Below, in pieces: positions 1 through 64,000 of a stretch of DNA of 64,000 nucleotides. Source of the stretch: Candidatus Omnitrophota bacterium. GTDB lineage: Bacteria > Omnitrophota > Omnitrophia > Omnitrophales > JACROU01. A program made the position numbers and the translations under genes. The notes under the pieces are model-generated. The model made no database searches. It was not told the DNA's origin and was given only the letters and a program-made list of their open reading frames with translations. Numbering within the stretch: position 1 is the stretch's first letter; every line of letters starts with the position of its first letter. The stretch covers positions 186,001 through 250,000 of the forward strand of contig JAJDCD010000008.1 of NCBI GenBank assembly GCA_029261035.1. The letters are read 5' to 3'.

Positions 1-624
1 TACATGTTTATGAGCAAACTCAGAAGCATCAACTCCGTAAGAACTCAATTCTTCTTGAGGTAAGTAGATACGTCCCATATCATAGTCTTCTTTTACGTCC
101 CTTAAAATATTAGTTAACTGCATTGCTTTACCCAGTGAAATTGCATACGGATAAGCCTCTTTAGACGAAACTCCAAAAACATGACTCATAATCAATCCTA
201 CAACAGAGGCAACTCTATAACAATACAAATCAAGCTCTTCCCACGTATTATACCGATGCTGGGTCAAATCCATCTCAACACCCTTAATCAAATCAACCCA
301 GTATTCCTTTGGTATTTTATGAGAAATTACAACTTCTTGAAAAAGACGAAAGGGAGATTGCTTCTCAAGAATATCAGAATATACAGAATCCAATATTGCA
401 TACAAAGCTGCTGCATATTTTTTCTTTTCTTCTAAGCTCGCTGTCTCTTCATCTAAAAGATCATCCGCATAACGACAAAAACTGTAAATCACATAAGCGG
501 CCTTCCTCTTCTTAGACGACAGCATAAAGGATGCGAAATAAAAGGTTTTCGCGTGATGCCTCGTATATTTCGCAGAAGCTTTCATTAAATCCATCTCAGG
601 ATAATCCGAAAGAAAAGGCTTCAT
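1..624 (-). CDS. crtB: Phytoene/squalene synthase family protein, 3' end cut by window edge
   Basis: Reading from an ATG at 624, the first 208 codons are open to the window edge, so the C-terminus is missing. I see both aspartate-rich motifs of trans-isoprenyl synthases: YADDLLDE near residues 52-59 and NILRDVKEDYD near 172-182, which bind the Mg-diphosphate of two prenyl diphosphates. The family condenses two GGPP to phytoene (or two FPP to squalene). The start overlaps the stop of the adjacent phytoene desaturase gene by four bases (ATGA), so the two are translationally coupled, which favours phytoene over squalene as the product. Cytoplasmic or membrane-peripheral. Alternative: a squalene/dehydrosqualene synthase. 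Confidence 0.9.
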   Translation of the reverse strand, partial: MKPFLSDYPEMDLMKASAKYTRHHAKTFYFASFMLSSKKRKAAYVIYSFCRYADDLLDEETASLEEKKKYAAALYAILDSVYSDILEKQSPFRLFQEVVISHKIPKEYWVDLIKGVEMDLTQHRYNTWEELDLYCYRVASVVGLIMSHVFGVSSKEAYPYAISLGKAMQLTNILRDVKEDYDMGRIYLPQEELSSYGVDASEFAHKHV

Positions 625-2111
625 AAATTAAAATCTTCCACGATACACTTATCCGTCGCCTCAGATGACAACAAGACGCCAGGCACGCCACCTCCAGGAT
701 GAGTACCCGCCCCAACAAAATAGAGACGCTCGATATCTTCACTGCGATTATGAGGTCTAAAATAAGCGCTTTGCATCAATCGGGGTTCAATAGCAAAAGC
801 ATTCCCTAAATGAGAGTTCAGTTTATTCTTAAAATCATCCGGTGTAAATACTTCCATCACCTCTATATTATCCTTCAGACCTTCCATCCCCATCTTTTCT
901 TCTAAACGATCCAAAACTTTATTTGTAAAAGGCTCTATTTCTTTTTTCCAATCAATTCCACTTTTTAGATTAGGAACCGGAATCAACACATACAAACTTT
1001 CGCAACCCTTAGGAGCCATATTAGAATCACTTTTTGTTGGGGCATGTAAGTACATAGAAAACTCCTCAGGAATAATCTGCCGATCAAAAATATCTTTAAC
1101 TAATTCTTTATATTCTGAACCCAAAACAATCGTATGATGTTTCAGCTGAGGAAATTGTTTCTTAACACCCAAATAGAGCAAAACACAGCTCATGGTCATG
1201 TGAATTTTATCAATTCGTTTATCTGTCCACTTTTTTCTCCATTTAGAATCAATCAGATTCTTGTATACAATAGGAATATCAGCATTACACACAACACAAT
1301 CCGCCTTTAAAACTTCGTTTTCTAGCTCAATTCCTCGAGCAACTCCATCTTCAACGACAATTTTCTTTACTTCCGTATGAGTCCTTACCGTCCCCCCTAT
1401 TTCTTTAAAAACAGATTCCATCGCTTTTACTAAACTATACATTCCCCCTTTCGCAAACCACACTCCTCCTACTTTTTCAAGATAAGGAATCATCACATAG
1501 ACGCTAGGAGCCTTCCAAGGAGAACCTCCAATAAATAGCGGATGAAATGAAAACATAAACCGATGGAACTCATGTTTGAAATACTGAGCTGTAAAGGAAT
1601 AAACAGGTAGGAAAGCTTTCAACTTGATTGCCTGTGGAGCAAACTTAAGCATAGAACCCCAACTCATAAAAGGCTGCGCTCCTAAACCATCCGTAATAAT
1701 GGCATCATACACCCCTTTAATATCCTTAAAAAAAGCATCGTAACGATCTGCGTCTCTTTGACTATAACAAGCCATTTGGGATTTAATATTTTCAGCATTC
1801 CCATTGTAATCAATGTACTTACCATCACTAAAGTAGATTCTGTAATAAGGATCTAAGGACTCTAACTCAACATAATCTGAGAGTTTTTTTCCAGCCAAAG
1901 AAAAAAGCCGTTCTATAATAAAAGGAGCTGTAATTAAAGAAGGCCCCATATCAAAGGTGTAGCCTTCTTTCTTAAGTTGATAAGCCCGACCTCCAACCTG
2001 CTCTCTCTTTTCAACCAAAGTAACATCAAAACCTTTAGCTTGAAGACGAATCGCAGAAGACAGCCCTCCAAACCCCGCACCAATAACAATCGCTTTTTTT
2101 CTTTGTTCCAC
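621..2111 (-). CDS. crtI: Phytoene desaturase family FAD oxidoreductase
   Basis: 496 codons, the usual CrtI length. An N-terminal dinucleotide-binding motif (VIGAGFGGLSSAIRL, residues about 10-24) is followed by the VEKREQVGGRA region, and the C-terminus carries the family signature region (YFVGAGTHPGGGVPGV). CrtI enzymes introduce double bonds into phytoene to give neurosporene or lycopene; some members act on C30 diapophytoene. The start is GTG at 2111, chosen because AGGAGT lies six bases upstream. The gene is coupled to the synthase downstream through an ATGA overlap, so the pair makes a coloured carotenoid backbone. No cyclase or ketolase gene is visible on this side of the window edge. 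Confidence 0.93.
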   Translation of the reverse strand: MEQRKKAIVIGAGFGGLSSAIRLQAKGFDVTLVEKREQVGGRAYQLKKEGYTFDMGPSLITAPFIIERLFSLAGKKLSDYVELESLDPYYRIYFSDGKYIDYNGNAENIKSQMACYSQRDADRYDAFFKDIKGVYDAIITDGLGAQPFMSWGSMLKFAPQAIKLKAFLPVYSFTAQYFKHEFHRFMFSFHPLFIGGSPWKAPSVYVMIPYLEKVGGVWFAKGGMYSLVKAMESVFKEIGGTVRTHTEVKKIVVEDGVARGIELENEVLKADCVVCNADIPIVYKNLIDSKWRKKWTDKRIDKIHMTMSCVLLYLGVKKQFPQLKHHTIVLGSEYKELVKDIFDRQIIPEEFSMYLHAPTKSDSNMAPKGCESLYVLIPVPNLKSGIDWKKEIEPFTNKVLDRLEEKMGMEGLKDNIEVMEVFTPDDFKNKLNSHLGNAFAIEPRLMQSAYFRPHNRSEDIERLYFVGAGTHPGGGVPGVLLSSEATDKCIVEDFNL

Positions 2112-2141
2112 CAGAGACTCCTAATTGATTTAGAAAAACAG

Positions 2142-2160
2142 AAGAAATATCATATTTCTT
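2142..2160. promoter_or_regulatory. 8-bp inverted repeat upstream of the carotenoid genes
   Basis: AAGAAATA-TCA-TATTTCTT is a perfect 8-bp inverted repeat about 30 bases upstream of the crtI start. It could be an operator or part of a leader hairpin for the crtI-crtB pair. AT-rich palindromes of this size do arise by chance, so this is only a candidate. Confidence 0.25.
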
Positions 2161-2271
2161 ACGAAAAAGAATTACAAGCAGATTCCTCACCTGAAAAATG
2201 GCAGCTCAGCCTCTTTATCCATGCTGAATAATTAGCTATTTATAGGAAAGAAGAAAAATAGGGATGTAGAC

Positions 2272-2919
2272 TTAAATTTTAATGTTAAAAACCTTACCTG
2301 AGGACTTTTCTCTGAGCTGAATACCTTTAGAATTAACTCCCACCAAGACGAATCCATCTAGCTCTTCACCCATCTCTAATATCTCATCACCAATCATTGC
2401 TGCCTCATTTCCAGCTTCATCAATAATTCCAGTAACTTTAAATTTACTCTCAACTCTACGACTTGCGCTGGCTTCTTGAGGTAAAACAACAGGTTTTTTC
2501 TCAACAGGAGTTATCACAACGGGTCTAGGGCTAACAGGAACAACCGCAGACTTACTCCCTGTTTCTATTTTAGGGCCTGTAACCACAGAAATATATGACT
2601 CCTTATACTTTTCCTTCAAGATAGGTTGAACATAATATTGAAAAATAAAAAAACAAAGCCCCACTAATGCAATCAGCAACCCTCCAAAAAGAATATAAGA
2701 AAATTTTGATGCTTTTTTATTACTGTCAAACTCTCCAATAGGCTCGACCAGAACAGGCTCAGCATGAAAATCCTGCTCTTCGGATAAACTAGCAGTATCT
2801 TCCGAGTTATCCCCTGAAAGGTTATTGCTAGGAACTCTAGATAACACAGATTGATCCTGAGATCCTTTACCTTTTTTTTCAAGTTCTGCTTTTTTAAGAG
2901 CTTCTGTAATAATGCTCAA
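2272..2919 (-). CDS. GspB-like secretion-system assembly protein
   Basis: 215 codons. Architecture: a short cytoplasmic N-terminus (MSIITEALKKAELEKK), an acidic/Ser-rich linker, one membrane helix at about residues 71-93 (FSYILFGGLLIALVGLCFFIF), a Pro/Val-rich periplasmic linker, then a C-terminal beta-rich domain of about 60 residues ending in KSSGKVFNIKI. That resembles the C-domain of GspB/PulB proteins, which help assemble the type II secretin. The start is TTG, supported by GAGGA six bases upstream and by the conserved-looking N-terminus. It sits 12 bases downstream of an ExeA/GspA-type ATPase, the usual GspB partner. No other type II secretion genes are in the window. Confidence 0.6.
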   Translation of the reverse strand: MSIITEALKKAELEKKGKGSQDQSVLSRVPSNNLSGDNSEDTASLSEEQDFHAEPVLVEPIGEFDSNKKASKFSYILFGGLLIALVGLCFFIFQYYVQPILKEKYKESYISVVTGPKIETGSKSAVVPVSPRPVVITPVEKKPVVLPQEASASRRVESKFKVTGIIDEAGNEAAMIGDEILEMGEELDGFVLVGVNSKGIQLREKSSGKVFNIKI

Positions 2920-2931
2920 AACAAATCCTCT

Positions 2932-3819
2932 TTAATAAGTTAAAATTGCTTCTTTTTCTTTCAACTCTTTTTCTTTATTTTTTTGATTAAGTTCTGAAGC
3001 TTCAGTATCGGGAGACTTACCTTCTATTTCATCTCTGGCATGTTCAACAAGTTCTCTTCCAATAACTTTTTTATCTCTAACAAAAGCTGCCAACAATGCT
3101 TTATCACAAAGAACATTAACAAGACGGGGAACCCCTTTTGAATAAGTAAAAATGACCTCTAACGCTTCTGCGTCAAAAGGACAATCTTTTTCAAACCCTG
3201 TGACACTTAATCGATAATCAATGTATTTAACCAGTTCTTCTCTATCTAAAGCTTTTAAATGATATCGAATACTGATTCTTTGTCGCAATTGAGTCAAAGC
3301 CGGATTTTTTAAGTGATCTCTTAGCTCCGGTTGCCCCACCAATATAATTTGCAGCAGCTTCTCTCTCTCAGTTTCTAAATTAGAAAGCAAGCGTATCTGC
3401 TCTAAAGCTCTAGGCTTCAAGTTCTGAGCTTCATCAATAATCAAAACAGCATTCCCCCCATTTCTCAGTTCTTCTAAAAGAAATGCATTCAAAGCATCGA
3501 AACACCCTTTTTTTGTTTTATTCTTAGGTTGGATTCCAAAATCTTCCACAATAGCTTGTAAAAGCTGTGAATCCGATAAGTCTGAGTTAAACACAAAAGA
3601 AGTTTTTACTTTTCCCTTAAGATCATTAATAAGAGCTCGACACAAAGTCGTCTTACCCGCACCAATCTCTCCTGTAATTTCTAAAAAACCTTTTTTCTGG
3701 TCGATTCCATACAAAAGAGATGCAAAAGCTTCTAAATGTTTTTTTGAAAAATAAATAAATCGAGGATCAGGAGTCATGTTAAAAGGATTTTCTTTGAAGC
3801 CAAAGAAATCATTATACAT
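2932..3819 (-). CDS. ExeA/GspA-type AAA ATPase
   Basis: 295 codons. The N-terminus (MYNDFFGFKENPFNMTPDPRF) is the classic opening of ExeA/GspA ATPases. Walker A is GEIGAGKTT at about residues 50-58, Walker B is AVLIIDEAQ near 123-131, followed by a sensor-like RLLSNLE and a C-terminal winged region with GVPRLVNVLCDKALLAA. In Aeromonas the family couples peptidoglycan remodelling to secretin assembly with GspB. This protein ends in a charged tail and I see no C-terminal peptidoglycan-binding domain or membrane helix, so it is the short ATPase-only form. The GspB-like gene follows directly. A good GGAG ribosome site precedes the ATG. Confidence 0.8.
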   Translation of the reverse strand: MYNDFFGFKENPFNMTPDPRFIYFSKKHLEAFASLLYGIDQKKGFLEITGEIGAGKTTLCRALINDLKGKVKTSFVFNSDLSDSQLLQAIVEDFGIQPKNKTKKGCFDALNAFLLEELRNGGNAVLIIDEAQNLKPRALEQIRLLSNLETEREKLLQIILVGQPELRDHLKNPALTQLRQRISIRYHLKALDREELVKYIDYRLSVTGFEKDCPFDAEALEVIFTYSKGVPRLVNVLCDKALLAAFVRDKKVIGRELVEHARDEIEGKSPDTEASELNQKNKEKELKEKEAILTY

Positions 3820-3838
3820 TGTAATTCTCCTTATATTA

Positions 3839-5851
3839 TTAAGACAGTTCTAATACAACACCGTCTTTTCTAGGTAGGTCCATCAAAACAGTGTTTAGCA
3901 TAACTGATTGAACATCGTTCGTCAAAAGGTTCTTAGCTTTACTCAAACTCTTATTGGGTAGATTCAATTGGATCTGACAGGATTGTTCCAAATTAGTTGG
4001 ATTCACAATAACTACATAGTACTTACCCGACTTATGATAAACCGCAGTCTTCACCCCATCATGACTGGCCTGAACAGGTTCTGTGATATTGAAATGATCT
4101 AGAATATGCTTCATTAACTCTCTATTAGGCTTAACCCCTAAGTGTAAAACCTTTCCCTTTCCAACCTTCTTTATATAACCCACAGTTTGAGTTCCGTAAG
4201 AACCTAAATCCGCCTTTATTGGAGTTCCTGAAACACGACCGAAAACCATTGGCTGACACGAAATAGAGACTGGTTTCTTTTTGCTAAGAGATAAAGATAC
4301 ATTCCATTTAAACTCGAACAGAACAGAGTCTGGTTCATGCAATTCTAAGAGATCTGAATTTTTAAACCGGTCATCTTTTCTTGGGAAATTCTGAAACAAG
4401 ACTAACACCCCACCTTCACGTACATACTCATTTAAATTTTTTTGAGACTGCTGATCTAACCATTGATTGCCAGAATAAAACAAGATTGGCTTCTTTATAC
4501 TTTTAATCAAAGGATCAAAAAAATCATAATCCACATCTGCTTCATATAGAGATTGGAGAACTTCATCTTTGGAAGAAATGGATTTAACGGCATATTGCAT
4601 ACGATTAAAAGTACAACTTGCTGAAGTTATTTTCTCAAGAGATGGCACATCTATTTTTTTAAACACCGTCACCATCTGTTTGAATACATCGTAAAGCTCT
4701 GGACGCTTCTCTCCCCACTCATTAATGGGAGACATATACCAATTATCACGACCCACTAACATATACCAATTCCAACCTTGGCATCCTGCTAATAAAACAG
4801 ACAAACAAAGTAAGCGATAGTGATTTGGGGAAAATGGGCCTGTTTCATAATTTCTTCCATGCCACACGCCGGATTCAAACTCAGCAATGTAAGGCAAGTC
4901 AGAAAAGGTTCTTAGATAACGAATTTTATCCATCACTTTTCGAGGTTCATACACATCTTCATTTAGCTCATTGTAAGGATATAGATCGACACCCACCAAA
5001 TCACTTATTTGGTTCATTTTTTCCCAGTCATGAGCATAAAGAAATGGGTAAAGATTTAAATAAATAGGAACATCCACTCCTAAATTTCGATACGTGTCAA
5101 CAATCCATTTTCCAAACTCATAAGAATAGTGATGTTTAAATTCAAAGTAATCCAACCCTCTTTTTAATTCTTTTTCTCCCGTCAACAAATAGTCTCTCGT
5201 GTTTTCTAAGGCTGCCGAAATAAATGCTTTAGCCTCGTTAAATGAAGCGTAGACAGTCCCCCATTGTTGATTTAATTTTTGTATGCTTTTATATTTTTTC
5301 TTGAGAAATTCTTGATATAAGCCGGGTTTACGCCCTAAACCATATTGATTACCAAATAAGTCAGGCCATGGGTCGATCTCGTTATCGGCTTGAAGTAATA
5401 CAATATTTCCCTTAGGTTGAGTAGCAAAATAAGGCTGGATAACCTTCAATACGGCTTTAATATAATGCTGAGACAATTCTTTAAACTGAGGGTGAAGACG
5501 ATGATACTTTCGCACATGATCAGGGACCCCATCATTCTTCCATTCACTGTAGATGTATGGGCCAGGACGAATTATTAAGTAAAGCCCTTCTTTTTGAACT
5601 AAATCTAAAAAGGCCTTTAAATTTCTTTGAGGGTCAGTTTTTCCAAAGAAGTCGTACTTCTTTTTCGATGTTTCGTGGAATTCCCAGGGGATGTAAGTAG
5701 CTACAACAGTTAAACCCATTTGTTTAACGCTCCTCAAACAGTCCTTCCAACTATCTGGACTTAATCTCCAATAATGAACTTCTCCAGAAATCAAGGGTGT
5801 TGCTTTAGACCCAACATAAATTTTTTGTTTTTTAATAGTAACTGTAGGCAT
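3839..5851 (-). CDS. Glycoside hydrolase family 35-type beta-galactosidase
   Basis: 670 codons. The N-terminal TIM-barrel carries GH35/GH-A landmarks: GEVHYWR (23-29), TYIPWEFHE (52-60), IIRPGPYIYSEW (93-104) and LLQADNEID (152-160), where Glu158 after Asn is the expected acid/base. The nucleophile candidate is the Glu of YIAEFESG near residue 324. A later GATase-like or beta-sandwich segment (GGVLVLFQNFPR, then a small all-beta C-terminus) matches multi-domain beta-galactosidases. No signal peptide is visible, so it looks cytoplasmic and would act on imported beta-galactosides. It stands between leuS and the GspA/GspB-like pair, with no sugar transporter nearby. Substrate is inferred from family only. 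Confidence 0.8.
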   Translation of the reverse strand: MPTVTIKKQKIYVGSKATPLISGEVHYWRLSPDSWKDCLRSVKQMGLTVVATYIPWEFHETSKKKYDFFGKTDPQRNLKAFLDLVQKEGLYLIIRPGPYIYSEWKNDGVPDHVRKYHRLHPQFKELSQHYIKAVLKVIQPYFATQPKGNIVLLQADNEIDPWPDLFGNQYGLGRKPGLYQEFLKKKYKSIQKLNQQWGTVYASFNEAKAFISAALENTRDYLLTGEKELKRGLDYFEFKHHYSYEFGKWIVDTYRNLGVDVPIYLNLYPFLYAHDWEKMNQISDLVGVDLYPYNELNEDVYEPRKVMDKIRYLRTFSDLPYIAEFESGVWHGRNYETGPFSPNHYRLLCLSVLLAGCQGWNWYMLVGRDNWYMSPINEWGEKRPELYDVFKQMVTVFKKIDVPSLEKITSASCTFNRMQYAVKSISSKDEVLQSLYEADVDYDFFDPLIKSIKKPILFYSGNQWLDQQSQKNLNEYVREGGVLVLFQNFPRKDDRFKNSDLLELHEPDSVLFEFKWNVSLSLSKKKPVSISCQPMVFGRVSGTPIKADLGSYGTQTVGYIKKVGKGKVLHLGVKPNRELMKHILDHFNITEPVQASHDGVKTAVYHKSGKYYVVIVNPTNLEQSCQIQLNLPNKSLSKAKNLLTNDVQSVMLNTVLMDLPRKDGVVLELS

Positions 5852-5862
5852 AAGATCCTCTG

Positions 5863-8343
5863 TTAAACAACAATGTTTACAAGTTTATTAGGCACAATAA
5901 TAATTTTCCTTATTTCTTTTCCATCAATCCAAGTTTTAACTTTTTCATCCGCTAAAACATACTTTTTTAAATCTTCTTCTGAAATGTCAGAAGGCACACA
6001 TGCTCGCGCTCGAACCTTGCCTAATACTTGAACCACGATTTCAACTTCATCTGTCTTTAAAGAGTCCGCGTCAAAAGAAGGCCAAGAGGCTCTGAAAATA
6101 CTACCTTCATTTCCCAAACGGCTCCATAGTTCTTCTGAAACATGAGGGACAAAAGGGGCTATAAGCAGAGTTACATTAAGAGCAACTTCATTTAACAATG
6201 CTTTATCTTCCTCCGATTGCTGCTGAAATTGAAAGCAAGCATTAATCAATTCCATAATTGCACTGATCGCCGTATTAAAATGAAAATCCCCTTCAAGGTC
6301 CTCGGTTACTTTTTTAATCGTTTGATGGAGCAAACGCTTTAGGTCCTTCGACTTCCACTTTGCTTCTCCTGCAATTTTCCAATCACTCGACTGCGTCACA
6401 AAACGCCATACACGTCCCAAGAAACGAAAAGACCCATCTGCAGCCCTATCATTCCACTCCGCATCTTTCTCTGGAGGCCCAATAAACAAAGTATAAAGAC
6501 GAACTGTGTCAGCACCATACTTTTCAATCAAAGGATCAGGACTCACCACATTCCCTTTAGACTTAGACATTTTAGCACCATCTTTAATAATCATACCTTG
6601 GGTAAATAAGTTTTTAAACGGCTCTGAAAAAGACAATAAATCTAAATCATGAAGCACCTTGGTTATAAAACGAGAATAGAGCAAATGCAAAATAGCATGT
6701 TCCACACCACCTATATACTGATCCACAGGAAGCCATTTATTTACTAAGTCAAAGTCAAAAGCCTTTGTTTCGTCGTTAGGAGATAAATATCTTAAATAAT
6801 ACCAACTTGAATCAACAAAGGTGTCCATGGTATCTACTTCACGACGAGCATCAGACTGACATTTCGGACATTTCACATTAAGAAAGTCTGCATTGTCTTG
6901 TAGTGGTGATTTTCCAGTAGGTTTAAACTCAACTTCTTCAGGAAGAACAACAGGCAACTCTGATTCAGGGACTGGAACCGCCCCACAGGTATCACAATAA
7001 ATAATTGGAATTGGAGCCCCCCAATAACGCTGTCTTGAAATTAACCAATCTTTAAGGCGATAATTAATGCTTCTTTTTCCAATATCATTTCGCTCCATAA
7101 AATCAGCGATTAAGTTCCAGCTTTCTTGATTTCCCTTCCCTGTAAATGCTCCTGACTCCACAAGGACACCCTCATCTTCGTATGCTTCCGTCATTTCAGA
7201 CTCTTTTAATGCTTCTTTAGGGTTATCGATAACAACTCTCAAAGGTAAGTTGTATTTTTTTGCAAAAAGAAAATCTCTTTGATCATGGGTAGGCACTGCC
7301 ATAACACAACCTGTTCCATAATCAAATAAGACGTAATTAGCCAACCAAATAGGAATTTTTTCTTGAGTCATTGGATTGATAGCATATCTGCCAGTAAAAA
7401 CACCTTCCTTCTCGCCATCTTCAGACATGCGTTCAATACGGTCTTCTGCTCGTACTTTTCTTATAAAGGCTTCTATATTTTCTTTTTCATCCACATCTTT
7501 AATCAAATTAGAAACCAAAGGATGTTCCGGCGCTAACACAACATAAGTAGCCCCATGAATCGTATCTACACGTGTCGTAAAACAGGGCAACTTGGACTCT
7601 TCATCCGCGATAGGAAATTCAATTGTTACCCCTTCACTTCTACCAATCCAATTTCTTTGCATGGTCTTAACTCGGTCAGGCCAATTTTCCAATAATTTCA
7701 AATCATCTAATAACTTATCCGCATAATCTGTTATTTTAAAAAACCATTGTTCAAGCTCTTTCGTTTCGACATGAGTATCACAGCGTTCACAAGCATCATT
7801 AACCACTTGTTCATTCGCCAATACCGTCTGACAAGAAGAACACCAATTTACAGCTGCTTTTTTCTTATACGCTAAACCTTTCTCATAAAGCTTCAGAAAG
7901 ATCCATTGGGTCCATTTATAATAATTAGGCAAACAACTAGCAACTTCACGGGACCAGTCATAACCGACTCCCCACTGATTTAATTGTTTTTTCATACGTT
8001 CAATGTTACTTAAGGTAGAAATCTTAGGATGGATATTCGTTTTAAGAGCCGCATTTTCAGCAGGAAGACCAAAAGCATCAAAACCCATAGGAGAAAGGAC
8101 ATTAAAGCCCCTCATCAATTTATATCGAGCAACAGCATCTCCTATAATATAGTTTCTCCCGTGCCCAACATGAAGGGCTGCTGAAGGATAAGGAAACATG
8201 ACAAGACAGTAGAACTTTGGCTTATCACTCAGAGCATCTACCTCAAAGATCTTTTCTTGATCCCAGAAAGATTGCCATCGGGATTCTATTTCACTAAAAG
8301 GATAAATACCCTCTTGCTGTGTTTCGTTTTTATTATCAGACAT
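5863..8343 (-). CDS. leuS: Leucyl-tRNA synthetase
   Basis: 826 codons, normal bacterial length. Class I signatures are present: the HIGH-like HVGHGRN near residue 58 and KMSKSKGN near 589. A CP1 editing domain sits between them (TRVDTIHGATYVVLAPEHPL and the GTGCVMAVPTHDQRDFLFAKKY region), and zinc-knuckle-like Cys pairs occur at CSSCQ/CERC and CDTCG/CPKC. The C-terminal anticodon and C-domain end at the stop at 5863. It charges tRNA-Leu, and a tRNA-Leu(CAA) gene lies about 80 bases upstream on the same strand. The GH35 gene begins 11 bases after its stop, so the two may be co-transcribed. Confidence 0.98.
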   Translation of the reverse strand: MSDNKNETQQEGIYPFSEIESRWQSFWDQEKIFEVDALSDKPKFYCLVMFPYPSAALHVGHGRNYIIGDAVARYKLMRGFNVLSPMGFDAFGLPAENAALKTNIHPKISTLSNIERMKKQLNQWGVGYDWSREVASCLPNYYKWTQWIFLKLYEKGLAYKKKAAVNWCSSCQTVLANEQVVNDACERCDTHVETKELEQWFFKITDYADKLLDDLKLLENWPDRVKTMQRNWIGRSEGVTIEFPIADEESKLPCFTTRVDTIHGATYVVLAPEHPLVSNLIKDVDEKENIEAFIRKVRAEDRIERMSEDGEKEGVFTGRYAINPMTQEKIPIWLANYVLFDYGTGCVMAVPTHDQRDFLFAKKYNLPLRVVIDNPKEALKESEMTEAYEDEGVLVESGAFTGKGNQESWNLIADFMERNDIGKRSINYRLKDWLISRQRYWGAPIPIIYCDTCGAVPVPESELPVVLPEEVEFKPTGKSPLQDNADFLNVKCPKCQSDARREVDTMDTFVDSSWYYLRYLSPNDETKAFDFDLVNKWLPVDQYIGGVEHAILHLLYSRFITKVLHDLDLLSFSEPFKNLFTQGMIIKDGAKMSKSKGNVVSPDPLIEKYGADTVRLYTLFIGPPEKDAEWNDRAADGSFRFLGRVWRFVTQSSDWKIAGEAKWKSKDLKRLLHQTIKKVTEDLEGDFHFNTAISAIMELINACFQFQQQSEEDKALLNEVALNVTLLIAPFVPHVSEELWSRLGNEGSIFRASWPSFDADSLKTDEVEIVVQVLGKVRARACVPSDISEEDLKKYVLADEKVKTWIDGKEIRKIIIVPNKLVNIVV

Positions 8344-8426
8344 AGACCCACCATTTTATAGGTAATTAAACAACGATTCAAGGTGCGATTTCTATTTCTA
8401 AGATAAATAAAGGGTAAAGACTTGTT

Positions 8427-8514
8427 TGGTGCCGGGAGTGGGACTTGAACCCACAAGAGCTGAAAGCCCATCAGATTTTGAGTCTGACGCGTCTGCCAAT
8501 TCCGCCATCCCGGC
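8427..8514 (-). tRNA. tRNA-Leu, anticodon CAA, CCA encoded
   Basis: 88-nt class II tRNA. The acceptor stem GCCGGGA pairs with TCCCGGC, followed by discriminator A and an encoded CCA. The anticodon stem TCAGA/TCTGA encloses loop CTCAAAA, giving anticodon CAA (decodes UUG). A long variable arm and a TTCAAGTC T-loop are present. It lies just upstream of leuS on the same strand. Confidence 0.97.
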
Positions 8515-8567
8515 TTAAGAAGTTACGTATTATACAGGAAAGTCAAATTTTTGCTGTCAAAACTGTC

Positions 8568-8643
8568 TGGTGGACCGAAGGGGGATCGAACCCCTGACCT
8601 CCACAATGCCATTGTGGCGCTCTCCCATCTGAGCTACCGGCCC
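8568..8643 (-). tRNA. tRNA-Ala, anticodon GGC, CCA encoded
   Basis: 76-nt tRNA. The acceptor stem is GGGCCGG with TCGGTCC, including G-U pairs, followed by discriminator A and CCA. The anticodon stem CCACA/TGTGG encloses loop ATGGCAT, giving anticodon GGC (decodes GCC/GCU). The T-loop is GTTCGATC. It is 53 bases upstream of tRNA-Leu on the same strand, so the two are probably one transcript. The acceptor stem lacks the G3-U70 pair in its standard form: position 3 is G opposite T, which does provide the G-U identity element of alanine tRNAs. Confidence 0.96.
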
Positions 8644-8772
8644 TAGAAGCTGATAATTCTATGAATATGATTCTTCTAAGTCAAGAGCCATATAAGCTTT
8701 ATTTTGAGAAATTAAAAAATGAAGATCTATTCTAGTTTGGCCTGCCAAACATAGCTTAAAACACGCTAGTGT

Positions 8773-9120
8773 TTAAGCGACGTTTGGTTGAGCTTTTTGT
8801 GCTATTGGAATCGGAGCTGTTAAAACTTTCCACAAACCTCTACAGGTTGAATCTGCGACATTTATAATCGATAGAAAAAAACTTTGAAGATGATCTGCTG
8901 CTGGCAACTCCCAAGTTGTATGCTTTGATTCCGCATAGGTAGGTTCAATCCGTTCTGGACTTTTCAATATCTGCTCCGTTCCCTCCTCCAAATTCTTTTC
9001 TAACTGATCCACGTAACCAAGTCCATTACCAAAATCTCCTACAGGAGCAGCTATTGACAAAGACACAACTGAAAATGTCATAAAAAATACAATTAACACA
9101 ACTTGAATTGAACGAATCAT
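8773..9120 (-). CDS. Small exported protein of unknown function
   Basis: About 115 codons. The ATG at 9120 is preferred over an in-frame GTG at 9132 because GGAGG lies five bases before the ATG and inside the longer reading. It has a clear signal peptide: hydrophobic core VVLIVFFMTFSVVSLSI, then AAP as a likely cleavage site. The mature part of about 90 residues is charged, then has a C-terminal stretch NVADSTCRGLWKVLTAPIPI. This loosely recalls small exosortase-associated (TIGR04073-like) secreted proteins, but I would not assign it. It contains one cysteine and no lipobox. Transcribed divergently from the zinc-ribbon gene at 9365. Confidence 0.7.
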   Translation of the reverse strand: MIRSIQVVLIVFFMTFSVVSLSIAAPVGDFGNGLGYVDQLEKNLEEGTEQILKSPERIEPTYAESKHTTWELPAADHLQSFFLSIINVADSTCRGLWKVLTAPIPIAQKAQPNVA

Positions 9121-9288
9121 AATAACCTCCACTTATTCTATTAACAGAAAAATCTAAAAAACGAGTCCCAATGGCTTTCTACTTTAAAGTCCATTTATAG
9201 TTCTAATTTATACCAAGAACACAATACATTCAACTAAATTGAATAAAGAGCCTGATTCTAAGACCAAGCCTATATCTACCTATTAAAC

Positions 9289-9321
9289 TATCGGTTAAAG
9301 TCCCCAAAAACTGAGCCGATA
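9289..9321. promoter_or_regulatory. Inverted repeat in the divergent intergenic region
   Basis: TATCGG at 9289-9294 and CCGATA at 9316-9321 form a 6-bp inverted repeat with a 21-base spacer containing a CCCC-AAAAA run. It lies 44 bases before the zinc-ribbon start codon and between two divergent genes, so it could be an operator or a small leader structure. I do not recognise a known riboswitch. Confidence 0.25.
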
Positions 9322-9364
9322 TTGTTTATACAGTTATGGAATATACTCAAGGAGGAGTGCTCAA

Positions 9365-9559
9365 ATGAAACAACAAACTTACACCTGTTCCTCATGCCAC
9401 GAAAAAGGTGGAGAAGCAAAATTCAAAACTAAAATCTTAAGTATCATTTATAGTTCTAAACACGACAACATCCAAGCTTTCAAGCAAATTAAATGTGCTG
9501 AATGCCATAACTTGGTTACCATCATATACGAAACAATGGATAATAGCTTAACAAACTAA
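9365..9559 (+). CDS. Small zinc-ribbon protein
   Basis: 64 codons, preceded by a strong GGAGGA ribosome site seven bases before the ATG, which argues for a real gene despite its size. Two Cys pairs, CSSC (residues 8-11) and CAEC (44-47), with a lysine-rich segment between them, make a likely four-Cys zinc ribbon. The C-terminal strand NLVTIIYET completes a rubredoxin-like knuckle. Function unknown; similar small ribbons bind nucleic acid or act as regulators. It is one of the few plus-strand genes and converges on the aminotransferase gene, whose stop is two bases away. Confidence 0.75.
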   Translation: MKQQTYTCSSCHEKGGEAKFKTKILSIIYSSKHDNIQAFKQIKCAECHNLVTIIYETMDNSLTN

Positions 9560-9560
9560 G

Positions 9561-10907
9561 CTACTTTCTTCTTTTCTTTTTCAATTCCAAAAAACACTGA
9601 TCTAAGATATCTATTGCTACGTCAAGTTCTGACTTGCTAGCAATCAAAGGTGGAACAATTCTAATTGAATTCTCCCCTGCACCTAAAATCAGAAGACCTT
9701 TTTCAAAAGCAAGATCCACCATCTTATCACGTTCTTTAATAGCCCTTACTTTTGTTTTACGATCTTTAACAAGCTCAACCCCCCACATAAATCCAACACC
9801 TCGAACATCACCAATAATTTCATATTTAGTCTCTAGTTCTTTTAACCTTTTTCCTAAGTAAGGCCCCAATTTTCTTACATTCTTAAGCAATTGCGTTTCC
9901 AATAATTTCAAGGTTGCAACAGCAGAAGCACACGCAACTGGGTTTCCTCCAAATGTAGAAGCATGAGATCCTGGTTTCCAGTCCATTATTTTTTCTGTAG
10001 TCACAATCGCACCCAAAGGCATTCCAGATGCAATCCCTTTAGCCATAGTGATTATGTCAGGTTTAACTTTCCAATGATTAATAGCAAAGCACTCCCCAGT
10101 TCGCCCCATTCCAGCTTGAACTTCATCCATAATTAATAATATGCCGTACTTATGAGCTATCTGTTTTAAGGTTGCATGATATTTAGGTGGAGGAACATTA
10201 AAGCCACCCTCTCCTTGGATAGGCTCCACAATAATTGCTGCAACCTCCTCAGCTGGAAGCACTGTTTTAAAATACTCTTCTTCTATAACTTTCGCACAAT
10301 GAACATCACAACTTGGGTACTTCAGTCCATAAGGACATCGATAACACGTAGCATAAGGCACATGCGTAACCCCAGGAACTAACGGGCTAAACCTTTCCTT
10401 TTGTCTAGATTTACTTCCCGTAAGTGACAAAGCTCCCATAGTACGTCCATGAAAGGCTCCTAGAAAAGCAATTACTTTTTGTCTTTTTGTATGATAACGC
10501 GCACATTTAAAAGCAGACTCAACAGCCTCTGCTCCTGAGTTACAGAAAAATACTTTTTTTCTCCCCTTTTCTAATGGGGCAATCTTTGCTAACTGCTCTG
10601 CTAATGTAACCTGAATTTCATAGTAAAAATCTGTTCCAGACATATGAATCAAACGATCCATCTGTGATTTCATTGCTTTTAATACTTTAGGATGACAATG
10701 CCCCGTATTCGTAACGGATAAACCACACGTAAAATCTAAGAAAAGGTTGCCATCTGGATCCGTAATCCATGCTCCCAAAGCCTTATCCACAACTAAGGGG
10801 TAGGATCGTGTCATTGAAGGAGAGAGAATAAATTCATCACGACGTACAATTTTTTTAGCCTTTGGGCCAGGAAGTATTTTTGATTTGATTCGAGGACGTT
10901 TATTCAT
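9561..10907 (-). CDS. Class III PLP aminotransferase (GABA/beta-alanine/ornithine type)
   Basis: About 448 codons from the ATG at 10907, which has GGGAGGA seven bases upstream; the longer in-frame TTG reading would swallow that site. Motifs: NSGAEAVESAFKCAR for the phosphate pocket, GAFHGRTMGALSLTG, EPIQGEGG, LLIMDEVQAGMGRTG with the PLP aspartate, and the Schiff-base lysine in TMAKGIASGMPLGA. The overall form is that of 4-aminobutyrate or archaeal-type omega-aminotransferases rather than ArgD. A Cys-rich insert (CYRCPYGLKYPSCDVHC) is typical of the gabT-like branch. The aldehyde dehydrogenase just upstream would oxidise the semialdehyde product, so the pair looks like an omega-amino acid degradation route. 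Substrate not determinable here. Confidence 0.88.
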   Translation of the reverse strand: MNKRPRIKSKILPGPKAKKIVRRDEFILSPSMTRSYPLVVDKALGAWITDPDGNLFLDFTCGLSVTNTGHCHPKVLKAMKSQMDRLIHMSGTDFYYEIQVTLAEQLAKIAPLEKGRKKVFFCNSGAEAVESAFKCARYHTKRQKVIAFLGAFHGRTMGALSLTGSKSRQKERFSPLVPGVTHVPYATCYRCPYGLKYPSCDVHCAKVIEEEYFKTVLPAEEVAAIIVEPIQGEGGFNVPPPKYHATLKQIAHKYGILLIMDEVQAGMGRTGECFAINHWKVKPDIITMAKGIASGMPLGAIVTTEKIMDWKPGSHASTFGGNPVACASAVATLKLLETQLLKNVRKLGPYLGKRLKELETKYEIIGDVRGVGFMWGVELVKDRKTKVRAIKERDKMVDLAFEKGLLILGAGENSIRIVPPLIASKSELDVAIDILDQCFLELKKKRRK

Positions 10908-10953
10908 AATAAGTCCTCCCTTCAATTAAATTTTTTATTCCATTTCAACGTTT

Positions 10954-12495
10954 CTATTCATCCATCTGTGCCTTCTGCAATTTGCCACTATAATCCACAA
11001 ACACAGATTTCCATTCTGTAAAAATATCCAAAACCGTACTTCCCGCTTCACGATGTCCATTCCCTGTTTTTTTAACTCCTCCAAAAGGCAAATGAACTTC
11101 AGCACCAATGGTTGGCCCATTCACATAAGTAAGTCCAGCTTCTATATCTCTCACAGCCACCATTGCTTTATTTATATCCCGCGTAAATATAGATGAAGAC
11201 AATCCATAATCTGTAGAATTAAGAACTTTCACTGCTTCATCTAAATTCTTAATTCGGATCAATGCCGTAACAGGGCCAAATATTTCTTCCTGAGCTATTC
11301 TCATATTTGGAGTTACTTCACTGAAAATGGTCGGTTCAAAAAAATACCCCTTTTTATAACCCGCTCCCCTTGGGATACCACCTCCTAATTCCAGCTTTGC
11401 GCCATCTTGTTTTGCTACACCCATATAAGCTTTCACTTTTTGATGCTGCGATTTATTAATCAGCGGACCAACATCTATTTTTTCATTAAGCCCATCCCCC
11501 AAGCGCAATGTCTTTGCTCTTTTAACGAGTCTTCGTTTAAATGTTTCATAGATATCTTTATGCACAATAATTCGGCTCGTTGCTGTACAACGTTGTCCCG
11601 TAGTTCCAAAAGCTCCCCAAACAGCTCCTTCTATCGCTAAATCCAGATCAGCATCATCCATAACTATTTGTGCGTTTTTACCTCCCATTTCCATAGAACA
11701 GTTCTTTATCATTCTTCCACAAGCTTCTCCGATAATGCTTCCCACTTCTGATGAGCCTGTAAAAGAAATTAGACGTGTCTTTGGATGATGAACAATCAAT
11801 TCTCCCGTGCTCGGGCCACCATGAACCAAATTAATCACACCTTTGGGGACTCCCGCTTTTTCTAATATCTCCACAAACATACAAGCAGATGCTGGCGTAT
11901 CTTCTGCCGGTTTAAAGACCATCGTATTTCCACAAATGAGTGCTGGATAAATTTTCCATGAAGGTACCGCAATTGGAAAATTCCAAGGAGTTATAATACC
12001 GCAAACACCAATAGGCATTCTGACAGTCATCGCAAGTTTATTCGGAAGCTCACTCGTGGTGGTTTGCCCCAGTAGCCTTCGACCTTCTCCCGCAATGTAA
12101 TAAGCTGTATCAATGGCTTCTTGGACATCCCCCCGTGTTTCACGAAGAGGTTTCCCCATCTCTCTAGTCATTAATTTCGCCAAAGCTTCTTTTTGTTTCT
12201 CTAATAGTTGTCCGCTACGAAATAAAATTTCCCCTCTCTTAGGAGCCGGCATTTTCCTCCATTGATCAAAAGCTTTTTCAGCAGACATAACAGCTTGGTC
12301 TACATCCTGTTTACCCGAATAAGGAAAAACCCCCACGACATCGTCCGTATTCGCTGGATTTACATTAACAAAAATTCGATCTGTAGAAGATTTTTTCCAA
12401 ACACCCCCAATGAAATTTAAATAAGGTTTTTTTAATGTTAGCTTTTTCTGTCTTCTTTTAGAAGACTTGTACTCTAATAGTGTAAGTGCGCTCAT
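10954..12495 (-). CDS. NAD(P)-dependent aldehyde dehydrogenase
   Basis: 513 codons, standard ALDH superfamily length. Visible landmarks: [30 protein letters not shown] region for cofactor binding (the catalytic Asn is in WNFP), FTGSSEVG for the Rossmann turn, the general base in [11 protein letters not shown], and the catalytic Cys in [12 protein letters not shown]. The C-terminal motif EEIFGPV is present. It probably oxidises the semialdehyde formed by the neighbouring class III aminotransferase, giving succinate, malonate semialdehyde derivatives or glutarate depending on the amine. Its start overlaps the surE stop by four bases (ATGA). Confidence 0.9.
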
Positions 12496-13316
12496 TTCCC
12501 CACCCCTTTCAGATTACCCCTCTTCTTTTGCTGGGGCTTTAACATCTTCTTACCTTCAAATCGCTTAGCCACTTCTTTCAAACAATCATAATGTGTCGAA
12601 TCCAGTTGCAACGGAGTTACAGAGACATAACCTTTTTTTATAACTCCTTCATCTGTTTCTATAGAATTATCATTAATAATCATTTCACCTGTTAACTTAT
12701 ATCTTAAAACTCCATTAGCACTCTTTTGCTTTTTAAACACTTCTACAAAACGAGAATCTGCCTGAGGAACAACACGAACTCCTTTTATTTTAGACTTTGG
12801 AAGATCTGGGATATTCACATTCAAAAAAGTATCTCTTGGTAATTTATTCTTAAGACAATCTACAACAACCTGTTTTGCGATTATTGCTGCGCTTTTAAAT
12901 TTTATAGAAGAATTACTTGCTAGAGAAAATGCGACCGAAGGGATCCCGCAAATAAGAGCTTCCCTAGCTCCTGCCACCGTACCGGAATAATAAACAGAAA
13001 CACCTGTGTTTGAACCTTGATTAATGCCAGAAACAACTAAGTCGGGTTGTGATTTCATCAATTCACATAAAGCAAATTTTACACAATCCACAGGAGTTCC
13101 ATGAATGCCGTAAGCAGGCACTTTTTCAACATCCTCAAATGGCGTTACTTCTATATTTTCTCTAAGAGTAACCGCTTGTCCTACAGAGGAACATTGACGG
13201 ATAGGTGCTACAACAAAGCAATCTGCAACACTTCTTAATTCACGCTCTAAAGCAATAATTCCTGGGGCATGAATCCCATCATCATTTGTGATTAAAATAA
13301 GAGGTTTTTTTCCCAT
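12492..13316 (-). CDS. surE: 5'/3'-nucleotidase SurE
   Basis: 274 codons. The N-terminus has the metal-binding ILITNDDGIHAPGI motif; later come VVAPIRQCSSVGQAVTL, GTPVDCVKFAL, VSGINQGSNTGVSVYYSGTVAGAREA, the full SurE signature. The enzyme removes phosphate from nucleoside monophosphates and is linked to stationary-phase survival. The C-terminus has a basic tail (KMLKPQQKKRGNLKG), somewhat longer than in E. coli SurE. Coupled by ATGA overlap to the aldehyde dehydrogenase gene downstream. Confidence 0.96.
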   Translation of the reverse strand: MGKKPLILITNDDGIHAPGIIALERELRSVADCFVVAPIRQCSSVGQAVTLRENIEVTPFEDVEKVPAYGIHGTPVDCVKFALCELMKSQPDLVVSGINQGSNTGVSVYYSGTVAGAREALICGIPSVAFSLASNSSIKFKSAAIIAKQVVVDCLKNKLPRDTFLNVNIPDLPKSKIKGVRVVPQADSRFVEVFKKQKSANGVLRYKLTGEMIINDNSIETDEGVIKKGYVSVTPLQLDSTHYDCLKEVAKRFEGKKMLKPQQKKRGNLKGVGK

Positions 13317-13396
13317 CCCAGCTATCTCCCATAACAGAAAGTTAGACTCATACCTACTTCTCTCATTTGGAACCTTAAAGTAACGTACCGAGTGTG

Positions 13397-13414
13397 ACAG
13401 GTCTTTAGACCTGT
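13397..13414. other. Hairpin ACAGGTC-TTTA-GACCTGT in the surE upstream gap
   Basis: A perfect 7-bp inverted repeat with a TTTA loop lies in the 221-base gap between the YdjC gene and surE. No T-run follows on either strand, so it is not a standard intrinsic terminator. It could be a leader hairpin, a processing site or a weak terminator for the upstream operon. Confidence 0.35.
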
Positions 13415-13537
13415 TATCACCACTACTTATTAAGAAGCTAATTACTCCATTACAAAACTCAAAGGATATCTCTACAAAACTCCTACATCCTTAAGTTTAA
13501 CGCATGAATCTTAATGTGTGAAATCCGATAGAAGTTT

Positions 13538-14299
13538 CTAAAAAAGATCTGTAAAGTAGGTCATTTCGCCAAAATGAATAAGCTCAATATTCTCTTGTTT
13601 AACAAGGTTTTTAAGGCGATCATGAATCAATGCCTTACGCTCCACCTCCCGAGCTTGATTAAAACTGGAAATTTTAGTGAGTTCTTTCGTAACAAACCCT
13701 GGATGAACCATAATTTCAGAAACCCCTTTCGGAAGAGATGAAATTTGCCTGCAAAGAGATGTAAGAGTCCAATGCTTCTTATGATCCAAATCTCCAAAAA
13801 AATAATGAGGAATAGGAATCTTATCCTTAAGCAAACTTCTTCTCACCTCAGAAGTGTTTAAAGGAACAAGACGGTGTGGGATTTTATACTTATAACTTAA
13901 CTTCAATATTACGTTGAATAGATTAGAATATATATGCAAATGATGATGTGTGTCTATGTGAGTTGGCAAAACACCAAAACTATCTTGAAATTGTAGTATC
14001 TGAGCTTCAAACTCTTTCATTAATTTCACTTCAGGAATACTCTTAATTTTTTGAGGACTCATTTTACTGAATGAGCTTTTAAAAGAAGAACTACGAGGCT
14101 CCCCTAAGGTAATGGATAAATGAATCCCCTTACCTAAAAAGGGTCGATTTAATAAGTGTTTGATTTTATTTTTTTTAATAGGGAATGTCATTAAAATTGT
14201 AGTGCTACTTACAACACCCCTATCATGACAATCTAAAATTGCTCGATCAACACCCGATGTCAGATTAAAATCGTCCGCATTTATAATGAGATATTTCAT
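13538..14299 (-). CDS. YdjC/ChbG-type carbohydrate deacetylase
   Basis: 253 codons. NADDFNLTSGVDRAILDC at the N-terminus supplies the metal-binding Asp pair, GIHLSITLGEP the next ligand His, and THIDTHHHLHIY the HxxxxH-like metal site. The C-terminal EIMVHPGF is also characteristic. The family deacetylates N-acetylated sugars such as chitooligosaccharides or hopanoid glucosamine heads (HpnK). No signal peptide is visible, so it acts in the cytoplasm. It precedes no obvious sugar gene; acpS-like and greA lie upstream on the same strand. Exact substrate unknown. Confidence 0.85.
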   Translation of the reverse strand: MKYLIINADDFNLTSGVDRAILDCHDRGVVSSTTILMTFPIKKNKIKHLLNRPFLGKGIHLSITLGEPRSSSFKSSFSKMSPQKIKSIPEVKLMKEFEAQILQFQDSFGVLPTHIDTHHHLHIYSNLFNVILKLSYKYKIPHRLVPLNTSEVRRSLLKDKIPIPHYFFGDLDHKKHWTLTSLCRQISSLPKGVSEIMVHPGFVTKELTKISSFNQAREVERKALIHDRLKNLVKQENIELIHFGEMTYFTDLF

Positions 14300-14311
14300 A
14301 ATTCCTCAACA

Positions 14312-14692
14312 TTAAAACTTTTCAATAACAAGAAAGCCAACAGCCATCTTTTTTTCATGCGCTAAGCTAACCCATACATTTTTCAATTTAAGCACTTCTA
14401 GTTTTAGCTTTAGGTCTCCCGAAAACGAAATATGAGGAGAATGAAAATTTCCTTGCATCACTTCAATCGAACTCATCTGAACACTCTCCAGATCTAAGTT
14501 CAACGCTTTTATGAACGCTTTCTTAACCGCTAGGCGTCCAGCAAAATTTTCTGAGCTTGATTTTTTAAAAGAATGGCAATAATCGATTTCATTGGAAGAA
14601 AAAGTTTCTTTAAGGTAAGTAGATCCATCTGCTTGAATCGCCATAGAGACGTCCTCTATTGATTCAAAGTGCAGGCCTTCAACAAAACTCAT
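14312..14692 (-). CDS. AcpS-like 4'-phosphopantetheinyl transferase homologue with altered metal ligands
   Basis: 126 codons, normal AcpS length. The central ENFAGRLAVKKAFIKAL and C-terminal VWVSLAHEKKMAVGFLVIE align by eye with AcpS motifs (RFAVKEAAAKA; vtlSHe--A-A-v). AcpS transfers phosphopantetheine from CoA to acyl carrier protein using Mg held by an N-terminal Asp and the Glu of KEA. Here the N-terminal segment reads EGLHFESI where G-x-D-I is expected, and KEA is KKA, so both metal ligands appear replaced (Asp to His, Glu to Lys). I checked the KKA codons on the strand. Either a non-catalytic homologue or an enzyme with a different metal site. Lies one base downstream of greA. Confidence 0.65.
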   Translation of the reverse strand: MSFVEGLHFESIEDVSMAIQADGSTYLKETFSSNEIDYCHSFKKSSSENFAGRLAVKKAFIKALNLDLESVQMSSIEVMQGNFHSPHISFSGDLKLKLEVLKLKNVWVSLAHEKKMAVGFLVIEKF

Positions 14693-14693
14693 T

Positions 14694-15161
14694 TTATCTT
14701 TCTATCTTTAAGACTTTATATTTGAGAGTTCCTGCGGGTATTTTAACTTGAACTTCATCCCCAACTTCTTTGTTTAAAAGAGCTTTTCCGACTGGAGAAA
14801 TCATTGAGATTTTACCGTTTGCAAAATCCGCTTCTGCCTGAGAAACAAGATGGTAAAGTATTTTAGTGTCTTTACCGATGTCTTTCAAGGTAACTTTAGC
14901 ACCTATCACAATCTTCGAATTATCGATATCTTGATCATCTAAGATAACAACATGAGACAATTGGTCTGTTAACTCTGCAATTCTTTTTTCCAAATACCCT
15001 TGAGCTTCTTTAGCTGCATCATATTCTGCATTTTCTCTCAAATCACCTTTTTCGCGAGCAACAGCTATGGCTTCAATAATTTCTTTTCTTTTAGTTGTCC
15101 GCAAAAACTCCAATTCTTTTTGCAGCTTTTCTAAACCTTCACGTGTTAAATGTGTAGACAT
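14694..15161 (-). CDS. greA: Transcription elongation factor GreA
   Basis: 155 codons, usual GreA length. The N-terminal coiled coil begins LTREGLEKLQKELEFLRTTKR and contains the tip motif ENAEYDAAKEAQG with the conserved acidic pair that enters the RNA polymerase secondary channel. The C-terminal FKBP-like half has ISMISPVGKALLNKEVGDEV. It restarts backtracked polymerase by stimulating transcript cleavage. Located in a minus-strand run with the HTH-membrane gene upstream and the AcpS-like gene immediately downstream. Confidence 0.97.
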   Translation of the reverse strand: MSTHLTREGLEKLQKELEFLRTTKRKEIIEAIAVAREKGDLRENAEYDAAKEAQGYLEKRIAELTDQLSHVVILDDQDIDNSKIVIGAKVTLKDIGKDTKILYHLVSQAEADFANGKISMISPVGKALLNKEVGDEVQVKIPAGTLKYKVLKIER

Positions 15162-15184
15162 ACCTTCATTCCCTCATAATTCCT

Positions 15185-15487
15185 TTAAGTTTTAACTAAA
15201 AAGTAGTACAAAATATAGCAAACAGCGCATACGGTAAGTATATATAAAGTATAAAATTTAAAAAAATCTTGAATCCTTGACCAAACAGAATACCTCTTAG
15301 CACTTGCTTCTCTTGATAAATCTAACCGACTCTTTACAGTCATAACCTGATTACGATCAAATCGGAGGTATGTACCTCCAATTTTAAAAGCATTCAACTT
15401 GCCCTCCCGAACAAGCTTCATTACTTCGTCATCATCAAGAGACAAATAATGTTTAACTTCTGAGATATTTAATAATTGTTCAGCCAT
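15185..15487 (-). CDS. Small protein: excisionase/MerR-type HTH plus one membrane helix
   Basis: 100 codons from the ATG at 15487; an in-frame TTG 33 bases upstream is less likely. The N-terminal half reads LLNISEVKHYLSLDDDEVMKL then KIGGTYLRFDRNQV, the classic winged-helix excisionase fold with the wing basic residues. The C-terminal half holds a hydrophobic stretch (FYTLYILTVCAVCYILYYFLV, about residues 78-98) ending at the last residues. The HTH would therefore be tethered to the inner face of the membrane. The neighbouring bactofilin carries a related HTH at its C-terminus, so the two may act together. DNA binding is inferred from fold, not shown. Confidence 0.75.
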   Translation of the reverse strand: MAEQLLNISEVKHYLSLDDDEVMKLVREGKLNAFKIGGTYLRFDRNQVMTVKSRLDLSREASAKRYSVWSRIQDFFKFYTLYILTVCAVCYILYYFLVKT

Positions 15488-15577
15488 GATATTCTTTTCT
15501 TTTATGGAATCGAAACACAAAATTATTCTCTGCTAGAACACAATATGGTCCGACTATTCTATTAGAATATATGGTAA

Positions 15578-16114
15578 TTAAGAATTTACTTTTTCTTCTT
15601 GAATCCAACGTTCAATTTGAGAACGCTCGAACACCCAACCATCTTCTTCTAGGGTGGCAGGAATTTTCTTCTTACTTGCCCACTCTTCAACAACTTGCTC
15701 TTCCACTTCTAGAAAACCTGCTACATCTGCCACAGTCATATTATCAAAGTTAACTTCATTGGCTTTACTCGTACTCATAGCAACATTCCCATCTAGAATA
15801 GCCCCTTCTAAACAACTGAAGATAGGAGCGCTAACATTTCCTTCAACACTTGCTGGAGCCGCCAAGGTTAAGCTGGTATATGCTGTGATATCTCCTGTTA
15901 CTTTTCCTGCAATGATAATTTTATCTCCTGTGATATTTGCTTTTACCTTTGCACTATCACCAATCGTTAAGATGCCACGCGTATCTAGTTTACCTTCAAA
16001 GGTTCCATTAATTCTTAAGTTTACAGGATCTTTAAAAGTAATCGTACCTTGCATACTTGCATTTACATCAAGTATTTTTTCTTCAGATTCTTGATTATCC
16101 TTTTTTCTTGCCAT
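15578..16114 (-). CDS. Bactofilin fused to a C-terminal HTH domain
   Basis: About 178 codons from the ATG at 16114, chosen because GGAGG lies eight bases upstream; an earlier in-frame ATG at 16129 would include that site. Residues about 20-110 are a bactofilin beta-helix: repeated short strands with Gly and Val/Ile/Ala (GTFEGKLDTRGILTIGDSA, GKVTGDITAYTSLTLAAPA, GNVSAPIFSCLEGAILDGN). Bactofilins polymerise into filaments on the membrane. The last 55 residues (MTVADVAGFLEVEEQVVEEW and GWVFERSQIERWIQEEK) look like an excisionase/MerR winged HTH. That fusion is unusual; the next gene downstream pairs the same HTH type with a membrane helix. Roles in cell shape or in placing DNA or proteins are inferences. 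Confidence 0.8.
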   Translation of the reverse strand: MARKKDNQESEEKILDVNASMQGTITFKDPVNLRINGTFEGKLDTRGILTIGDSAKVKANITGDKIIIAGKVTGDITAYTSLTLAAPASVEGNVSAPIFSCLEGAILDGNVAMSTSKANEVNFDNMTVADVAGFLEVEEQVVEEWASKKKIPATLEEDGWVFERSQIERWIQEEKVNS

Positions 16115-16270
16115 GGGAGGACCCTCCATTAAGGTTGGTTTGGTTCAACATTGAAGATAATATCATATAACTGATCCCTATAATTGTAAAGACTGTAAAG
16201 GAATGCAATGAGTTACAGAAACCCTTACACACCTATAAATTCATAATTTAGAAGCTCTATCTAAGAAAAA

Positions 16271-17410
16271 TCAACTCCTCAACTGCTCAATCCAACCCGG
16301 AAGAACCTCTAATAAATACTGAATATCCTCCTCTGTAGTCCCATACCCAAATGAAAACCTTACAGCAGAATTCAATCTCGCATCATCCAACTTCATCGCT
16401 TCTAACACATGAGAAGGATCCACCGATCCAGAAGTACATGCAGAACCACTTGATACATAAATATGGTGCCCATCTAAAAACATTAATGAGGCTTCCGTAT
16501 CAACTCCCAAAAAACTCAAGTTAGAGGTATTTGACAGCCTCATGCCCTTATCCCCATTTATAACCACATCTGGAATATGCTTAAGAACAAATGATTCAAA
16601 CCGCTCTTTAAGCTGTTTCATTCTTACTTCTTCGTTTACAATAGATTCTAAAGCTACCTCAATCGCTTTAGTAAAACCTACAATAGATGTTAAGTTCTCT
16701 GTTCCCGCCCGATAATTACTTTCATGATGCCCCCCGACCAACAGAGGTTTTATCTTCTTTTTATCCTTAACCCATAAAGCGCCAACACCTTTAGGGCCTC
16801 CCGTTTTATGAGAGGAAATCGAAATGGATCCTGCATTTAAATGAGTAAAATCATAGTTCATTCTTCCTAAAACTTGCACAGCATCCACATGAAAAAAAAT
16901 GCCCTTACTAGACAACCAATCAGCCAAACCATGAATCGGTTGAATCACTCCAGTTTCGTTATTAGCCGCCATTACGCTCACTAACAATGTTTTGTCACTC
17001 ACAACATTACGAATACTTTCTTCAGACACAACCCCCTTGTCATCGGGATCAACCCAGATGACTTCAAACCCTTTACTCGCTAGTATCTCAGCAGGCCTTA
17101 ATACAGAAAGGTGTTCAATTGAAGAAATTACAATTTGGTTCTTAAAACTGTCTTTATGATGAGCCATTCCCAACAAAGCGAGATTGTTCGCTTCTGTAGC
17201 AGAAGATGTAAAGATTAAATCACCCTCAGACTTCCCTATCAAACTCATTAATTTATTTCTTGAGTCATCTAAAGCAAAGCGTGCCTTCTGCCCCATTTGA
17301 TGAAAGCTAGATGGGTTGCCAAATTGTTCTTTGAGGAAAGGTTGGATAGCATCATAGACTTCAGGACGCATTGGTGAAGTAGCATTATAATCTAAATATA
17401 TGGATTTCAT
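16271..17410 (-). CDS. Cysteine desulfurase (NifS/IscS family)
   Basis: 379 codons. N-terminal YLDYNATSPMRPEV; FTSSATEANNLALLG; VMAANNETGVIQPI; HVDAVQVLG; the PLP lysine in SISSHKTGGPKGVGALWV; and the active-site loop Cys in VSSGSACTSGSVDPSHVL. The enzyme takes sulfur from cysteine for Fe-S clusters, thiolated tRNA and cofactors. The short SSGSACTSGS loop matches the class I NifS/IscS branch. No IscU or scaffold gene is adjacent; cutA and uvrA lie upstream in the same run, six bases and one overlap apart. It could serve iron-sulfur assembly or tRNA thiolation. Confidence 0.93.
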   Translation of the reverse strand: MKSIYLDYNATSPMRPEVYDAIQPFLKEQFGNPSSFHQMGQKARFALDDSRNKLMSLIGKSEGDLIFTSSATEANNLALLGMAHHKDSFKNQIVISSIEHLSVLRPAEILASKGFEVIWVDPDDKGVVSEESIRNVVSDKTLLVSVMAANNETGVIQPIHGLADWLSSKGIFFHVDAVQVLGRMNYDFTHLNAGSISISSHKTGGPKGVGALWVKDKKKIKPLLVGGHHESNYRAGTENLTSIVGFTKAIEVALESIVNEEVRMKQLKERFESFVLKHIPDVVINGDKGMRLSNTSNLSFLGVDTEASLMFLDGHHIYVSSGSACTSGSVDPSHVLEAMKLDDARLNSAVRFSFGYGTTEEDIQYLLEVLPGWIEQLRS

Positions 17411-17416
17411 TGAAGG

Positions 17417-17755
17417 TTAACTCTTTTTTCTTTTATCTGATAGTTTCACACTTTGACTGATCCAACGCAAATACGATTCATCACCTTCACTCACATCTAT
17501 CGCTAGAATCTCCGGAACGTCATAAGGATGAACTTGCTTCAAATACTTCATCAGTGCTTTCAATTTCGTCTGAGTTGTCTTTATGAACAAAAGAACTTCT
17601 GCAGAGCTCTCAACTTTATTTTTCCACAAATAAAAGGATTGCCCCTTTGGAAAAGCATGAACACAGGCACATAAACGCTCCCTTAATAACTGCTTTGATA
17701 CCTGCTCTGCTTTTTTCTGGTTAGGTAACGTGGAAAAGACGATTTTATACTTCAT
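17417..17755 (-). CDS. cutA: Divalent-cation tolerance protein CutA
   Basis: 112 codons. Family marks: VFSTLPNQKKAEQVSKQLL, the LCACVH segment, FYLWKNKVESSAEVLLFIKT, and the C-terminal HPYDVPEILAIDV motif. CutA proteins form very stable trimers; they affect copper sensitivity in E. coli, but the molecular role is unsettled. The start overlaps the 3' end of uvrA by 11 bases, so translation is probably coupled; the cysteine desulfurase follows six bases on. Confidence 0.93.
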   Translation of the reverse strand: MKYKIVFSTLPNQKKAEQVSKQLLRERLCACVHAFPKGQSFYLWKNKVESSAEVLLFIKTTQTKLKALMKYLKQVHPYDVPEILAIDVSEGDESYLRWISQSVKLSDKRKKS

Positions 17756-20555
17756 TTAATTTCTTTTTGTTAAGCATTTTAGCGAGAAATTGCCCCGTAT
17801 ACGAGCCTGCTGTTTGGGCAACTTTTTCAGGAGTCCCTTGAACCAAAAGCTTCCCGCCCTTATCTCCACCTTCAGGGCCTAAATCAATGACGTGATCCGC
17901 CATTTTAACCACTTCCATGTTATGTTCGATAACAATAACAGTATTTCCAGACTCTCTTAATTCCAACAAAGCTTTTATTAGATGCGCTATATCTGCAAAA
18001 TGCAGCCCTGTCGTTGGTTCATCCAACAAATAAAGAGTATTACCCGTTGATTTCTTTGATAACTCGCTAGCGAGTTTGATTCTCTGAGCTTCACCTCCAG
18101 ATAAAGTCGTAGAGGACTGGCCCAGTTTTATATATCCCAACCCTATTTTTTCCAAAAGCTCCAATCGGTCTCTAATCATCGGTATAGCTTTAAAAAATGC
18201 TAAAGCCTCTGTAACCGACATAGCTAAAACTTCGGCTATGTTTTTACCCTTATAGGTAACTTGTAATGTTTGAGAGTTGTAACGATTTCCTACACATGTT
18301 TCACAAATAACATACATATTAGGAAGAAAACTCATTTCTAATTTCTGAAAACCTTCCCCCTGACAATCTTCACATCGCCCACCTTTCAAATTAAAACTAA
18401 ATCGACTTGCAGTAAAATTTCTTACTTTTGCTTCATTCGTATCCGCAAATAATTTACGAATAAATTGAAACAGATCTGTATACGTTGCTGGATTCGAACG
18501 GGGAGTTCTTCCAATAGGGGCTTGATCAATTTCGATCACTTTATCAATATGTTCTATACCTTCTATCTTTTTATACTTCCCAACAGGATAATGTGTTTTC
18601 CAAATATTATTATGAATTGCTTTAAATAAAATATCATGAATCAATGTACTTTTTCCCGACCCAGAAACCCCCGTAACACATATAAAATGTCCTAAAGGAA
18701 TTTTAACACTCGTATTTTTTAAATTATGCTCCTTAGCTCCCTTAATCGTAATAAAGTTTCTATTCCGTGTTGATTTTCTCTTTTTAGGTAAAGGAATCGT
18801 CAACTTTCCAGACAAGTAATTACCGGTTAAAGAGGCTTCATGTTGGCACACTTCATCAATCGTTCCTTGAGCAATAACTTCACCCCCTTCTGTACCTGCC
18901 TTAGGACCCAAATCCACAAGGTAATCTGCAGCTCTTATAGTTTCTTCATCATGCTCTACAACTACAATGGTATTCCGTAAATCACGTAAATGCTTTAAAG
19001 TAGAAAGTAAACGATCATGGTCTCTTGGATGCAACCCAATGCTCGGCTCGTCCAAAACATACAGAACCCCGGTTAGACCAATTCCAATTTGAGCAGCTAA
19101 CCGAATGCGTTGCAGCTCTCCTCCAGCCAACGTCGCCACAGAGCGATTTAAAGTTAAATAGCTTAACCCCACATTGTTTAAAAACTGAATACGATCTTTA
19201 ATCTCTTTAAGAATAGGCTCTGCAATCAACTGCTGAGCCCCTTCAAAAGATAATTCATCAAAAAACTCTTTTGCTAATTGAATCGACATAGAAGAAATTT
19301 CTTCAATATTTTTACCATTAATCTTAACAGCCAAACTTTCTTTCCTTAAACGACCTCCTTTACAATCATGACAGACATCCTCCACGATAAATTTTCTAAT
19401 TTTATCTTTTATTTTTTGAGAACCCGTTTTAAAAGAAAGTTCCTTTAACTCATCTAGCAGACCTGGAAAATCATCATTACCCCAAAAAAATGCATCTTGA
19501 ACTTCTTGTTTCAACTCCTGAAACGGTTGATTCATGTCCGTTTTATAAAATTGCTTTATCTCCCAAACCAAATCTTGGATAAAGTAAGAATTAAAAGAGA
19601 AGAAAATATCTTCATTTAACCCTCCCTTCATTAAAGGCTTAGATGGGTCTGCAATTACAAGTTTGGAGACAATCTGAGAAATCCGTCCAATTCCTCGACA
19701 TGTAGGGCATGCGCCGTAAGGACTATTAAAGGAAAACATATTAGGGTTCATTTCTCCATTACTAACACTAAATTCAGAATAGTTTTTAATATTAGAGAAA
19801 AAGAGCTCTTTATCTTTACTTCCCTTCCTTTTTCTCACAGGCTCATAACGAACTAATGCGTTGCCCTTAGCAACTTCTAAGGCTAATTCCAAAGACTTTT
19901 GAATGCGCCCTCGAAACTGCTCTTTCACCATAAAAATATCGATCATAACATTAATATCATGGCGCTTGGTTTTGAGAAGTTTAATATCGTCTTCTAAAGA
20001 GCACATCTTTCCATCAATTTTCATTTTGTTGAATCCACGTTTTTTTATCTCTTGAAGTTCTTTTTTAAATTCTCCTTTTCGACCTCGAACAATAGGTGCA
20101 TAAAGCACAATTCGGGATCCCCTTGGAAACTTAAAAATCTGTTCAACCATTTCTTCAGGAGTTTCGCTCGCCAGAGGAGAATTGTCTTCATCAGAATAAA
20201 CATCCCCTAATTTAGAAAAAAGTAATCTGAGAAAATCATACAACTCCGTCACGGTAGCCACAGTACTTCTTGGATTATGAGCAATGGAGCTTTGCTCAAT
20301 GGAGATACTAGGGGAAAGACCAGAAATCTGATCTACTTCAGGTTTTTTTAATTTTTCAAGGAATTGTCGTGCATAGGAAGAAAAACATTCGATATATCTT
20401 CTTTGACCTTCAGCATAAATCGTATCAAAAGCAAGGGAAGACTTTCCTGATCCCGATAAGCCTGTAATCACAGTAATTTGATTTCGAGGAATATCCACAT
20501 CTATATTTTTTAAATTATGTTCCCGCGCTCCACGCACTTGAATCATCGAAGACAT
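17745..20555 (-). CDS. uvrA: Excinuclease ABC subunit A
   Basis: 936 codons, full length. Two ABC ATPase units are visible: Walker A GLSGSGKSS (about 32-40) and GVSGSGKST (about 630), with signature motifs LAGGELQRIRLA and LSGGEAQRIKLA and Walker B regions VLYVLDEPSIGLHPRD and LYLLDEPTTGLHFAD. Zinc-finger Cys sets occur at CPTCRGIG, CHDCKGGR and CEDCQGEGF/CETCVG. With UvrB it finds bulky DNA damage for nucleotide excision repair. It lies in a minus-strand run after the aspartate dehydrogenase gene; the partner uvrB and uvrC are not in the window. Confidence 0.98.
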   Translation of the reverse strand: MSSMIQVRGAREHNLKNIDVDIPRNQITVITGLSGSGKSSLAFDTIYAEGQRRYIECFSSYARQFLEKLKKPEVDQISGLSPSISIEQSSIAHNPRSTVATVTELYDFLRLLFSKLGDVYSDEDNSPLASETPEEMVEQIFKFPRGSRIVLYAPIVRGRKGEFKKELQEIKKRGFNKMKIDGKMCSLEDDIKLLKTKRHDINVMIDIFMVKEQFRGRIQKSLELALEVAKGNALVRYEPVRKRKGSKDKELFFSNIKNYSEFSVSNGEMNPNMFSFNSPYGACPTCRGIGRISQIVSKLVIADPSKPLMKGGLNEDIFFSFNSYFIQDLVWEIKQFYKTDMNQPFQELKQEVQDAFFWGNDDFPGLLDELKELSFKTGSQKIKDKIRKFIVEDVCHDCKGGRLRKESLAVKINGKNIEEISSMSIQLAKEFFDELSFEGAQQLIAEPILKEIKDRIQFLNNVGLSYLTLNRSVATLAGGELQRIRLAAQIGIGLTGVLYVLDEPSIGLHPRDHDRLLSTLKHLRDLRNTIVVVEHDEETIRAADYLVDLGPKAGTEGGEVIAQGTIDEVCQHEASLTGNYLSGKLTIPLPKKRKSTRNRNFITIKGAKEHNLKNTSVKIPLGHFICVTGVSGSGKSTLIHDILFKAIHNNIWKTHYPVGKYKKIEGIEHIDKVIEIDQAPIGRTPRSNPATYTDLFQFIRKLFADTNEAKVRNFTASRFSFNLKGGRCEDCQGEGFQKLEMSFLPNMYVICETCVGNRYNSQTLQVTYKGKNIAEVLAMSVTEALAFFKAIPMIRDRLELLEKIGLGYIKLGQSSTTLSGGEAQRIKLASELSKKSTGNTLYLLDEPTTGLHFADIAHLIKALLELRESGNTVIVIEHNMEVVKMADHVIDLGPEGGDKGGKLLVQGTPEKVAQTAGSYTGQFLAKMLNKKKLNEV

Positions 20556-20583
20556 ATTAACTCACAACTTTCTTAAAATAGGG

Positions 20584-21402
20584 CTATGTTCCAATTTTCA
20601 TTTTAGAGAAAATTTTATTTAATGTAGCTGCCAAAGAATACTGTGCCAAAGCACTCGTTTTAGGGTTATCTTTTGAGGGGACATTCTCTGTAAAGGTATT
20701 AATGCGTCCAAACTTTCCTTCTGCTGTTATCTCATGAGAGTTCGCTGTAAACTCAGGAGAAGTCAATACTTTAACTTTAACTTGCTCAGGGCCTAGCGTT
20801 GCCAAAGAAAGAACAGCTGCAACATTAACATTTTGAGGGAAAGCTTTAACTGCTTCAGTAGCTGTTCCTTCAAAAATCATTTGCTCTGTTTGAATAGAAT
20901 CTAGGTCGATTCCCTTTTCTATTAAAAAAGGAGCTCCTCTTAACCCTTCAATAGGTTTCCTTGTTGTTAAAGTGATTCTTTCTATTCCTTCTTGCATAGC
21001 TGCATTCAATGCATCAATACCCGCTACAGCTCCCGAGGGAACAAATACTTGCCCCACAGAATTAAATAACAAATCCTTTAAGGAAGGAACGTCTAAAATC
21101 CCACCCACACTCATAACTAAAATAAGTTTTCCGCTTTGCAACGACTTCTCTAACAATTCTGGAACGCAAGAAACATGAGCGGCTTCAATAATTAAATCAA
21201 CATCCTCTAAATGCTCGTTCCAGCTAGAAATAACTTCAACGCCTTGAGTCAATTCTATTTTCAACTTATCTGCGGCATTTAAATTGATATCACAAACCCA
21301 CTGAAGCTTAGCTTTATCACCATAGTCTCTTTCAACAAGTCGAGCGATGTAACTCCCAATAGAGCCACAACCCACTAAACCTATACGGACTATACCTGAC
21401 AC
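20584..21402 (-). CDS. nadX: L-aspartate dehydrogenase
   Basis: 272 codons with a GTG start. The N-terminal Rossmann motif is IGLVGCGSIGSYIARLV; a central SVGGILDVPSLKDLL and VFVPSGAVAGIDALNAA match the family, as does the LRGAPFLIEKG region and NVNVAAVLSLATLG. The enzyme oxidises aspartate to iminoaspartate with NAD(P), feeding quinolinate synthase for NAD synthesis in organisms lacking NadB. No nadA or nadC is nearby. Its start lies 13 bases inside the 3' end of panD, so two genes that consume aspartate are translated together. Function assigned from family; a different amino acid substrate is possible. Confidence 0.82.
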   Translation of the reverse strand: MSGIVRIGLVGCGSIGSYIARLVERDYGDKAKLQWVCDINLNAADKLKIELTQGVEVISSWNEHLEDVDLIIEAAHVSCVPELLEKSLQSGKLILVMSVGGILDVPSLKDLLFNSVGQVFVPSGAVAGIDALNAAMQEGIERITLTTRKPIEGLRGAPFLIEKGIDLDSIQTEQMIFEGTATEAVKAFPQNVNVAAVLSLATLGPEQVKVKVLTSPEFTANSHEITAEGKFGRINTFTENVPSKDNPKTSALAQYSLAATLNKIFSKMKIGT

Positions 21403-21773
21403 GAAACTGTCTCTTCTTCAGATATTTTCGTAATACGGTTCTTCTCATCCACTCGAACTACTTTTGGACGATGAGAATCTATTTCTTCTTTTGTAAGGAG
21501 AGCAAAAGAAATAATAATAGCAATATCCCCTTCATTCGCATGATGAGCGGCCGCTCCATTCATACAAATGACACCAGAACCTCTAGGACCCGGAATGCAA
21601 TAAGTTTCCAAACGAGAACCATTCGTTACATTAGCAACCAAAACCTTTTCCCAGTGAGCCATACCAGAAGCATCCATCAGATCCTCATCAATAGTAATAC
21701 TACCTTCATACTCTAGATTTGTTTCTGTAATGGTTACACGGTGAATTTTAGAATTTAGTAATTGACGTTGCAT
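21390..21773 (-). CDS. panD: Aspartate 1-decarboxylase
   Basis: 127 codons, standard length. The proenzyme self-cleaves at Gly-Ser in LEYEGSITIDEDLMDASG (Gly24-Ser25 region) to form the pyruvoyl group. Other landmarks: HRVTITETN at the N-terminus, NGSRLETYCIPGPRGSG, MNGAAAHHANEGDIAIIISF. It makes beta-alanine for pantothenate, and panC follows it upstream in reading order, so the two act in one pathway. No panB or panE appears in the window. Overlaps the aspartate dehydrogenase start. Confidence 0.97.
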   Translation of the reverse strand: MQRQLLNSKIHRVTITETNLEYEGSITIDEDLMDASGMAHWEKVLVANVTNGSRLETYCIPGPRGSGVICMNGAAAHHANEGDIAIIISFALLTKEEIDSHRPKVVRVDEKNRITKISEEETVSCQV

Positions 21774-21797
21774 GGTTTAAACAACCTCCAAATTAAT

Positions 21798-22640
21798 TTA
21801 TTTTTTTATTACTCGGTTATCTATCAGTCTTGTTTTTCCTAAAGTACAAGCTATTCCAAGTAAAATATCTCCAGTCACTTGTTTTATATTTTCCAAACTT
21901 TCAAGATCTAATATTTCAACATACTGGATTTTATCGACTACAGGCTCCAAAGATTTCTGAATATCTTTCTTCAACTGAGCCACATTCGTTTCTCCAGAAC
22001 GGATCAACTGTTCTGCATATTCTAATGCCAGATAGATCATAGGCGCTTTTGCTCTTTGTAATTCGCTCAAATAGGCATTTCTAGAGCTCATCGCCAAACC
22101 ATCCATCTCACGGATCGTTGGCAAAACTTCTAAGGCTAGGGGCATATTCAGATCCTTAACCATACGCTTCAAAATCACAGCTTGCTGATAATCCTTTTGC
22201 CCAAAATAGGCTTTTGTAGGCCGAACTAAATTAAATAATTTTGCAACAACAGTACAAACCCCATCAAAATGCCCTGCGCGAAACTGCCCACATAATCGCA
22301 GCCCTAACTTCCCTGCCTTTACTTCAGTCTGAAATCCTTTAGGATACATTTCAGTCACTTTTGGTAAAAAAAGAATATCTGCCTTTTCTTTCTTTAACAA
22401 ACGTTCATCTTGAGCTAAGGTTCGCGGATATTTTTTAAAATCTTCTTTAGGACCAAATTGAGTTGGATTTACAAAAACACTAACAACAACTCGCTTATTC
22501 TTTTTTCTGGCAGTACGGACCAACGACAAGTGCCCTTCATGCAAAGCCCCCATTGTTGGGACAAAACCAATAGAGTGTGATTGTTTAGCTTGTCTCAAAG
22601 ACCATGCTGTCATTTCACTCAAAGAAACAATTTTTTTCAT
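21798..22640 (-). CDS. panC: Pantothenate synthetase
   Basis: 280 codons. The nucleotidyl-transferase signatures FVPTMGALHEGHLSLVR (HxGH), VVSVFVNPTQFGPKEDF, FRAGHFDGVCTVVAKLFN, YFGQKDYQQAVILKRM and SSRNAYLS are all present. It joins pantoate and beta-alanine using ATP; the beta-alanine comes from the adjacent panD. The first base of its reading frame coincides with the last base of folK, giving a one-base overlap that implies coupled translation. Confidence 0.97.
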   Translation of the reverse strand: MKKIVSLSEMTAWSLRQAKQSHSIGFVPTMGALHEGHLSLVRTARKKNKRVVVSVFVNPTQFGPKEDFKKYPRTLAQDERLLKKEKADILFLPKVTEMYPKGFQTEVKAGKLGLRLCGQFRAGHFDGVCTVVAKLFNLVRPTKAYFGQKDYQQAVILKRMVKDLNMPLALEVLPTIREMDGLAMSSRNAYLSELQRAKAPMIYLALEYAEQLIRSGETNVAQLKKDIQKSLEPVVDKIQYVEILDLESLENIKQVTGDILLGIACTLGKTRLIDNRVIKK

Positions 22641-23164
22641 TACACAGTCACTGGGGATTCAACGTTTTCTTTTTGCTTTTGAATAAATTCTTGAAGCTGA
22701 ACATCCCCTAACAAATCAATCAACAACTCCTGTACTGATTTCTTTGTTTTTGGATGAACCCAATCTTCATTGCATTCGTGCAAAGGTTTTAAAACAAATT
22801 CTCTCTGCTCAATTCGAGGATGAGGTAACATCAACTCATCTTCCTCAATAACCTCTTCGTCATAGCAAAGCAAATCCAAATCTAAAGTCCTCGGTCCATT
22901 TTTCTCGACTCGTTTTCTGCCCAAACCCAATTCAATTCTCTGCAAATGACTTAATAACTCGAAGGCGCTAACTTCAGATTCCACCACCCAAACAGCATTC
23001 AAGTAAAGTCCTTGAGCAGGACCTCCATGAGGAAGAGTTTCGTAAATTGAAGACTCTTTCTTCCACGTTACACCAGGTATAGCCTTTATCTGATCTCTCG
23101 CTTTTTGAATGTATTGCAGTCGATCCCCTAAATTAGAACCAACACCAATATAAGCTGTGGACAT
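22640..23164 (-). CDS. folK: 2-amino-4-hydroxy-6-hydroxymethyldihydropteridine pyrophosphokinase
   Basis: 174 codons. HPPK motifs: AYIGVGSNLGDRLQYI at the N-terminus, SSIYETLPHGG, YLNAVWVVES, and the signature GPRTLDLDLLCYD followed by LPHPRIEQREFVLKPL. It transfers pyrophosphate from ATP in folate synthesis. Placed at the head of the panC-panD group, a frequent arrangement because folate and pantothenate pathways are linked through pterin and one-carbon supply. The C-terminal Lys/Glu-rich tail is longer than in E. coli. Confidence 0.97.
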   Translation of the reverse strand: MSTAYIGVGSNLGDRLQYIQKARDQIKAIPGVTWKKESSIYETLPHGGPAQGLYLNAVWVVESEVSAFELLSHLQRIELGLGRKRVEKNGPRTLDLDLLCYDEEVIEEDELMLPHPRIEQREFVLKPLHECNEDWVHPKTKKSVQELLIDLLGDVQLQEFIQKQKENVESPVTV

Positions 23165-23188
23165 AAGCAGCTTCCCTCATCTATATTT

Positions 23189-24361
23189 CTATTTTAAATT
23201 TTTAATACGCTCTACTGCTTCCTGCAACTTCTCTTTAGCCACCGTAACAGAAAAACGAATAAAACCTTCCCCATTCGGTCCAAATCCGTTTCCTGGGGTA
23301 ACAACAATACCTGCATCTTTAAGTAACTTTGTTGTTAGCTCTGCACTGGTATAACCTGATGGAACTTTAGTCCAAATATAAAATGTTGCTTTAGGTTTAT
23401 TAACTTTCCAGCCTATACTTTCAAGACCATCAACTAAAATATCTCTTCTTTCTTGATAAATATCAATATTATCTTGGACTGCTTGGTCACCCTCTTTCAA
23501 GGCTGTTGTTGCTGCTACTTGAATCGCCTGAAAAATTCCAGAATCACAATTCGCCTTCACCTTAGCAAGCAATTTCAAGATTTCTGGATTTCCAACAGCA
23601 AAACCAACACGCCATCCTGTCATATTGTATGTCTTAGAAAGAGAATGAAATTCAATCCCTACTTCTTTAGCACCTTTTGCTTGTAAAAAGCTAACAGGTT
23701 TATATCCATCATAAGCCATTTCGGTATACGCCGCATCCTGAGCCACAATAATGTCATGCTCTTTCGCAAACTGAACAACCTCTTCATAAAACTCAAGAGT
23801 GGCACATGCCGCGGTTGGATTATTTGGGTAATTTAAAAACATCAATTTCGCTTGCTTCAATGCTGCAGGATCTATTGCTGAAAAATCAGGTAAAAAACCT
23901 TTTTCTTCAACCAAAGGAATCGTACTTGTTTCTGCTCCTGCAAAATAAGAAGCTGAATGATAAACTGGGTAACCAGGATCCGGAACTAACACAACATCTC
24001 CAGGGTTTACAACAGCCAATGGGAGATGAGCAATTCCCTCTTTAGAACCAATCAAAGGTAATATCTCATTTTGAGTATCTACAGAAACACCAAAACGTCT
24101 TTGAAACCAAGATGCAATTTCTTCTCTAAAGGAAGGCATCCCTGCATCAAGAGCATAACGATGATTCTTTGGGTCCTTAGCACCCTCATAAAGAGAATCA
24201 ATAATAAAGTTAGGTGTTGGAATATCAGGGTCTCCCACGCCAAGATCAATAATATCAACACCCTGATCTCTAGCCTCTCTCTTAAGACGGTCAATCTCTG
24301 CAAATAAATAAGGGGGCAATTTCTTAATTCTGTCTGCTGCTTCAATAGTCAAAGTGGTCAT
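23189..24361 (-). CDS. dapL: LL-diaminopimelate aminotransferase
   Basis: 390 codons, class I/II PLP aminotransferase. IIDLGVGDPDIPTP, GSKEGIAHLPLAVVNPGDVVLVPDPGYPVY, FLNYPNNPTAACATLEF, AQDAAYTEMAYDG and the PLP lysine in HSLSKTYNMTGWRVGFAVGN closely match DapL. It converts tetrahydrodipicolinate directly to LL-diaminopimelate in lysine and peptidoglycan synthesis, skipping the acylated steps. This route is typical of Chlamydiae and related groups, cyanobacteria and several deep lineages, which supports the guessed taxonomy. It heads the downstream run folK-panC-panD. Confidence 0.88.
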   Translation of the reverse strand: MTTLTIEAADRIKKLPPYLFAEIDRLKREARDQGVDIIDLGVGDPDIPTPNFIIDSLYEGAKDPKNHRYALDAGMPSFREEIASWFQRRFGVSVDTQNEILPLIGSKEGIAHLPLAVVNPGDVVLVPDPGYPVYHSASYFAGAETSTIPLVEEKGFLPDFSAIDPAALKQAKLMFLNYPNNPTAACATLEFYEEVVQFAKEHDIIVAQDAAYTEMAYDGYKPVSFLQAKGAKEVGIEFHSLSKTYNMTGWRVGFAVGNPEILKLLAKVKANCDSGIFQAIQVAATTALKEGDQAVQDNIDIYQERRDILVDGLESIGWKVNKPKATFYIWTKVPSGYTSAELTTKLLKDAGIVVTPGNGFGPNGEGFIRFSVTVAKEKLQEAVERIKNLK

Positions 24362-24553
24362 CCTCTTTCCTTTCCTTTATATATAGGTATAGTAATAACA
24401 GTGATAGAGCTAAATTGACCGGTTATATTAACAAAAAGCAGGCTCTAAAGCAAGGCAACAGAAAACAGAAATCAGAATTCAAAAGACAGAACTCTATCCC
24501 ATACAATAAGTTACAAGAATTACTCAAAATTTCTATAGGAAATAAACTGAAAA

Positions 24554-27500
24554 TTAGGCTGCTATAAGGACCTTACGCATATTCTGCCATTCCTGAACAA
24601 GGTCTTGAAGAATCTGAGGCAATAACAGTAAGGTGTTAGAATCACGGTCTCTTTGAAATAATTCCAGCAAAGCAGATCTGTTTTGAGCGACATAGAAAGA
24701 AGCTGCTAGATAAGCTCCACGATAATCAGAATCACGGCTAAATTTTTCTGCCTCAAACTGAATTCTTAAATCGCCTTCTTCCCAGTCTGCGGTGTTAAAA
24801 GAGTCATTCAAAAATACAGACTCTGCTAAATTAATTCCATTTGGAAAGTAAGGTCTTAAAAAGAACATCGATTTTTCTAAAAGGGCTTCAACATCTTTTG
24901 ATAACATCTGTGTCATAGGTCGTTTCCACAAAAGAAGGGCAACCCGATAATCTTTCCAAAGACGCATCACACCTCCATACTCTCGAGCAATATCCGATAT
25001 CTGATTTTTATCTGAAACTAAAAACACAACCATATTCGCTTTATTACCATCCCGCACATCCTCATCTCTTCGAGTTAACTCTTGTAATACTCCTTCTGTA
25101 TTCGAATTCAACTCCATAAAAATCGGAGTAAGATTTCTTTGCTCTTGAACAGAGTGAAGAATTACTTGAGCTTGCCCCAAACTTTGTCCTGTTGCAGCCG
25201 CTGCTTGTCCTGCATTCGAAAGCTGCCTTGAAATTTGTTGAAGCAGCATAGCCGTATGGTCTTGTGGGGTCCCAAACCCTAGAACACTCACATTCCTAAA
25301 GGAGTCAGAAGCTGTTTGAAAACGTGCGCGAACAGTACTGTTTCTTCTACCCACCAAAACATGCCGCCATCTTCCTGTTACAGCAAGAGCAAAGTTTAGA
25401 TATGCTTTTTCTTCTTCTATCTTACTTGCTGCTAGAGCCGTTCGCACTTGTGTTCCTGTCATCTCTTCAGCAGCAGCATTTGCTCCGGTAATAATAAAAG
25501 AGTATCTAGCCGGAATCACTCTTCCAGACAGTTTCTCTGTCTTAAATATTTCAAGACCTCGAAACCAGTTTTTAGCGCGTAACAAACTTACTTGTTGCAA
25601 ATTCTCATCAACAATATCTCTTTCATCATTAATCCTCAAATCATAGTTAAGCGCTTTAAGAAAATGATGTTCTAAAGACATCCAAATACGAGCATCAGAA
25701 ACTCCTGAGTAATCGTTCTGATTAGAACTTCTAACTTTAGACCAAACAACTCTCATTTGTTGAAAAGCTCTTTCTGCTAATTCATTCGCTTCATTTGACC
25801 CCGTTTTATATATATTAAAAGCCCTCTGGTCTGTTCTTAGTGCCTGTTCATCAATACTAGGAATATCAGACCACTTTGCATAAGCTTCTAACAAGTTAAT
25901 ATCCGCCAACACCTTTAATGCTTGTATTTCAGCAAAACCTGCTGGGGTATTCACATCCCCCACAAATCCAATTCCACCTCTTGCTATTTGCTCACCAGAC
26001 CCTGTTTTAATGATTCTAATTTGAGCATCTGTTGCTCCCATACTTTTCATCCACTGCTCTATACGAGTTCGAGCTCCATCAAAATTATTATCCGCAGCTA
26101 AATAATACGCTTCCATAGGATAAGCTTTCTGAACCCAAGTAGATTGAGGATAAGCCGTCCTCAATGACTGCAACTCCGAAAGTGCTGTAGCATACTCACC
26201 GTTATATGCCGATAAATGGGCTATTGCCCACAAATATTCTTGATGTTCTGCTGGAGTCAGTTGTTTGATTTCATTTTCAGTAGCTAGATTTTTAAGCGCT
26301 CTCACTTGCTCTAAATAATCATCAAGAGTTAAGTCGGATCTTAGTTTTTTCAGTAACGCTAATTTCACTTTAACGTGATAAAACCTAAGAAAAGAAAGAT
26401 AAGCTCTATCTGAATGCACTGAAAAATGATTGCTAAATTGCCTATCAAAGCTTGTTAATGCATCCTTGTTAATAGAAGCATCCTCCAAGCCTTGTTTAAC
26501 TAAAATCAAAAATGAAACTAACCCTCTCAATTGTCGAACTTTTGTCTCAAGAGTTGTATCTTTTCCAATTAATTTATCTGACGCCTGATCTAACAAGTTT
26601 TTTGCATCTGCCCATTCCCCTGATTTAATTTTAACCTCAGCCTGAGCAATCAAAGCCCTACCTTCTTCAATTTGAGAGGCTCTTCTCTGTCTTTGAGCAT
26701 CTAAAGCAATACGCGCTTGATACTTCCTCCAACCTTCTGTTATCAAGTAAAACGCAGCCCCTCCAAGTAAAACAACAGACAGTAATGCCCCTAACACTAA
26801 CTGCCCTCGTCTTTTTCTTAGACTTCTTTTTCTTTTATCTTTCTGCGCTTCCACATTACGATTTTCAAGAAAATTTTCAAGATCTTCTGCTAATTCAACA
26901 GCCGAAGGATATCTACTCTCTTCACTTTTTTCCATCGTCTTAATAATTATTTCTTCTAAGTCTTTAGGTATTGCCGGGTTAATTTCACTAGGCCTTTTAA
27001 AATCATTAAGCATAATTGCTGACATAAGCATTAAGGAAGAACTCGCAGTAAAAGGAAGCTGCCCCGTTAACATGTAATACAAAATAGCTCCTAACGCCCA
27101 AACATCGGTAGGTGCCTTTGCATCCCTAGCCAAACCCGTTGCTTGTTCTGGAGACATAAATGATGGAGTTCCTATGACAGCTCCTGTTCTTGTTAACTCC
27201 TCAGCTCTGGCCTTTGATGTCAACTTCGCCAAACCAAAATCTGTAACATAAGGAACACTCCCTTCCCCTAAAAGGATATTTTGAGGTTTTAGATCTCGAT
27301 GAATAAAATCTCTTTTATGCACCCTTGCCATAGCTTCAACAATTTGTTTAAACAACACCGTTCTATCTCTAATAAGCTTCTCAGCTTCTTTTGATTTAGG
27401 TTTACTTGGAATAATTTCCCCCTGATCTATCCACCGTCTTATTTGCTCTTCTAAATCCCCGCCCTCGACAAACTCCATAACAAAAAAGGGCTCTTCCTTG

Positions 27501-30500
27501 CCCTCTCTTAATCGAACGTTGCCTACTGCGTAAATTTTAACAACTCCCATAAAATCTAGCTGTACCATTGATTCAGCTTCTTCTTTGAAACGTAACATTT
27601 CCTCAGCACCTGCGTGTTCAAGAAGTCGTTTTATTGCTACTTTTCTTCCTGTTTTAGATGCCCTAAAGTCCAACCCTTGGTACACAGCTCCCATACCCCC
27701 CTTAGCTAAAAACTTCGTAATTCTAAACCTCCCTGCTTGTTGCTGATTAAATAAACGGACAAATCCATCCGTCTGCTGTAAATAAAGTGTATCTGGATCA
27801 ACAGGACTCATCTTTGCCATTAACTTAGGTGAAACATCCCCAGGCTGAAGCCCTACTTGAGTTCTCCCTTCAGCAACCGTACCTCCAGACAAACTAGGAG
27901 AGACCACAGAAGTAGGCGCTCTCGCTATTACCATCCGATAGGATCTTCCATTAACATTGACATAAAAATCAGGATTCAAACCATTCGCATCCAGAACAAT
28001 AAAAGGAGGATCAATGTTAGGCTTACTCCACTTCTCATTATTCTCAAAGGTCTGAAAATAGAATTGAAAAGTAGTTCCATTTAAAGGGATGGGTACAAAA
28101 TATTGCGCTTGGATGAAAGCTTGTTGAGCCTGTTGCAATAGAGAGACAACAGGACCTTTATTCAAAGCCGCATAAGCTTGACGATATTGCTCCAAGATTT
28201 CAACTGCTGTCTCAACAGGTTTATCTCCTAAACTCTGCGCTTCAACAGATCCTTCTTCTCTCCAAACTGTTAATAGATCTCCCATTAAATTCACATCATT
28301 AAATTGATCGGCAGCTTCTGCAAAAGCTGCTCCCTGAGTCGCTTTTTGCACCCAGCCTCTAAAACGTTTTACGCGCGCGGATGTTGGAATACCAGAAGTT
28401 AAATCAACTCTTCTCTGACGAATCACCCGCCCCAATAGTTGAAAGTAAGTTTTAGGATCACTCGATAACTCTTCATCTCCCTTTACCGTTCTTAACAACA
28501 ATCGAATATCAGAAAGTCTTTCTTTATTTTCATCACTCAGTTGATTAAAACTACTTAACAAGCGTCCTAATTGCCGACTGGAGTTAGAAGCTATATTCGA
28601 TTGCTCTCTTGCCCCATTAGACAAGTTGCCCAAATCACCCATTAAGGCCTCAATGCCGATAGAATAATCAAGCCCTGCCAAAAATGCTAAACGTAAATTT
28701 CTGATTTGAGCAGGGTTATTTGAATTTCCAGAGGATTGAATAATGGCTAAAATACTAGCCTGTAATGACTGAGAGTAATAATCTTCTATTTGTCGAGAAA
28801 GCTCCCTTTTCTTACCATACAAAGCTCCCAGTTCAGAGCTTGGATGCCCTTGTCCTGGAGTCCAACTTCCAGATCGACCATCAGGTTCTAAAATTTGTCT
28901 ATAACGTCTCATAGTAATCAACTGCTCAAGAACATATGTATCTAAAATAGCGCGTCTTAGTTTTAAACGATTCACTGGATCTGAATTTTGCAAATCAACC
29001 GCCTGTAAACCTTGACGTGCAGTTTCAAATTGAGCATTTTCCCCACCAATTGCTTTCATCAGTCTAATTCGAGCTATAAGTAAATGAGAAGAAGTCATCA
29101 AATTAGAAGATGCAAATCGAGATTGGAAATCCGACAGAGTTGTCAATGAAGCATCCAAACTTCCCATTCGATATTGGATAGTCGCTTTCTTCCAAGTATT
29201 AGCTTCATTCGTAGCATTTGCTGAATTAGAAATTTCTCGCAGAGCCAAAGCATACATATGGTTGGATAATGAAACATTGTTTTTTTCACCAGGCAACCTC
29301 AAAAGAAAACCCAGGCTTTCAAATAAACTAATTTTATCTGTGCCCGTTGTTCCTTGAAACAAATCAGAAGAAGAGAAATCTGATGATGATGGCCTGGTTG
29401 ATTGAGTTAATAAAAATGATAGTCGATCAGCTATTAAACTTAACACACCTTCATTTAAACCTTTATTTAATTGAACAGACTGACTTGACTTGGATAACAA
29501 AATACGAGCAAGACGATTAAAACGAGTTTTATCGGTATCATTTAAATCACCATATCGACTCGCAACTATATTTAAATCATTGAACGCTTGAGAAATATCG
29601 GGACTCTGTTTTTTTAACTCAGTATCTGCTGACTTAAAATTTACGCCAATTTGCTGAGTTCTTAAAGATGTGATTACTTCTTGAACCCTTGCTTTTAACG
29701 CAGCAGAAAATAGAGGCACTTCTTTAAAAGTATCTATCAAGGCTAAAATACGACTTACATCCGCAGGACGAGCAGAGTCTCCCTTTTTAATCTCTGCATC
29801 TGCTTGCTGCAACGCCGTAACTAACTGTCTCATACTTAAAACCTTCGCATCTAACCGAGGCCTTTCTCCAGAATTAATACTTCGAGCATCATCAATTAGT
29901 TTTATTGCATCATCATACCTTCTATCCAAAATTGCTTGTTCTGCATCATTAATATGATCTGCTTTTAACGTTAACTCTTGATTCCTTTGATAGTCCTTAT
30001 ACATAGAGCTCCCAATAGAAAAAGCGCCTAACATAGCTAGAGTAACAATTGCAGCTGCCAAGATTCCCGCAACAGCTTTATTTCTCTGAATTAACTTTTG
30101 TAATCGATAAAAAAGACCTTGGTTTTTAACTGCTTGAACAGGTTGGTTATTCAACCAACGGTCTAAATCGTCTGCCAACTCACTTGCAGATTGATAACGA
30201 TCTGAAGGTTGCTTTTCTAATGCTTTTAAAATAATTGCTTCGATTTCTTTTGAAACCTTAGAGTTTTGACTTCGAATTGGAGTTGGATTCTGCATTGAAA
30301 TAGCAGTTAAAACAGCCGTCAATGAAGGCCCTGAAAATGGATACTCTTTGGTTAAAGACTTATAAAGCATTCCCCCTAAAGCCCAAACATCTATGCGATG
30401 ATCAATTTCTGTAGATTTATTAATTTGTTCGGGAGCCATGTAAACAGGTGTTCCCAATATATCTCCTGTTCGAGTTAAAGCTTCTTCACTATTCACTAAA

Positions 30501-33130
30501 TGCGCTAAACCGAAATCAGCAATCTTAGTAGAACCATCATTAGCAATAATCACATTAGCAGGTTTTAAATCACGATGGATCACCCCTGCTTTATGAGCCT
30601 TATCTAAAGATCGTGCAACATCTCTAATAATCCGAACTCTTTCTCTTAACACTTCATCTGATGTTGGAACAGGAGATTCCATAATCACATCCCTAAAATC
30701 TTCACCTTCAACAATGTCCATTGCATAGAAAGGCCTAAGACCATATTGAGGATGTTGAACTTGTCCAATAAATCGAGATTGAACAATTCCGGGGTCATTT
30801 ACTTGAGCCGCCGCTTGTGCTTCTCGTTTAAAACGAATAAACGACTCTGCATCGATAGCAGCTTCAAATGGAATCACTTTTACAGCTGATTGCCTTGGAG
30901 TTCCTGGGATTCTCAAATCCACCGCTTCATAAACAACCCCCATAGCTCCTCTTCCCAACTCTCGTATTAATCTAAACTGAGGTACCTGTTGAGAAAACAA
31001 CTGAACCATCGCATCTCCCGATGGAGGCAATTCGCTTTGATTTAAAGGAAGAGTTCCAGTTCCTTGTCTTTCTGTTCTACTTACAGAGTCTGCAGCAACC
31101 TGCACATCCGTGATTGCCGTCAATTTAAAATGATAACCATCGATAGTCACATGATTCGTTCTAGGATCCTGTCGCAACAAAATATCTTGAACTTGCCTAC
31201 CTGGTTGAATTTGAGGAGACTTCCAAGTGTTACCTTGGTAAATCTGAACAATAAAATCCATTACTTGACCTTGGAAGTTAATTCTAAACGGCTGACCTAA
31301 TGGATCAATTGATTCTCTATTTCGTCGATCTCTTACATTGCGAACCAACTCTTGCATAACCTCCATCCAAAAAGCATCTTGCATATTTTGGCCATAAGTC
31401 ATGATGATTTTTTCAAACATGACATCACGAGAATCACTTTCAATGCCCAAAGATGCAGCCACAGCTTCTGGAACATCATAGTACGGCAAAGCTCCGATTT
31501 GAGTTGCCGCAGCTTCCAGCTTGAATGCAGGATCATCTAACCGAGGCTCTAATTTAACCGTTCCTGTTGCTGGATTTATAATTTGATTTAAAGACACTTC
31601 TTGCTTAGCCAACAATTCCCAATACGGAGATGTGTCCCAATCAGGATCCGCAATCGGTGTCATCACCCAATAAGAAATATCTTTGTCTTTTAACCGCTTC
31701 GCAATCCCTTCGGTATGGAAACCACCTGCAACAACAAAAATAATTTTCTGCTTGGTGTTTTTTAATAGTTTTTCGATGTTTTGGGATAATGCTTCATCCC
31801 TTTTGTAAACATATTCATAATATTGAAAAGCAGAAGACATTAAAGAAATCATACGAAGCATTACAGGGTCACTTCTAAAAGTAAAACCTCGACGTTCAAA
31901 TAGGTCATCTAAGGACTGCCACCAAACCTTTGTTTGGATAATATCCATACGAGACATCAGCTCTTGATAGTGCTTGTTCTCTAATTCCAAACGAGACAAC
32001 TTGTCTAAAAGCATAAAGTCTCGATCCACCTGAATCAGCATTCTTTCGTCACGAGAACGAGCTAGAAGTGGGTAAAGCTTCTTTTCTAAGCGCTCTAATT
32101 GCTCAAAAAAGTCACTCGATGCCAATACATCCATTTCTTTTTGAAACTTGATCCAACGAGCAAAAACCTTATTTTCATTTTTAAGACCTTCTGACTGTTG
32201 ATTCCAAAAAGAATTTACTCTTAGCATCCATTGAGATTCTGGTTCGTCAACACCTCTGATCATCCCCCATTCGCTCAAAAGTGCTTTAATTCGTTTTTGA
32301 TCTAATTTACTCTCCTCTTGAAACAATAGAGACATTTGCTCAATTGCTGGATACAGATTTAAACTTACTCCCTTTTCTGTAGATAGTTGAATTAAAAGCC
32401 TTAGATAGACTCTTAACTGATTTACATCTTTTTCAAATTGGTCTTTAATTTGTTCTACATCTCGAAGTTGTTTGGAGTAGACTTGATTTTTAAGGCGGTT
32501 TACTTCTAATTTCGTATTTTCTATGGCTTTAACAACTGAAAACTGATGGTCTAAAAAGGAGCGATAGGCACTCACATTTTTCTGGTACAAATTCTTACTA
32601 TCAATCCCCCACAATTTAGCTTTTCGATTATTGTTTATTGCGTAATACTGGGCACCATCAATCTTGCCATCCCACATAAAAGAGTTCGTAACATCTCGGG
32701 TAATTTCCGGAACAGGAAAAGCGGTGAAAATCAAAGGGTTAATTTCTTCCGGACCACTTCCTTCAAGACCAATCGTAATCTCTTCAGAAAGCCCCATAGA
32801 AACAAGCTTGTCTTCAAAGTAATCCAGTGTAGAAATAATATTTTGTTGGGCTTGAAAATTGGCATGAGCTTCTTGCAACAAAACCACAAGAGGATAGTCC
32901 CCTAAAGGTTTTTCTTCTGTCTCCGGAGACATCCAGAAAGATTCTCTATCGACTATCTCATTAGATAACCCACTCAAAAAAGATTGAGGAGAAACTAAAG
33001 TAGGAGCACCCATCATCGGGTTTGCTTTTGCAGGTAAAGGTATAAATACGGAAGTAACAACAAAGCAAATCAGAACGACTAAAGATGTAAAGAATTGAAA
33101 ACTCTTATGCTTCAAAATTAAAACCTCCAT
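24554..33130 (-). CDS. Giant exported-type protein with two Ser/Thr kinase domains
   Basis: 2858 codons. Residues 1-36 form a signal sequence ending PLPAKA. Region about 80-500 has LLQEAHAN and, at its end, VAGGFHTEGIAKRL, as in ChaN/TraB-like domains (low certainty). About 600-700: beta-rich pre-domain. About 719-990: kinase 1 with GRGAMG, the VAIK-type Lys751, HRDLKPANV (851), DFGL and APE. About 1015-1040: membrane helix. About 1040-1680: helical, TPR-like. About 1683-1760: second pre-domain. About 1801-2080: kinase 2 with AKGGMG, Lys1833, HRDLKPQNI (1944), DFGL and SPE. About 2107-2133: membrane helix, then 725 residues I cannot assign. Both kinases keep every catalytic motif. GGAGG at 33124-33128 sits eight bases before an in-frame TTG at 33115, which may be the true start. 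Confidence 0.9.
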   Translation of the reverse strand: MEVLILKHKSFQFFTSLVVLICFVVTSVFIPLPAKANPMMGAPTLVSPQSFLSGLSNEIVDRESFWMSPETEEKPLGDYPLVVLLQEAHANFQAQQNIISTLDYFEDKLVSMGLSEEITIGLEGSGPEEINPLIFTAFPVPEITRDVTNSFMWDGKIDGAQYYAINNNRKAKLWGIDSKNLYQKNVSAYRSFLDHQFSVVKAIENTKLEVNRLKNQVYSKQLRDVEQIKDQFEKDVNQLRVYLRLLIQLSTEKGVSLNLYPAIEQMSLLFQEESKLDQKRIKALLSEWGMIRGVDEPESQWMLRVNSFWNQQSEGLKNENKVFARWIKFQKEMDVLASSDFFEQLERLEKKLYPLLARSRDERMLIQVDRDFMLLDKLSRLELENKHYQELMSRMDIIQTKVWWQSLDDLFERRGFTFRSDPVMLRMISLMSSAFQYYEYVYKRDEALSQNIEKLLKNTKQKIIFVVAGGFHTEGIAKRLKDKDISYWVMTPIADPDWDTSPYWELLAKQEVSLNQIINPATGTVKLEPRLDDPAFKLEAAATQIGALPYYDVPEAVAASLGIESDSRDVMFEKIIMTYGQNMQDAFWMEVMQELVRNVRDRRNRESIDPLGQPFRINFQGQVMDFIVQIYQGNTWKSPQIQPGRQVQDILLRQDPRTNHVTIDGYHFKLTAITDVQVAADSVSRTERQGTGTLPLNQSELPPSGDAMVQLFSQQVPQFRLIRELGRGAMGVVYEAVDLRIPGTPRQSAVKVIPFEAAIDAESFIRFKREAQAAAQVNDPGIVQSRFIGQVQHPQYGLRPFYAMDIVEGEDFRDVIMESPVPTSDEVLRERVRIIRDVARSLDKAHKAGVIHRDLKPANVIIANDGSTKIADFGLAHLVNSEEALTRTGDILGTPVYMAPEQINKSTEIDHRIDVWALGGMLYKSLTKEYPFSGPSLTAVLTAISMQNPTPIRSQNSKVSKEIEAIILKALEKQPSDRYQSASELADDLDRWLNNQPVQAVKNQGLFYRLQKLIQRNKAVAGILAAAIVTLAMLGAFSIGSSMYKDYQRNQELTLKADHINDAEQAILDRRYDDAIKLIDDARSINSGERPRLDAKVLSMRQLVTALQQADAEIKKGDSARPADVSRILALIDTFKEVPLFSAALKARVQEVITSLRTQQIGVNFKSADTELKKQSPDISQAFNDLNIVASRYGDLNDTDKTRFNRLARILLSKSSQSVQLNKGLNEGVLSLIADRLSFLLTQSTRPSSSDFSSSDLFQGTTGTDKISLFESLGFLLRLPGEKNNVSLSNHMYALALREISNSANATNEANTWKKATIQYRMGSLDASLTTLSDFQSRFASSNLMTSSHLLIARIRLMKAIGGENAQFETARQGLQAVDLQNSDPVNRLKLRRAILDTYVLEQLITMRRYRQILEPDGRSGSWTPGQGHPSSELGALYGKKRELSRQIEDYYSQSLQASILAIIQSSGNSNNPAQIRNLRLAFLAGLDYSIGIEALMGDLGNLSNGAREQSNIASNSSRQLGRLLSSFNQLSDENKERLSDIRLLLRTVKGDEELSSDPKTYFQLLGRVIRQRRVDLTSGIPTSARVKRFRGWVQKATQGAAFAEAADQFNDVNLMGDLLTVWREEGSVEAQSLGDKPVETAVEILEQYRQAYAALNKGPVVSLLQQAQQAFIQAQYFVPIPLNGTTFQFYFQTFENNEKWSKPNIDPPFIVLDANGLNPDFYVNVNGRSYRMVIARAPTSVVSPSLSGGTVAEGRTQVGLQPGDVSPKLMAKMSPVDPDTLYLQQTDGFVRLFNQQQAGRFRITKFLAKGGMGAVYQGLDFRASKTGRKVAIKRLLEHAGAEEMLRFKEEAESMVQLDFMGVVKIYAVGNVRLREGKEEPFFVMEFVEGGDLEEQIRRWIDQGEIIPSKPKSKEAEKLIRDRTVLFKQIVEAMARVHKRDFIHRDLKPQNILLGEGSVPYVTDFGLAKLTSKARAEELTRTGAVIGTPSFMSPEQATGLARDAKAPTDVWALGAILYYMLTGQLPFTASSSLMLMSAIMLNDFKRPSEINPAIPKDLEEIIIKTMEKSEESRYPSAVELAEDLENFLENRNVEAQKDKRKRSLRKRRGQLVLGALLSVVLLGGAAFYLITEGWRKYQARIALDAQRQRRASQIEEGRALIAQAEVKIKSGEWADAKNLLDQASDKLIGKDTTLETKVRQLRGLVSFLILVKQGLEDASINKDALTSFDRQFSNHFSVHSDRAYLSFLRFYHVKVKLALLKKLRSDLTLDDYLEQVRALKNLATENEIKQLTPAEHQEYLWAIAHLSAYNGEYATALSELQSLRTAYPQSTWVQKAYPMEAYYLAADNNFDGARTRIEQWMKSMGATDAQIRIIKTGSGEQIARGGIGFVGDVNTPAGFAEIQALKVLADINLLEAYAKWSDIPSIDEQALRTDQRAFNIYKTGSNEANELAERAFQQMRVVWSKVRSSNQNDYSGVSDARIWMSLEHHFLKALNYDLRINDERDIVDENLQQVSLLRAKNWFRGLEIFKTEKLSGRVIPARYSFIITGANAAAEEMTGTQVRTALAASKIEEEKAYLNFALAVTGRWRHVLVGRRNSTVRARFQTASDSFRNVSVLGFGTPQDHTAMLLQQISRQLSNAGQAAAATGQSLGQAQVILHSVQEQRNLTPIFMELNSNTEGVLQELTRRDEDVRDGNKANMVVFLVSDKNQISDIAREYGGVMRLWKDYRVALLLWKRPMTQMLSKDVEALLEKSMFFLRPYFPNGINLAESVFLNDSFNTADWEEGDLRIQFEAEKFSRDSDYRGAYLAASFYVAQNRSALLELFQRDRDSNTLLLLPQILQDLVQEWQNMRKVLIAA

Positions 33131-33219
33131 AACCCCTTAGATTTGAACATAATAAAGAAGTTATATTAAGTTGTAAAAAAGCTTACAAACAAAGCACTTA
33201 ACGTTGTTTTCAATATAAA

Positions 33220-33228
33220 AGTATAGCA
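33220..33228 (-). promoter_or_regulatory. Candidate extended -10 promoter of the giant kinase gene
   Basis: On the minus strand TGCTATACT matches an extended -10 (TGnTATAnT), giving a leader of roughly 85 bases before the ATG at 33130. The -35 region is poor. The remainder of the 329-base gap 33131-33459 holds only AT-rich sequence and the hairpin described next; I see no further gene in it. Confidence 0.4.
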
Positions 33229-33428
33229 CAGAGGCTACTATTTACCTATGCAAGGCCCCCACAAGAAGCCTAAGTCGTTTAAATTCAATTAGATAGGGGT
33301 ATATAAAATTAACTCTTCCAGATAAACGAATTAGAAGGAAATAGGAATTAGGTTGTTGGCCCACGAACCAGACAAAACACTGCGCTATCGCTTCGTAGTC
33401 GGTACGGGGCACATATCCGCTAAAATTT

Positions 33429-33445
33429 GCATGGCTATGCCATGC
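33429..33445. terminator. Hairpin downstream of tRNA-Arg
   Basis: GCATGGC-TAT-GCCATGC is a perfect 7-bp inverted repeat 15 bases past the tRNA-Arg 3' end in its direction of transcription. A short T-stretch (AAATTTTAG on the minus strand) follows. It may end or process the tRNA transcript; the T-run is weak. Confidence 0.4.
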
Positions 33446-33459
33446 TGACATGTAGTATA

Positions 33460-33536
33460 TGGCGCGCCCGAGTGGATTCGAACCACTGACCCTTTGCTTA
33501 GAAGGCAAATGCTCTATCCAACTGAGCTACGGGCGC
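33460..33536 (-). tRNA. tRNA-Arg, anticodon TCT, CCA encoded
   Basis: 77-nt tRNA. Acceptor stem GCGCCCG with CGGGCGC, discriminator G, encoded CCA. Anticodon stem TTTGC/GCAAA encloses loop CTTCTAA, giving anticodon TCT (decodes AGA/AGG). T-loop GTTCGAAT. It is a single tRNA gene between the giant kinase gene and the DUF3047 gene; no integrase or direct repeat marks it as an attachment site. Confidence 0.97.
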
Positions 33537-33675
33537 GTATTAAGTTACGTGCTTGTTGCGAAGTTCATACTGCCTGCCTGTTGAACGATAGCTACGGACA
33601 AAAACAAACCTGGCTTAGAAGGGACGTATTATAAAAGAAATTGGGCAAAAAGCAAATTTCCCTTTGGAATGCTTG

Positions 33676-34470
33676 CTAAGAAAAGTCTACCAACTTATAA
33701 ATCTCAATATTTTTCATAAAAGCTTCAGACTGTGACATTGTATTATCAGAATCAGACATAATACCAATTGCTTTTAAATTTTTGGTGGGCTTTTTACCAA
33801 ACAAAAACTCATAGTCCTTACGAATATCTCTCATCTCTCTTACCCACTCTTGAGGGTCCTCAGCAGAAGACTTTTGAACAACAAACGCTTTAACACGTTT
33901 TGTATAAGGGCTAGCAGAATAAGTCCCCTCTTCAAAATGATCATCCCAAACATATTGAATAATATCAGAAGTGAAAATAGTCTTACCTTCAAATATGGCA
34001 TAAATTCTTAAAGGGTAATCATTGTCTAATTTCGAAGCGAATTTTTTATTTTTCTTATTAGAAGGAAATTCGGTTACCTTCCATTTCCATACCAAAATAG
34101 GGTTCTTTTCAATATCTATATTTACTTTTCTAAATATTCCCGAAGAGGTCCCTCGGCTTGATGATTTAAGAACATTCTCACCTGTTTCATCCGAAGAAAT
34201 TTCATATAAACTCTCCCCTTTAAATTTCTGGTGTCTCCACTCCTGAATATCCTTATCTTTTAGAAATTTAAATTCAACTAACCGTTTCAACTGATCTTCT
34301 GTATAAGGAAATTGTTCATCTGGAAGTACAATTGTTTTGCTCGGAATTAGAGTCATGAAAGAGAATGGGTCAAAGAAATAAAGGACACTCCCCACAAGTG
34401 CCATAGAACAAATAATCACATTCAGAGCGAGAAAACGCTTCGATCTCCAAAATGGTTTTTTTTCAGACAT
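33676..34470 (-). CDS. DUF3047-family membrane-anchored protein
   Basis: About 264 codons from the ATG at 34470. One N-terminal membrane helix (FLALNVIICSMALVGSVLYFF, about residues 12-32) anchors a periplasmic domain of about 220 residues. The core VWKWKVTEFPSN, DYPLRIYAIFEG and a C-terminal IGIMSDSDNT...AFMKNIEIYKL match what I know of DUF3047, a beta-sandwich of unknown function common in Proteobacteria and related groups. Its usual form has a signal peptide; here it looks anchored. An alternative in-frame start 33 bases upstream cannot be excluded. Role unknown. Confidence 0.7.
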   Translation of the reverse strand: MSEKKPFWRSKRFLALNVIICSMALVGSVLYFFDPFSFMTLIPSKTIVLPDEQFPYTEDQLKRLVEFKFLKDKDIQEWRHQKFKGESLYEISSDETGENVLKSSSRGTSSGIFRKVNIDIEKNPILVWKWKVTEFPSNKKNKKFASKLDNDYPLRIYAIFEGKTIFTSDIIQYVWDDHFEEGTYSASPYTKRVKAFVVQKSSAEDPQEWVREMRDIRKDYEFLFGKKPTKNLKAIGIMSDSDNTMSQSEAFMKNIEIYKLVDFS

Positions 34471-34561
34471 GTAAACTAGCCTTTCCAAGAAAGAAATGAG
34501 CAATAATTATAATATCGAATAAAAAACAATAAAATGAATAATTTTTTAAAGAAATTGAATC

Positions 34562-34969
34562 CTAGACCTTCTTTGCCCTAGACGCATTATCAGGAGCATC
34601 TTTAAATCCAGAGCCTGGCGCATAGGCTACCTTTTTAAATCCATCACCATCCTTGTGGATAATGTCTTTCCAACCATTCTTCCATTCAACATAAGCTTTT
34701 GCATTTTTAAATTCCCAGCTTCCTTCTTCTCCATTTTTCCAGTTACTAACTGCTGTGCCATCTTCCTTTAAGTTAATCAAGAAATTCTTTCCTTCAGAAT
34801 CCGCAACTTCCCACTGACCGACATACTGAACCCTCTCAACCTTCTTCTCTTTTGGATTTCCTTGCTGTTGTTGTAAAAAAATGGGATTAATAAAACCCTG
34901 AGCAAAGAGATTCGAACTTAGAAAGAATGTTATCAAGATAATTGAAGTTGAGATATTAAAAAGTTTCAT
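34562..34969 (-). CDS. Small exported protein of unknown function
   Basis: 135 codons. Residues 1-23 are a signal peptide (core IILITFFLSSNLF, then AQG). The mature part has a short Gln-rich stretch and then alternating strands (VGQWEVADSEGKNFLINLKEDGTA, GSWEFKNAKAYVEWKNGW) that look like a small beta-barrel or lipocalin-like META fold with a Trp in each strand. The C-terminal tail is Lys/Ala-rich. I do not recognise the family. It stands between the YihY gene and the DUF3047 gene on the same strand. Confidence 0.75.
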   Translation of the reverse strand: MKLFNISTSIILITFFLSSNLFAQGFINPIFLQQQQGNPKEKKVERVQYVGQWEVADSEGKNFLINLKEDGTAVSNWKNGEEGSWEFKNAKAYVEWKNGWKDIIHKDGDGFKKVAYAPGSGFKDAPDNASRAKKV

Positions 34970-35053
34970 TGTAAACTCCCCCGTTATTCAATTCGTTGAA
35001 ACATTAAACAACATAAATAACAAACAGGCCTGCCTAGAAATTCTATTCAGATA

Positions 35054-36373
35054 TTAAATGTTTTTCAACAAAACATTCGCTTGAGCCCCTTCAATCTGAC
35101 CCCTGAAAGATTCCATACATTCCGCTATCTTATTAAACTCCTTGGATTCATGAATCGGAATCATATTATTTCCAGAGTCCTCTAAAGCATCCAAAACCTT
35201 TTTAATAGTTAACTCCTCAATAGGAGTTGCTGGCTGATAAGCATCTTCTTTTACAACAGATGATTTAACCTCAGAAAGAACACCGGCTTCAACTAAAGAG
35301 AATAAGACTTCGCGCACTAAACGAATAGGCAGTTCAAGCTCGTGTGAAATTTGATTCGCAGTAAGAGGAGCTTCCTCATTAGCAAACCTCTTTACACACA
35401 AATGAGTAACCCACAGAGAAACAGATTTTCTAAATGAGTGACTAACACGTCCACAGTCGGGTTCAAACTCGTAAGTTTCTTCATTTTGAATAGCAAAAGA
35501 AATTTCAGCACCTAGCAAGACAACGAGCCAACTCACTTGAAGCCAAATTAAAAACAAAGGTAAAGCTGCAAAGCTACCATAAATAGCACCATACTTAGCT
35601 GCCCCAATTTGAAAATGGATATAGCCCCACTGTACTAATTGATAAATTGTTCCAGCAACCACACCAGCAATAAAACCTGATTTGATATCAACTTTTGAAT
35701 TAGGCATAAACACATAAATAAAAGTAAACAAAATCCATAAAACACAATAAGGAACCATTTTTAAAGCAGTAAAAATAAGAGGACTAAAAAACCCTAACAA
35801 AGATATTTTTTCTGTAATCACTGTAATTTGAGAAGTAATAAACACAGTAATACTACTAGACAATATAAACAAAATAGGACAAATTAACATAAAGGATAAA
35901 TAATCACTAAACTTACGAGCTAATGTTCGCGGCGTTTTAATCCCCCATATATCATTAAAAGCATGTTCAATATTCCCCAACATCTTTACTACAGCCCAAA
36001 AAAGAAAAGCAACACCAATTCCAGCAACCAGACCACCACTGGTATTATCTAATAACGCTTTTGAAAAATCCATAATTCGAGTAAAAGCCTCTTCTTGTCC
36101 TTGCATATTTTCCATAACCTTGTCTTCAAGCATTTTCTCAAGGCCAAATCCTTTAGCAAATCCGAATGCCATCGCAAACAAAGGAACAATAGATAAAAGG
36201 GTAAAAAAAGTTAAAGAAGAAGCCCTTAGAAAACAGTTGTCTTCTTTAAAACCTTTTATAGAAAGAATGATCATTCGAAGATAACGAATTAAAATGGATT
36301 GTTTTCTTGACAATGATTTAGAACGAATACGCCAAATATCTGTTGTCAGAAATTGAATTAATTTTGTAACCAC
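35054..36373 (-). CDS. YihY/BrkB family membrane protein with C-terminal winged-helix tail
   Basis: 439 codons, GTG start with AGG upstream. The first 300 residues are a YihY-type inner-membrane domain with about six hydrophobic helices and the family's hallmark ASSLTFFTLLSIVPLFAMAFG near residue 50, NIEHAFNDIWGI, and AKYGAIYGSFAALPLFLIWLQ. After residue 300 comes a soluble part with TANQISHELELPIRLVREVLFSLVEAGVLSE, which reads like a winged helix. This long form occurs in many bacteria; the family was once mislabelled RNase BN. Transport or virulence roles are unproven. Confidence 0.88.
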   Translation of the reverse strand: MVTKLIQFLTTDIWRIRSKSLSRKQSILIRYLRMIILSIKGFKEDNCFLRASSLTFFTLLSIVPLFAMAFGFAKGFGLEKMLEDKVMENMQGQEEAFTRIMDFSKALLDNTSGGLVAGIGVAFLFWAVVKMLGNIEHAFNDIWGIKTPRTLARKFSDYLSFMLICPILFILSSSITVFITSQITVITEKISLLGFFSPLIFTALKMVPYCVLWILFTFIYVFMPNSKVDIKSGFIAGVVAGTIYQLVQWGYIHFQIGAAKYGAIYGSFAALPLFLIWLQVSWLVVLLGAEISFAIQNEETYEFEPDCGRVSHSFRKSVSLWVTHLCVKRFANEEAPLTANQISHELELPIRLVREVLFSLVEAGVLSEVKSSVVKEDAYQPATPIEELTIKKVLDALEDSGNNMIPIHESKEFNKIAECMESFRGQIEGAQANVLLKNI

Positions 36374-36451
36374 AAGTACCTACCTTTGTTTACAAACACA
36401 TATAAAGTTAACATGACAATTTTAACACATCTCTCTAAAAATCAAGCTCCC

Positions 36452-37150
36452 TTAGAGGCTAAACTGCTCAAATAAATCAATCCTCTTCCCACTTTGAATT
36501 AAAGTAACGGAAAGGCCCTTAAATTCATTTTTAGCTTTTTCCAAATAACTTCGAAGACGAATAGTCTGACCCTCCATTCCGAAACGAAACACAGGATTCT
36601 GACCTAAATCATGAAGAATAACTAACCCCGATTTCAAACCAGAACTATGGATACACTTTTTAATAAATAAATCGTATTTCTCAATCTCTTGATTGAATAC
36701 TTGCACAGGTATAGAAAAATCGATCTTCCCCCACTCTTCCTCTACGGTCTTCTTTAAAACCCCAACAATCCCACTATAACGAATCAAACACTCTTCTCCA
36801 ACACCTATCTTTCGTGAATAGTTCACTATCAGTTGAGACCATTGATTCCAATCAAAATTTTGAAGTCCCGAACCCATTTCAAGAACAATAATCTCAAAGG
36901 TATAAAAACCTCTTAGCATTTGTGCTGTGGATTTCAAAGTTCTTTCTAATAAATCAGAAAAAGACTTCCACACAAAAGCTTCTTCCTTATGAATCACATT
37001 AAACACAGAAATTGGATATGGAATGTTGTTTTTCTGAGCTTCAAAACAAAGCATCTTCGGTGATTTTATCCCTATATATTTAAGATGTTGTAATGATTTA
37101 AAATGAGAAAACACCCCCGATTCCTTAAAATTCTGCTCCAAAACTTCCAT
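36452..37150 (-). CDS. Unknown protein coupled to the SF1 helicase gene
   Basis: About 232 codons. The ATG at 37150 shares its A with the helicase TAA (TAATG), with GGAG seven bases upstream, so it depends on translation of the helicase. There is no signal peptide and no membrane helix. The middle has FYTFEIIVLEMGSG and GEECLIRYSGIVGVLKKT, which recall the strands and loop of a degenerate nucleotidyl-cyclase/GGDEF-like fold, but the active-site motif is absent and I would not name it. A C-terminal region FRFGMEGQTIRLRSYLEKA resembles the end of such folds. Function unknown; its fixed coupling to a helicase suggests a shared task in RNA or DNA handling. Confidence 0.7.
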   Translation of the reverse strand: MEVLEQNFKESGVFSHFKSLQHLKYIGIKSPKMLCFEAQKNNIPYPISVFNVIHKEEAFVWKSFSDLLERTLKSTAQMLRGFYTFEIIVLEMGSGLQNFDWNQWSQLIVNYSRKIGVGEECLIRYSGIVGVLKKTVEEEWGKIDFSIPVQVFNQEIEKYDLFIKKCIHSSGLKSGLVILHDLGQNPVFRFGMEGQTIRLRSYLEKAKNEFKGLSVTLIQSGKRIDLFEQFSL

Positions 37151-39084
37151 TACTCTACTCCATCCCACGAACTTTTATAAGCTCCTATAGACTCTACATA
37201 CTTCAACCATTTCTTATAAAAAGGTAAACTAGACAAAGTAGCGCTATCTCCAATCACAATAAGTTTTCTTTTAGCCCGAGTTAAGGCTACATTCATACGC
37301 CGTGTATCAACCAAAAAACCCAACTCCCCTTCTGTGTTCGAACGTACCAACGAAATAATCACAACTTCTTTTTCTCTTCCTTGAAAACCATCAATACTAT
37401 TCACTTCTATCTTTCTATTATCTATTTGTCTAGCAATAAACTTAACTTGTGCTCGATAAGGACTTATAACACAAACATCCTCTGGGAGAACCCCCGCGTC
37501 TAATAACTTTTTTAATTCCTGAGTCACTAACTGTGCTTCCTCTGGATTATAGCGACTCTCACTCCCCTTTTTCCTTTGTTCTTCAAAGCCTCTTCCAGCT
37601 GTGTCTATAAACAAAACAGGAGCATCATCTCCTTCATCCTTGAATTGAACTCCTTTTAAATCACTCAAAACATGACTCGCAACAGATTTATCCGCAATCA
37701 ATTTATTTTCATAAAATTCTTGAGATGAAAAGTTCATAATTTTTTCATTCATACGGTACTGAACACGCAAAGTGGTTTTGTGATCTTCGTCTAACTTCTC
37801 TATAAAGCGCTCGAATAAACTTACATTCAAACCGCCTTTTTTCGCTTCGTCTGAAAAAACCGTTGGATGTAATTGTTTATGATCTCCTGCAAGAACCATC
37901 TTGTCTGCAAACAAAAAAGGCACCCAGCTAAAAGGCTCTATCCCCTGAGTTGCTTCATCAATAATTACATAATCAAAAATTTGACTCTTTAAGAAAGGAT
38001 CTAAAGACGTAAGGTGCGTTCCTAAATAGACGGAACCCCCATGCATAAGCTGTTCTTTGACATTTTTCTTCAATTCCTTAATCTGATTTCGCATAAACTT
38101 CATTTCATCTCGGGTTTGATTCCACTCACCCTTTCCAATCCATGTTCGTTCCTGCCTACGAGAACGCTTCTTATCTTTCAAATGAATTTCAGACTCATAT
38201 TGATCAATAATTTCTGAATACGGATGATTTGCCAGTTGATAGTCAAGAGTGTATTCATGTAAATGTCTCATGATACGAGCAGGGTGCCCCAAACGAATAC
38301 AAGGCACTTTTTCACGAACCAGACGTTCTAATAATTGATCACATGCCGTATTACTCGGCGTCGTAACAAATACAGACTTACCCTCTTTTTGAACCTGTCG
38401 AATTATTTCAACAAGGACTGTCGATTTGCCCGTTCCAGGAGGTCCATGAATCAAAGAGATATCTTTTGAGGCAAGAGTTTTCTGAACTGCTTCTTGTTGC
38501 CATTGATTTAAATCTGAATTCAGAAAAGAGATGTCCTTTAGAGCTAAAGAGCTAACTGCATTGCTTTTCTTTACTCCAAAACTCAAATCACGATAAAAAG
38601 CTAAACGATCATTTTCTGCTGTAGCAACATTTCCCAAAGTATCTAGAACTCTTCGATAGCTAGAGCGCCCACTCGCAATATTAAGATGAAACACGCCGCC
38701 CTCAACAAGCCAATCAGGCAAACGCCGATTAAAAGCTAGAACGATTTCTTCTTTATTTTTTTCGTAAACAGTACCGGAGGGGACTCCAAACAAATCATCT
38801 GCACTTTCGGAAACACTAACAATATCACCTACATCTAGAGAAAATAAAGGCAGGTCTTTACCTTGACTAGAGACAAAGCTAACAAGTTGATGGTCCGAAG
38901 GAGAAAAGTGAAATTGAATAGCTCGCATATTAAAAAGAGCTTTTCCAGTCTCTTGTCTTTGCGCAGGAGAAAGCCTAAGGAAAAACTCCTGATAACGCTC
39001 ACTCTCAGCCTTCTCTTCAATCTCAAGTAGCTTCTTCAAATTAGAAAAATGCTTATCAATAGCTTTGCTCATTATAGTTTCCAT
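37150..39084 (-). CDS. SF1B DNA/RNA helicase (UPF1/IGHMBP2-like)
   Basis: 644 codons. Superfamily 1 motifs in order: Q-motif-like NSDLNQWQQEAVQKTL, motif I IHGPPGTGKST (about 212-222), motif Ia TPSNTACDQLLERL, motif II IIDEATQ, motif III VLAGDHKQLHPTV, motif IV region LRVQYRMNEKIMNF, motif V NSIDGFQGREKEVVIISLVRSN, motif VI NVALTRAKRKLIVIGD. This is the compact bacterial relative of IGHMBP2/UPF1 with an N-terminal beta-barrel (DVGDIVSVSES). It unwinds nucleic acid with ATP; bacterial roles are little studied. The downstream unknown gene is coupled by TAATG. Confidence 0.93.
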   Translation of the reverse strand: METIMSKAIDKHFSNLKKLLEIEEKAESERYQEFFLRLSPAQRQETGKALFNMRAIQFHFSPSDHQLVSFVSSQGKDLPLFSLDVGDIVSVSESADDLFGVPSGTVYEKNKEEIVLAFNRRLPDWLVEGGVFHLNIASGRSSYRRVLDTLGNVATAENDRLAFYRDLSFGVKKSNAVSSLALKDISFLNSDLNQWQQEAVQKTLASKDISLIHGPPGTGKSTVLVEIIRQVQKEGKSVFVTTPSNTACDQLLERLVREKVPCIRLGHPARIMRHLHEYTLDYQLANHPYSEIIDQYESEIHLKDKKRSRRQERTWIGKGEWNQTRDEMKFMRNQIKELKKNVKEQLMHGGSVYLGTHLTSLDPFLKSQIFDYVIIDEATQGIEPFSWVPFLFADKMVLAGDHKQLHPTVFSDEAKKGGLNVSLFERFIEKLDEDHKTTLRVQYRMNEKIMNFSSQEFYENKLIADKSVASHVLSDLKGVQFKDEGDDAPVLFIDTAGRGFEEQRKKGSESRYNPEEAQLVTQELKKLLDAGVLPEDVCVISPYRAQVKFIARQIDNRKIEVNSIDGFQGREKEVVIISLVRSNTEGELGFLVDTRRMNVALTRAKRKLIVIGDSATLSSLPFYKKWLKYVESIGAYKSSWDGVE

Positions 39085-39154
39085 TATCTACGAAAAGCGT
39101 GTTCCTAATTTAAAAGAAAAAAGGTCTTTACCAAATAGTATAACCCTACACTCT

Positions 39155-40534
39155 TTAAGATTTTAATTCCTGAGAAACTTCCTCAATAGCTTTCTTAGCA
39201 TCGCTATAAAAAAGATAAGTCTTATCATCCTCAAATAATGGATTCTTAATCCCAGCAAATCCAGGACTTAAACTTCTTTTGATTACAACAACACTCTTAG
39301 CCTTATCCACATTCAAAATAGGCATTCCGTAAATAGGACTACCCTTCTCATTTCGAGCAACTGGATTAGTCACATCATTAGCCCCAATAACTAGAGCTAC
39401 ATCAGCTTGATCAAATTCAGAATTAATCTGATCCATTTCGTATAATTTATCATAAGGAACATCCGCTTCTGCAAGCAACACATTCATATGTCCCGGCATT
39501 CTTCCCGCAACAGGATGAATCGCATACTTCACAACAACCCCTTTATCTTCTAATATTTTTTCTAATTCACGAACAGCATGCTGAGCACGCGCCACAGCCA
39601 TCCCATACCCAGGAACAATCACAACCAGCTGAGCTCCATCCATCATCATCGCTACTTCTTCTGCCCCACAACTCTTTACCTGAGTGTACTCTTGATCTTT
39701 CTTTTCCGCAGATGGATCAACCTTACCAAAAGTTCCAAAGGCTACATTCGTCAATGAGCGATTCATGGCTTTACACATAATCTGAGTTAAGATAAGTCCA
39801 GCAGCTCCAACTAAGGACCCTGCTACAATAAGAACATTATTCATTAACACAAATCCTGTCATGGCAGCAGCAACTCCTGAATAAGAATTTAAAAGAGAAA
39901 TCACAACAGGCATGTCCGCCCCACCAATCGGCAGCACAAGTAAAATACCCAATAAAGCAGAAAGCCCTGCAACAACCCAATAAAGATTCAAATTCGTTGG
40001 AGATATAGAAATCCAAACACTTAAAACAACAATCGCTATAAAAATAAGTAGATTAAGAGTTTTCTGAAGAACATAAGTAATGGGTTGTTGCTTAACAAGG
40101 CTTTGTAATTTACCAAAAGCAATTAGACTTCCTGTAAACGTGAGTATTCCAATGAAAGTACTAATCACAACCGAAACTAATACAAAGGTTCCTGTAGATG
40201 GCCAAGTTCTCAAAAGCTCTGAACAAGCAACTAAAGAAGAAGCTAATCCGCCAAAACCATTAAATAGAGCAACCAACTGAGGCATTGCAGTCATTTGAAC
40301 CAAACTAGCAAATAAGGTCCCAATAAAAGCTCCTACCACAATCCCAATCAAAATCCATTGATAGTTTAAAACTTGCTGGTCCAACAAAGTAATAGCAACC
40401 GCCAATAACATTCCTAGAGCTGCCAGTAAATTACCTCGACGTGCTGTCTTTACTTTACTGAGATTCTTCAGTCCCATGATAAACAAAATAGCAGCAACAA
40501 TATAAACAGAATGTATAACTAAATCCATATTCAT
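39155..40534 (-). CDS. pntB: NAD(P) transhydrogenase subunit beta
   Basis: 459 codons. The first 260 residues are a membrane domain with about nine hydrophobic helices (domain II). The C-terminal domain III carries the NADP-binding VVIVPGYGMAVARAQHAVREL, AIHPVAGRMPGHMNVLLAEADVPYD, ALVIGANDVTNPVA and YGMPILNVDKAKSVVVIKRS. With PntA it uses the proton gradient to reduce NADP+ from NADH. The NADPH would supply glutathione reduction and biosynthesis; the thiol gene cluster lies 5 kb away. Confidence 0.97.
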   Translation of the reverse strand: MNMDLVIHSVYIVAAILFIMGLKNLSKVKTARRGNLLAALGMLLAVAITLLDQQVLNYQWILIGIVVGAFIGTLFASLVQMTAMPQLVALFNGFGGLASSLVACSELLRTWPSTGTFVLVSVVISTFIGILTFTGSLIAFGKLQSLVKQQPITYVLQKTLNLLIFIAIVVLSVWISISPTNLNLYWVVAGLSALLGILLVLPIGGADMPVVISLLNSYSGVAAAMTGFVLMNNVLIVAGSLVGAAGLILTQIMCKAMNRSLTNVAFGTFGKVDPSAEKKDQEYTQVKSCGAEEVAMMMDGAQLVVIVPGYGMAVARAQHAVRELEKILEDKGVVVKYAIHPVAGRMPGHMNVLLAEADVPYDKLYEMDQINSEFDQADVALVIGANDVTNPVARNEKGSPIYGMPILNVDKAKSVVVIKRSLSPGFAGIKNPLFEDDKTYLFYSDAKKAIEEVSQELKS

Positions 40535-40587
40535 TTAAACCCTTTTAAATTAATTCTGGTCTTCAGAGCTGCCCCCAGAATTCACTA

Positions 40588-40612
40588 AAAGCTAATAGCT
40601 AAAGGCTAAAAG
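40588..40612. repeat. Degenerate AGCTAAA tandem tract between pntB and pntA2
   Basis: The gap reads AAAGCTAATAGCTAAAGGC followed by TAAAAGC: three to four imperfect copies of an AGCTAA unit. Related TAGC/AGCG tracts occur near 46563-46690, 49405-49430 and 55795-55820, all between genes. They look like decayed copies of one intergenic repeat family. Confidence 0.5.
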
Positions 40613-40888
40613 CTATTTCTTAAACATCTTCAACATTCGATCGGTAACCAAGAATCCACCAAACACATTAACCGTTGCAAAAACAATCGCAACAAACCCT
40701 AAAATAGTACTCCACTCTGTATTTTTAACTCCCGCACAAATTAGGGCCCCTATAAGGGTAATTCCAGAAATTGCATTTGCACCTGACATCAATGGAGTAT
40801 GAAGTGTTGGAGGAACTTTGGATATCAGCTCAAAACCAACAAAAATAGATAATACAAAAATTAATAAAGACATCAGTAGGATTTCCAT
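40613..40888 (-). CDS. pntAB: NAD(P) transhydrogenase alpha subunit, part 2 (membrane part)
   Basis: 91 codons, the separate small membrane piece seen in three-gene transhydrogenases such as that of Rhodospirillum rubrum. Three hydrophobic helices are visible, with the conserved ISKVPPTLHTPLMSGANAISGITLIGAL loop and the C-terminal VFGGFLVTDRMLKMFKK. It forms the alpha-side membrane helices that meet PntB. Sits between pntB and the soluble alpha gene, eight bases after the latter. Confidence 0.95.
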   Translation of the reverse strand: MEILLMSLLIFVLSIFVGFELISKVPPTLHTPLMSGANAISGITLIGALICAGVKNTEWSTILGFVAIVFATVNVFGGFLVTDRMLKMFKK

Positions 40889-40896
40889 ATTTTCTC

Positions 40897-42036
40897 CTAA
40901 ACTTTCGTAACCATTGGGTTCACAACAGCCCCTTTGTAAGTAATTAAAGACCCCTTCACAACATCATCTTCTAAATTAATTTCCACAACACCCTCTTTAT
41001 AAACTTCAGAAAATAAATTCGCAACATTACGAGAATAGAGCTGACTCGATTGAGCCGGTATCATGCTCGGAATATTGGTATACCCTATAATTGTTACTCC
41101 AAAATGAGTAGCTACTTGGTTCTGCTGAGTCAAAGCACAGTTACCGCCCCCCTCTGCTGCCAAATCCACAATAACCGACCCTTGTTTCATATTTTTCACA
41201 ACTTCTTCAGTAATCAAAACCGGAGAACGTCTTCCTGGAATCTGAGCTGTTGTAATAATAATGTCTGCATTTCGAGCATGTTCATCAATAAGATCTTGTC
41301 CCTTTTTCTTATCTTCTTCCGAAAGCTCTTTCGCATAACCCCCAGCAGTTTCTGTGTCCGCATCTGTTTCTAATTGTATGAATTTCGCACCTAAACTTTC
41401 GACTTGTTCTTTAACGGCTGGCCTTGTATCATAACCCTCAACAATCGCCCCCAACCGTTTAGCTGTAGCAATGGCTTGAAGACCCGCAACTCCTGCTCCA
41501 ATAACAAAAACTTTTGCTGCAGAAACTGTTCCAGCAGCTGTCATCATCAAAGGCATCATCTTCCCTAAACTATTTGCAGCCAAAAGAACTGCTTTATACC
41601 CTGCCACATTCGCCTGAGAAGACAGCGCATCCAATTTTTGTGCACGAGCAATTCTCGGAACCATATCCATTGCAAAACTATGAATATTACGACTCGCAAG
41701 ACCTTGAACAAGCTCTGCGTTGATTAAGGGTTGAAGAAAAGAAATAAGAAAAGATCCATCTTTAAACAAATCAATTTCATGTTTAGAAATAATTTTGTTT
41801 TCCGAAGGCTTTTGAACCTTGAATATGAGATCCGAATTTCCATAAAGAGAGGTTACATCTGCTTCGATCCTAGCCCCCACTTTCTCATAATCTTGATCTA
41901 ATATATATGAGGCTTCTCCAGCACCTTTCTCTACAGATACAGAAAGCCCAGACTCCACCCAACGTTTTACCGTTTCAGGGGTAGCTGCAACCCTACTTTC
42001 AAAATCAATAATTTCTTTAGGAATTCCGATTTGCAT
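40897..42036 (-). CDS. pntAA: NAD(P) transhydrogenase alpha subunit, part 1 (NAD-binding)
   Basis: About 379 codons from the ATG at 42036, which yields the usual N-terminus MQIGIPKEIIDFESRVAATP; the longer reading opens with a TTG and unrelated residues. Rossmann motif VFVIGAGVAGLQAIATAKRLGA, the RQD-like loop FIQLETDADTETAGGYAKE, ITTAQIPGRRSPVLIT and VDLAAEGGGNCALT are characteristic. It binds NADH in domain I. The split alpha subunit matches the alphaproteobacterial/cyanobacterial gene arrangement. Transcribed divergently from pepF across a 150-base gap. Confidence 0.96.
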   Translation of the reverse strand: MQIGIPKEIIDFESRVAATPETVKRWVESGLSVSVEKGAGEASYILDQDYEKVGARIEADVTSLYGNSDLIFKVQKPSENKIISKHEIDLFKDGSFLISFLQPLINAELVQGLASRNIHSFAMDMVPRIARAQKLDALSSQANVAGYKAVLLAANSLGKMMPLMMTAAGTVSAAKVFVIGAGVAGLQAIATAKRLGAIVEGYDTRPAVKEQVESLGAKFIQLETDADTETAGGYAKELSEEDKKKGQDLIDEHARNADIIITTAQIPGRRSPVLITEEVVKNMKQGSVIVDLAAEGGGNCALTQQNQVATHFGVTIIGYTNIPSMIPAQSSQLYSRNVANLFSEVYKEGVVEINLEDDVVKGSLITYKGAVVNPMVTKV

Positions 42037-42141
42037 ACTCAATCCGTTAAGTTTAGAAGGGTGGAAAAACGTAGATATTACCAAGGAAACACATCAAAAT
42101 CAACCCTCCACACACCCCTGTCTTTTTAGGTAGAAGTCTTA

Positions 42142-42150
42142 TGCTATAAT
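42142..42150 (+). promoter_or_regulatory. Extended -10 promoter of pepF
   Basis: TGCTATAAT is a full extended -10 element (TGnTATAAT) 37 bases before the pepF ATG; the expected transcription start is near 42157. No good -35 is visible, as expected for extended -10 promoters. A ribosome site AAGGAG follows at about 42175-42180. Confidence 0.6.
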
Positions 42151-42186
42151 CTTTGCTTCATTAGGACTAACTTCAAGGAGTTCACT

Positions 42187-44001
42187 ATGACAACGCAAGC
42201 TATAGCACCCGGAGTTCACTGGGATCTATCCGACTTTTATTCCTCAATAGACGATCCAAAAATACGGGCAGACTTGGAAAAAGGAAAATCCTTAGCCTCT
42301 CAGTTTGAAAACAAATACAAACCTCTTTTCGAACAAATCGACTCAAAAAAACCTGCATTCCCTCTATCAGAGCTCCTGACAGATTATAAAGAAATTATTG
42401 TTTTACTGATTAAACCTAGCGTTTATTCTCAGCTAAGTTTTTCTACAGCTACCAACAGTCAAGAAACTGCTGCTTTTATGCAAAAAGTCCAAGACGAGGT
42501 TACTCAAATCCAATCGCACTTACTCTTCTTTGAAGTTCAATGGAACTCTTTACCCCCTTCTCTTGTTGACAACCTCCTGAACAACCCTGAGCTTAAAAAT
42601 TATGAACACTACCTTAGAAATTTAAGAGTCTATTCCCCTCACACGCTTACCGAAGGGGAAGAAAAGATCATGTCTCTTAAGTCCAACACTTCGTCAAGCG
42701 CCTTCTCAAGACTCTTTGATGAAGTTATCAATAACATAGAATTCTATTGGGATGAAAATGGAACGAAGCAAAAGAAAAATGAATCTGAAATTCTTTCCTT
42801 TCTTCACTCCTCTGATCGTAACACTCGTAAACAAGCTTCCAACTGTCTCGCAGATGGATTAGATCGTAACACACATATACTGACCTACATTTACAATATG
42901 ATTTTAGCTGACCATAGAAACTCACTTCAAATAAGAAACTACAAACATCCTATGGATCCCAGAAACCTTGCTAATGAAACCGATTTAAAAAACATTCAAA
43001 GTTTAATTCAAAGCGTAAAAAAAGCTTACCCCCTAGCTCAAAGATACTACAAATTAAAAAGCAAACTCTTGGGTCTAGAGAAACTCTACGATTATGATCG
43101 CTATGCCCCTCTTAAATCTTCTGAAGATACAAAAATAAATTATGAAGAATGTAAACAAATTGTTCTAGAAGGTTACAATGCTTTTTCTCCAGAAGTCGGA
43201 GCAAAAGTAGAACAGTTTTTTACTAAAAATTGGATAGATGCCGAAGTTCGTGACGGAAAACGTGGTGGTGGTTTTTGTTGTAGCTCCACACCTGATTTAC
43301 ACCCTTATATTTTAGTAAACTATACCGGCAGTATGCGTGACGTGATGACGGTTGCTCACGAATGCGGGCACGGACTTCACGGAATTTTAGCTGCAGAGAA
43401 AGTAGGCCTCCTTGAAATGCACGCTCCCTTAACTTTAGCTGAAACAGCTTCTGTATTTGGAGAAATGCTCATCTTTGAAAAAATTTTAGAAAAAGAAACA
43501 GATCCTCAAAAGCAGCTTTCACTCATATGTGGAAAAATTGATGATAATTTCGCTACCGTTTTCAGACAAATCGTAATGACAGATTTTGAACTCCAAGCGC
43601 ATGAAGCAGGCCTAAAAGACGGAGAGCTATCTTCAGATAAATTATCCGATTTTTGGATTCAAGCAAATGCAGAACTCTATGGAGATAGCATAGAGTTAAC
43701 TGAAAGCTATCGACAAGGCTGGAAGTACATCCCTCATTTTGTACACACTCCTTTTTATTGCTACGCGTACTCATTCGCACAACTCTTTGTGCTTACCTTA
43801 TATCAAAAATACAAAGAAGAAAAAGACACGTTCATTCCCAAATACATAGAAATGTTGTCTTTAGGTGGCAGCAAAAAACCCGAAGAGATCGCTTTAATTG
43901 CAGGATTAGATTTAAAAGACCCTCACTTCTGGGATCTAGGAGTTCAACTCTTAGAGGACTTGGTAACCAAAGCAGAAAATCTAGCAAAAGAAGTTAATTA
44001 A
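42187..44001 (+). CDS. pepF: Oligoendopeptidase F (M3 metallopeptidase)
   Basis: 604 codons, typical PepF length. The catalytic zinc motif HECGHG lies near residue 391 within MTVAHECGHGLHGILAA, followed by the third ligand Glu in LAETASVFGEML. Substrate-side motifs GGFCCSSTPDLHPYILVNYTGS and the C-terminal YIPHFVHTPFYCYAYSFAQLF also fit. It cleaves 7-17 residue peptides in the cytoplasm. It has its own plus-strand promoter and AAGGAG ribosome site; its 3' end overlaps the convergent ABC permease gene by four bases. Confidence 0.95.
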   Translation: MTTQAIAPGVHWDLSDFYSSIDDPKIRADLEKGKSLASQFENKYKPLFEQIDSKKPAFPLSELLTDYKEIIVLLIKPSVYSQLSFSTATNSQETAAFMQKVQDEVTQIQSHLLFFEVQWNSLPPSLVDNLLNNPELKNYEHYLRNLRVYSPHTLTEGEEKIMSLKSNTSSSAFSRLFDEVINNIEFYWDENGTKQKKNESEILSFLHSSDRNTRKQASNCLADGLDRNTHILTYIYNMILADHRNSLQIRNYKHPMDPRNLANETDLKNIQSLIQSVKKAYPLAQRYYKLKSKLLGLEKLYDYDRYAPLKSSEDTKINYEECKQIVLEGYNAFSPEVGAKVEQFFTKNWIDAEVRDGKRGGGFCCSSTPDLHPYILVNYTGSMRDVMTVAHECGHGLHGILAAEKVGLLEMHAPLTLAETASVFGEMLIFEKILEKETDPQKQLSLICGKIDDNFATVFRQIVMTDFELQAHEAGLKDGELSSDKLSDFWIQANAELYGDSIELTESYRQGWKYIPHFVHTPFYCYAYSFAQLFVLTLYQKYKEEKDTFIPKYIEMLSLGGSKKPEEIALIAGLDLKDPHFWDLGVQLLEDLVTKAENLAKEVN

Positions 44002-44771
44002 CTTCTAATCTTATACCCTATCTTAAACAACCAAACAACTGTTGTGAAAAGAACTACGGCCATTACCGTCACTAAAGTAAAATTGATCAGAATAGGAGAA
44101 TCAGAAGAACCTAGCATGGCATATCGAACGCCATCCACCATATAAAAGAATGGATTCATACGTGTAATCTTAGCCATCAAAGGCGGCACGATAGATAACG
44201 ATGTGAAAACGCCTCCCAAATACACAAAAGGAGTAATTACAAAACTACTAAACATAGCCATATGCTCAAATTTCTCCGAAATCAAAGCCGCAACAATTCC
44301 AATACATGAAAAAATGACAACGATAGTTAATACGAAATAAACTAAAAGAAAAAAGTTAGATATAGGAATATTTGCAAAGCAAGAAGCCACACAGTAAACG
44401 CCCAGCAAAACAACAATCCCCCTAACCAGACAACCCACAATAATAGCGATTACTAAGTCCATATAGGCCAGAGGAGTAACAAGCAATTCCTGAATATAAT
44501 TAGACCAACGAGATAAAAATAGAGATGAGGAAGAATTATTATAAGAACTTTCTATTAAATAAAGTGCCATTAGCCCAGGAACGATATAAACCAGGTAAGG
44601 AACCCCACCCATAGTCTCAATCGATTTTCCTAACGCAAACCCAAATATAAAAATAAATAAAGAAGAAGATATAACCGGAGCAATTACGGTTTGTGTAATT
44701 ACATTGGTAAAACGATAAATTTCTCTTTCAATTAATGTCGTTAAACCACCCCACCTAAATAGCTTTAACAT
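43998..44771 (-). CDS. ABC-2 type transporter permease
   Basis: About 257 codons from the ATG at 44771, which has GGAG eight bases upstream. Six hydrophobic helices with the ABC-2 signature region (FVITPFVYLGGVFTSLSIVPPLMAKITRMNPFFYMVDGVRYAM). This domain forms the export channel for polysaccharides, lipids or drugs; it resembles NodJ/DrrB and YadH proteins. The ATPase gene is directly upstream and ends four bases before, so they form one exporter. Substrate unknown. Confidence 0.9.
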   Translation of the reverse strand: MLKLFRWGGLTTLIEREIYRFTNVITQTVIAPVISSSLFIFIFGFALGKSIETMGGVPYLVYIVPGLMALYLIESSYNNSSSSLFLSRWSNYIQELLVTPLAYMDLVIAIIVGCLVRGIVVLLGVYCVASCFANIPISNFFLLVYFVLTIVVIFSCIGIVAALISEKFEHMAMFSSFVITPFVYLGGVFTSLSIVPPLMAKITRMNPFFYMVDGVRYAMLGSSDSPILINFTLVTVMAVVLFTTVVWLFKIGYKIRS

Positions 44772-44775
44772 CGCT

Positions 44776-45708
44776 TCATCTCCCTCCCGTATCAATATTT
44801 GCTTTTGTTAAATGAGCAAACACATCTTCAAGAGTTGCAGGATCTAACTCAATCCGTTCTATAAAAATATTTTCAGATTGAATTGCTTTTAGAATATCAT
44901 TCAAAGTAGATTTCTCTTCTCTAAATACCAAATGCTTTCCATCTTCTTGCAAGGTAACATCATATTTTTGTATCTTTTCAGGAAGAGTTTGAATAGATTC
45001 TCTAACTTGTATTAACAAAGTGTCTCGATTCATTTGCTGTATTAAAGTTTCCTTCTCTTCACAAGCAATCAATTTTCCGTGATTAATAATACCAATACGA
45101 CCACACAAACGTTCCGCCTCTTCAATATAGTGCGTCGTCAACAAAATGGTAACCCCTTTTTGATTTAACTTTTTTAAATAATCCCATAACTGATAACGAA
45201 GCTCTAAATCGACGCCTGCTGTCGGCTCATCTAATATTAAAATTTTAGGCTCATGCACTAAAGCTCTTGCAATTAAAAGACGCCGTTTCATACCCCCTGA
45301 TAATTTTTTATAACCTAACTTTCTAGAATCCAGCAAATTAAACTGTCTCAACAATTCCTCTGCTCTTTCTTTAGCCACCTTTCGGCTAAGGCCATAATAA
45401 CCGCCTGTATAAAACAGTATTTGTTCTGCATTTAAAAATGGGTCGAAATTTATTTCCTGAGGGGCTAAACCAATCATCGAACGTGATTGTTTATAATTCG
45501 CTTTTACATCGTAACCAAAAACACGTATTTCACCATGATGAAAATTGGATAATCCTGTAATAGAATGAAGGGTCGAAGACTTTCCAGCTCCATTAGGTCC
45601 TAAAAAACCAAAAAATTCTCCTTCATGAATTTCAAGACACAGATCATCCACAGCTTTAAAGGAACCATAATATTTTGTAAAATTAGTAATCGATAAAGCA
45701 ATACTCAT
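44776..45708 (-). CDS. ABC-2 exporter ATP-binding protein
   Basis: 310 codons. Walker A GPNGAGKSS (about 39-47), Q-loop in LAPQEINFD, signature LSGGMKRRLLIAR, Walker B KILILDEPTAGVD, and the H-loop in LLTTHYIEEAERL. The C-terminal 80 residues are the extra beta-rich/alpha domain of the YadG/NodI/DrrA type (LQEDGKHLVFREEKSTLNDIL). It powers the adjacent ABC-2 permease. A roughly 70-base gap separates it from the bolA-like gene downstream of the thiol cluster. Confidence 0.93.
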   Translation of the reverse strand: MSIALSITNFTKYYGSFKAVDDLCLEIHEGEFFGFLGPNGAGKSSTLHSITGLSNFHHGEIRVFGYDVKANYKQSRSMIGLAPQEINFDPFLNAEQILFYTGGYYGLSRKVAKERAEELLRQFNLLDSRKLGYKKLSGGMKRRLLIARALVHEPKILILDEPTAGVDLELRYQLWDYLKKLNQKGVTILLTTHYIEEAERLCGRIGIINHGKLIACEEKETLIQQMNRDTLLIQVRESIQTLPEKIQKYDVTLQEDGKHLVFREEKSTLNDILKAIQSENIFIERIELDPATLEDVFAHLTKANIDTGGR

Positions 45709-45784
45709 ATTACTTCCTTTGTCTATTCTAGAAACCCTGACATCCTTCGATTCGTTCTAGGATGAAAAATCTGCCTCAAAGAAT

Positions 45785-46057
45785 CTATTTCTCCTGCCAT
45801 TGCTCTGGGGTAAAGGTCTTGATTGCAAGGGCGTGTATCTTTTCTTTAAGTTCATCTTTCAATGCGTCATTCACCAATCGATGACATTGAACGAGCGATT
45901 GATCAGCAAAAACATCTGACACCACCACTACGCTAAAATGTCCTCCAGCACCACTGGCTTGATGTCCCGCATGCAAAGCACTGTCATCAACAACAGCCAC
46001 ATATTCCGCATTTAATTTCTCAGTTAATATAGATTTAATTTCATTCGAATTAATCAA
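45785..46057 (-). CDS. BolA family protein (first copy)
   Basis: 90 codons. BolA signature: HAGHQASGAGGHFSVVVVSDVF then the LVQCHRLVNDALKDELKEKIHALAIKTFTPEQW tail, with the conserved His of the C(H)R-V helix. BolA proteins bind a shared [2Fe-2S] cluster with CGFS monothiol glutaredoxins, and one such glutaredoxin gene is 0.2 kb away. An inverted-repeat element fills the gap to that gene. Cytoplasmic; regulator or iron-sulfur trafficking role. Confidence 0.92.
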   Translation of the reverse strand: MINSNEIKSILTEKLNAEYVAVVDDSALHAGHQASGAGGHFSVVVVSDVFADQSLVQCHRLVNDALKDELKEKIHALAIKTFTPEQWQEK

Positions 46058-46079
46058 AATAAAAACCTTCCCCTCTAAG

Positions 46080-46193
46080 AGTCATTGCGAGACGTTCACT
46101 TAGGTGCCGTGGCAATCTCAGATTAAGGAATATAAAATATTTATCCTTGGTCAGAGATTGCCACGGCCCGATTATCTTTACCTCGCAATGACT
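46080..46193. repeat. 114-bp terminal-inverted-repeat element (GTCATTGCGAG type)
   Basis: The ends AGTCATTGCGAG (46080-46091) and CTCGCAATGACT (46182-46193) are perfect 12-bp inverted repeats. Inside, CCGTGGCAATCTC (46107-46119) pairs perfectly with GAGATTGCCACGG (46154-46166). The whole can fold into a long cruciform, as in non-autonomous MITE/REP-like elements with CTCGCAATGAC ends seen in several bacterial phyla. It lies between bolA and the CGFS glutaredoxin gene and contains no credible gene. Confidence 0.85.
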
Positions 46194-46233
46194 GCTTCTT
46201 TGGGATTTAAACACTTCAGAACTCATGTGAACA

Positions 46234-46545
46234 TTACTCAGAAAGCAACTTTCCCAAATCTCCACTCTGCGCCATTTCTGTAATAATGTCACAACCTCCA
46301 ACAAATTCACCCTTAACATATAGCTGAGGGATTGTTGGCCAATTTGCATACTCTTTTATTCCTTCTCGAATAGCTTCGTCAGACAAAACATCTTTAGATT
46401 TATACTCAACCCCAAACTGATTCAAAATGCTTACAACTTGCGAAGAAAAACCGCACTGCGGCATTTCCGGATTCCCTTTCATATAAAGAAAAACTTTATT
46501 CTCTTTAATGTCTTTTTCTATTTCCTGCTTTGTATTTTCGTCCAT
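46234..46545 (-). CDS. grxD: CGFS monothiol glutaredoxin
   Basis: About 103 codons. Two adjacent ATG codons (46548 and 46545) follow AAGGAG; the second has the better spacing. Motifs: VFLYMKGNPEMPQCGFSSQVV with the single-Cys CGFS active site, NWPTIPQLYVKGEFVGGCDII and a short C-terminal helix. Such Grx4/GrxD proteins carry [2Fe-2S] clusters, partnering with BolA. Here it sits between two bolA genes and downstream of gshA-gshB, so the locus forms a coherent glutathione/iron-sulfur unit. Confidence 0.94.
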   Translation of the reverse strand: MDENTKQEIEKDIKENKVFLYMKGNPEMPQCGFSSQVVSILNQFGVEYKSKDVLSDEAIREGIKEYANWPTIPQLYVKGEFVGGCDIITEMAQSGDLGKLLSE

Positions 46546-46562
46546 CATTCTCTCCTTAATTA

Positions 46563-46690
46563 ATAGCGGATAGCGATTAGCGTAGAGCGTATAGGATCTA
46601 ACCACCCTCATCCTAACCTTCTCCCTCCATCGGAGGGAGAAGGAAAAAGACAAATGACACTATACGCTAAACGCTCTACGCTGAACGCTA
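46563..46690. repeat. Nested inverted repeat between bolA-like gene and grxD
   Basis: An outer imperfect pair of about 31 bases (TAGCG..GCGTAGAGCGTATAG at 46563-46594 and CTATACGCTAAACGCTCTACGC near 46660-46682) encloses a perfect 12-bp hairpin CCTTCTCCCTCC-ATC-GGAGGGAGAAGG (46617-46643). The right arm runs into the stop codon of the second bolA gene. The inner hairpin resembles the common 'cctcatcctaaccttctccc' intergenic repeat. Likely a repeat inserted into another repeat; it could also attenuate grxD expression. Confidence 0.75.
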
Positions 46691-46948
46691 GTTGATATAT
46701 TGACTCTTCACCTCTTCCCATTTCTGAGGTGTAAATGTTTTCAACTGAAGCGCATGCACAACATCCCCTTTAAATTCATCTTTCAACGTATTCATAACTA
46801 ACTGATGTTGCTTAACCAAAAGCATTCCTTCAAACTGAGGAGCTATCACAATCGCTTCGAAATGCTGCCCATCACTCATCGGGTCTCTAACGTAAACTGT
46901 TGCTGCTTCCACAGAAGATTCTATTTTTTCTTTTATTTTCTCAATCAT
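46688..46948 (-). CDS. BolA/IbaG family protein (second copy)
   Basis: 86 codons. DGQHFEAIVIAPQFEGMLLVKQHQLVMNTLKDEF and HALQLKTFTPQKW match the BolA fold with the conserved His in KQHQLV, closer to the short IbaG/BolA2 branch than the first copy. It precedes the CGFS glutaredoxin gene, separated by a nested repeat, and starts two bases after the stop of the CPYC glutaredoxin-like gene. Two BolA paralogues flank one CGFS glutaredoxin here, which may allow alternative complexes. Confidence 0.9.
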   Translation of the reverse strand: MIEKIKEKIESSVEAATVYVRDPMSDGQHFEAIVIAPQFEGMLLVKQHQLVMNTLKDEFKGDVVHALQLKTFTPQKWEEVKSQYIN

Positions 46949-46950
46949 TT

Positions 46951-47199
46951 CTACCCTTCCTGTTTCCAGTTATTTTTAAACCACTCAACTATTGCATCCG
47001 ATTCATATAGAGCTTTTCCGTCTATAACGAGGCAAGGAACTTGAGACTTTCCTCCAATAGCTACCAACTCATCTTGAGCACCTTCATCAACTCGAGTATC
47101 TTTCATAGGGATCGTAATCTCCTTATCCTCCAGATAATTTCTGACATAGATACAATAAGGACAGCTTTCAAAATGATAAAGAACTAAGCTTTTTGGCAT
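46951..47199 (-). CDS. Dithiol glutaredoxin-like protein
   Basis: 82 codons. VLYHFESCPYCIYVRNYLEDKEI carries a CPYC dithiol active site (residues about 14-17), then VPCLVIDGKALYESDAIVEWF with the cis-Pro and the GST-like DSD glutathione-binding triplet. It resembles GrxC or a stand-alone GST N-terminal domain. It should reduce protein or glutathione disulfides with GSH. Its start overlaps the gshB stop by 16 bases, so it is coupled to glutathione synthesis. Confidence 0.88.
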   Translation of the reverse strand: MPKSLVLYHFESCPYCIYVRNYLEDKEITIPMKDTRVDEGAQDELVAIGGKSQVPCLVIDGKALYESDAIVEWFKNNWKQEG

Positions 47200-48131
47200 T
47201 GTTTTTTCATCTCCACAAATTCAATTACATTTTTCTCTAATTGAGCCTTATTCAATCGGTTTATTTCTTGTAAACATGTAGGTGAAGTCACATTAATCTC
47301 AATTAAACAGTCTCCGATAATATCAATCCCTACAAAAAACAAACCCTCTTTTTCAAGCATAGGTTTTATTTCTTTAATAATTTCCATATCTCGTTTTGTT
47401 ACCTCACTGCGCTCTGGCTTGCCTCCAGAGAAAAAATTATTTCTGTGATCCTTTTTGGAATGAACTCGAAGAACAGCCCCAAGGGGCTTCCCATCTAAAA
47501 GCAGAATTCTCTTATCCCCCTTTTTAGCCTCCGGCAAATACTCCTGAACAATAACCGGTTGAGTCTCCATTTGACTTAGGGTCTCAAACGCCACATTTGC
47601 ATTCAAGTCTCCTTTCTTAAGATGAAAGATAGACTTTCCCCCAAAACCATTTACCGGCTTCAAGATAATTTCTCCATGTTTTTCAATAAAAGGATTTAAA
47701 TCTTCTATCTTAGAAGTAACCAAGGTGTCTGGAATTAAATTTTTAAATTGAAGAGACCAAAGCTTTTCATTGGCTGTTCTAATCCCACTAGGTCTATTTA
47801 CAACAAACACAGAATCAGGCAATTGATCCAGCAACCAAGTATTAAATAAATACTGTTCATCAAAAGGAGGGTCTTTTCGTATAAAAACAACATCTACCTG
47901 ATTCTCGTTCAACCGCTTAACATCTTTAATATTAAATGGCGGAATCAAATCTAAATCAGGCTCAACTTCCACAACATCAAAACAAACTTTACCCTCTTTA
48001 TAAAAGAGGCCATTGTCCGCCAAATAAAATACTGTATGTCCATTTTGCTTCGCCCCCAACATCAAAGCAAGACTCGTATCTTTTTCCGGATCAATAGATT
48101 CTAATGGATCCATTAAGAAAACAAATTTCAT
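47184..48131 (-). CDS. gshB: Glutathione synthetase
   Basis: 315 codons, ATP-grasp enzyme. FLMDPLESIDPEKDTSLALMLGA, VVFIRKDPPFDEQYLFNTWLLD, VVNRPSGIRTANEKLW, ILKPVNGFGGKSIFHL, VQEYLPEAKKGDKRILLLDG, FFVGIDIIGDCLIEINVTSPT are all standard GshB landmarks. It adds glycine to gamma-glutamylcysteine. Start overlaps the gshA stop by four bases (ATGA); the glutaredoxin gene overlaps its 3' end. The order gshA-gshB-grx-bolA-grxD-bolA is one transcription unit by spacing. Confidence 0.97.
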   Translation of the reverse strand: MKFVFLMDPLESIDPEKDTSLALMLGAKQNGHTVFYLADNGLFYKEGKVCFDVVEVEPDLDLIPPFNIKDVKRLNENQVDVVFIRKDPPFDEQYLFNTWLLDQLPDSVFVVNRPSGIRTANEKLWSLQFKNLIPDTLVTSKIEDLNPFIEKHGEIILKPVNGFGGKSIFHLKKGDLNANVAFETLSQMETQPVIVQEYLPEAKKGDKRILLLDGKPLGAVLRVHSKKDHRNNFFSGGKPERSEVTKRDMEIIKEIKPMLEKEGLFFVGIDIIGDCLIEINVTSPTCLQEINRLNKAQLEKNVIEFVEMKKQCQKA

Positions 48132-49387
48132 TGATTCACGACCTTCTCTAAATGAATTATTTCACGGTGCGCTGCAATACCAGCAATTCGAGCTAAGATA
48201 TGATACACATCAAACATATTTTTCTCAGTACGAATCCCACACTTTAAAAAAGATTCGTTGTGCGGGCACATGGTCTCAAAGCGCATTCCCTTAGAATTTA
48301 AATTATCTCTCCCACTCTTATCATCATGAACCCGAAAAAAACCTCCTACAAATTGATTATCAATCTGATAAATACAGACTTCGCTCGCCTGCTCTTTTAC
48401 CTGACAATAACTGGGAACACCTTCTTGAAGGAGGTATCGATGTATGACTTGAGAGCCCTTCCCTTTGTATAACTTGTTTTTCTCTCTTCGATTTAACTCC
48501 AACACTTCCGAAGCATCATCAATAGGCATCACACCCATTCCATAGGTTCCACTATCAGCCTTAAGAAAGAGCAATGGCTTCTCTTTAATTTTATACTCAT
48601 TATATTTTTTTTGAATTTTCTGAAGCAAACCTGAAGCGGTCTCTGCAAGACGTTCTCTATCGCTTGGCTCATTAATATTCACATCAGAAACAACTTCATC
48701 AAAACACGTAAAAAACCAGGGGTCAAAATCTAACATCTCAGCAAACTCCTTCATCAAATCTGCGGTATGAGCAAAGTGATGAGACTTAGAACGAGAATGC
48801 CACCCCGCTTGAATTGAAGGATAAATTGGCGTCTTGGCATCCCTTAATATTTCAGGAATCCCTTTCGTTAAGTCATTATTCATAATAATAAGACAAGGGC
48901 GCATTCCCCCAGCCTCAATTCCACTTACAACTTTATTTATAGAATAAACTTTTAATTTATTACCCTTAGCCGTATCCAATTCTACAAAGTTAGCATCTTG
49001 GCAAATAGCGGGTTCAATATTTAAAAAAGTAGCGACCTTCACATTAAAGCCAGCTCTTTCAATTATTTTTTCTAAACTCCAAAGGTTTTCTAAATAGAAA
49101 GTATTTCGGGTATGTTCTTCTGCAATAATCAGAATATTCTTACAACCTTGAACTCGGTTCAAGATAGCTTTCTTCACCGCCACAACAGAATCTTCTATCC
49201 CATGCTCACATAAATTATTGAACCCCGCAGGAAACAAATTCGTATCCACAACTGCCAATTTAAAACCAGCATCTCGAATATCTACAGAAGAATAAAGAGG
49301 CAATTCCTTACTGGTCTCATACTGAAGCAACCAATGATGAATCTCCTCATTCTTCAAACTCATTTTTTCTAACAATCGATTAATCAC
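48128..49387 (-). CDS. gshA: Glutamate-cysteine ligase (TIGR02049-type)
   Basis: 419 codons. It is the ATP-grasp-like GshA variant first noted in Acidithiobacillus, unlike E. coli GshA: VDIRDAGFKLAVVDTNLFPAGFNNL, ILIIAEEHTRNTFYLEN, IMNNDLTKGIPEIL, HSRSKSHHF, LFLKADSGTYGMGVM and GRDNLNSKGMRFETMCPH. It makes gamma-glutamylcysteine in the first committed step of glutathione synthesis. It heads the thiol operon; the 490-base region upstream holds the repeat element and no other gene. Confidence 0.88.
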   Translation of the reverse strand: MINRLLEKMSLKNEEIHHWLLQYETSKELPLYSSVDIRDAGFKLAVVDTNLFPAGFNNLCEHGIEDSVVAVKKAILNRVQGCKNILIIAEEHTRNTFYLENLWSLEKIIERAGFNVKVATFLNIEPAICQDANFVELDTAKGNKLKVYSINKVVSGIEAGGMRPCLIIMNNDLTKGIPEILRDAKTPIYPSIQAGWHSRSKSHHFAHTADLMKEFAEMLDFDPWFFTCFDEVVSDVNINEPSDRERLAETASGLLQKIQKKYNEYKIKEKPLLFLKADSGTYGMGVMPIDDASEVLELNRREKNKLYKGKGSQVIHRYLLQEGVPSYCQVKEQASEVCIYQIDNQFVGGFFRVHDDKSGRDNLNSKGMRFETMCPHNESFLKCGIRTEKNMFDVYHILARIAGIAAHREIIHLEKVVNQ

Positions 49388-49457
49388 AACGTTTCCTTAA
49401 CTCTGCTCATAGCCATTAGCTTTTAGCTTTTTTCATAAATCCTAAATCACCTTCACT

Positions 49458-49720
49458 AGACAACAAATGCCTTTATCCCAATCCAAAATTAAAACCCCAA
49501 CAATAATAATACTTTCGTTATTTAATTAATAACGAAACACCCTAAACCCCAGAAACAATAGTTGCTCGATGCAACTCTTGTTTCAACCACCTAACACCCC
49601 ACACATGTTTACAACTCTAAAGAACAAGTGCGTATCCTCGCCGCGAGTTGCGCAAGCCAAAGGCCGAGCATGTCTGAGCGCCGAGGATATGCACTTGTTC
49701 GAACGCCCCTTAACATCCAC
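49458..49720. repeat. Structured dispersed element, copy A
   Basis: Within the 490-base gene-free gap 49388-49877. Parts in order: a shared lead ending GCCTTTATCCCA; palindrome TTTCGTTAT-TTAATTA-ATAACGAAA (about 49513-49537); hairpin GAAACAATAGTTGC/GCAACTCTTGTTTC with a TCGAT loop (about 49552-49584); and a long hairpin whose 19-bp stem (49622-49640 with 49682-49700) has 18 Watson-Crick pairs and one G-T. A 41-nt head CCGCGAGTTGCGCA..GAGCATGTCTGAGCGC is nearly identical to copy B at 59420-59460, but the stem sequences differ. The rest of the gap is AT-rich with TAGCTTTTAGC-like tracts. Confidence 0.85.
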
Positions 49721-49877
49721 CAACACAACCAAAACAGTCCTATATTATACATGAAACAAACAGATTACCGGAAGCAGTCTATAAGAAAATTAATACCAGG
49801 TAGGTTAAATGAGTTAAATCCCATAAATCACCTAAAATAAAGCCTAATTCTAGGTGCGAATCCCATATTTAAAGCAT

Positions 49878-50339
49878 TTATTTAGCAATTTTATCTATAA
49901 CAACCCATTCCTCTGGAGAAACAGGCTGAATAGAAAGCCTTTGCCCCTTCTGTAAAAGAGGCATTTTTGACAACCCCTTCACACCTCGAAGCATCTCTAA
50001 AGGCAAAAGCTCTTTGAATTTCTTCTTAAATCGTATATCAACCACGAACCAAGTCGGATTCTCTTTTTTGCTTTTCTCATCAAAATACTTACTCTTCTTA
50101 TCAAAAGCACTAGGATCTGGGTAACCCTCTTTTACAACCTCCGCAATTCCAGCAATACCTGGAGGCTCAGCATTACTGTGATAAAAAAAAACTTGATCAC
50201 CTACCTTCATCGTATCCCGCATAAAATTACGAGCTTGATAATTACGAACTCCATCCCAATATGTTTTTTCATCTTTTTTTAGATGATCAATAGAATAAAC
50301 ATTTGGCTCACTCTTCATTAGCCAATACTGCTTAGCCAT
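49878..50339 (-). CDS. EVE-domain protein
   Basis: About 153 codons from the ATG at 50339. KQYWLMKSEPNVYSIDHLKK, YWDGVRNYQARNFMRDTMKVGDQVFFYHSNAEPPGIAGIAEVV and PTWFVVDIRFKKKF cover the EVE/PUA-like fold, which binds modified DNA or RNA bases. The function in bacteria is uncertain; EVE proteins are linked to base-modification and defence-related processes. It overlaps the 3' end of the cysteine-cluster gene by eight bases and has no obvious modification enzyme beside it. Confidence 0.9.
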   Translation of the reverse strand: MAKQYWLMKSEPNVYSIDHLKKDEKTYWDGVRNYQARNFMRDTMKVGDQVFFYHSNAEPPGIAGIAEVVKEGYPDPSAFDKKSKYFDEKSKKENPTWFVVDIRFKKKFKELLPLEMLRGVKGLSKMPLLQKGQRLSIQPVSPEEWVVIDKIAK

Positions 50340-50820
50340 TCTTAACACCCTTCAAACGAATAGGCCCAGGAAATTTCTGCAATCGATCTTTAGGTTTGTA
50401 TTTCACACCTAATTTTCTGTTCATCGTTTCAAACACTTTAGGCTTCTTCTTAGCTAAATAATCATACAAATCTTCTTCATTCTTAAGAACATACTCTTCC
50501 TCGTATTCATCAACATAACGATAACAAGTTTTAGCTTCATAATCTCTACAGATCTGCGGTCTTTGAGGATGATAAGAGCATCTTCGTTGCTCTAGTTTTT
50601 CACAAGGAGTATTAAACTGGATATACCAATCATTCTGGTCATCCACATAGACCCAAACGTCTTTATGAATCACATACCACAAAATAAAATCAAAATCTTT
50701 AGCAGAAGTTGGTGTGTCAATCTCTAAAGCCACATACTCACAACAATAACTACATCCCTGACAAGCATTCGCATCTTTTGGATCAAACTCTTTTAAATTT
50801 CCTACTTTTGGCTCTGGCAT
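50332..50820 (-). CDS. YkgJ-family cysteine cluster protein
   Basis: 162 codons. CQGCSYCCEYVALEID near the N-terminus, C(E)KLEQRRCSYHPQRPQICRDYEAKTCYRY in the middle form the Cys-rich metal-binding motif of the UPF0153/YkgJ family, likely a zinc or iron-sulfur cluster. C-terminal RKLGVKYKPKDRLQKF is basic. The family function is unknown. It lies two bases after the exonuclease gene and overlaps the EVE gene. Confidence 0.88.
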   Translation of the reverse strand: MPEPKVGNLKEFDPKDANACQGCSYCCEYVALEIDTPTSAKDFDFILWYVIHKDVWVYVDDQNDWYIQFNTPCEKLEQRRCSYHPQRPQICRDYEAKTCYRYVDEYEEEYVLKNEEDLYDYLAKKKPKVFETMNRKLGVKYKPKDRLQKFPGPIRLKGVKNG

Positions 50821-50821
50821 T

Positions 50822-51607
50822 CTACTCCCCTTCTTTCTCTACTTGTTGAGACGGAAATTTACCATTCAACGCACCTCTAATAATTGTTTTAATTGAATCA
50901 CTAAAATCAGCTCTTAAAATCCACTCCAAATAGTTTTTATCCTTTTCAACAATCTGGTTCAAAGTGATTTTGCGTGCATATTTTCCAAACATCAAATACA
51001 AACCACCATTCCACCAACTAAATCTTTTTTCTTTATCAAAAAACTCCATTGGCGACGAGTAATCAAAGTCCTTTAAACTTTCAACGCTCCCATCTCCATA
51101 CTTATCTGCTTGGGATTGAATAATCTCCAATGTTGCTTCTGTATCCGCCATAGCCGTATGCGCATTCATCAGCTCCTTCTCACAGTAAAACTTATAGCCC
51201 GCACTTAAATCTCTTTTCTCATGAATATGAAAAACTTTTTGGGCATCATAAACAGTCCGTTTTCGCCAATCAAAAGGATAACCTGCATCGCTCATTTCCC
51301 TTTCCAGCACGGGTAAATCAAAACGCTCACAATTAAAGCCCCCTAAGTCTGCATCTCCTATAAATCGAAGTATTTCAGCAGCAATATCCTTAAACCAAGG
51401 AGCATCTTTCACATCCTCATCCTTAATTCCAATAAGCTCACTGACCTTGGGAGGGATAGGAATTCTAGGGTTGCATCGTTCTAAGTATTTTTCTGAGGTC
51501 CCATCAGGGTTACACTTAATCAAAGCAATCTCAACAATACGGTCTTTTTCAATCCAAATACCCGTTGTTTCCAAATCGAGAACAACAAGAGGATTTGTTA
51601 ATTTCAT
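50822..51607 (-). CDS. DEDDh 3'-5' exonuclease (DnaQ-like)
   Basis: 261 codons. ExoI motif LVVLDLETTGIWIEKDRIVEIAL, ExoII LGGFNCERFDLPVLEREM and ExoIII HTAMADTEATLEII give the DEDDh set. The last 90 residues (YSSPMEFFDKEKRFSWWNGGLYLMFGKYARKITLNQIV) form a small extra domain like those added to DNA polymerase III epsilon-type or oligoribonuclease-like exonucleases in deep-branching bacteria. Its start overlaps the glpD stop by four bases. Confidence 0.92.
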   Translation of the reverse strand: MKLTNPLVVLDLETTGIWIEKDRIVEIALIKCNPDGTSEKYLERCNPRIPIPPKVSELIGIKDEDVKDAPWFKDIAAEILRFIGDADLGGFNCERFDLPVLEREMSDAGYPFDWRKRTVYDAQKVFHIHEKRDLSAGYKFYCEKELMNAHTAMADTEATLEIIQSQADKYGDGSVESLKDFDYSSPMEFFDKEKRFSWWNGGLYLMFGKYARKITLNQIVEKDKNYLEWILRADFSDSIKTIIRGALNGKFPSQQVEKEGE

Positions 51608-53100
51608 AATAATTCCTTTATCACCTTATTAAAGTCTTCTTTAAATTGATTAAACAAACGAGCATTGTACCCTACAGATAGTCTACGGTAAACAATATCT
51701 TCTTCCTTAATAGCCATCTCAACATCAATAGAGTATTTTATTTGAGCTTTAATCATAGGTAAATCTGGATGGATTCTCTCTTTTAGTTCCGAATTTTCTT
51801 TTGTTAAATTTAGCACATCTTTATAACGAGCTCCGTACTTACTCATCAACTCACTTAATACTTCTAAATCAACACCATATTTTTCCGAAATTTGTTTAGG
51901 GTCATCCATTATTTTGCCCCCACTATATAAACTATACCTCTGTGTATTCGGAATCCTTATTAAACGTTTCAAACAATCAAAAGCCATTCTACGATATGTG
52001 GTGTACTTCCCACCTGCAACATAAGAAACCCCTGATTTGCTTTCATGAATCATGTGTTCCCTAGAAACTTTAGATGGATGCCCCTTGCTTTTAATAAGAG
52101 GCCTTAACCCAGCAAAGGAAACCGTATCTGTATGATCTAATTTCAAACCTGGAAAAACTCTCTTAGCCTCATTCATTAAATACTGAATATCTTCCTTCTC
52201 TGGACGAACATCATCAGGGTCCGAAGAATAATCCGTATCTGTAGTTCCAATTAACGAGTTTCCATTCCATGGAATAACAAAAAATACTCTATTGTCTTTA
52301 GGTGAAGGAATAAGAAAAGCATTTTTCGAAATTTCTTCAGGATAAACAATATGAACACCCTTAGTTGTCCTTACAATTTCTTTCTCATTTTCGCTATCCA
52401 GTTTTAATAATTTATTTGTCCAAGGGCCCACGGCACAAATTGTTTTTTCAGCACGAATCGTAAAAGAAGCTCCATGTGGATCTAACAAATCTTTAACTTC
52501 AGCACCAATCGTTCTACCTTGATGTTTTGCAAATGATTTCACTTCAACATAATTAGCGACGTCCACCCCAACCTCATATGCGGATAAAACATTTTCTAAA
52601 CAAAGACGGGCATCGTCCATCTGAGCATCATAATAAAGAACCCCACCTTTCAAACCTTCTCTGTTAATGCCAGGCTCTAAATGAATAACTTCTTCAGCTG
52701 TTAAATTGCGATGTGGGCGAATATTATATTTAAAAGAAAGCAGATCATAGAGAAAGACCCCCAGCTTTACGATCCAAAAAGGCCTTTTATCTCCTTTATA
52801 AACTGGAATCACAAATGGCATAGGCCTTACCAAATGGGGAACTTCCTTTAAATGAATAAAACGCTCAATCAATGCTTCACGCACCAACTTAAACTGAAAG
52901 CTCTCCAAATAACGAATACCCCCATGAACTAGCTTTGAAGATTTGCTCGAAGTTCCACTAGCAAAATCCCCTTTATCAATCAAAGCTGTCTTAAGACCCA
53001 TTGAAGCCGCTATATAAGCAATGGACGCACCATTAATGCCTCCTCCAATGACTAATAGATCATAAGTGCTCTTCTTTAAATTTTCCACACGTCGCTTCAT
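51604..53100 (-). CDS. glpD: FAD glycerol-3-phosphate dehydrogenase
   Basis: 498 codons. FAD-binding LLVIGGGINGASIAYIAASMGLKT, ASGTSSKSSKLVHGGIRYLESFQF, RPHRNLTAEEVIHLEPGI, SLIGTTDTDY, SFAGLRPLIKS, GGKYTTYRRMAFDCL, all GlpD/GlpA landmarks. It passes electrons from glycerol-3-phosphate to quinone at the membrane, which points to a respiratory chain. No glpK or glpF is in the window. Overlaps the exonuclease gene by four bases and is divergent from the MFS transporter. Confidence 0.95.
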   Translation of the reverse strand: MKRRVENLKKSTYDLLVIGGGINGASIAYIAASMGLKTALIDKGDFASGTSSKSSKLVHGGIRYLESFQFKLVREALIERFIHLKEVPHLVRPMPFVIPVYKGDKRPFWIVKLGVFLYDLLSFKYNIRPHRNLTAEEVIHLEPGINREGLKGGVLYYDAQMDDARLCLENVLSAYEVGVDVANYVEVKSFAKHQGRTIGAEVKDLLDPHGASFTIRAEKTICAVGPWTNKLLKLDSENEKEIVRTTKGVHIVYPEEISKNAFLIPSPKDNRVFFVIPWNGNSLIGTTDTDYSSDPDDVRPEKEDIQYLMNEAKRVFPGLKLDHTDTVSFAGLRPLIKSKGHPSKVSREHMIHESKSGVSYVAGGKYTTYRRMAFDCLKRLIRIPNTQRYSLYSGGKIMDDPKQISEKYGVDLEVLSELMSKYGARYKDVLNLTKENSELKERIHPDLPMIKAQIKYSIDVEMAIKEEDIVYRRLSVGYNARLFNQFKEDFNKVIKELL

Positions 53101-53280
53101 AATCGCTCACATTCAAGTTTTTGCTTTTCAACTAACAGAATGTCACATATGTGACGTTCCCAATTACTTGCATTTTAATTCAAAACTCCCTCGAATCAAA
53201 TAACCTTCTTTCCAAAACAGATAATAATTGCTATCCTACTGCCTTTGAAATTAATCCAAATCAAAAACTAGGATCCCTCA

Positions 53281-54537
53281 TTGAACAAGAAAGCCGCTCT
53301 CTTCACCGTTTTTTTAGCAGTCCTCATAGACCTTATGGGTTTCGGACTCGTTCTCCCATTAATTCCTTTTTATGCTACAAAATTCAATGCAACACCTATA
53401 ACAATTGGACTTCTTTACAGTGTTTACTCCTTCGCCCAACTCATCTGCTCTCCTATCTGGGGGAGTTTTTCAGATCGATTTGGAAGACGACCTATTATGC
53501 TCATAAGCACTCTAGGCGCGTCAATCGCTTATCTTATATTTGGTTTCGCTAACTCGATACTTATCCTCTTTATATCTCGACTCTTTGCCGGCGTGATGGG
53601 TGGAAATATTTCTGCAGCTCAAGCCTACGTAGCAGATGTTACATCTCATGAAGATCGCGCTAAAGGCATGGGGCTCATCGGAGCCGCTTTTGGAATTGGG
53701 TTTTTATTTGGCCCTGCCATCGCTTCTGTATTAATCCACCCAAAGTTCATGAGTTTTTTTAACATTCCGGAAAATTATAAATTTTTAATCCCAGGATTAT
53801 TTGCTTCAGCCTTATCTCTAATAAGTTTCTTTTTTGTTCTATTCAAACTTCCAGAAACAGTCAAAAAAGGTGCCCCCTCTGAAGAAGTCGATCCAGAACG
53901 AATCTCGAAATCTAGCATCTTCAGCAAATCCTTTTGGGTTTCTATCTTGGCAGAAAAACCATCAGGCACACGATATATCCTTCCCATTTTAATTGGATGT
54001 ATCTTCTTATTCTCTTTTGGTCAAGCCAGCCTCTATAGCTCGTTTCCTTTATTCTGTAAATTTCAGCTAGAAATCCCTGTAGAAAAAGTTGGGCTTCTTT
54101 TTGCTTTTATGGGCCTCATTGCCATCTTTGTTCAGGGTGGTCTAATTCGAATCTTAGTTAAGAAATACAGTGAAGAACCTGTGTTTTTAACAGGCAGCGT
54201 TTTAATGGTAATCGGCTTTGCCCTTATTCCTTGTGCTCAATCTAGAAATCAATTACTTTTAGTATTAGTTCCCCTTGCTCTTGGTGGCAGCTTAACAGCC
54301 CCCACACTCACTAGCTTTATCTCCAAAGAAGCAGATCCAAAACGTTTAGGACAAGCAATGGGAACCTCTCAAGGGGTATCTGCTCTTGGAAGAGCTTTAG
54401 GTCCTACTTGGGGTGGAATACTTTATGGAATGTCTTTCTTTTTACCTTTTATTGTAACTTCAGGAATTATTGTACTGACAGTTGTTGCAGGAATTGTTAT
54501 TTGGAACAACCATAGATCTAAGCAAACTTCCCTCTAA
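53281..54537 (+). CDS. MFS transporter, TetA-like
   Basis: 418 codons with 12 predicted helices. The start is TTG at 53281 (AGGA nearby); the next ATG lies inside the first helix, so TTG is necessary. Helix 1 carries VFLAVLIDLMGFGLVLPLIPFYA and the loop 2-3 motif A is GSFSDRFGRRPIM, followed by GANISAAQAYVADVT-like motif C region. This is the DHA1 drug-exporter form, close to TetA in layout. Substrate unknown. It converges on the dicarboxylate symporter gene with no gap (stop at 54537, next stop at 54538). Confidence 0.88.
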   Translation: MNKKAALFTVFLAVLIDLMGFGLVLPLIPFYATKFNATPITIGLLYSVYSFAQLICSPIWGSFSDRFGRRPIMLISTLGASIAYLIFGFANSILILFISRLFAGVMGGNISAAQAYVADVTSHEDRAKGMGLIGAAFGIGFLFGPAIASVLIHPKFMSFFNIPENYKFLIPGLFASALSLISFFFVLFKLPETVKKGAPSEEVDPERISKSSIFSKSFWVSILAEKPSGTRYILPILIGCIFLFSFGQASLYSSFPLFCKFQLEIPVEKVGLLFAFMGLIAIFVQGGLIRILVKKYSEEPVFLTGSVLMVIGFALIPCAQSRNQLLLVLVPLALGGSLTAPTLTSFISKEADPKRLGQAMGTSQGVSALGRALGPTWGGILYGMSFFLPFIVTSGIIVLTVVAGIVIWNNHRSKQTSL

Positions 54538-55773
54538 TTACTTTGCGTCAAATATTTCTTTAGAGAACTGCTTTTCGCTTTTCGCTACAACGCAACTTAT
54601 GGTCGCATCCCCTGTCACATTAACCGCGGTTCTCATCATATCCAACAATCGATCTACTCCGATAATAAGACCAATACCTTCAACAGGCAATCCTACTTGA
54701 TTTAAAACTAAGGCCAACATAATAAGCCCCACACCTGGGACCCCTGCTGTTCCAATCGAAGCAAGCACTGCTGTCAGAACAACCATTAGAAAATCAACAG
54801 CATCCAATCCAACACCATACGCTTGAGCAATAAATACAGTTGCAACCCCTTGCATAATTGCGGTTCCATCCATATTAATCGTAGCGCCTAAAGGCAAGGT
54901 GAATGACGCAATCGAATTCTTAACACCTAACTTATGTTCACAAGTTTCCAAATTAACCGGAAGTGTTGCATTACTACTAGCAGTACTAAAAGCAAATAAA
55001 ATAACATTCCTAAAGTTTCTAAAGAAAACAAGAGGATTTAAACCGCATAAAAATTTTAAAATCAAAGGATAAACAAGGGTTATATGCATAAGCAAAACAA
55101 GAGTAACAACAAAAAAGTACTTAGATAAAGGAGCAATAGCATCTAAACCCTGCTTAGCAAACACTTGTGCTATCAAGCAAAAAACACCATAAGGTGCTAA
55201 TTCCATAATAATTAAAACCATCTTCATAATCACTTCATTCGCAGATTGAAAGAGTTGAAGTACAGGCTTCCCTTTTTCACCAACTAAGGTTAAGGCCAAG
55301 CCGAAAAGGATGGAAAAAACAATAATCTGAAGCATATTCCCTTCAACCATTGCTTTAATAGGATTAGAAGGAAATATATTAATAAAAGTTTGTGCTAACG
55401 TTGGGGCCTCTTTCATCTGAAAAGAAGTTTCACTCATCAAATTAAAACCAACTCCGGGCTGTATTATTAAAGCCATCAAAAGAGCCAGACTAATAGCTAT
55501 AGCAGTTGTTAATATGTACAATCCAAAAGATTTTCCACCGACACGTCCTAACTTCCGAACATCATCCAAAGCAGCCGTACCACAAACCAAAGATACAAAC
55601 ACCAGAGGAACAACCAAGAGTTTAAGCAAAGCTAAAAAAACCTTCCCAACAACATGAAAAAATTCATCCACAAAAAAAGAAGAGAACGCTCCATCAATTC
55701 CATTCAGATTAAACGTAACCCCTGTCACAAGCCCTAAAAACATACCCAACAAAATCTTCATGGTTAAACTCAT
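54538..55773 (-). CDS. Dicarboxylate/amino acid:cation symporter (DAACS)
   Basis: 411 codons. Family motifs: VVGKVFLALLKLLVVPLVFVSLVCG, the re-entrant TASSNATLPVNLETCE, TLPLGATINMDGTAIMQGVATVFIAQAYG and ASIGTAGVPGVGLIMLALVL, then VDRLLDMMRTAVNVTGDA. These are the substrate- and sodium-binding segments of GltP/SstT/DctA proteins. It takes up glutamate, aspartate or C4-dicarboxylates with Na+ or H+. The SSNATLP loop has Asn-Ala where many members have Ser-Ser-Gly, a common variant. The next gap of 185 bases holds a hairpin. Confidence 0.95.
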   Translation of the reverse strand: MSLTMKILLGMFLGLVTGVTFNLNGIDGAFSSFFVDEFFHVVGKVFLALLKLLVVPLVFVSLVCGTAALDDVRKLGRVGGKSFGLYILTTAIAISLALLMALIIQPGVGFNLMSETSFQMKEAPTLAQTFINIFPSNPIKAMVEGNMLQIIVFSILFGLALTLVGEKGKPVLQLFQSANEVIMKMVLIIMELAPYGVFCLIAQVFAKQGLDAIAPLSKYFFVVTLVLLMHITLVYPLILKFLCGLNPLVFFRNFRNVILFAFSTASSNATLPVNLETCEHKLGVKNSIASFTLPLGATINMDGTAIMQGVATVFIAQAYGVGLDAVDFLMVVLTAVLASIGTAGVPGVGLIMLALVLNQVGLPVEGIGLIIGVDRLLDMMRTAVNVTGDATISCVVAKSEKQFSKEIFDAK

Positions 55774-55878
55774 GATTTAATTCCTTTGTTTATTAGCGTA
55801 GAGCGCATAGCGTTTAGTAAAACTTCCTTTTTCTTAACAAGACAACTGTCATCCCTCAAAGCTCTCAGCTTAACTATC

Positions 55879-55903
55879 ATCCCCGAAATCTTTTATCGGG
55901 GAT
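55879..55903. terminator. Hairpin ATCCCCGA/TCGGGGAT between mrp and the symporter
   Basis: ATCCCCGA (55879-55886) and TCGGGGAT (55896-55903) form a perfect 8-bp stem with a 9-base loop. It lies between mrp (downstream of its stop) and the symporter. There is no strong T-run, so it may be a weak terminator or part of a 'cccgaaatcttttatcggggatcc' type repeat. A TAGCG tract (GCGTAGAGCGCATAGCG) precedes it at 55796-55815. Confidence 0.5.
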
Positions 55904-55958
55904 CCAGAAATCAAGAACTAGATTCCCTCCTAAGGGGGAATAACAAGACTTATGATTT

Positions 55959-57263
55959 CTACTTCAAACTCTTCAGGTATTCGTATGTATAAATCCCCGT
56001 TCCATGACCATCACTCCAGTCAAATCGAACACCATAACTTCCTACCTTTTCCATTCCTTTAACAGACACTTCTGAATCTAGCTGCTCTTTATTTATTCTT
56101 CTCTCACCCGAAACCTCATCCACACATTCAGCACAAGCACAAGCTGCTCGCAAATCAAAAGCCTTAAAATTTTGTTCGCTCCCATCCACCCAAACAACCT
56201 TAACTTGCTTATCTGTTGGCAAAGATATTTCTTGCAGCTCACTGAGACTATTAGCTTTATACTCTGTTAACTTTTCTGCAATCTTCTTAAACACTAAAGA
56301 CACTTCAGACTCAGGATCAGACTTAACAATAGGAACCCCTTGATCCGATTGGATGCGAAGCTCTTTTGAGAGTGGAATTTCTCCTAAAACAGGAATCCCC
56401 TTTGAAGCCGCGTACGTTGAAGCCCCTCCCTTACCAAAAATATCTCCTATCATATTTTCTATAAGCCCAATCACAGGCGTATTTAATTTTTTAAACATAA
56501 TCACCGCTTTTTCTGCGACATGAAAAGCCAAGTCCTGAGGCGTAGATACAATAACAGCCCCAGTCAAAGGAATACTCTGGCACAAACTCAAATGAACATC
56601 TCCAGTACCTGGAGGTAAATCTATAACCAAATAATCTAGCTCTCCCCATTCCACTTGTCCCAAAAACTGCTCTATCATCTTATGAAGCATAGGACCTCTC
56701 CAGATAACAGCATCATCTTTCGGCAAGAAAAAACCCATAGAAATGATTTTAATCCCATGACAAACAGGAGGAATTATTTTACCGTCTTGTTGTAATGGCT
56801 TCTCATTAGCACCCATCAAGATCGGAATACTAGGACCATAAACATCGGCATCCATCAAACCCACTTTAAAACCCAACTCAGAAAGAGCAATTGCTAAATT
56901 AGCACTCACCGTCGATTTGCCAACCCCACCCTTTCCACTTGCAACCGGAATAATATTTTTAACCTGAGGAGCCAGCAAGGGTTTAGGAGGAGCCTGATGA
57001 GAATGTTGTCCTTCAGAACCCAACTTAATCTTTAAATCAACATCCACATCTTTAATATCAGGAAGAGTTAATAAAACTTCCTTAACCTTATCCTTAATTG
57101 CATTACGCTCTGGGCTCACGGGTGGGGGTAACTCAATAGAAATAATTGCCTTCGTTCCCTCTAATTCTACTTCCTTCACAAAACCTAAAGACAAAATATC
57201 TTTATCCAAATGCGGATCAATTACCTGAGAAAGCTTCTCTGAAATTTGTTGTTTATCTGCCAT
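55959..57263 (-). CDS. Mrp/NBP35 iron-sulfur carrier ATPase with C-terminal DUF971 domain
   Basis: 434 codons. Residues 1-80: MIP18/DUF59 domain (ISEKLSQVIDPHLDKDILSLGFV). Then the ParA-like P-loop VASGKGGVGKSTVSANLAIAL (about 108-128), LMDADVYGPSIPILMG, DYLVIDLPPGTGD. The last 90 residues (VKVVWVDGSEQNFKAFDLRAACACAECVDEVSG..) are a DUF971/GBBH N-terminal-like domain with a CACAEC Cys cluster. Mrp proteins hold a bridging Fe-S cluster and deliver it to apoproteins; the fused domain is a known variant. Fits with the nearby cysteine desulfurase and BolA/Grx genes. Confidence 0.9.
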   Translation of the reverse strand: MADKQQISEKLSQVIDPHLDKDILSLGFVKEVELEGTKAIISIELPPPVSPERNAIKDKVKEVLLTLPDIKDVDVDLKIKLGSEGQHSHQAPPKPLLAPQVKNIIPVASGKGGVGKSTVSANLAIALSELGFKVGLMDADVYGPSIPILMGANEKPLQQDGKIIPPVCHGIKIISMGFFLPKDDAVIWRGPMLHKMIEQFLGQVEWGELDYLVIDLPPGTGDVHLSLCQSIPLTGAVIVSTPQDLAFHVAEKAVIMFKKLNTPVIGLIENMIGDIFGKGGASTYAASKGIPVLGEIPLSKELRIQSDQGVPIVKSDPESEVSLVFKKIAEKLTEYKANSLSELQEISLPTDKQVKVVWVDGSEQNFKAFDLRAACACAECVDEVSGERRINKEQLDSEVSVKGMEKVGSYGVRFDWSDGHGTGIYTYEYLKSLK

Positions 57264-57326
57264 ATCATCCTCTTTCTAAACGATTTAAGATTTATTCTAA
57301 CATATTAGACCCCTTAATAGGTCCCA

Positions 57327-57335
57327 TGATATAAT
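57327..57335 (+). promoter_or_regulatory. Extended -10 promoter very close to dus start
   Basis: TGATATAAT (TG-A-TATAAT) ends only eight bases before the dus ATG, so a transcript would start within one or two bases of the start codon, giving a leaderless or near-leaderless mRNA. A GAAAGG-like ribosome site lies in the same spacer. Confidence 0.5.
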
Positions 57336-57343
57336 GAAAGGCT

Positions 57344-58309
57344 ATGATTAAGCTAAAAAACTTCACTCTTAAAAGCAACGTAATCCAATCCCCTATGGCT
57401 GGCTGCACCGATATCGCATTCAGACTATTGGCCAGACAATACGGAATGGAGTTCGCCTTCTTAGAAATGGTCTCCTCAGAGTCTCTCGTTCGAAAAACAG
57501 AAAAAACATTTCGCCTTTTAAAAAGCGTAGAAGCAGACAAGCCTTTAGGAGCTCAAATTGTTGGCTGTAACCCTGACGTTATGGGTGAAGCTGCTAGTAT
57601 GGTAGAAGACCTTGGATTTGACCTCATAGACATTAATATAGGTTGTCCTGTACCCAAAATCACAGGGCCTGGTGGAGGCTCTGCTCTTTTAAGAGAACCC
57701 AAAACAGCAGCAGAAGTGATCCGTAAAGTTGTTAAGAGTGTAAAAAACATCCCCGTTACCGTAAAAATGAGAAAAGGCTACGCAGATCCATCAGGAGATG
57801 AAGCCGTTAATATTGCAAAAATTGCAGAAGACGTAGGCGCATCCGCCGTCACTGTTCACGGAAGAACGAGAGAACAAGGTTACTCCGGCATCGCGGATTG
57901 GGAAGCTATAGGTAAAGTAAAACGAGCGATTAAAATTCCCGTATTCGGAAATGGAGACGTCAATAATGGCGAAGACGCTCAAAGGCTGATAGACATCAGT
58001 GGTTGCGATGGGGTCATGATTGGAAGAGGAGCTCTAGGAAATCCTTGGATATACAAATCCATTGAAAACACCCTAAACAAAAAAGCGAATCCTGCTTACT
58101 CCCCATCAACAGAAGAACAAAGAGAAGCTGCTCTAAAACATTTAAAATTAGAAATTGAATATGAAGGCGAAAAAATTGGTGTGTTGAAATGTCGAAGAAT
58201 GATTTGTTGGTACTTCAAAGAACAAGCTGGAATTGCAAAGTTTAGAGCCAAAATTAACAAAGCAACAACATTTAATGAAGTAGAAGACTTAATTCTGAAT
58301 TTTGGATAG
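57344..58309 (+). CDS. dus: tRNA-dihydrouridine synthase
   Basis: 321 codons, FMN-dependent DusB-type. VIQSPMAGCTDIAFRLLARQYG, LGAQIVGCNP, and the catalytic Cys in DLIDINIGCPVPKITGPGGGSALL, then VTVKMRKGYADPSG, VTVHGRTREQGYSG, FGNGDVNN and the GVMIGRGALGNPWIY motif. It reduces specific uridines in tRNA. The N-terminal 'QSPMAG' replaces the more usual 'APMAG'. Its TAG stop overlaps the first of four palindromes; maf converges from the other side. Confidence 0.95.
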   Translation: MIKLKNFTLKSNVIQSPMAGCTDIAFRLLARQYGMEFAFLEMVSSESLVRKTEKTFRLLKSVEADKPLGAQIVGCNPDVMGEAASMVEDLGFDLIDINIGCPVPKITGPGGGSALLREPKTAAEVIRKVVKSVKNIPVTVKMRKGYADPSGDEAVNIAKIAEDVGASAVTVHGRTREQGYSGIADWEAIGKVKRAIKIPVFGNGDVNNGEDAQRLIDISGCDGVMIGRGALGNPWIYKSIENTLNKKANPAYSPSTEEQREAALKHLKLEIEYEGEKIGVLKCRRMICWYFKEQAGIAKFRAKINKATTFNEVEDLILNFG

Positions 58310-58420
58310 TGACTGTCACTTGCCTACATTACTCAGAGCAAAGTGACTGTCACTATCCACAAATCACTCACAAGTGACAGTCACCAAGGTCTATGCTTAC
58401 ATAGCCTGATGACAGTCACT
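58308..58420. repeat. Array of four 13-bp palindromes between dus and maf
   Basis: AGTGACTGTCACT occurs at 58308-58320 and 58342-58354, and AGTGACAGTCACC/GATGACAGTCACT at 58373-58385 and 58408-58420. Each is a near-perfect inverted repeat (AGTGAC-W-GTCACT), spaced about 31-35 bases. The first overlaps the dus stop and the last the maf stop, so the array fills the convergent gap. It may be a bidirectional terminator, a protein-binding array or a repeat family; spacer sequences are not repeats, so it is not a CRISPR. Confidence 0.8.
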
Positions 58421-58991
58421 TTTTCAACTCTTTAAGCATCTCTTTCAACAACTCTCTTGGCAACCCAATCACATTAGAATAAGAACCCTTATACCACTCC
58501 ACAATCTTAGGGCTTTTCTGGATTGCATATCCCCCCGCTTTATCTAACGGATCTACTTTTTGTACGTACTCATCAACAGCTCTCTCACTCAGTCTTTTAA
58601 ACTTAATCTCTGTCTCATCATAGCTTGCCAAAACTTCATTATGTTTATAATCAATAAAAGCAACCCCGGTCATAACGATATGTTTTTTTCCAGACATAGT
58701 AGACAACATTCTCTTAGCTTCCGCAATACTCTTGGGTTTTCCTAAAATACGATTATTAAAATAAACAATCGTATCAGAACCTAAAACCAAACCTTTTTTC
58801 ACAGGAAGTTTTGCTTTTTCTGCTTTTCCTAACGCATGAAGAATAACTAATTTCTCCGGAGAAACACCCTTCATAGGACGTTCTTTATATGTTGATGGAA
58901 CTCTTTTATAACGAAGCCCCATCTTCTCTAACAACTCACCTCTTCGCGGAGATTGAGACGCTAGATAAATCAATGGGTTATTTCTCTTCAT
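58416..58991 (-). CDS. maf: Maf-like nucleoside triphosphate pyrophosphatase
   Basis: About 191 codons from the ATG at 58991 (GGAG seven bases upstream); a longer TTG reading is rejected. IYLASQSPRRGELLEKMGLRY, VLGSDTIVYFNNRILGKPKSIAEAKRMLSTMSGKKHIVMTGVAF and DKAGGYAIQ are Maf landmarks. It hydrolyses dTTP/UTP or modified nucleotides and has been linked to septum formation. The start lies inside the last codons of the small membrane-protein gene upstream, a 14-base overlap. Confidence 0.94.
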   Translation of the reverse strand: MKRNNPLIYLASQSPRRGELLEKMGLRYKRVPSTYKERPMKGVSPEKLVILHALGKAEKAKLPVKKGLVLGSDTIVYFNNRILGKPKSIAEAKRMLSTMSGKKHIVMTGVAFIDYKHNEVLASYDETEIKFKRLSERAVDEYVQKVDPLDKAGGYAIQKSPKIVEWYKGSYSNVIGLPRELLKEMLKELKK

Positions 58992-59160
58992 CCATCTGCT
59001 CCTTTTTCTTTTTCGACCCTGCAATTAGCATCATAACGCCTAAAGTAAAAAAAGAAAGAAAACTGATCATTGCCCAAACAAGACTTCTCTGAGAACCCGT
59101 AATAAACGCAAATAAAAAGAAAACAATAGCCGGCAACGTATAACTAACAAAATGCTTCAT
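58978..59160 (-). CDS. Small two-helix membrane protein upstream of maf
   Basis: 60 codons from the ATG at 59160, preceded by AAAGGGGTGGGG. Two hydrophobic segments (FVSYTLPAIVFFLFAFITG and LVWAMISFLSFFTLGVMMLIAG) are followed by a basic/acidic tail SKKKKEQMDEEK. Such a tail is typical of a small inner-membrane protein with a cytoplasmic C-terminus. It is coupled to maf by overlapping reading frames, which supports that it is translated. No family recognised. Confidence 0.6.
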   Translation of the reverse strand: MKHFVSYTLPAIVFFLFAFITGSQRSLVWAMISFLSFFTLGVMMLIAGSKKKKEQMDEEK

Positions 59161-59237
59161 CCCCACCCCTTTAACTCCAAAAAAAGATCGTTACACAAGT
59201 AACGATACAACCCTAAATCCTATCCAAACACTCTCAG

Positions 59238-59490
59238 AACTGACAACGCCTTTATCCCACTCCACAAATAAAATTCCTAAAAATAACAATGCGTTTCGTT
59301 ATTTAATTAATAACGAAACACTATAAACCCAAGAAACAATAGTTGCTCGATGCAACTCTTGTTTCAACCCCTAACACCCCACAAAAGTTATTAACTTAAA
59401 GGAAAATGGAATATTTCCGCCGCGAGTTGCGCAGCCCAAAGGGCGAGCATGTCTGAGCGCCGGAAACATTCCATTTTCCGACTCACCCCA
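59238..59490. repeat. Structured dispersed element, copy B
   Basis: Second copy of the element at 49458-49720, in the 336-base gap 59167-59502. Same order of parts: lead GCCTTTATCCCA, palindrome TTTCGTTAT-TTAATTA-ATAACGAAA (about 59294-59318), hairpin GAAACAATAGTTGC/GCAACTCTTGTTTC, then a stem-loop with the shared 41-nt head at 59420-59460. Its 19-bp stem (59401-59419 with 59461-59479) is GGAAAATGG..ATTTCCG and its complement, differing from copy A at 9 of 19 positions on the left arm, yet still pairing with one A-C mismatch. Short AT-rich flanks. Confidence 0.85.
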
Positions 59491-59502
59491 ATAACTCCCC
59501 CG

Positions 59503-61689
59503 CTACGTAGAACTCACCTTAGACCCACCACCCTCTCTAACCATATCAAACTTACTAGGACTCCACTCTCTTCTCAAAGGAACCCCCGCAAGATAAGGAA
59601 GAACAAAAATAGCAACAAGCGGCGCCATACAAGACCCTATAATCACACAAATCCCAAACCGTTGTGTCGGTGGAAAATTAGAAAGAGCAAAAATGCCAAA
59701 ACCACTACTAATAATAATCATTGAAAATAAAATAGGTTTCCACAAACGAATTCTTGCCTGAACCCAAGCGTCCCAATACCCTTGACCTTCTTTCTTAATA
59801 TACCGCCTCACAAAGATAAGGGTATGAATCATCGCATCCACCCCCATAGCTATAGCCAAATTAACCGAAGGAGTCGAAATAATTTCCAAAGGAATTTTAA
59901 AATAACCCATCAATCCAAGTAAAGTAAATGGAATTAAACAAAGACTAATAAACATAGCCCAAGTAACACGCATAGATCTGGATAAAGAAAGAGACATCAA
60001 AACAAAAAGCCCAATCAATAAAGCTAGTCCCATCTGAAGACTTGAAACAATTAACTCAGAAAGTTTTTTCTGGAGTAAATAAGCTCCGCCTAAAAACTCA
60101 GGGATAAATCCATTATCATTCACAATCTGATTAATTTGATTTACAACATTTTCCCGGGTATCTTGACGATTAGCCTCCTTCATCCTTAATATAAAAAAAC
60201 CTTTTTTCCGATCTTTGGTTATAAAATATTTACCCACCTCATCGTATTTGGGCAAATCCATAAATTGCAACAAACGTTCCCAAGAAATCAACTTCGCGAA
60301 AGGAACTCTCCGTGCTTCCGCCATCATAATAGGAAGAGAAATAACCATTCCTACATCCGGGATCGTTTCCAAAGCCCGGTTCAAATCCCACATTTTCCTA
60401 TAAGAAGACTCGGTATTTAATCTCACACCTTCTGGCGTATCTATCACTAAATTAACAGGACTACTTCCTCCATTGCTATCCACATACTCTATCCCTTCTC
60501 TAATTTCTCCTCCCTGCTTAAAATAAGAAATCAAGCTAGGATCCACATTAAGACGATGAATGCCTGAAAATGTCAGAATACATAAAATGATAATAAAGAA
60601 AACAGCAATACCATGCTGACGTGATAAAAAATGATGTCTATAATCTTTAATAGGCTTCTTAAGATGTTTCCCCTCACCATAAATATCGTGAATATGTAAA
60701 AACCAAGGGTAAAATAAATACGCAACAACAAAAGCAATACAAGTTCCAATAGCACCACAAACACCCAGGTTTCGAATAGGTTCCGCCTCGACAAACAAAA
60801 GGCTCACAAAACCAAGGAATGTCGTTAACATACTCCAAAAAGAAGCTGTAAAGGTAACTTTAACAGCCTCCCATGAGGCATTAGTAATGTCTCCCCCATA
60901 TTTTACAGAGTATTTCCAGTTAAACGTTAAAAAGACAATATGCGATAACGTTAGAACGAAAACAATAGTAGAAAGGTTAGCTGTTAAAACCCCAATTTCA
61001 AACTTCATGAACTGATTCACAATCAAAGTAAGACAACTTGCATTTGCACAAGCAACAACAGTCCCCAAAACCACCCAAAAAGAACGAAATATAAGCACCA
61101 CCACTAGCCCAAATACAATTGCAGAAGCAATGCTGAATTTCTTCAAATCATTCTCTAAGTTTCTGCGGATTAATTCATTAATATAAGGAATGCCAGAAAT
61201 AAGGATCTCAAAACCGTGGGTTTCATATTTACCTTTCAAATACTCTAATTTGGGCACAATTTGATCTGGAGTCACCCCAAGCTTAAGAAAAATAAGGATA
61301 TTAGAAGATTCTTTATTCGAAGAAAGTAGCACCCGTTTCCATAAAGGACTCTCAAGAATATCCGTCATATTCTTAGGCCCCTTGGTCATCGATTGGACAG
61401 ACGCAACTTCCTCAAAGGTATCAATCTCATCCGTCAACAACTTCATTCTTTCCAGGTAATCAGAGTAAATACTGCCTCGAACACTAATTAATACTTGTTG
61501 AGGTTGAGGGAAGATCGAAGCAATCTTAGTATCAATTTGAAACTGGGGGTCATCTTCGGAAAAGAAAAAGTTCTCCTCTACCTTGGGCTTCAAATCAACA
61601 TAATTAAACAAAGTAACCAAAGAAACACAAGTAACCCCTATAAAAACAAGGGGTAATATAAGAACCAAAAACTTCTTAAAACTATTCAT
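59503..61689 (-). CDS. RND/MMPL-type exporter
   Basis: 728 codons. An N-terminal helix, a periplasmic loop of about 150 residues (with QQVLISVRGSIYSDYLERM), a five-to-six-helix bundle, a second periplasmic loop and another bundle: the duplicated MMPL layout of about 12 helices. LNVDPSLISYFKQGGEIREGIEYVDSNGGSSPVNLVIDT and the C-terminal AMGVDAMIHTLIFVRRYIKKEG resemble predicted RND exporters acting on lipids (MmpL/HpnN type). No adaptor or outer-membrane partner is adjacent. Substrate unknown; carotenoid or lipid export is only a guess. Confidence 0.88.
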   Translation of the reverse strand: MNSFKKFLVLILPLVFIGVTCVSLVTLFNYVDLKPKVEENFFFSEDDPQFQIDTKIASIFPQPQQVLISVRGSIYSDYLERMKLLTDEIDTFEEVASVQSMTKGPKNMTDILESPLWKRVLLSSNKESSNILIFLKLGVTPDQIVPKLEYLKGKYETHGFEILISGIPYINELIRRNLENDLKKFSIASAIVFGLVVVLIFRSFWVVLGTVVACANASCLTLIVNQFMKFEIGVLTANLSTIVFVLTLSHIVFLTFNWKYSVKYGGDITNASWEAVKVTFTASFWSMLTTFLGFVSLLFVEAEPIRNLGVCGAIGTCIAFVVAYLFYPWFLHIHDIYGEGKHLKKPIKDYRHHFLSRQHGIAVFFIIILCILTFSGIHRLNVDPSLISYFKQGGEIREGIEYVDSNGGSSPVNLVIDTPEGVRLNTESSYRKMWDLNRALETIPDVGMVISLPIMMAEARRVPFAKLISWERLLQFMDLPKYDEVGKYFITKDRKKGFFILRMKEANRQDTRENVVNQINQIVNDNGFIPEFLGGAYLLQKKLSELIVSSLQMGLALLIGLFVLMSLSLSRSMRVTWAMFISLCLIPFTLLGLMGYFKIPLEIISTPSVNLAIAMGVDAMIHTLIFVRRYIKKEGQGYWDAWVQARIRLWKPILFSMIIISSGFGIFALSNFPPTQRFGICVIIGSCMAPLVAIFVLPYLAGVPLRREWSPSKFDMVREGGGSKVSST

Positions 61690-61880
61690 TCAGCCTCTCA
61701 AAATAAGCACAATTACATTAAGTATTAATAAAATAACAAGTTATACAAATTATACCCTTTTATATGGAAAACAAAAAGAGCTGTTGTCATTCCGAAAAGA
61801 GTAACAGCGCATGTCCACCATCATGTTGGATGGAAAAAATATCGTAGAGATTAAACGAAAATACATAATAAGTCCCTCAG

Positions 61881-61927
61881 ACAGGCCCGGGCCTCTTATT
61901 TTCGAAAAAAGGAGGCCCGGGCCTAAA
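61881..61927. repeat. GC-rich double-palindrome unit, copy 1
   Basis: Two perfect 12-bp palindromes AGGCCCGGGCCT (61883-61894, 61913-61924), 30 bases apart, around a TTTTCGAAAA centre, in otherwise AT-rich DNA. A second copy of this unit is at 62361-62407, on the other side of the ArsC-like gene. Confidence 0.85.
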
Positions 61928-61947
61928 TGCATAAATGCACTAACTTA

Positions 61948-62301
61948 TTACTTCCAATTCTTCTTAAATACCACCTCATCAAAACCCACCGTATGCTTCT
62001 TCCCATCACTGATAATAGGTCTTTTAACCAACTTCCCATTCTTAGCTAGTAATTGGACTAAATCAGCCTCTTTCATCGTTTTAATCTTATCCCTCATATT
62101 CATCTCTCGATACAGAACTCCTGACTTATTAAACAAATCCTTAATCCCATAAGTCCCTTCTTTTAATATAGTTACAAATAATTTCTTACTTGGAGGCCTA
62201 GACGTAATATCGATATCCTTATACTGAATCTTCTTCCCATCCAAGTATTTCTTAGCATTCCTACAAGTTCCACATTTATCATACCCATAAAACTCCATCA
62301 T
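61948..62301 (-). CDS. ArsC/Spx-family thioredoxin-fold protein
   Basis: About 118 codons from two adjacent ATG codons at 62301/62298 with AAGGGAG upstream; a longer reading has an unrelated N-terminus. MEFYGYDKCGTCRNAKKYLDGKKIQYKDIDIT carries CGTC in the redox position, then TSRPPSKKLF, KDLFNKSGVLYREMNMRDKI and KRPIISDGKKHTVGF, the ArsC/Spx/MgsR ending. It may be a glutaredoxin-like reductase or regulator; arsenate reductase activity is not shown. Bracketed by two copies of the GC-rich palindrome unit. Confidence 0.88.
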   Translation of the reverse strand: MMEFYGYDKCGTCRNAKKYLDGKKIQYKDIDITSRPPSKKLFVTILKEGTYGIKDLFNKSGVLYREMNMRDKIKTMKEADLVQLLAKNGKLVKRPIISDGKKHTVGFDEVVFKKNWK

Positions 62302-62360
62302 CCCAAACTCCCTTCTAGTTAAATGAAATAATTCAGAGACATTATACACACCACCCCAAA

Positions 62361-62407
62361 ACAGGCCCGGGCCTGTTTTTTTCGAAATATTCAGGCCCGG
62401 GCCTAAA
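62361..62407. repeat. GC-rich double-palindrome unit, copy 2
   Basis: AGGCCCGGGCCT at 62363-62374 and 62393-62404, again 30 bases apart around TTTTTCGAAA, ending CCTAAATG as in copy 1. The flanking trinucleotide and centre differ slightly, but spacing and both palindromes are unchanged. It precedes the amt regulatory region. Confidence 0.85.
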
Positions 62408-62420
62408 TGAAGGAAAAGCA

Positions 62421-62461
62421 GACAACAATGTTGTCGTAATCCAATAAAATAACAATATTGT
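62421..62461. promoter_or_regulatory. Candidate activator sites upstream of the sigma-54 promoter
   Basis: GACAAC-AAT-GTTGTC (62421-62435) is a perfect 6-bp inverted repeat and ACAATATTGT (62452-62461) a 10-bp palindrome, centred about 125 and 95 bases upstream of the promoter. That distance is normal for NtrC-type enhancer binding. The sequences do not match the enteric NtrC consensus, so another activator is possible. Confidence 0.45.
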
Positions 62462-62551
62462 AACTATTGTAGATAAAATACAATTTTATTTATTTTGATA
62501 AATACATATAAATAAAACACTTACAAACATACAGGAAAATATTAAAAACAT

Positions 62552-62566
62552 TGGCACACGCATTGC
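62552..62566 (+). promoter_or_regulatory. Sigma-54 (RpoN) promoter of amt
   Basis: TGGCACACGCATTGC matches the -24/-12 consensus TGGCAC-N5-TTGC at every key base, with GG at -25/-24 and GC at -13/-12. The predicted start is near 62577, 40 bases before the amt ATG. Nitrogen-controlled ammonium transporters are classic RpoN targets. Confidence 0.85.
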
Positions 62567-62617
62567 AATTAGAGCACCGTTGAATTTTACTAAATTGATA
62601 AAGAAAGGATCGAAATT

Positions 62618-63976
62618 ATGGAAATTGGAGAATTAAAAATAGCATTAGATACCTTATGGGTTGTCTTTGCTGGAGTTCTAGTATTCTTCATGAATGCTGG
62701 GTTTGGTATGTTGGAAACAGGGTTTACTCGGAGTAAAAACTGCGCCAATATTCTATCAAAAAACTTCATCGTTTTTGCTGTTTCAAGTTTGGCTTTTTAT
62801 ACAATAGGTTGGGGCCTAATGTTTGGAGACGGAAACGGTCTATTCGGAACTCAAGGACTTATCGGTTTAAGTGGTTTAGATAATAGTCCTGCAACAGGAG
62901 ATGAGTACTCAGGAGTTTACGGGTCCATTAACTGGAGCACGATTCCATTAGAAGCAAAGTTTTTCTTTCAACTCGTATTTGCAGGTACTGCAGCCACAAT
63001 CGTATCTGGAGCCGTTGCAGAACGCGTTAAATACGTTTCATTTATTGTATTCTCATTCTTGCTTGTTTCTTTCATCTATCCTGTCGTAGGTCACTGGATC
63101 TGGGGCGGTGGTTGGTTAGCAAACTTAGGAATGTGGGATTTCGCAGGTTCAACCGTAGTTCACTCTGTTGGTGGTTGGGCTGCACTTGCTGGAGCACTTG
63201 TATTAGGACCTCGTTTTGGAAAATATATCAAAAATAAAATTAGTCCAATTCCTGGACACAGTCTACCTCTTGCAACCATTGGTTGTTTTATACTTTGGTT
63301 AGGTTGGTTCGGATTTAACCCAGGATCTACCATGGCAGCTGTACCAGGTGACATTGCTCACATCTTGTTAACCACAAATAGTGCTGCAATTGCAGGTATC
63401 CTAGGAGCAACAATCGTATCTTGGATTTTCCTTGGGAAACCAGACTTAGGAATGACACTTAACGGTTGCTTAGCAGGTCTTGTTGGAATTACAGCTCCTT
63501 GTGCTTTTGTTTCAATCCCTAGCGCACTTTTAATTGGTTTTATAGCAGGAATTATCGTTGTAGGTTCTGTCATCTTATTTGACCGAATTAAAGTAGACGA
63601 TCCTGTAGGTGCTATTTCTGTTCATCTTGTTTGTGGTATCTTCGGAACCATTGCAGTCGGACTATTCGCGCAAGATAGCGTTGCTCCTGGAACAACAGGA
63701 AACGGTCTATTCTTTGGCGGAGGAACCACCTTACTTACAGCACAATTAATCGGCGTTGCTTCTGCTGGTGCTTTCGTATTCACACTTTCAATGATTATTT
63801 GGCTCTCTATCAAAGCAATTATGGGTGTTAGAGTTAGTCTTGCTGAAGAAATCGAAGGTTTGGATATTGGAGAACATGGAAATACAGCTTACCCAGAAAT
63901 TGTTGCCAAAAACCAAGCTCATTCAGCATTAGGTTTAGGCAGAAGAAAAAGCATCACTGAAAAGGTTGGAGCATAA
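62618..63976 (+). CDS. amt: Ammonium transporter
   Basis: 452 codons, about 11 membrane helices. VVFAGVLVFFMNAGFGMLETG, RSKNCANILSKNFIVFAVSSLAFYTIGWGLMFG, FAGTAATIVSGAVAERVKYVSFI, DFAGSTVVHSVGGWAALAGA, WLGWFGFNPGS and VSVHLVCGIFGTIAVG (the pore His pair) are all Amt signatures. It has a short cytoplasmic tail ending in LGRRKSITEKVGA, the site where GlnK would bind. It is driven by the sigma-54 promoter, with GAAAGGA upstream of the ATG. A PII gene probably follows just outside the window. Confidence 0.98.
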   Translation: MEIGELKIALDTLWVVFAGVLVFFMNAGFGMLETGFTRSKNCANILSKNFIVFAVSSLAFYTIGWGLMFGDGNGLFGTQGLIGLSGLDNSPATGDEYSGVYGSINWSTIPLEAKFFFQLVFAGTAATIVSGAVAERVKYVSFIVFSFLLVSFIYPVVGHWIWGGGWLANLGMWDFAGSTVVHSVGGWAALAGALVLGPRFGKYIKNKISPIPGHSLPLATIGCFILWLGWFGFNPGSTMAAVPGDIAHILLTTNSAAIAGILGATIVSWIFLGKPDLGMTLNGCLAGLVGITAPCAFVSIPSALLIGFIAGIIVVGSVILFDRIKVDDPVGAISVHLVCGIFGTIAVGLFAQDSVAPGTTGNGLFFGGGTTLLTAQLIGVASAGAFVFTLSMIIWLSIKAIMGVRVSLAEEIEGLDIGEHGNTAYPEIVAKNQAHSALGLGRRKSITEKVGA

Positions 63977-63993
63977 GCATTTGCTTTTCAAAT

Positions 63994-64000
63994 AAAGGAG
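63994..64000 (+). promoter_or_regulatory. Ribosome site of the gene beyond the window
   Basis: The window ends in AAAGGAG, 18 bases after the amt stop. That is a strong ribosome site for a gene starting within about 10 bases past the edge. In this position after amt, glnK (PII) is usual, but the gene itself is not visible. Confidence 0.55.

What the first reader, a model, noticed from the sequence alone, without database searches (positions are those of the whole stretch)
24554..33130. 2858-residue exported-type protein with two complete Ser/Thr kinases
One gene joins a signal sequence, a ChaN/TraB-like region (LLQEAHAN, VAGGFHT), two full Hanks-type kinases and two membrane helices, ending in about 725 residues of unassigned helical sequence. 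Both kinases retain glycine loop, VAIK Lys, HRD, DFG and APE. Two intact kinases in one chain allow cis or trans phosphorylation between them. I know of no described system with this architecture, though similar giant proteins may exist in related uncultured phyla.
Basis: partly seen in the sequence, partly recalled or inferred. Interest (0 to 1): 0.85.

Follow-up and report, generated by a model that had tools for sequence, protein, structure and literature searches.

The report
Modular giant protein with twin kinases
This exported protein with two complete kinases is one of about fifty giant proteins that fill some 15% of an uncultured Omnitrophota genome; they share a start domain and an end tail and are divided into ready-made modules by a five-residue tag, which suggests they are made as one chain and then cut up.

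Summary
The 2858-aa gene is real, intact and on the MINUS strand (24554-33130). It has a signal peptide, two catalytically complete Hanks kinases, two TM helices, and an N-terminal domain whose predicted fold matches the TIKI/ChaN/EreC superfamily with its E-x-H/E/H residues. It is not a one-off. The host genome (Omnitrophota, 2.7 Mb) holds at least 44 proteins with that N-domain (137 kaa, 15% of the genome). 38 of 39 complete ones end in Ala, 30 in Ala-Ala, after an amphipathic helix. Their modules are punctuated by an unreported pentapeptide, [AG]xSLG: 205 sites (A.SLG 158 against 4 expected), which avoid folded domains (1 of 205 in N-domains, 0 of 49 in Pfam domains). Sister families use RSExR instead. 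In our protein the sites fall after the N-domain, between the two kinase modules, and before the C-terminal domain. Sister-genus orthologues have one kinase module, so the second is an extra copy. Other members carry glyoxylate-shunt enzymes or five kinases. Best reading: an exported polyprotein, probably cut at these tags. Cleavage, cutting enzyme and final location are inferred; kinase topology is unresolved. Giant Omnitrophota ORFs were known; I found no account of this anatomy.

The parts
24554..33130 (-). whole gene, 2858 aa, ATG to stop
33023..33130 (-). signal peptide, residues about 1-36 (KHK, hydrophobic 14-32, AKA)
   Evidence: hydropathy; paralogues start alike
31577..32893 (-). N-terminal TIKI/ChaN/EreC-type domain, residues about 80-518; invariant H89, E123, G175, Y438, R444, GG469-470, H472, P492; E87 is D or E in nearly all
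31445..31459 (-). pentapeptide AASLG, residues 558-562, after the N-domain
28241..31444 (-). kinase module 1, residues 563-1630: beta domain, kinase, TM, helical region
30188..30973 (-). Ser/Thr kinase 1, residues 720-981
30020..30076 (-). TM helix 1, residues 1019-1037, basic on its N side
28226..28240 (-). pentapeptide AQSLG, residues 1631-1635, between the two kinase modules
25190..28225 (-). kinase module 2, residues 1636-2647
26909..27718 (-). Ser/Thr kinase 2, residues about 1805-2074
26741..26797 (-). TM helix 2, residues 2112-2130, strongly basic on its N side (KRKRSLRKRR)
25175..25189 (-). pentapeptide GQSLG, residues 2648-2652, at the start of the C-terminal domain
24557..25174 (-). 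C-terminal domain, residues 2653-2858, shared with L074 (39%), L075 (32%), L077 (28%)
24557..24625 (-). amphipathic C-terminal helix ending IAA-COOH, the family tail

Best explanation
The protein is a polyprotein-like member of a large Omnitrophota family of exported giant proteins. SHOWN: signal peptide, TIKI-superfamily N-domain with its active-site residues kept, then pre-assembled modules (here two copies of a beta domain, Ser/Thr kinase, TM and helical-region unit, then a C-terminal domain), with the pentapeptide [AG]xSLG at each junction and a shared Ala-Ala tail helix. INFERRED: the chain enters the Sec path by its signal peptide. The pentapeptides are then cut by a site-specific protease, either a TIKI-type domain (its own or another member's) or a separate enzyme. 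Four products result: N-domain, receptor-like kinase 1, receptor-like kinase 2 and C-domain. The C-terminal helix with Ala-Ala serves as a sorting or processing tag read in trans. The kinases then work at a membrane outside the cytoplasm where they were made, most likely in the envelope or in a partner or prey cell. Likelihoods: family and module anatomy about 0.95; cleavage at the pentapeptides about 0.5; the N-domain as the cutting enzyme about 0.25; action in or on another cell about 0.4.
For: 44 proteins share the N-domain in this genome (53 profile hits). Nine N-domain residues are invariant at about 20% identity. AlphaFold model pLDDT 85.6, pTM 0.81; the best seven structural matches are all of one superfamily: ChaN Z 10.3, EreC 9.0, HopBA1 8.3, BcR135-type 7.9-8.1. 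A TIKI relative, RRSP, is a proven endopeptidase with a 2His/2Glu site E-x-H, E, H (PMC6254334), the same order as E87-x-H89, E123, H472. A.SLG occurs 158 times against 4.1 expected. It is read at protein level, since the DNA form lies in frame and sense almost exclusively and near-misses are at background. It is missing from folded domains: 1 of 205 sites in N-domains (26 expected), 0 of 49 in Pfam domains (9 expected); median spacing 415 aa, a single-protein length. Sister-genus orthologues have sites only after the N-domain and before the C-domain, and the extra site in P0001 lies exactly between its two kinase modules. Sister families have swapped the tag for RSExR (105 sites in 20 giants, 5 AxSLG; own family 63 AxSLG, 1 RSExR), as expected of a tag read by a co-evolving partner. 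Tail: all 38 complete giants over 1 kaa end in Ala. Paralogue C4:35440 carries isocitrate lyase, malate synthase, PEPCK and an amino-acid dehydrogenase, with tags around PEPCK and the dehydrogenase: separable enzymes rather than one machine.
Against: No cleavage has been seen; linkers avoid domains anyway. Giants without the N-domain still have the pentapeptide and tail (C16:204493, 213754, 222674), and lineages with the N-domain but no pentapeptide exist, so the N-domain is not tied to the tag. The basic residues before both TM helices put the kinases on the cytosolic side by the positive-inside rule, and this is kept in L074, L075 and L077; no TM lies between signal peptide and kinase 1, so the topology does not fit simple export. 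Foldseek alone gives no significant match for the N-domain (best E 0.1), and the VIA alignments to TIKI folds cover 146-192 of 497 residues.
Confidence: 0.5

Rival explanations
1. Uncut scaffold. The chain stays whole, and each pentapeptide is a docking or modification site (for example a phosphorylated or glycosylated Ser, present in both AxSLG and RSExR) that fixes modules to a surface or partner. The two kinases act in one chain.
For: No direct sign of cleavage. Published work treats giant Omnitrophota proteins as surface structures (PMC10066038). Tags sit in linkers.
Against: Tags appear at module borders, not at regular steps; modules are whole unrelated enzymes with no common scaffold feature; the topology of a single uncut chain with two N-side-basic TM helices is awkward.
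Confidence: 0.25
2. Recombination scar. The pentapeptide spreads because modules are shuffled at short shared linkers; it has little function of its own.
For: The tag Ser is mostly AGT/AGC (77%, against 33% in the family), which points to common descent of the copies. Module content is highly shuffled.
Against: Four positions show near-misses only at background level while flanks have drifted to random; sister lineages have a different but equally strict tag with mostly TCN serine codons.
Confidence: 0.13
3. Ordinary bacterial receptor kinase of the PknB or planctomycete kinase-TM-TPR type, merely duplicated and fused to a secretion leader, signalling inside its own cell.
For: Kinase, basic stretch, TM and helical (TPR-like) region is the usual layout; PknB is the best NCBIfam match; TM topology fits a cytosolic kinase.
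Against: Does not account for the signal peptide and N-domain shared by 44 otherwise unrelated giants, the tags, or the tail; the five-kinase paralogue has no TM beyond its signal peptide.
Confidence: 0.12

Closest known systems
Giant ORFs of Omnitrophota (Seymour et al. 2023, PMC10066038; V. archaeovorus LiM giant protein of 39,678 aa)
   Same: Same phylum; huge exported-type proteins; some with TM helices; this genome has one of 16,198 aa.
   Different: Those were described as poorly conserved, with few annotated domains. No shared TIKI-type N-domain, inter-module pentapeptide or C-terminal tail is mentioned in the passages read. Our gene (8.6 kb) is below their 20 kb limit.
Gigantic multi-domain Omnitrophota proteins with Lipocone, enzyme and histidine-kinase domains (PMC12419801)
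   Same: Mix of enzymes, signalling domains and TM segments in one giant; proposed for prey sensing and breaching.
   Different: No common N-domain, tag or tail mentioned in the passages read; Ser/Thr kinase pairs not mentioned.
TIKI superfamily (Tiki/TraB, ChaN, erythromycin esterase, HopBA1, RRSP)
   Same: Fold of the N-domain and order of the E-x-H / E / H residues.
   Different: About 250-residue helical insertion between the two halves; position at the head of giant proteins; activity untested.
MARTX autoprocessing multi-effector toxins
   Same: Works-like comparison: one secreted giant chain with several effector domains, one of which (RRSP) is a TIKI peptidase.
   Different: No RTX repeats or cysteine protease domain found; Sec-type signal peptide instead; about 50 paralogues per genome; modules include central-metabolism enzymes.
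PknB/Stk1 receptor kinases
   Same: Kinase catalytic domain followed by basic stretch and TM.
   Different: No PASTA repeats; two per chain; preceded by signal peptide and TIKI-type domain.

Membership tests
Hanks-type Ser/Thr kinase | complete catalytic motifs (Gly loop, Lys, HRD, DFG, APE) in both domains | tested here: met
   kinase 2 has SPE for APE
TIKI superfamily (ChaN/EreC/TraB) | parallel-sheet core fold | tested here: met
   the best seven rows are ChaN, EreC (two), HopBA1 and BcR135 types, Z 7.9-10.3, above the unrelated rows (7.4 and below); Foldseek not significant
TIKI superfamily (ChaN/EreC/TraB) | 2His/2Glu active site E-x-H, E, H | tested here: met
   E87-x-H89, E123, H472; H89, E123 and H472 invariant in 44 paralogues, H, E and H invariant in 74 phylum-wide sequences. 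Correspondence by motif order and fold, not by a residue-level superposition
TIKI superfamily (ChaN/EreC/TraB) | Pfam family match | tested here: inconclusive
   no match in P0001; PF04187 (ChaN) in 4 of 74 relatives, best E 2.7e-4
TIKI superfamily (ChaN/EreC/TraB) | hydrolase or peptidase activity | not testable with these tools
   needs purified protein
MARTX toxin | RTX repeats and cysteine protease domain | tested here: not met
   none among Pfam matches of P0001
MARTX toxin | autoprocessing between effector domains | not testable with these tools
   inferred only
PknB/Stk1 PASTA kinase | PASTA repeats after the TM helix | tested here: not met
   no PASTA; NF033483 passes its cut-off with two kinase stretches, the best of them aligned only to profile positions 9-279 of 563
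Omnitrophota giant ORFs as published | ORF over 20 kb | tested here: not met
   8.6 kb; but clear paralogues of up to 48.6 kb share its N-domain and tail
Polyprotein | proteolytic release of separate products | not testable with these tools
   sites, spacing and borders fit; no protein data

The most novel reading that the evidence does not exclude
Omnitrophota run a chromosomal polyprotein system. About fifty exported giants, some 15% of the genome, are punctuated by a lineage-specific pentapeptide code ([AG]xSLG here, RSExR in sister families) that a co-evolving protease cuts to release ready-made effectors, among them kinases and whole metabolic routes such as the glyoxylate shunt with PEPCK, for use outside the cell, probably in a host or prey. 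No bacterial system of this scale is known to me.
Probability: 0.35. Interest if true: 0.96.

Novelty: new variant of a known kind. Interest (0 to 1): 0.85.

Why it matters
Giant genes of Omnitrophota have been a puzzle because they looked unconserved and unannotated. A shared N-domain, a module-border pentapeptide that differs by lineage and a shared C-terminal tail turn them into one family with testable rules, and allow giant ORFs to be split into modules for annotation. If the pentapeptides are cut, this is large-scale bacterial polyprotein processing; if not, it is a new linker or sorting code. Either way the kinase protein is a handle: two assayable enzymes with three predicted junctions.

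Tried and rejected
Unique architecture without relatives: rejected. The search over relatives found nothing at E 1e-100; that cut-off was stricter than intended, and the orthologues turned up later through the kinase search. Pentapeptide as a DNA-level signal (uptake or chi-like): rejected for frame and strand bias; genome-wide the DNA form gives 171 hits against 21 for the reversed control. Pentapeptide universal in the phylum: rejected. Polyprotein enzymes as the only copies in the cell: rejected for PEPCK, as an ordinary stand-alone gene exists at C21:91436. N-domain in the PDB by sequence profile: only chance hits. Pfam on the N-domain: nothing in P0001. One genome-contig scan with the full 44-row profile failed for lack of a conserved stretch; a 5-row one worked. 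The structure job used only window and the search for related loci sequences, as its rule asks; the C-terminal domain was not modelled because it has no relatives among those loci. No TM or signal-peptide predictor was at hand, only hydropathy. The kinase tree is weakly supported; it groups both P0001 kinases, L074 and three others at 88/86 without resolving whether the duplication is recent. A preprint on giant genes of predatory bacteria, which I recall, is not in the library, so earlier mention of these features there cannot be excluded.

Full report
WHAT IS THERE. The reported ORF is confirmed on the minus strand, 24554-33130, 2858 aa without interruption. It lies alone between a tRNA-Arg (33460-33536) and an aminotransferase-like gene on the same strand. 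Pfam recognises two protein kinases (720-981, 1804-2082), both with full catalytic motifs. Hydropathy gives a signal peptide at 14-32 and one TM helix after each kinase (1019-1037, 2112-2130).

IT IS ONE OF ABOUT FIFTY. A search of the own genome (2.70 Mb, 26 contigs) found the N-terminal region, residues about 20-540, in dozens of other long open frames. Reading these loci gave 44 family members with 137,495 residues, 15.3% of the genome; the longest has 16,198 aa. A profile of the N-domain gives 53 hits in the genome (some proteins give two) and is found in 143 of 285 genomes drawn from the phylum and in all 47 genomes of the order that were drawn. Named records show the phylum to be Omnitrophota, with single hits in Auribacter, in a MAG labelled Elusimicrobia and in an unplaced MAG.

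THE N-DOMAIN. Across 44 paralogues at about 20% identity nine residues besides the start Met never vary: H89, E123, G175, Y438, R444, G469, G470, H472, P492; the His, Glu, Arg, GG and His are also invariant in 74 sequences from across the phylum. The predicted structure (pLDDT 85.6, pTM 0.81) matches ChaN (Z 10.3), EreC (9.0), HopBA1 (8.3) and BcR135-type proteins (7.9-8.1), all TIKI-superfamily folds, ahead of unrelated proteins. Foldseek alone is not significant. The order E-x-H, E, H equals the 2His/2Glu site of the TIKI endopeptidase RRSP (PMC6254334).

THE TAIL. Of 39 complete members 38 end in Ala and 30 in Ala-Ala. Of the 22 control ORFs in the same stretches only one ends in Ala-Ala, and that one is itself the end of another giant. 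The 38 complete giants over 1 kaa share a final amphipathic helix with hydrophobic positions at -22, -19, -18, -15, -14, -11 and I/V/L at -5. In other orders the giants end in ..SL/AL or ..SV instead, so the tail type follows lineage.

THE PENTAPEPTIDE. [AG]xSLG occurs 205 times in the 44 proteins; A.SLG alone 158 times against 4.1 expected. Outside the motif and the two residues before it the flanks carry almost no information. The DNA form is in frame and sense almost only. Sites avoid folded parts: 1 of 205 in N-domain cores (26 expected) and 0 of 49 in Pfam domains (9 expected, P about 5e-5). Median spacing is 415 aa. The motif is found in the own GTDB family (G001, G002), and one giant of G007 carries it. 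Other families of the order carry RSE[LVM]R in its place, with the two nearly exclusive (105 against 5, and 63 against 1). Giants of the SL- and SV-tail lineages have neither.

WHAT THIS MEANS FOR THE TWO KINASES. In P0001 the tags are AASLG 558 (after the N-domain), AQSLG 1631 (between the two kinase modules) and GQSLG 2648 (at the start of the C-terminal domain). The modules, residues 563-1630 and 1636-2647, are alike over 500 residues (30%, E 3e-58). Two sister-genus orthologues, L074 and L075, consist of N-domain, tag, one kinase module, tag and the same C-terminal domain (39% and 32%). So P0001 is that layout with the module twice. The other kinase-bearing giant of the genome (C16:19771-29967, 3398 aa) has five Pkinase domains, with tags directly before several of them. 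Together the two genes hold seven of the eight Pkinase matches in the genome.

OTHER MODULES ARE WHOLE ENZYMES. C4:35440 carries isocitrate lyase (KKCGH kept), malate synthase, GTP-PEPCK (2185-2839, between tags at 2163 and 2843) and an ELFV dehydrogenase (3063-3234, between 2843 and 3303). C16:99816 has a Macro plus histidine phosphatase unit between tags 3149 and 3584, and C15:57771 an ARMT1 unit and a methyltransferase. Others carry PPDK, UDP-glucose dehydrogenase, phosphoglucomutase, AAA_5, WD40 and histidine-kinase ATPase domains. Such contents are hard to explain as one machine and easy to explain as separable products.

HOW IT MOST LIKELY WORKS. Export by the signal peptide, cutting at the pentapeptides, tail-dependent sorting, and work outside the cytoplasm. 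Anatomy is shown; cutting and place are inferred. Giants without the N-domain keep tag and tail, so whatever reads these signals can act in trans. The strongest objection is topology: basic stretches before both TM helices call for cytosolic kinases, but nothing brings the chain back after the exported N-domain. Delivery of cut modules into another cell's membrane would resolve this, as would cleavage before insertion; neither is tested.

KNOWN AND NEW. Giant Omnitrophota ORFs are known (PMC10066038, PMC12419801, PMC12057145), described as poorly conserved, with surface or predatory roles proposed. I found no mention of the shared N-domain, tag or tail in the passages read. Preprints are not held, so priority cannot be excluded.

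Noticed in passing
L041:444-11153 (G000:C4:35440-46152): 3570-aa family member with isocitrate lyase, malate synthase, PEPCK (APSASGKTN, with Ser where I recall Cys in the usual motif) and an ELFV dehydrogenase, with tags around PEPCK and the dehydrogenase: a glyoxylate-shunt and gluconeogenesis set behind a signal peptide.
   Followed up: partly
L009 (G000:C16:19771-29967): 3398-aa paralogue with five kinase domains, some with altered HRD/DFG motifs (HQD, HLD, FDLG), and no TM helix beyond the signal peptide.
   Followed up: partly
L055, L056, L118 and other loci of sister families: RSE[LVM]R recurs between modules instead of AxSLG, nearly mutually exclusive by lineage.
   Followed up: yes
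L062, L063, L149, L150, L161 and others: In other orders the giants end in ..SL/AL or ..WSV/SV instead of ..AA: lineage-specific C-terminal tails.
   Followed up: partly
G000:C16:204493-228490 (L167, L168): Three neighbouring giants with signal peptide, tags from residue about 60 on and Ala-Ala tail, but no detected TIKI-type N-domain.
   Followed up: partly
G000:C26:18885-67481 (L012-L014): One open frame of 16,198 aa starting with the same N-domain and ending AQAA.
   Followed up: no
all AxSLG sites in G000: The tag Ser is coded by AGT in 63% (24% in the family at large), which hints at common descent of the copies or an mRNA-level effect.
   Followed up: no
L071, L113, L119, L120, L121, L130: Stand-alone N-domain proteins of about 520-610 aa in other lineages, without giant extension: possible ancestral form.
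   Followed up: no
L172 (G000:C11), L027, L022: Repeated YWNGK.YE units inside several giants and on a small contig, probably a repeat-rich giant that broke the assembly.
   Followed up: no
G000:C16:528766-536502 (L169): A family member that ends without the tail, followed at once by a second frame with a tag: probably a broken gene or an assembly error.
   Followed up: no

Follow-up and report, generated by a model that had tools for sequence, protein, structure and literature searches.

We found that two structured elements in a 64,000-nucleotide stretch of an Omnitrophota genome (the window) belong to a family of about 55 DNA hairpins scattered over this 2.70 Mb genome, and that the tip of these hairpins recurs in distant bacterial phyla on stems of unrelated sequence. 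The family is extragenic, covarying and REP-like in its behaviour, although it is not REP by definition. We give about even odds (probability roughly 0.5) to the reading that these extragenic hairpins form a dispersed, REP-like family, in which the tip would serve as a recognition module on a folded single strand and the arms as a clamp.

A sequence-only reading had described the copies at about 49458-49720 (A) and 59238-59490 (B), and both were found there (Table 1), in units that average about 276 nt from the outer arm to the TTTAGGATTTA tail and thus exceed the extent first given. On the minus strand of the window, the sense strand of the units and of the flanking genes alike, the order within a unit is hairpin 3 with its head, a linker, hairpin 2, hairpin 1 (GTTTCGTTAT..ATAACGAAAC), GGGATAAAGGC, and TTTAGGATTTA. 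Copy A sits between an EVE-like gene upstream (49878-50348) and an ATP-grasp-like gene (48128-49387), both named from sequence reading, and a gene ending at 59503 precedes copy B. The palindrome and second hairpin reported for both copies are present, and the region of hairpins 1 and 2 is 96% alike over 76 nt. Likewise, the heads proved to be near-identical, with three differing bases that include a compensated flip from G-C to C-G. The claim that the arms differ while their pairing is kept was also borne out: the left arms of A and B differ at 9 of 18 compared positions, the own arms of hairpin 3 pair at 15 of 16 scored positions in each copy, and exchanged partners pair at 9 and 7. The single non-Watson-Crick pair on the plus strand is a G-T in copy A and an A-C in copy B, as described. 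Compared to shuffled sequences, none of which equalled them, the two copies had folding z-scores of -5.9 and -3.6 (RNA) and -9.4 (DNA). A scan with a terminator consensus flagged hairpin 2 in A and B and also hairpin 1 in B, but not hairpin 3. Elsewhere in the window, two 56-nt repeats (61874-61929 and 62354-62409; 84% alike, each with two AGGCCCGGGCCT palindromes) bracket an ORF at 61948-62349 that is ArsC/Spx-like by sequence.

Table 1 Features of copies A and B in the window.
Feature	Position	Strand	Remarks
Copy A, whole unit	49440..49720	-	Feature order common to about 30 full-length copies in the genome
Copy A, hairpin 3	49622..49700	-	Drifting arms 49622-49639 and 49683-49700, which bear the head
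Copy A, conserved tip (head)	49645..49678	-	CTCAGACATGCTCGGCCTTTGGCTTGCGCAACTC on the minus strand; cross-phylum motif
Copy A, hairpin 2	49552..49584	-	Loop CATCGAG conserved, arms drifting; terminator-like
Copy A, hairpin 1 (palindrome TTTCGTTAT..ATAACGAAA)	49513..49537	.	Most conserved part of full-length units
Copy B, whole unit	59212..59490	-	Same feature order as about 30 full-length copies
Copy B, hairpin 3	59401..59479	-	Arms 59401-59418 and 59462-59479; inverted repeat
Copy B, conserved tip (head)	59424..59457	-	Cross-phylum motif
Copy B, hairpin 2	59333..59365	-	Loop CATCGAG; terminator-like
Copy B, hairpin 1 (palindrome TTTCGTTAT..ATAACGAAA)	59294..59318	.	
Terminator-like stem, ATCGTTACTTGTGTAACGAT then CTTTTTTT	59187..59206	-	Directly downstream of copy B, sense strand

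A DNA search of the window's own genome returned more than 40 matches, and a covariance model of hairpin 3, built on 26 sequences that all came from other genomes, found 55 copies. For the 51 copies with both arms readable, own pairing amounted to 14.96 of 16 positions compared to 7.73 for exchanged arms, and none of 2000 permutations came close; the mean pairwise identity of the left arms is 0.44. Hairpin 2 behaves in the same way (49 copies; own arms pair at 10.6 of 14 positions, swapped arms at 6.5). The sequence-only reading had named copies with non-pairing arms as evidence against it; we searched the genome for such copies, and the family came through this search. Across 28 full-length copies, conservation peaks in hairpins 1 (0.84) and 2 (0.67); divergence is roughly the same in the arms (0.44), the linker (0.51), and the upstream flank (0.38). 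The two arms thus change much as loosely constrained sequence would, but they do so jointly. In many copies of this genome the apical part is replaced (CACAAAA..TTTTGTG, often with GTGACTGTCAC palindromes), which leaves CTCAGACA...AACTC as the near-invariant part. The GTGACTGTCAC palindromes occur, often as inverted pairs, in the apical parts of many heads and in spacers (L016, L017, L021, L218, L229, and other loci of this genome) and are possibly the true REPs of its RAYT genes. At one locus (L012, G000:C16:4101-7287), two units lie about 480 bp apart in opposite orientation, and each appears to sit at the 3' end of one of two convergent genes.

The tip has the consensus CTCARACA..TSC../..GSA..ACTC on the strand opposite to the window's plus strand. 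It is composed of an internal loop (CTCARACA/AACTC) and a three-base-pair helix that changes between UCC/GGA and UGC/GCA, with a variable apical stem-loop above; the arms below, about 18-30 bp long, drift freely in sequence with their pairing kept. Among the matches listed, we found the tip at hairpin apices in Coriobacteriia, Bdellovibrionota, Deltaproteobacteria, Omnitrophota, and Lachnospiraceae, and in single genomes elsewhere. The arms of the tip hairpins in other groups are unrelated in sequence and mostly paired, and it is the hairpin-3 tip rather than the whole unit that is found in other genomes. The 30 carrier genomes of other groups hold 1 to 96 copies each, and the covariance model gave matches in 9 of 58 genomes sampled from the window's order and phylum, a patchy distribution. 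Of the 19 arm pairs in the 26-sequence cross-genome alignment, 18 vary on both sides. The covariation score of this alignment is 0.64, compared to 0.17 after shuffling and at most 0.29 with slid partners, and 84% of its cells are paired, compared to 56% after shuffling and no more than 51% with partners slid by 1 to 3 columns. Tips also occur as inverted pairs 30-200 bp apart (L179, L196, and L177; G018:C42:180036-180353, G018:C17:9461-9802, and G026:C99:17068-17250), and those of G018 bear long AT-rich apical inserts.

No Rfam family matched the hairpins at gathering or relaxed thresholds; above gathering, only tRNAs and one raiA RNA were detected. In the open-licence literature, we found no published description of the tip, of such repeats in Coriobacteria or Omnitrophota, or of a cross-phylum stem-loop. 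Two tip patterns had no match in viral contigs, phage and E. coli collections gave no convincing tip match, and a pattern made from the tip variant of the window's genome only had no match in the genome collection. A piece of 19-23 nt, CCGCAGCGAAGCGAGGACT (E-value 0.3-0.9), also occurs in enterobacterial plasmids, without tip or arms, which we regard as a weak resemblance; the piece is intergenic in IncN and other enterobacterial plasmids (L244, 2001-2023; L245 and L246, 2001-2019). A kink-turn reading of the tip was set aside on account of its spacing.

In eight genomes of one Collinsella-type genus, which carry 0 to 21 tip copies, the flanking genes locate the same spacer. The ilvC-side spacer (ilvN-ilvC by sequence) has the tip in six of the eight genomes, that is, in six species, and the arms have been rewritten and re-paired there, with scores of 18-26 for own and 0-16 for swapped arms. 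G076 and G091, for example, are 96% similar in the coding flank and 29% by position in the left arm, and each hairpin pairs. One of the eight genomes, G088, has no copy genome-wide and a short ilvC-side spacer. At a second locus, bounded by CGCGCG, the hairpin is present in G076 and absent in G091, with flanks 96-97% similar; a deletion would also leave CGCGCG, and no clean insertion with a target duplication was established. Tips in this set often form inverted pairs about 130 bp apart. The sequence-only reading had held that the folded form is under selection. Pairing that is kept across about 50 copies of the window's genome and across phyla agrees with this claim, whereas hairpin-templated repair could also match the arms; selection on the folded form is the likeliest reading.

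We then compared strands and positions. On the GAGTTCC strand of 77 non-redundant hairpins outside the window's genome, G-T outnumbers A-C by 46 to 18, and 32 tight apical loops read GAA, GCA, or GGA, the shortest loops being mostly of these types. Such loops are those of very stable DNA mini-hairpins. G-T and A-C are rare even when taken together, at about 4 to 5 percent of pairs overall, and structured RNAs usually carry more wobbles than this. In the window's genome the ratio is 23 to 14 (p 0.19), with no clear strand preference. In other groups, the copies are mostly intergenic, with a weak bias in orientation to genes (tandem 26 to 17; convergent 16 to divergent 8) and a slight bias in skew (56 of 87), and outside the window's genome it is, if anything, the non-GAGTTCC strand that is more often co-directional with genes. 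The low wobble fraction and the less co-directional G-T-tolerating strand lean towards recognition of folded DNA, but the p-values for strand asymmetry ignore shared descent. Tentatively, one may go further and take the hairpins for a class of DNA elements not described before, mobile or nucleoid-organising and spread across phyla, in which a conserved protein would read the tip alone, independently of Y1 transposases, and the arms could be any self-complementary sequence.

Doubtful, yet the best of the competing explanations, is that the hairpins act as structured RNA in 3' untranslated regions (a terminator, 3'-end protection, or a protein-binding site) and have spread with transcripts. Of the 26 copies in the window's genome whose upstream gene could be scored, 24 (92%) follow a co-directional gene, which mostly ends 10-40 nt before them. 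Hairpin 2 is terminator-like, the hairpins of the unit keep their pairing, and the copy at C16:6073, which is inverted relative to its neighbour, sits 3' of a convergent gene. However, the leading-strand gene bias of this genome is itself about 90% in most sampled stretches, and since the co-orientation of copies does not exceed it, transcription and replication are inseparable here. The sense strand of the copies coincides with the G-rich strand in almost every stretch sampled, and a contig 16 stretch with reversed skew bears its copy reversed. A segment of the same contig in which GC skew and gene direction are reversed (L211 and L212; G000:C16:110001-130000 and 210001-230000) is possibly an inversion or a replication-strand switch. 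The weak gene orientation elsewhere, the very low G-T fraction, and the lack of an Rfam match further argue against an RNA element. The earlier suggestion of a structured RNA is thus possible for the window's genome, where the copies are co-oriented with genes, and weaker in other genomes, because the G-T-tolerating strand is not the preferred transcribed strand.

The family resembles the REP/BIME/REPIN sequences associated with TnpA-REP (RAYT) in its tens of dispersed intergenic hairpins, inverted doublets, patchy distribution, and some bias for gene ends, and the many intergenic palindromic copies per genome that mark REP/RAYT systems are found here (1-96 in 30 genomes, 55 in the window's genome). 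Y1 genes are also common in the same genomes (19 of 22 checked, with four in the window's genome), and for two RAYT subclasses no REP partner is known (PMC6006769). Nevertheless, we consider it unlikely that the hairpins are true REPs mobilised in trans by a Y1 (TnpA-REP/RAYT) transposase. No tip lies within reach of any of about 50 Y1 loci in carriers and relatives, and PF01797 (Y1) had no match in G006 (25-30 tips), G067 (7), and G069 (25), although these are draft assemblies, in which absence is not absolute. The hairpins fall outside the REP/RAYT definition for these two reasons. Moreover, the tip is conserved and the stem drifts, which is the reverse of REPs, and the foot of the tip hairpins bears no GTAG/CGTC-type tag. 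In three Omnitrophota genomes, a Y1_Tnp (RAYT-like) gene adjoins a ComM/YifB-like gene (L058, G000:C18:331036-333377; L062; L063).

Among recurrent neighbour genes at 80 loci, none was specific to the copies, and the loci examined bear out the initial observation that neither a recombinase nor a reverse transcriptase nor any other gene goes with them. The inverted tip pairs inspected, 130 bp to 3 kb apart, enclose ordinary genes or nothing, with no recurring mobility gene. Two further proposals of the sequence-only reading, namely IS200/IS605-type ends and an attachment site, found no support here, as no element boundary with a transposase was found, no mobility gene recurs inside the pairs, and the Y1 genes lie elsewhere. 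Non-autonomous derivatives of IS200/IS605 do share subterminal hairpins that are read as folded single-stranded DNA, and the copies of the window's genome are polarised with replication; in contrast to such derivatives, neither a second end nor an adjacent tnpA was seen, and the arms of the tip hairpins drift freely. Integron attC sites likewise fold from a single strand into a hairpin whose internal region is conserved and whose apical part varies, but here the outer arms drift, there is no cassette array, and on reading the hairpins we noticed no conserved outer R boxes of the attC kind (GTTRRRY/RYYYAAC) at their base. The BoxC and TM-ECO triplex repeats of E. coli are likewise structured intergenic repeats of obscure role in several genomes (PMC4666352), but their consensus is a purine-rich triplex (CCCTCNCCC..GGGNGAGGG) unlike the tip. 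The least probable explanation is that the arms are functionless and matched by hairpin-templated mutation (quasipalindrome correction), with the tip surviving as selfish or inert sequence, which would suit near-perfect Watson-Crick arms with few wobbles, changes in blocks, and a divergence about like that of the linker, but leaves the cross-phylum tip conservation, the strand asymmetry and GNA loops, and the stable positions at orthologous spacers unexplained.

Under the preferred reading of a REP-like family, the tip would be recognised by a host or trans-acting protein once one strand folds back, either as single-stranded DNA at replication or as an extruded cruciform. The arms would merely clamp the tip, so that any pairing sequence would suffice. 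No gene recurs beside the copies at the loci examined, and no recognising protein for the tip was identified. Copies would spread rarely as non-autonomous units and then stay put, and settled copies may serve as hairpins at 3' ends or between cistrons. Within the window's genome, the tip hairpin is now the first part of a unit of about 280 nt with the terminator-like hairpin 2; mostly placed just downstream of a stop codon, this unit may also work at the level of the transcript, where it would stabilise 3' ends or terminate transcription.

Overall, a tip of about 30-45 nt that is common to distant phyla, on stems that are fully changed and still paired, implies that some widespread, hitherto undescribed recogniser exists. 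As six Collinsella species keep the spacer hairpin and rewrite its arms, they provide a natural test of selection versus hairpin-templated repair of palindromes. The REP idea would also extend to hairpins without a Y1 transposase alongside.
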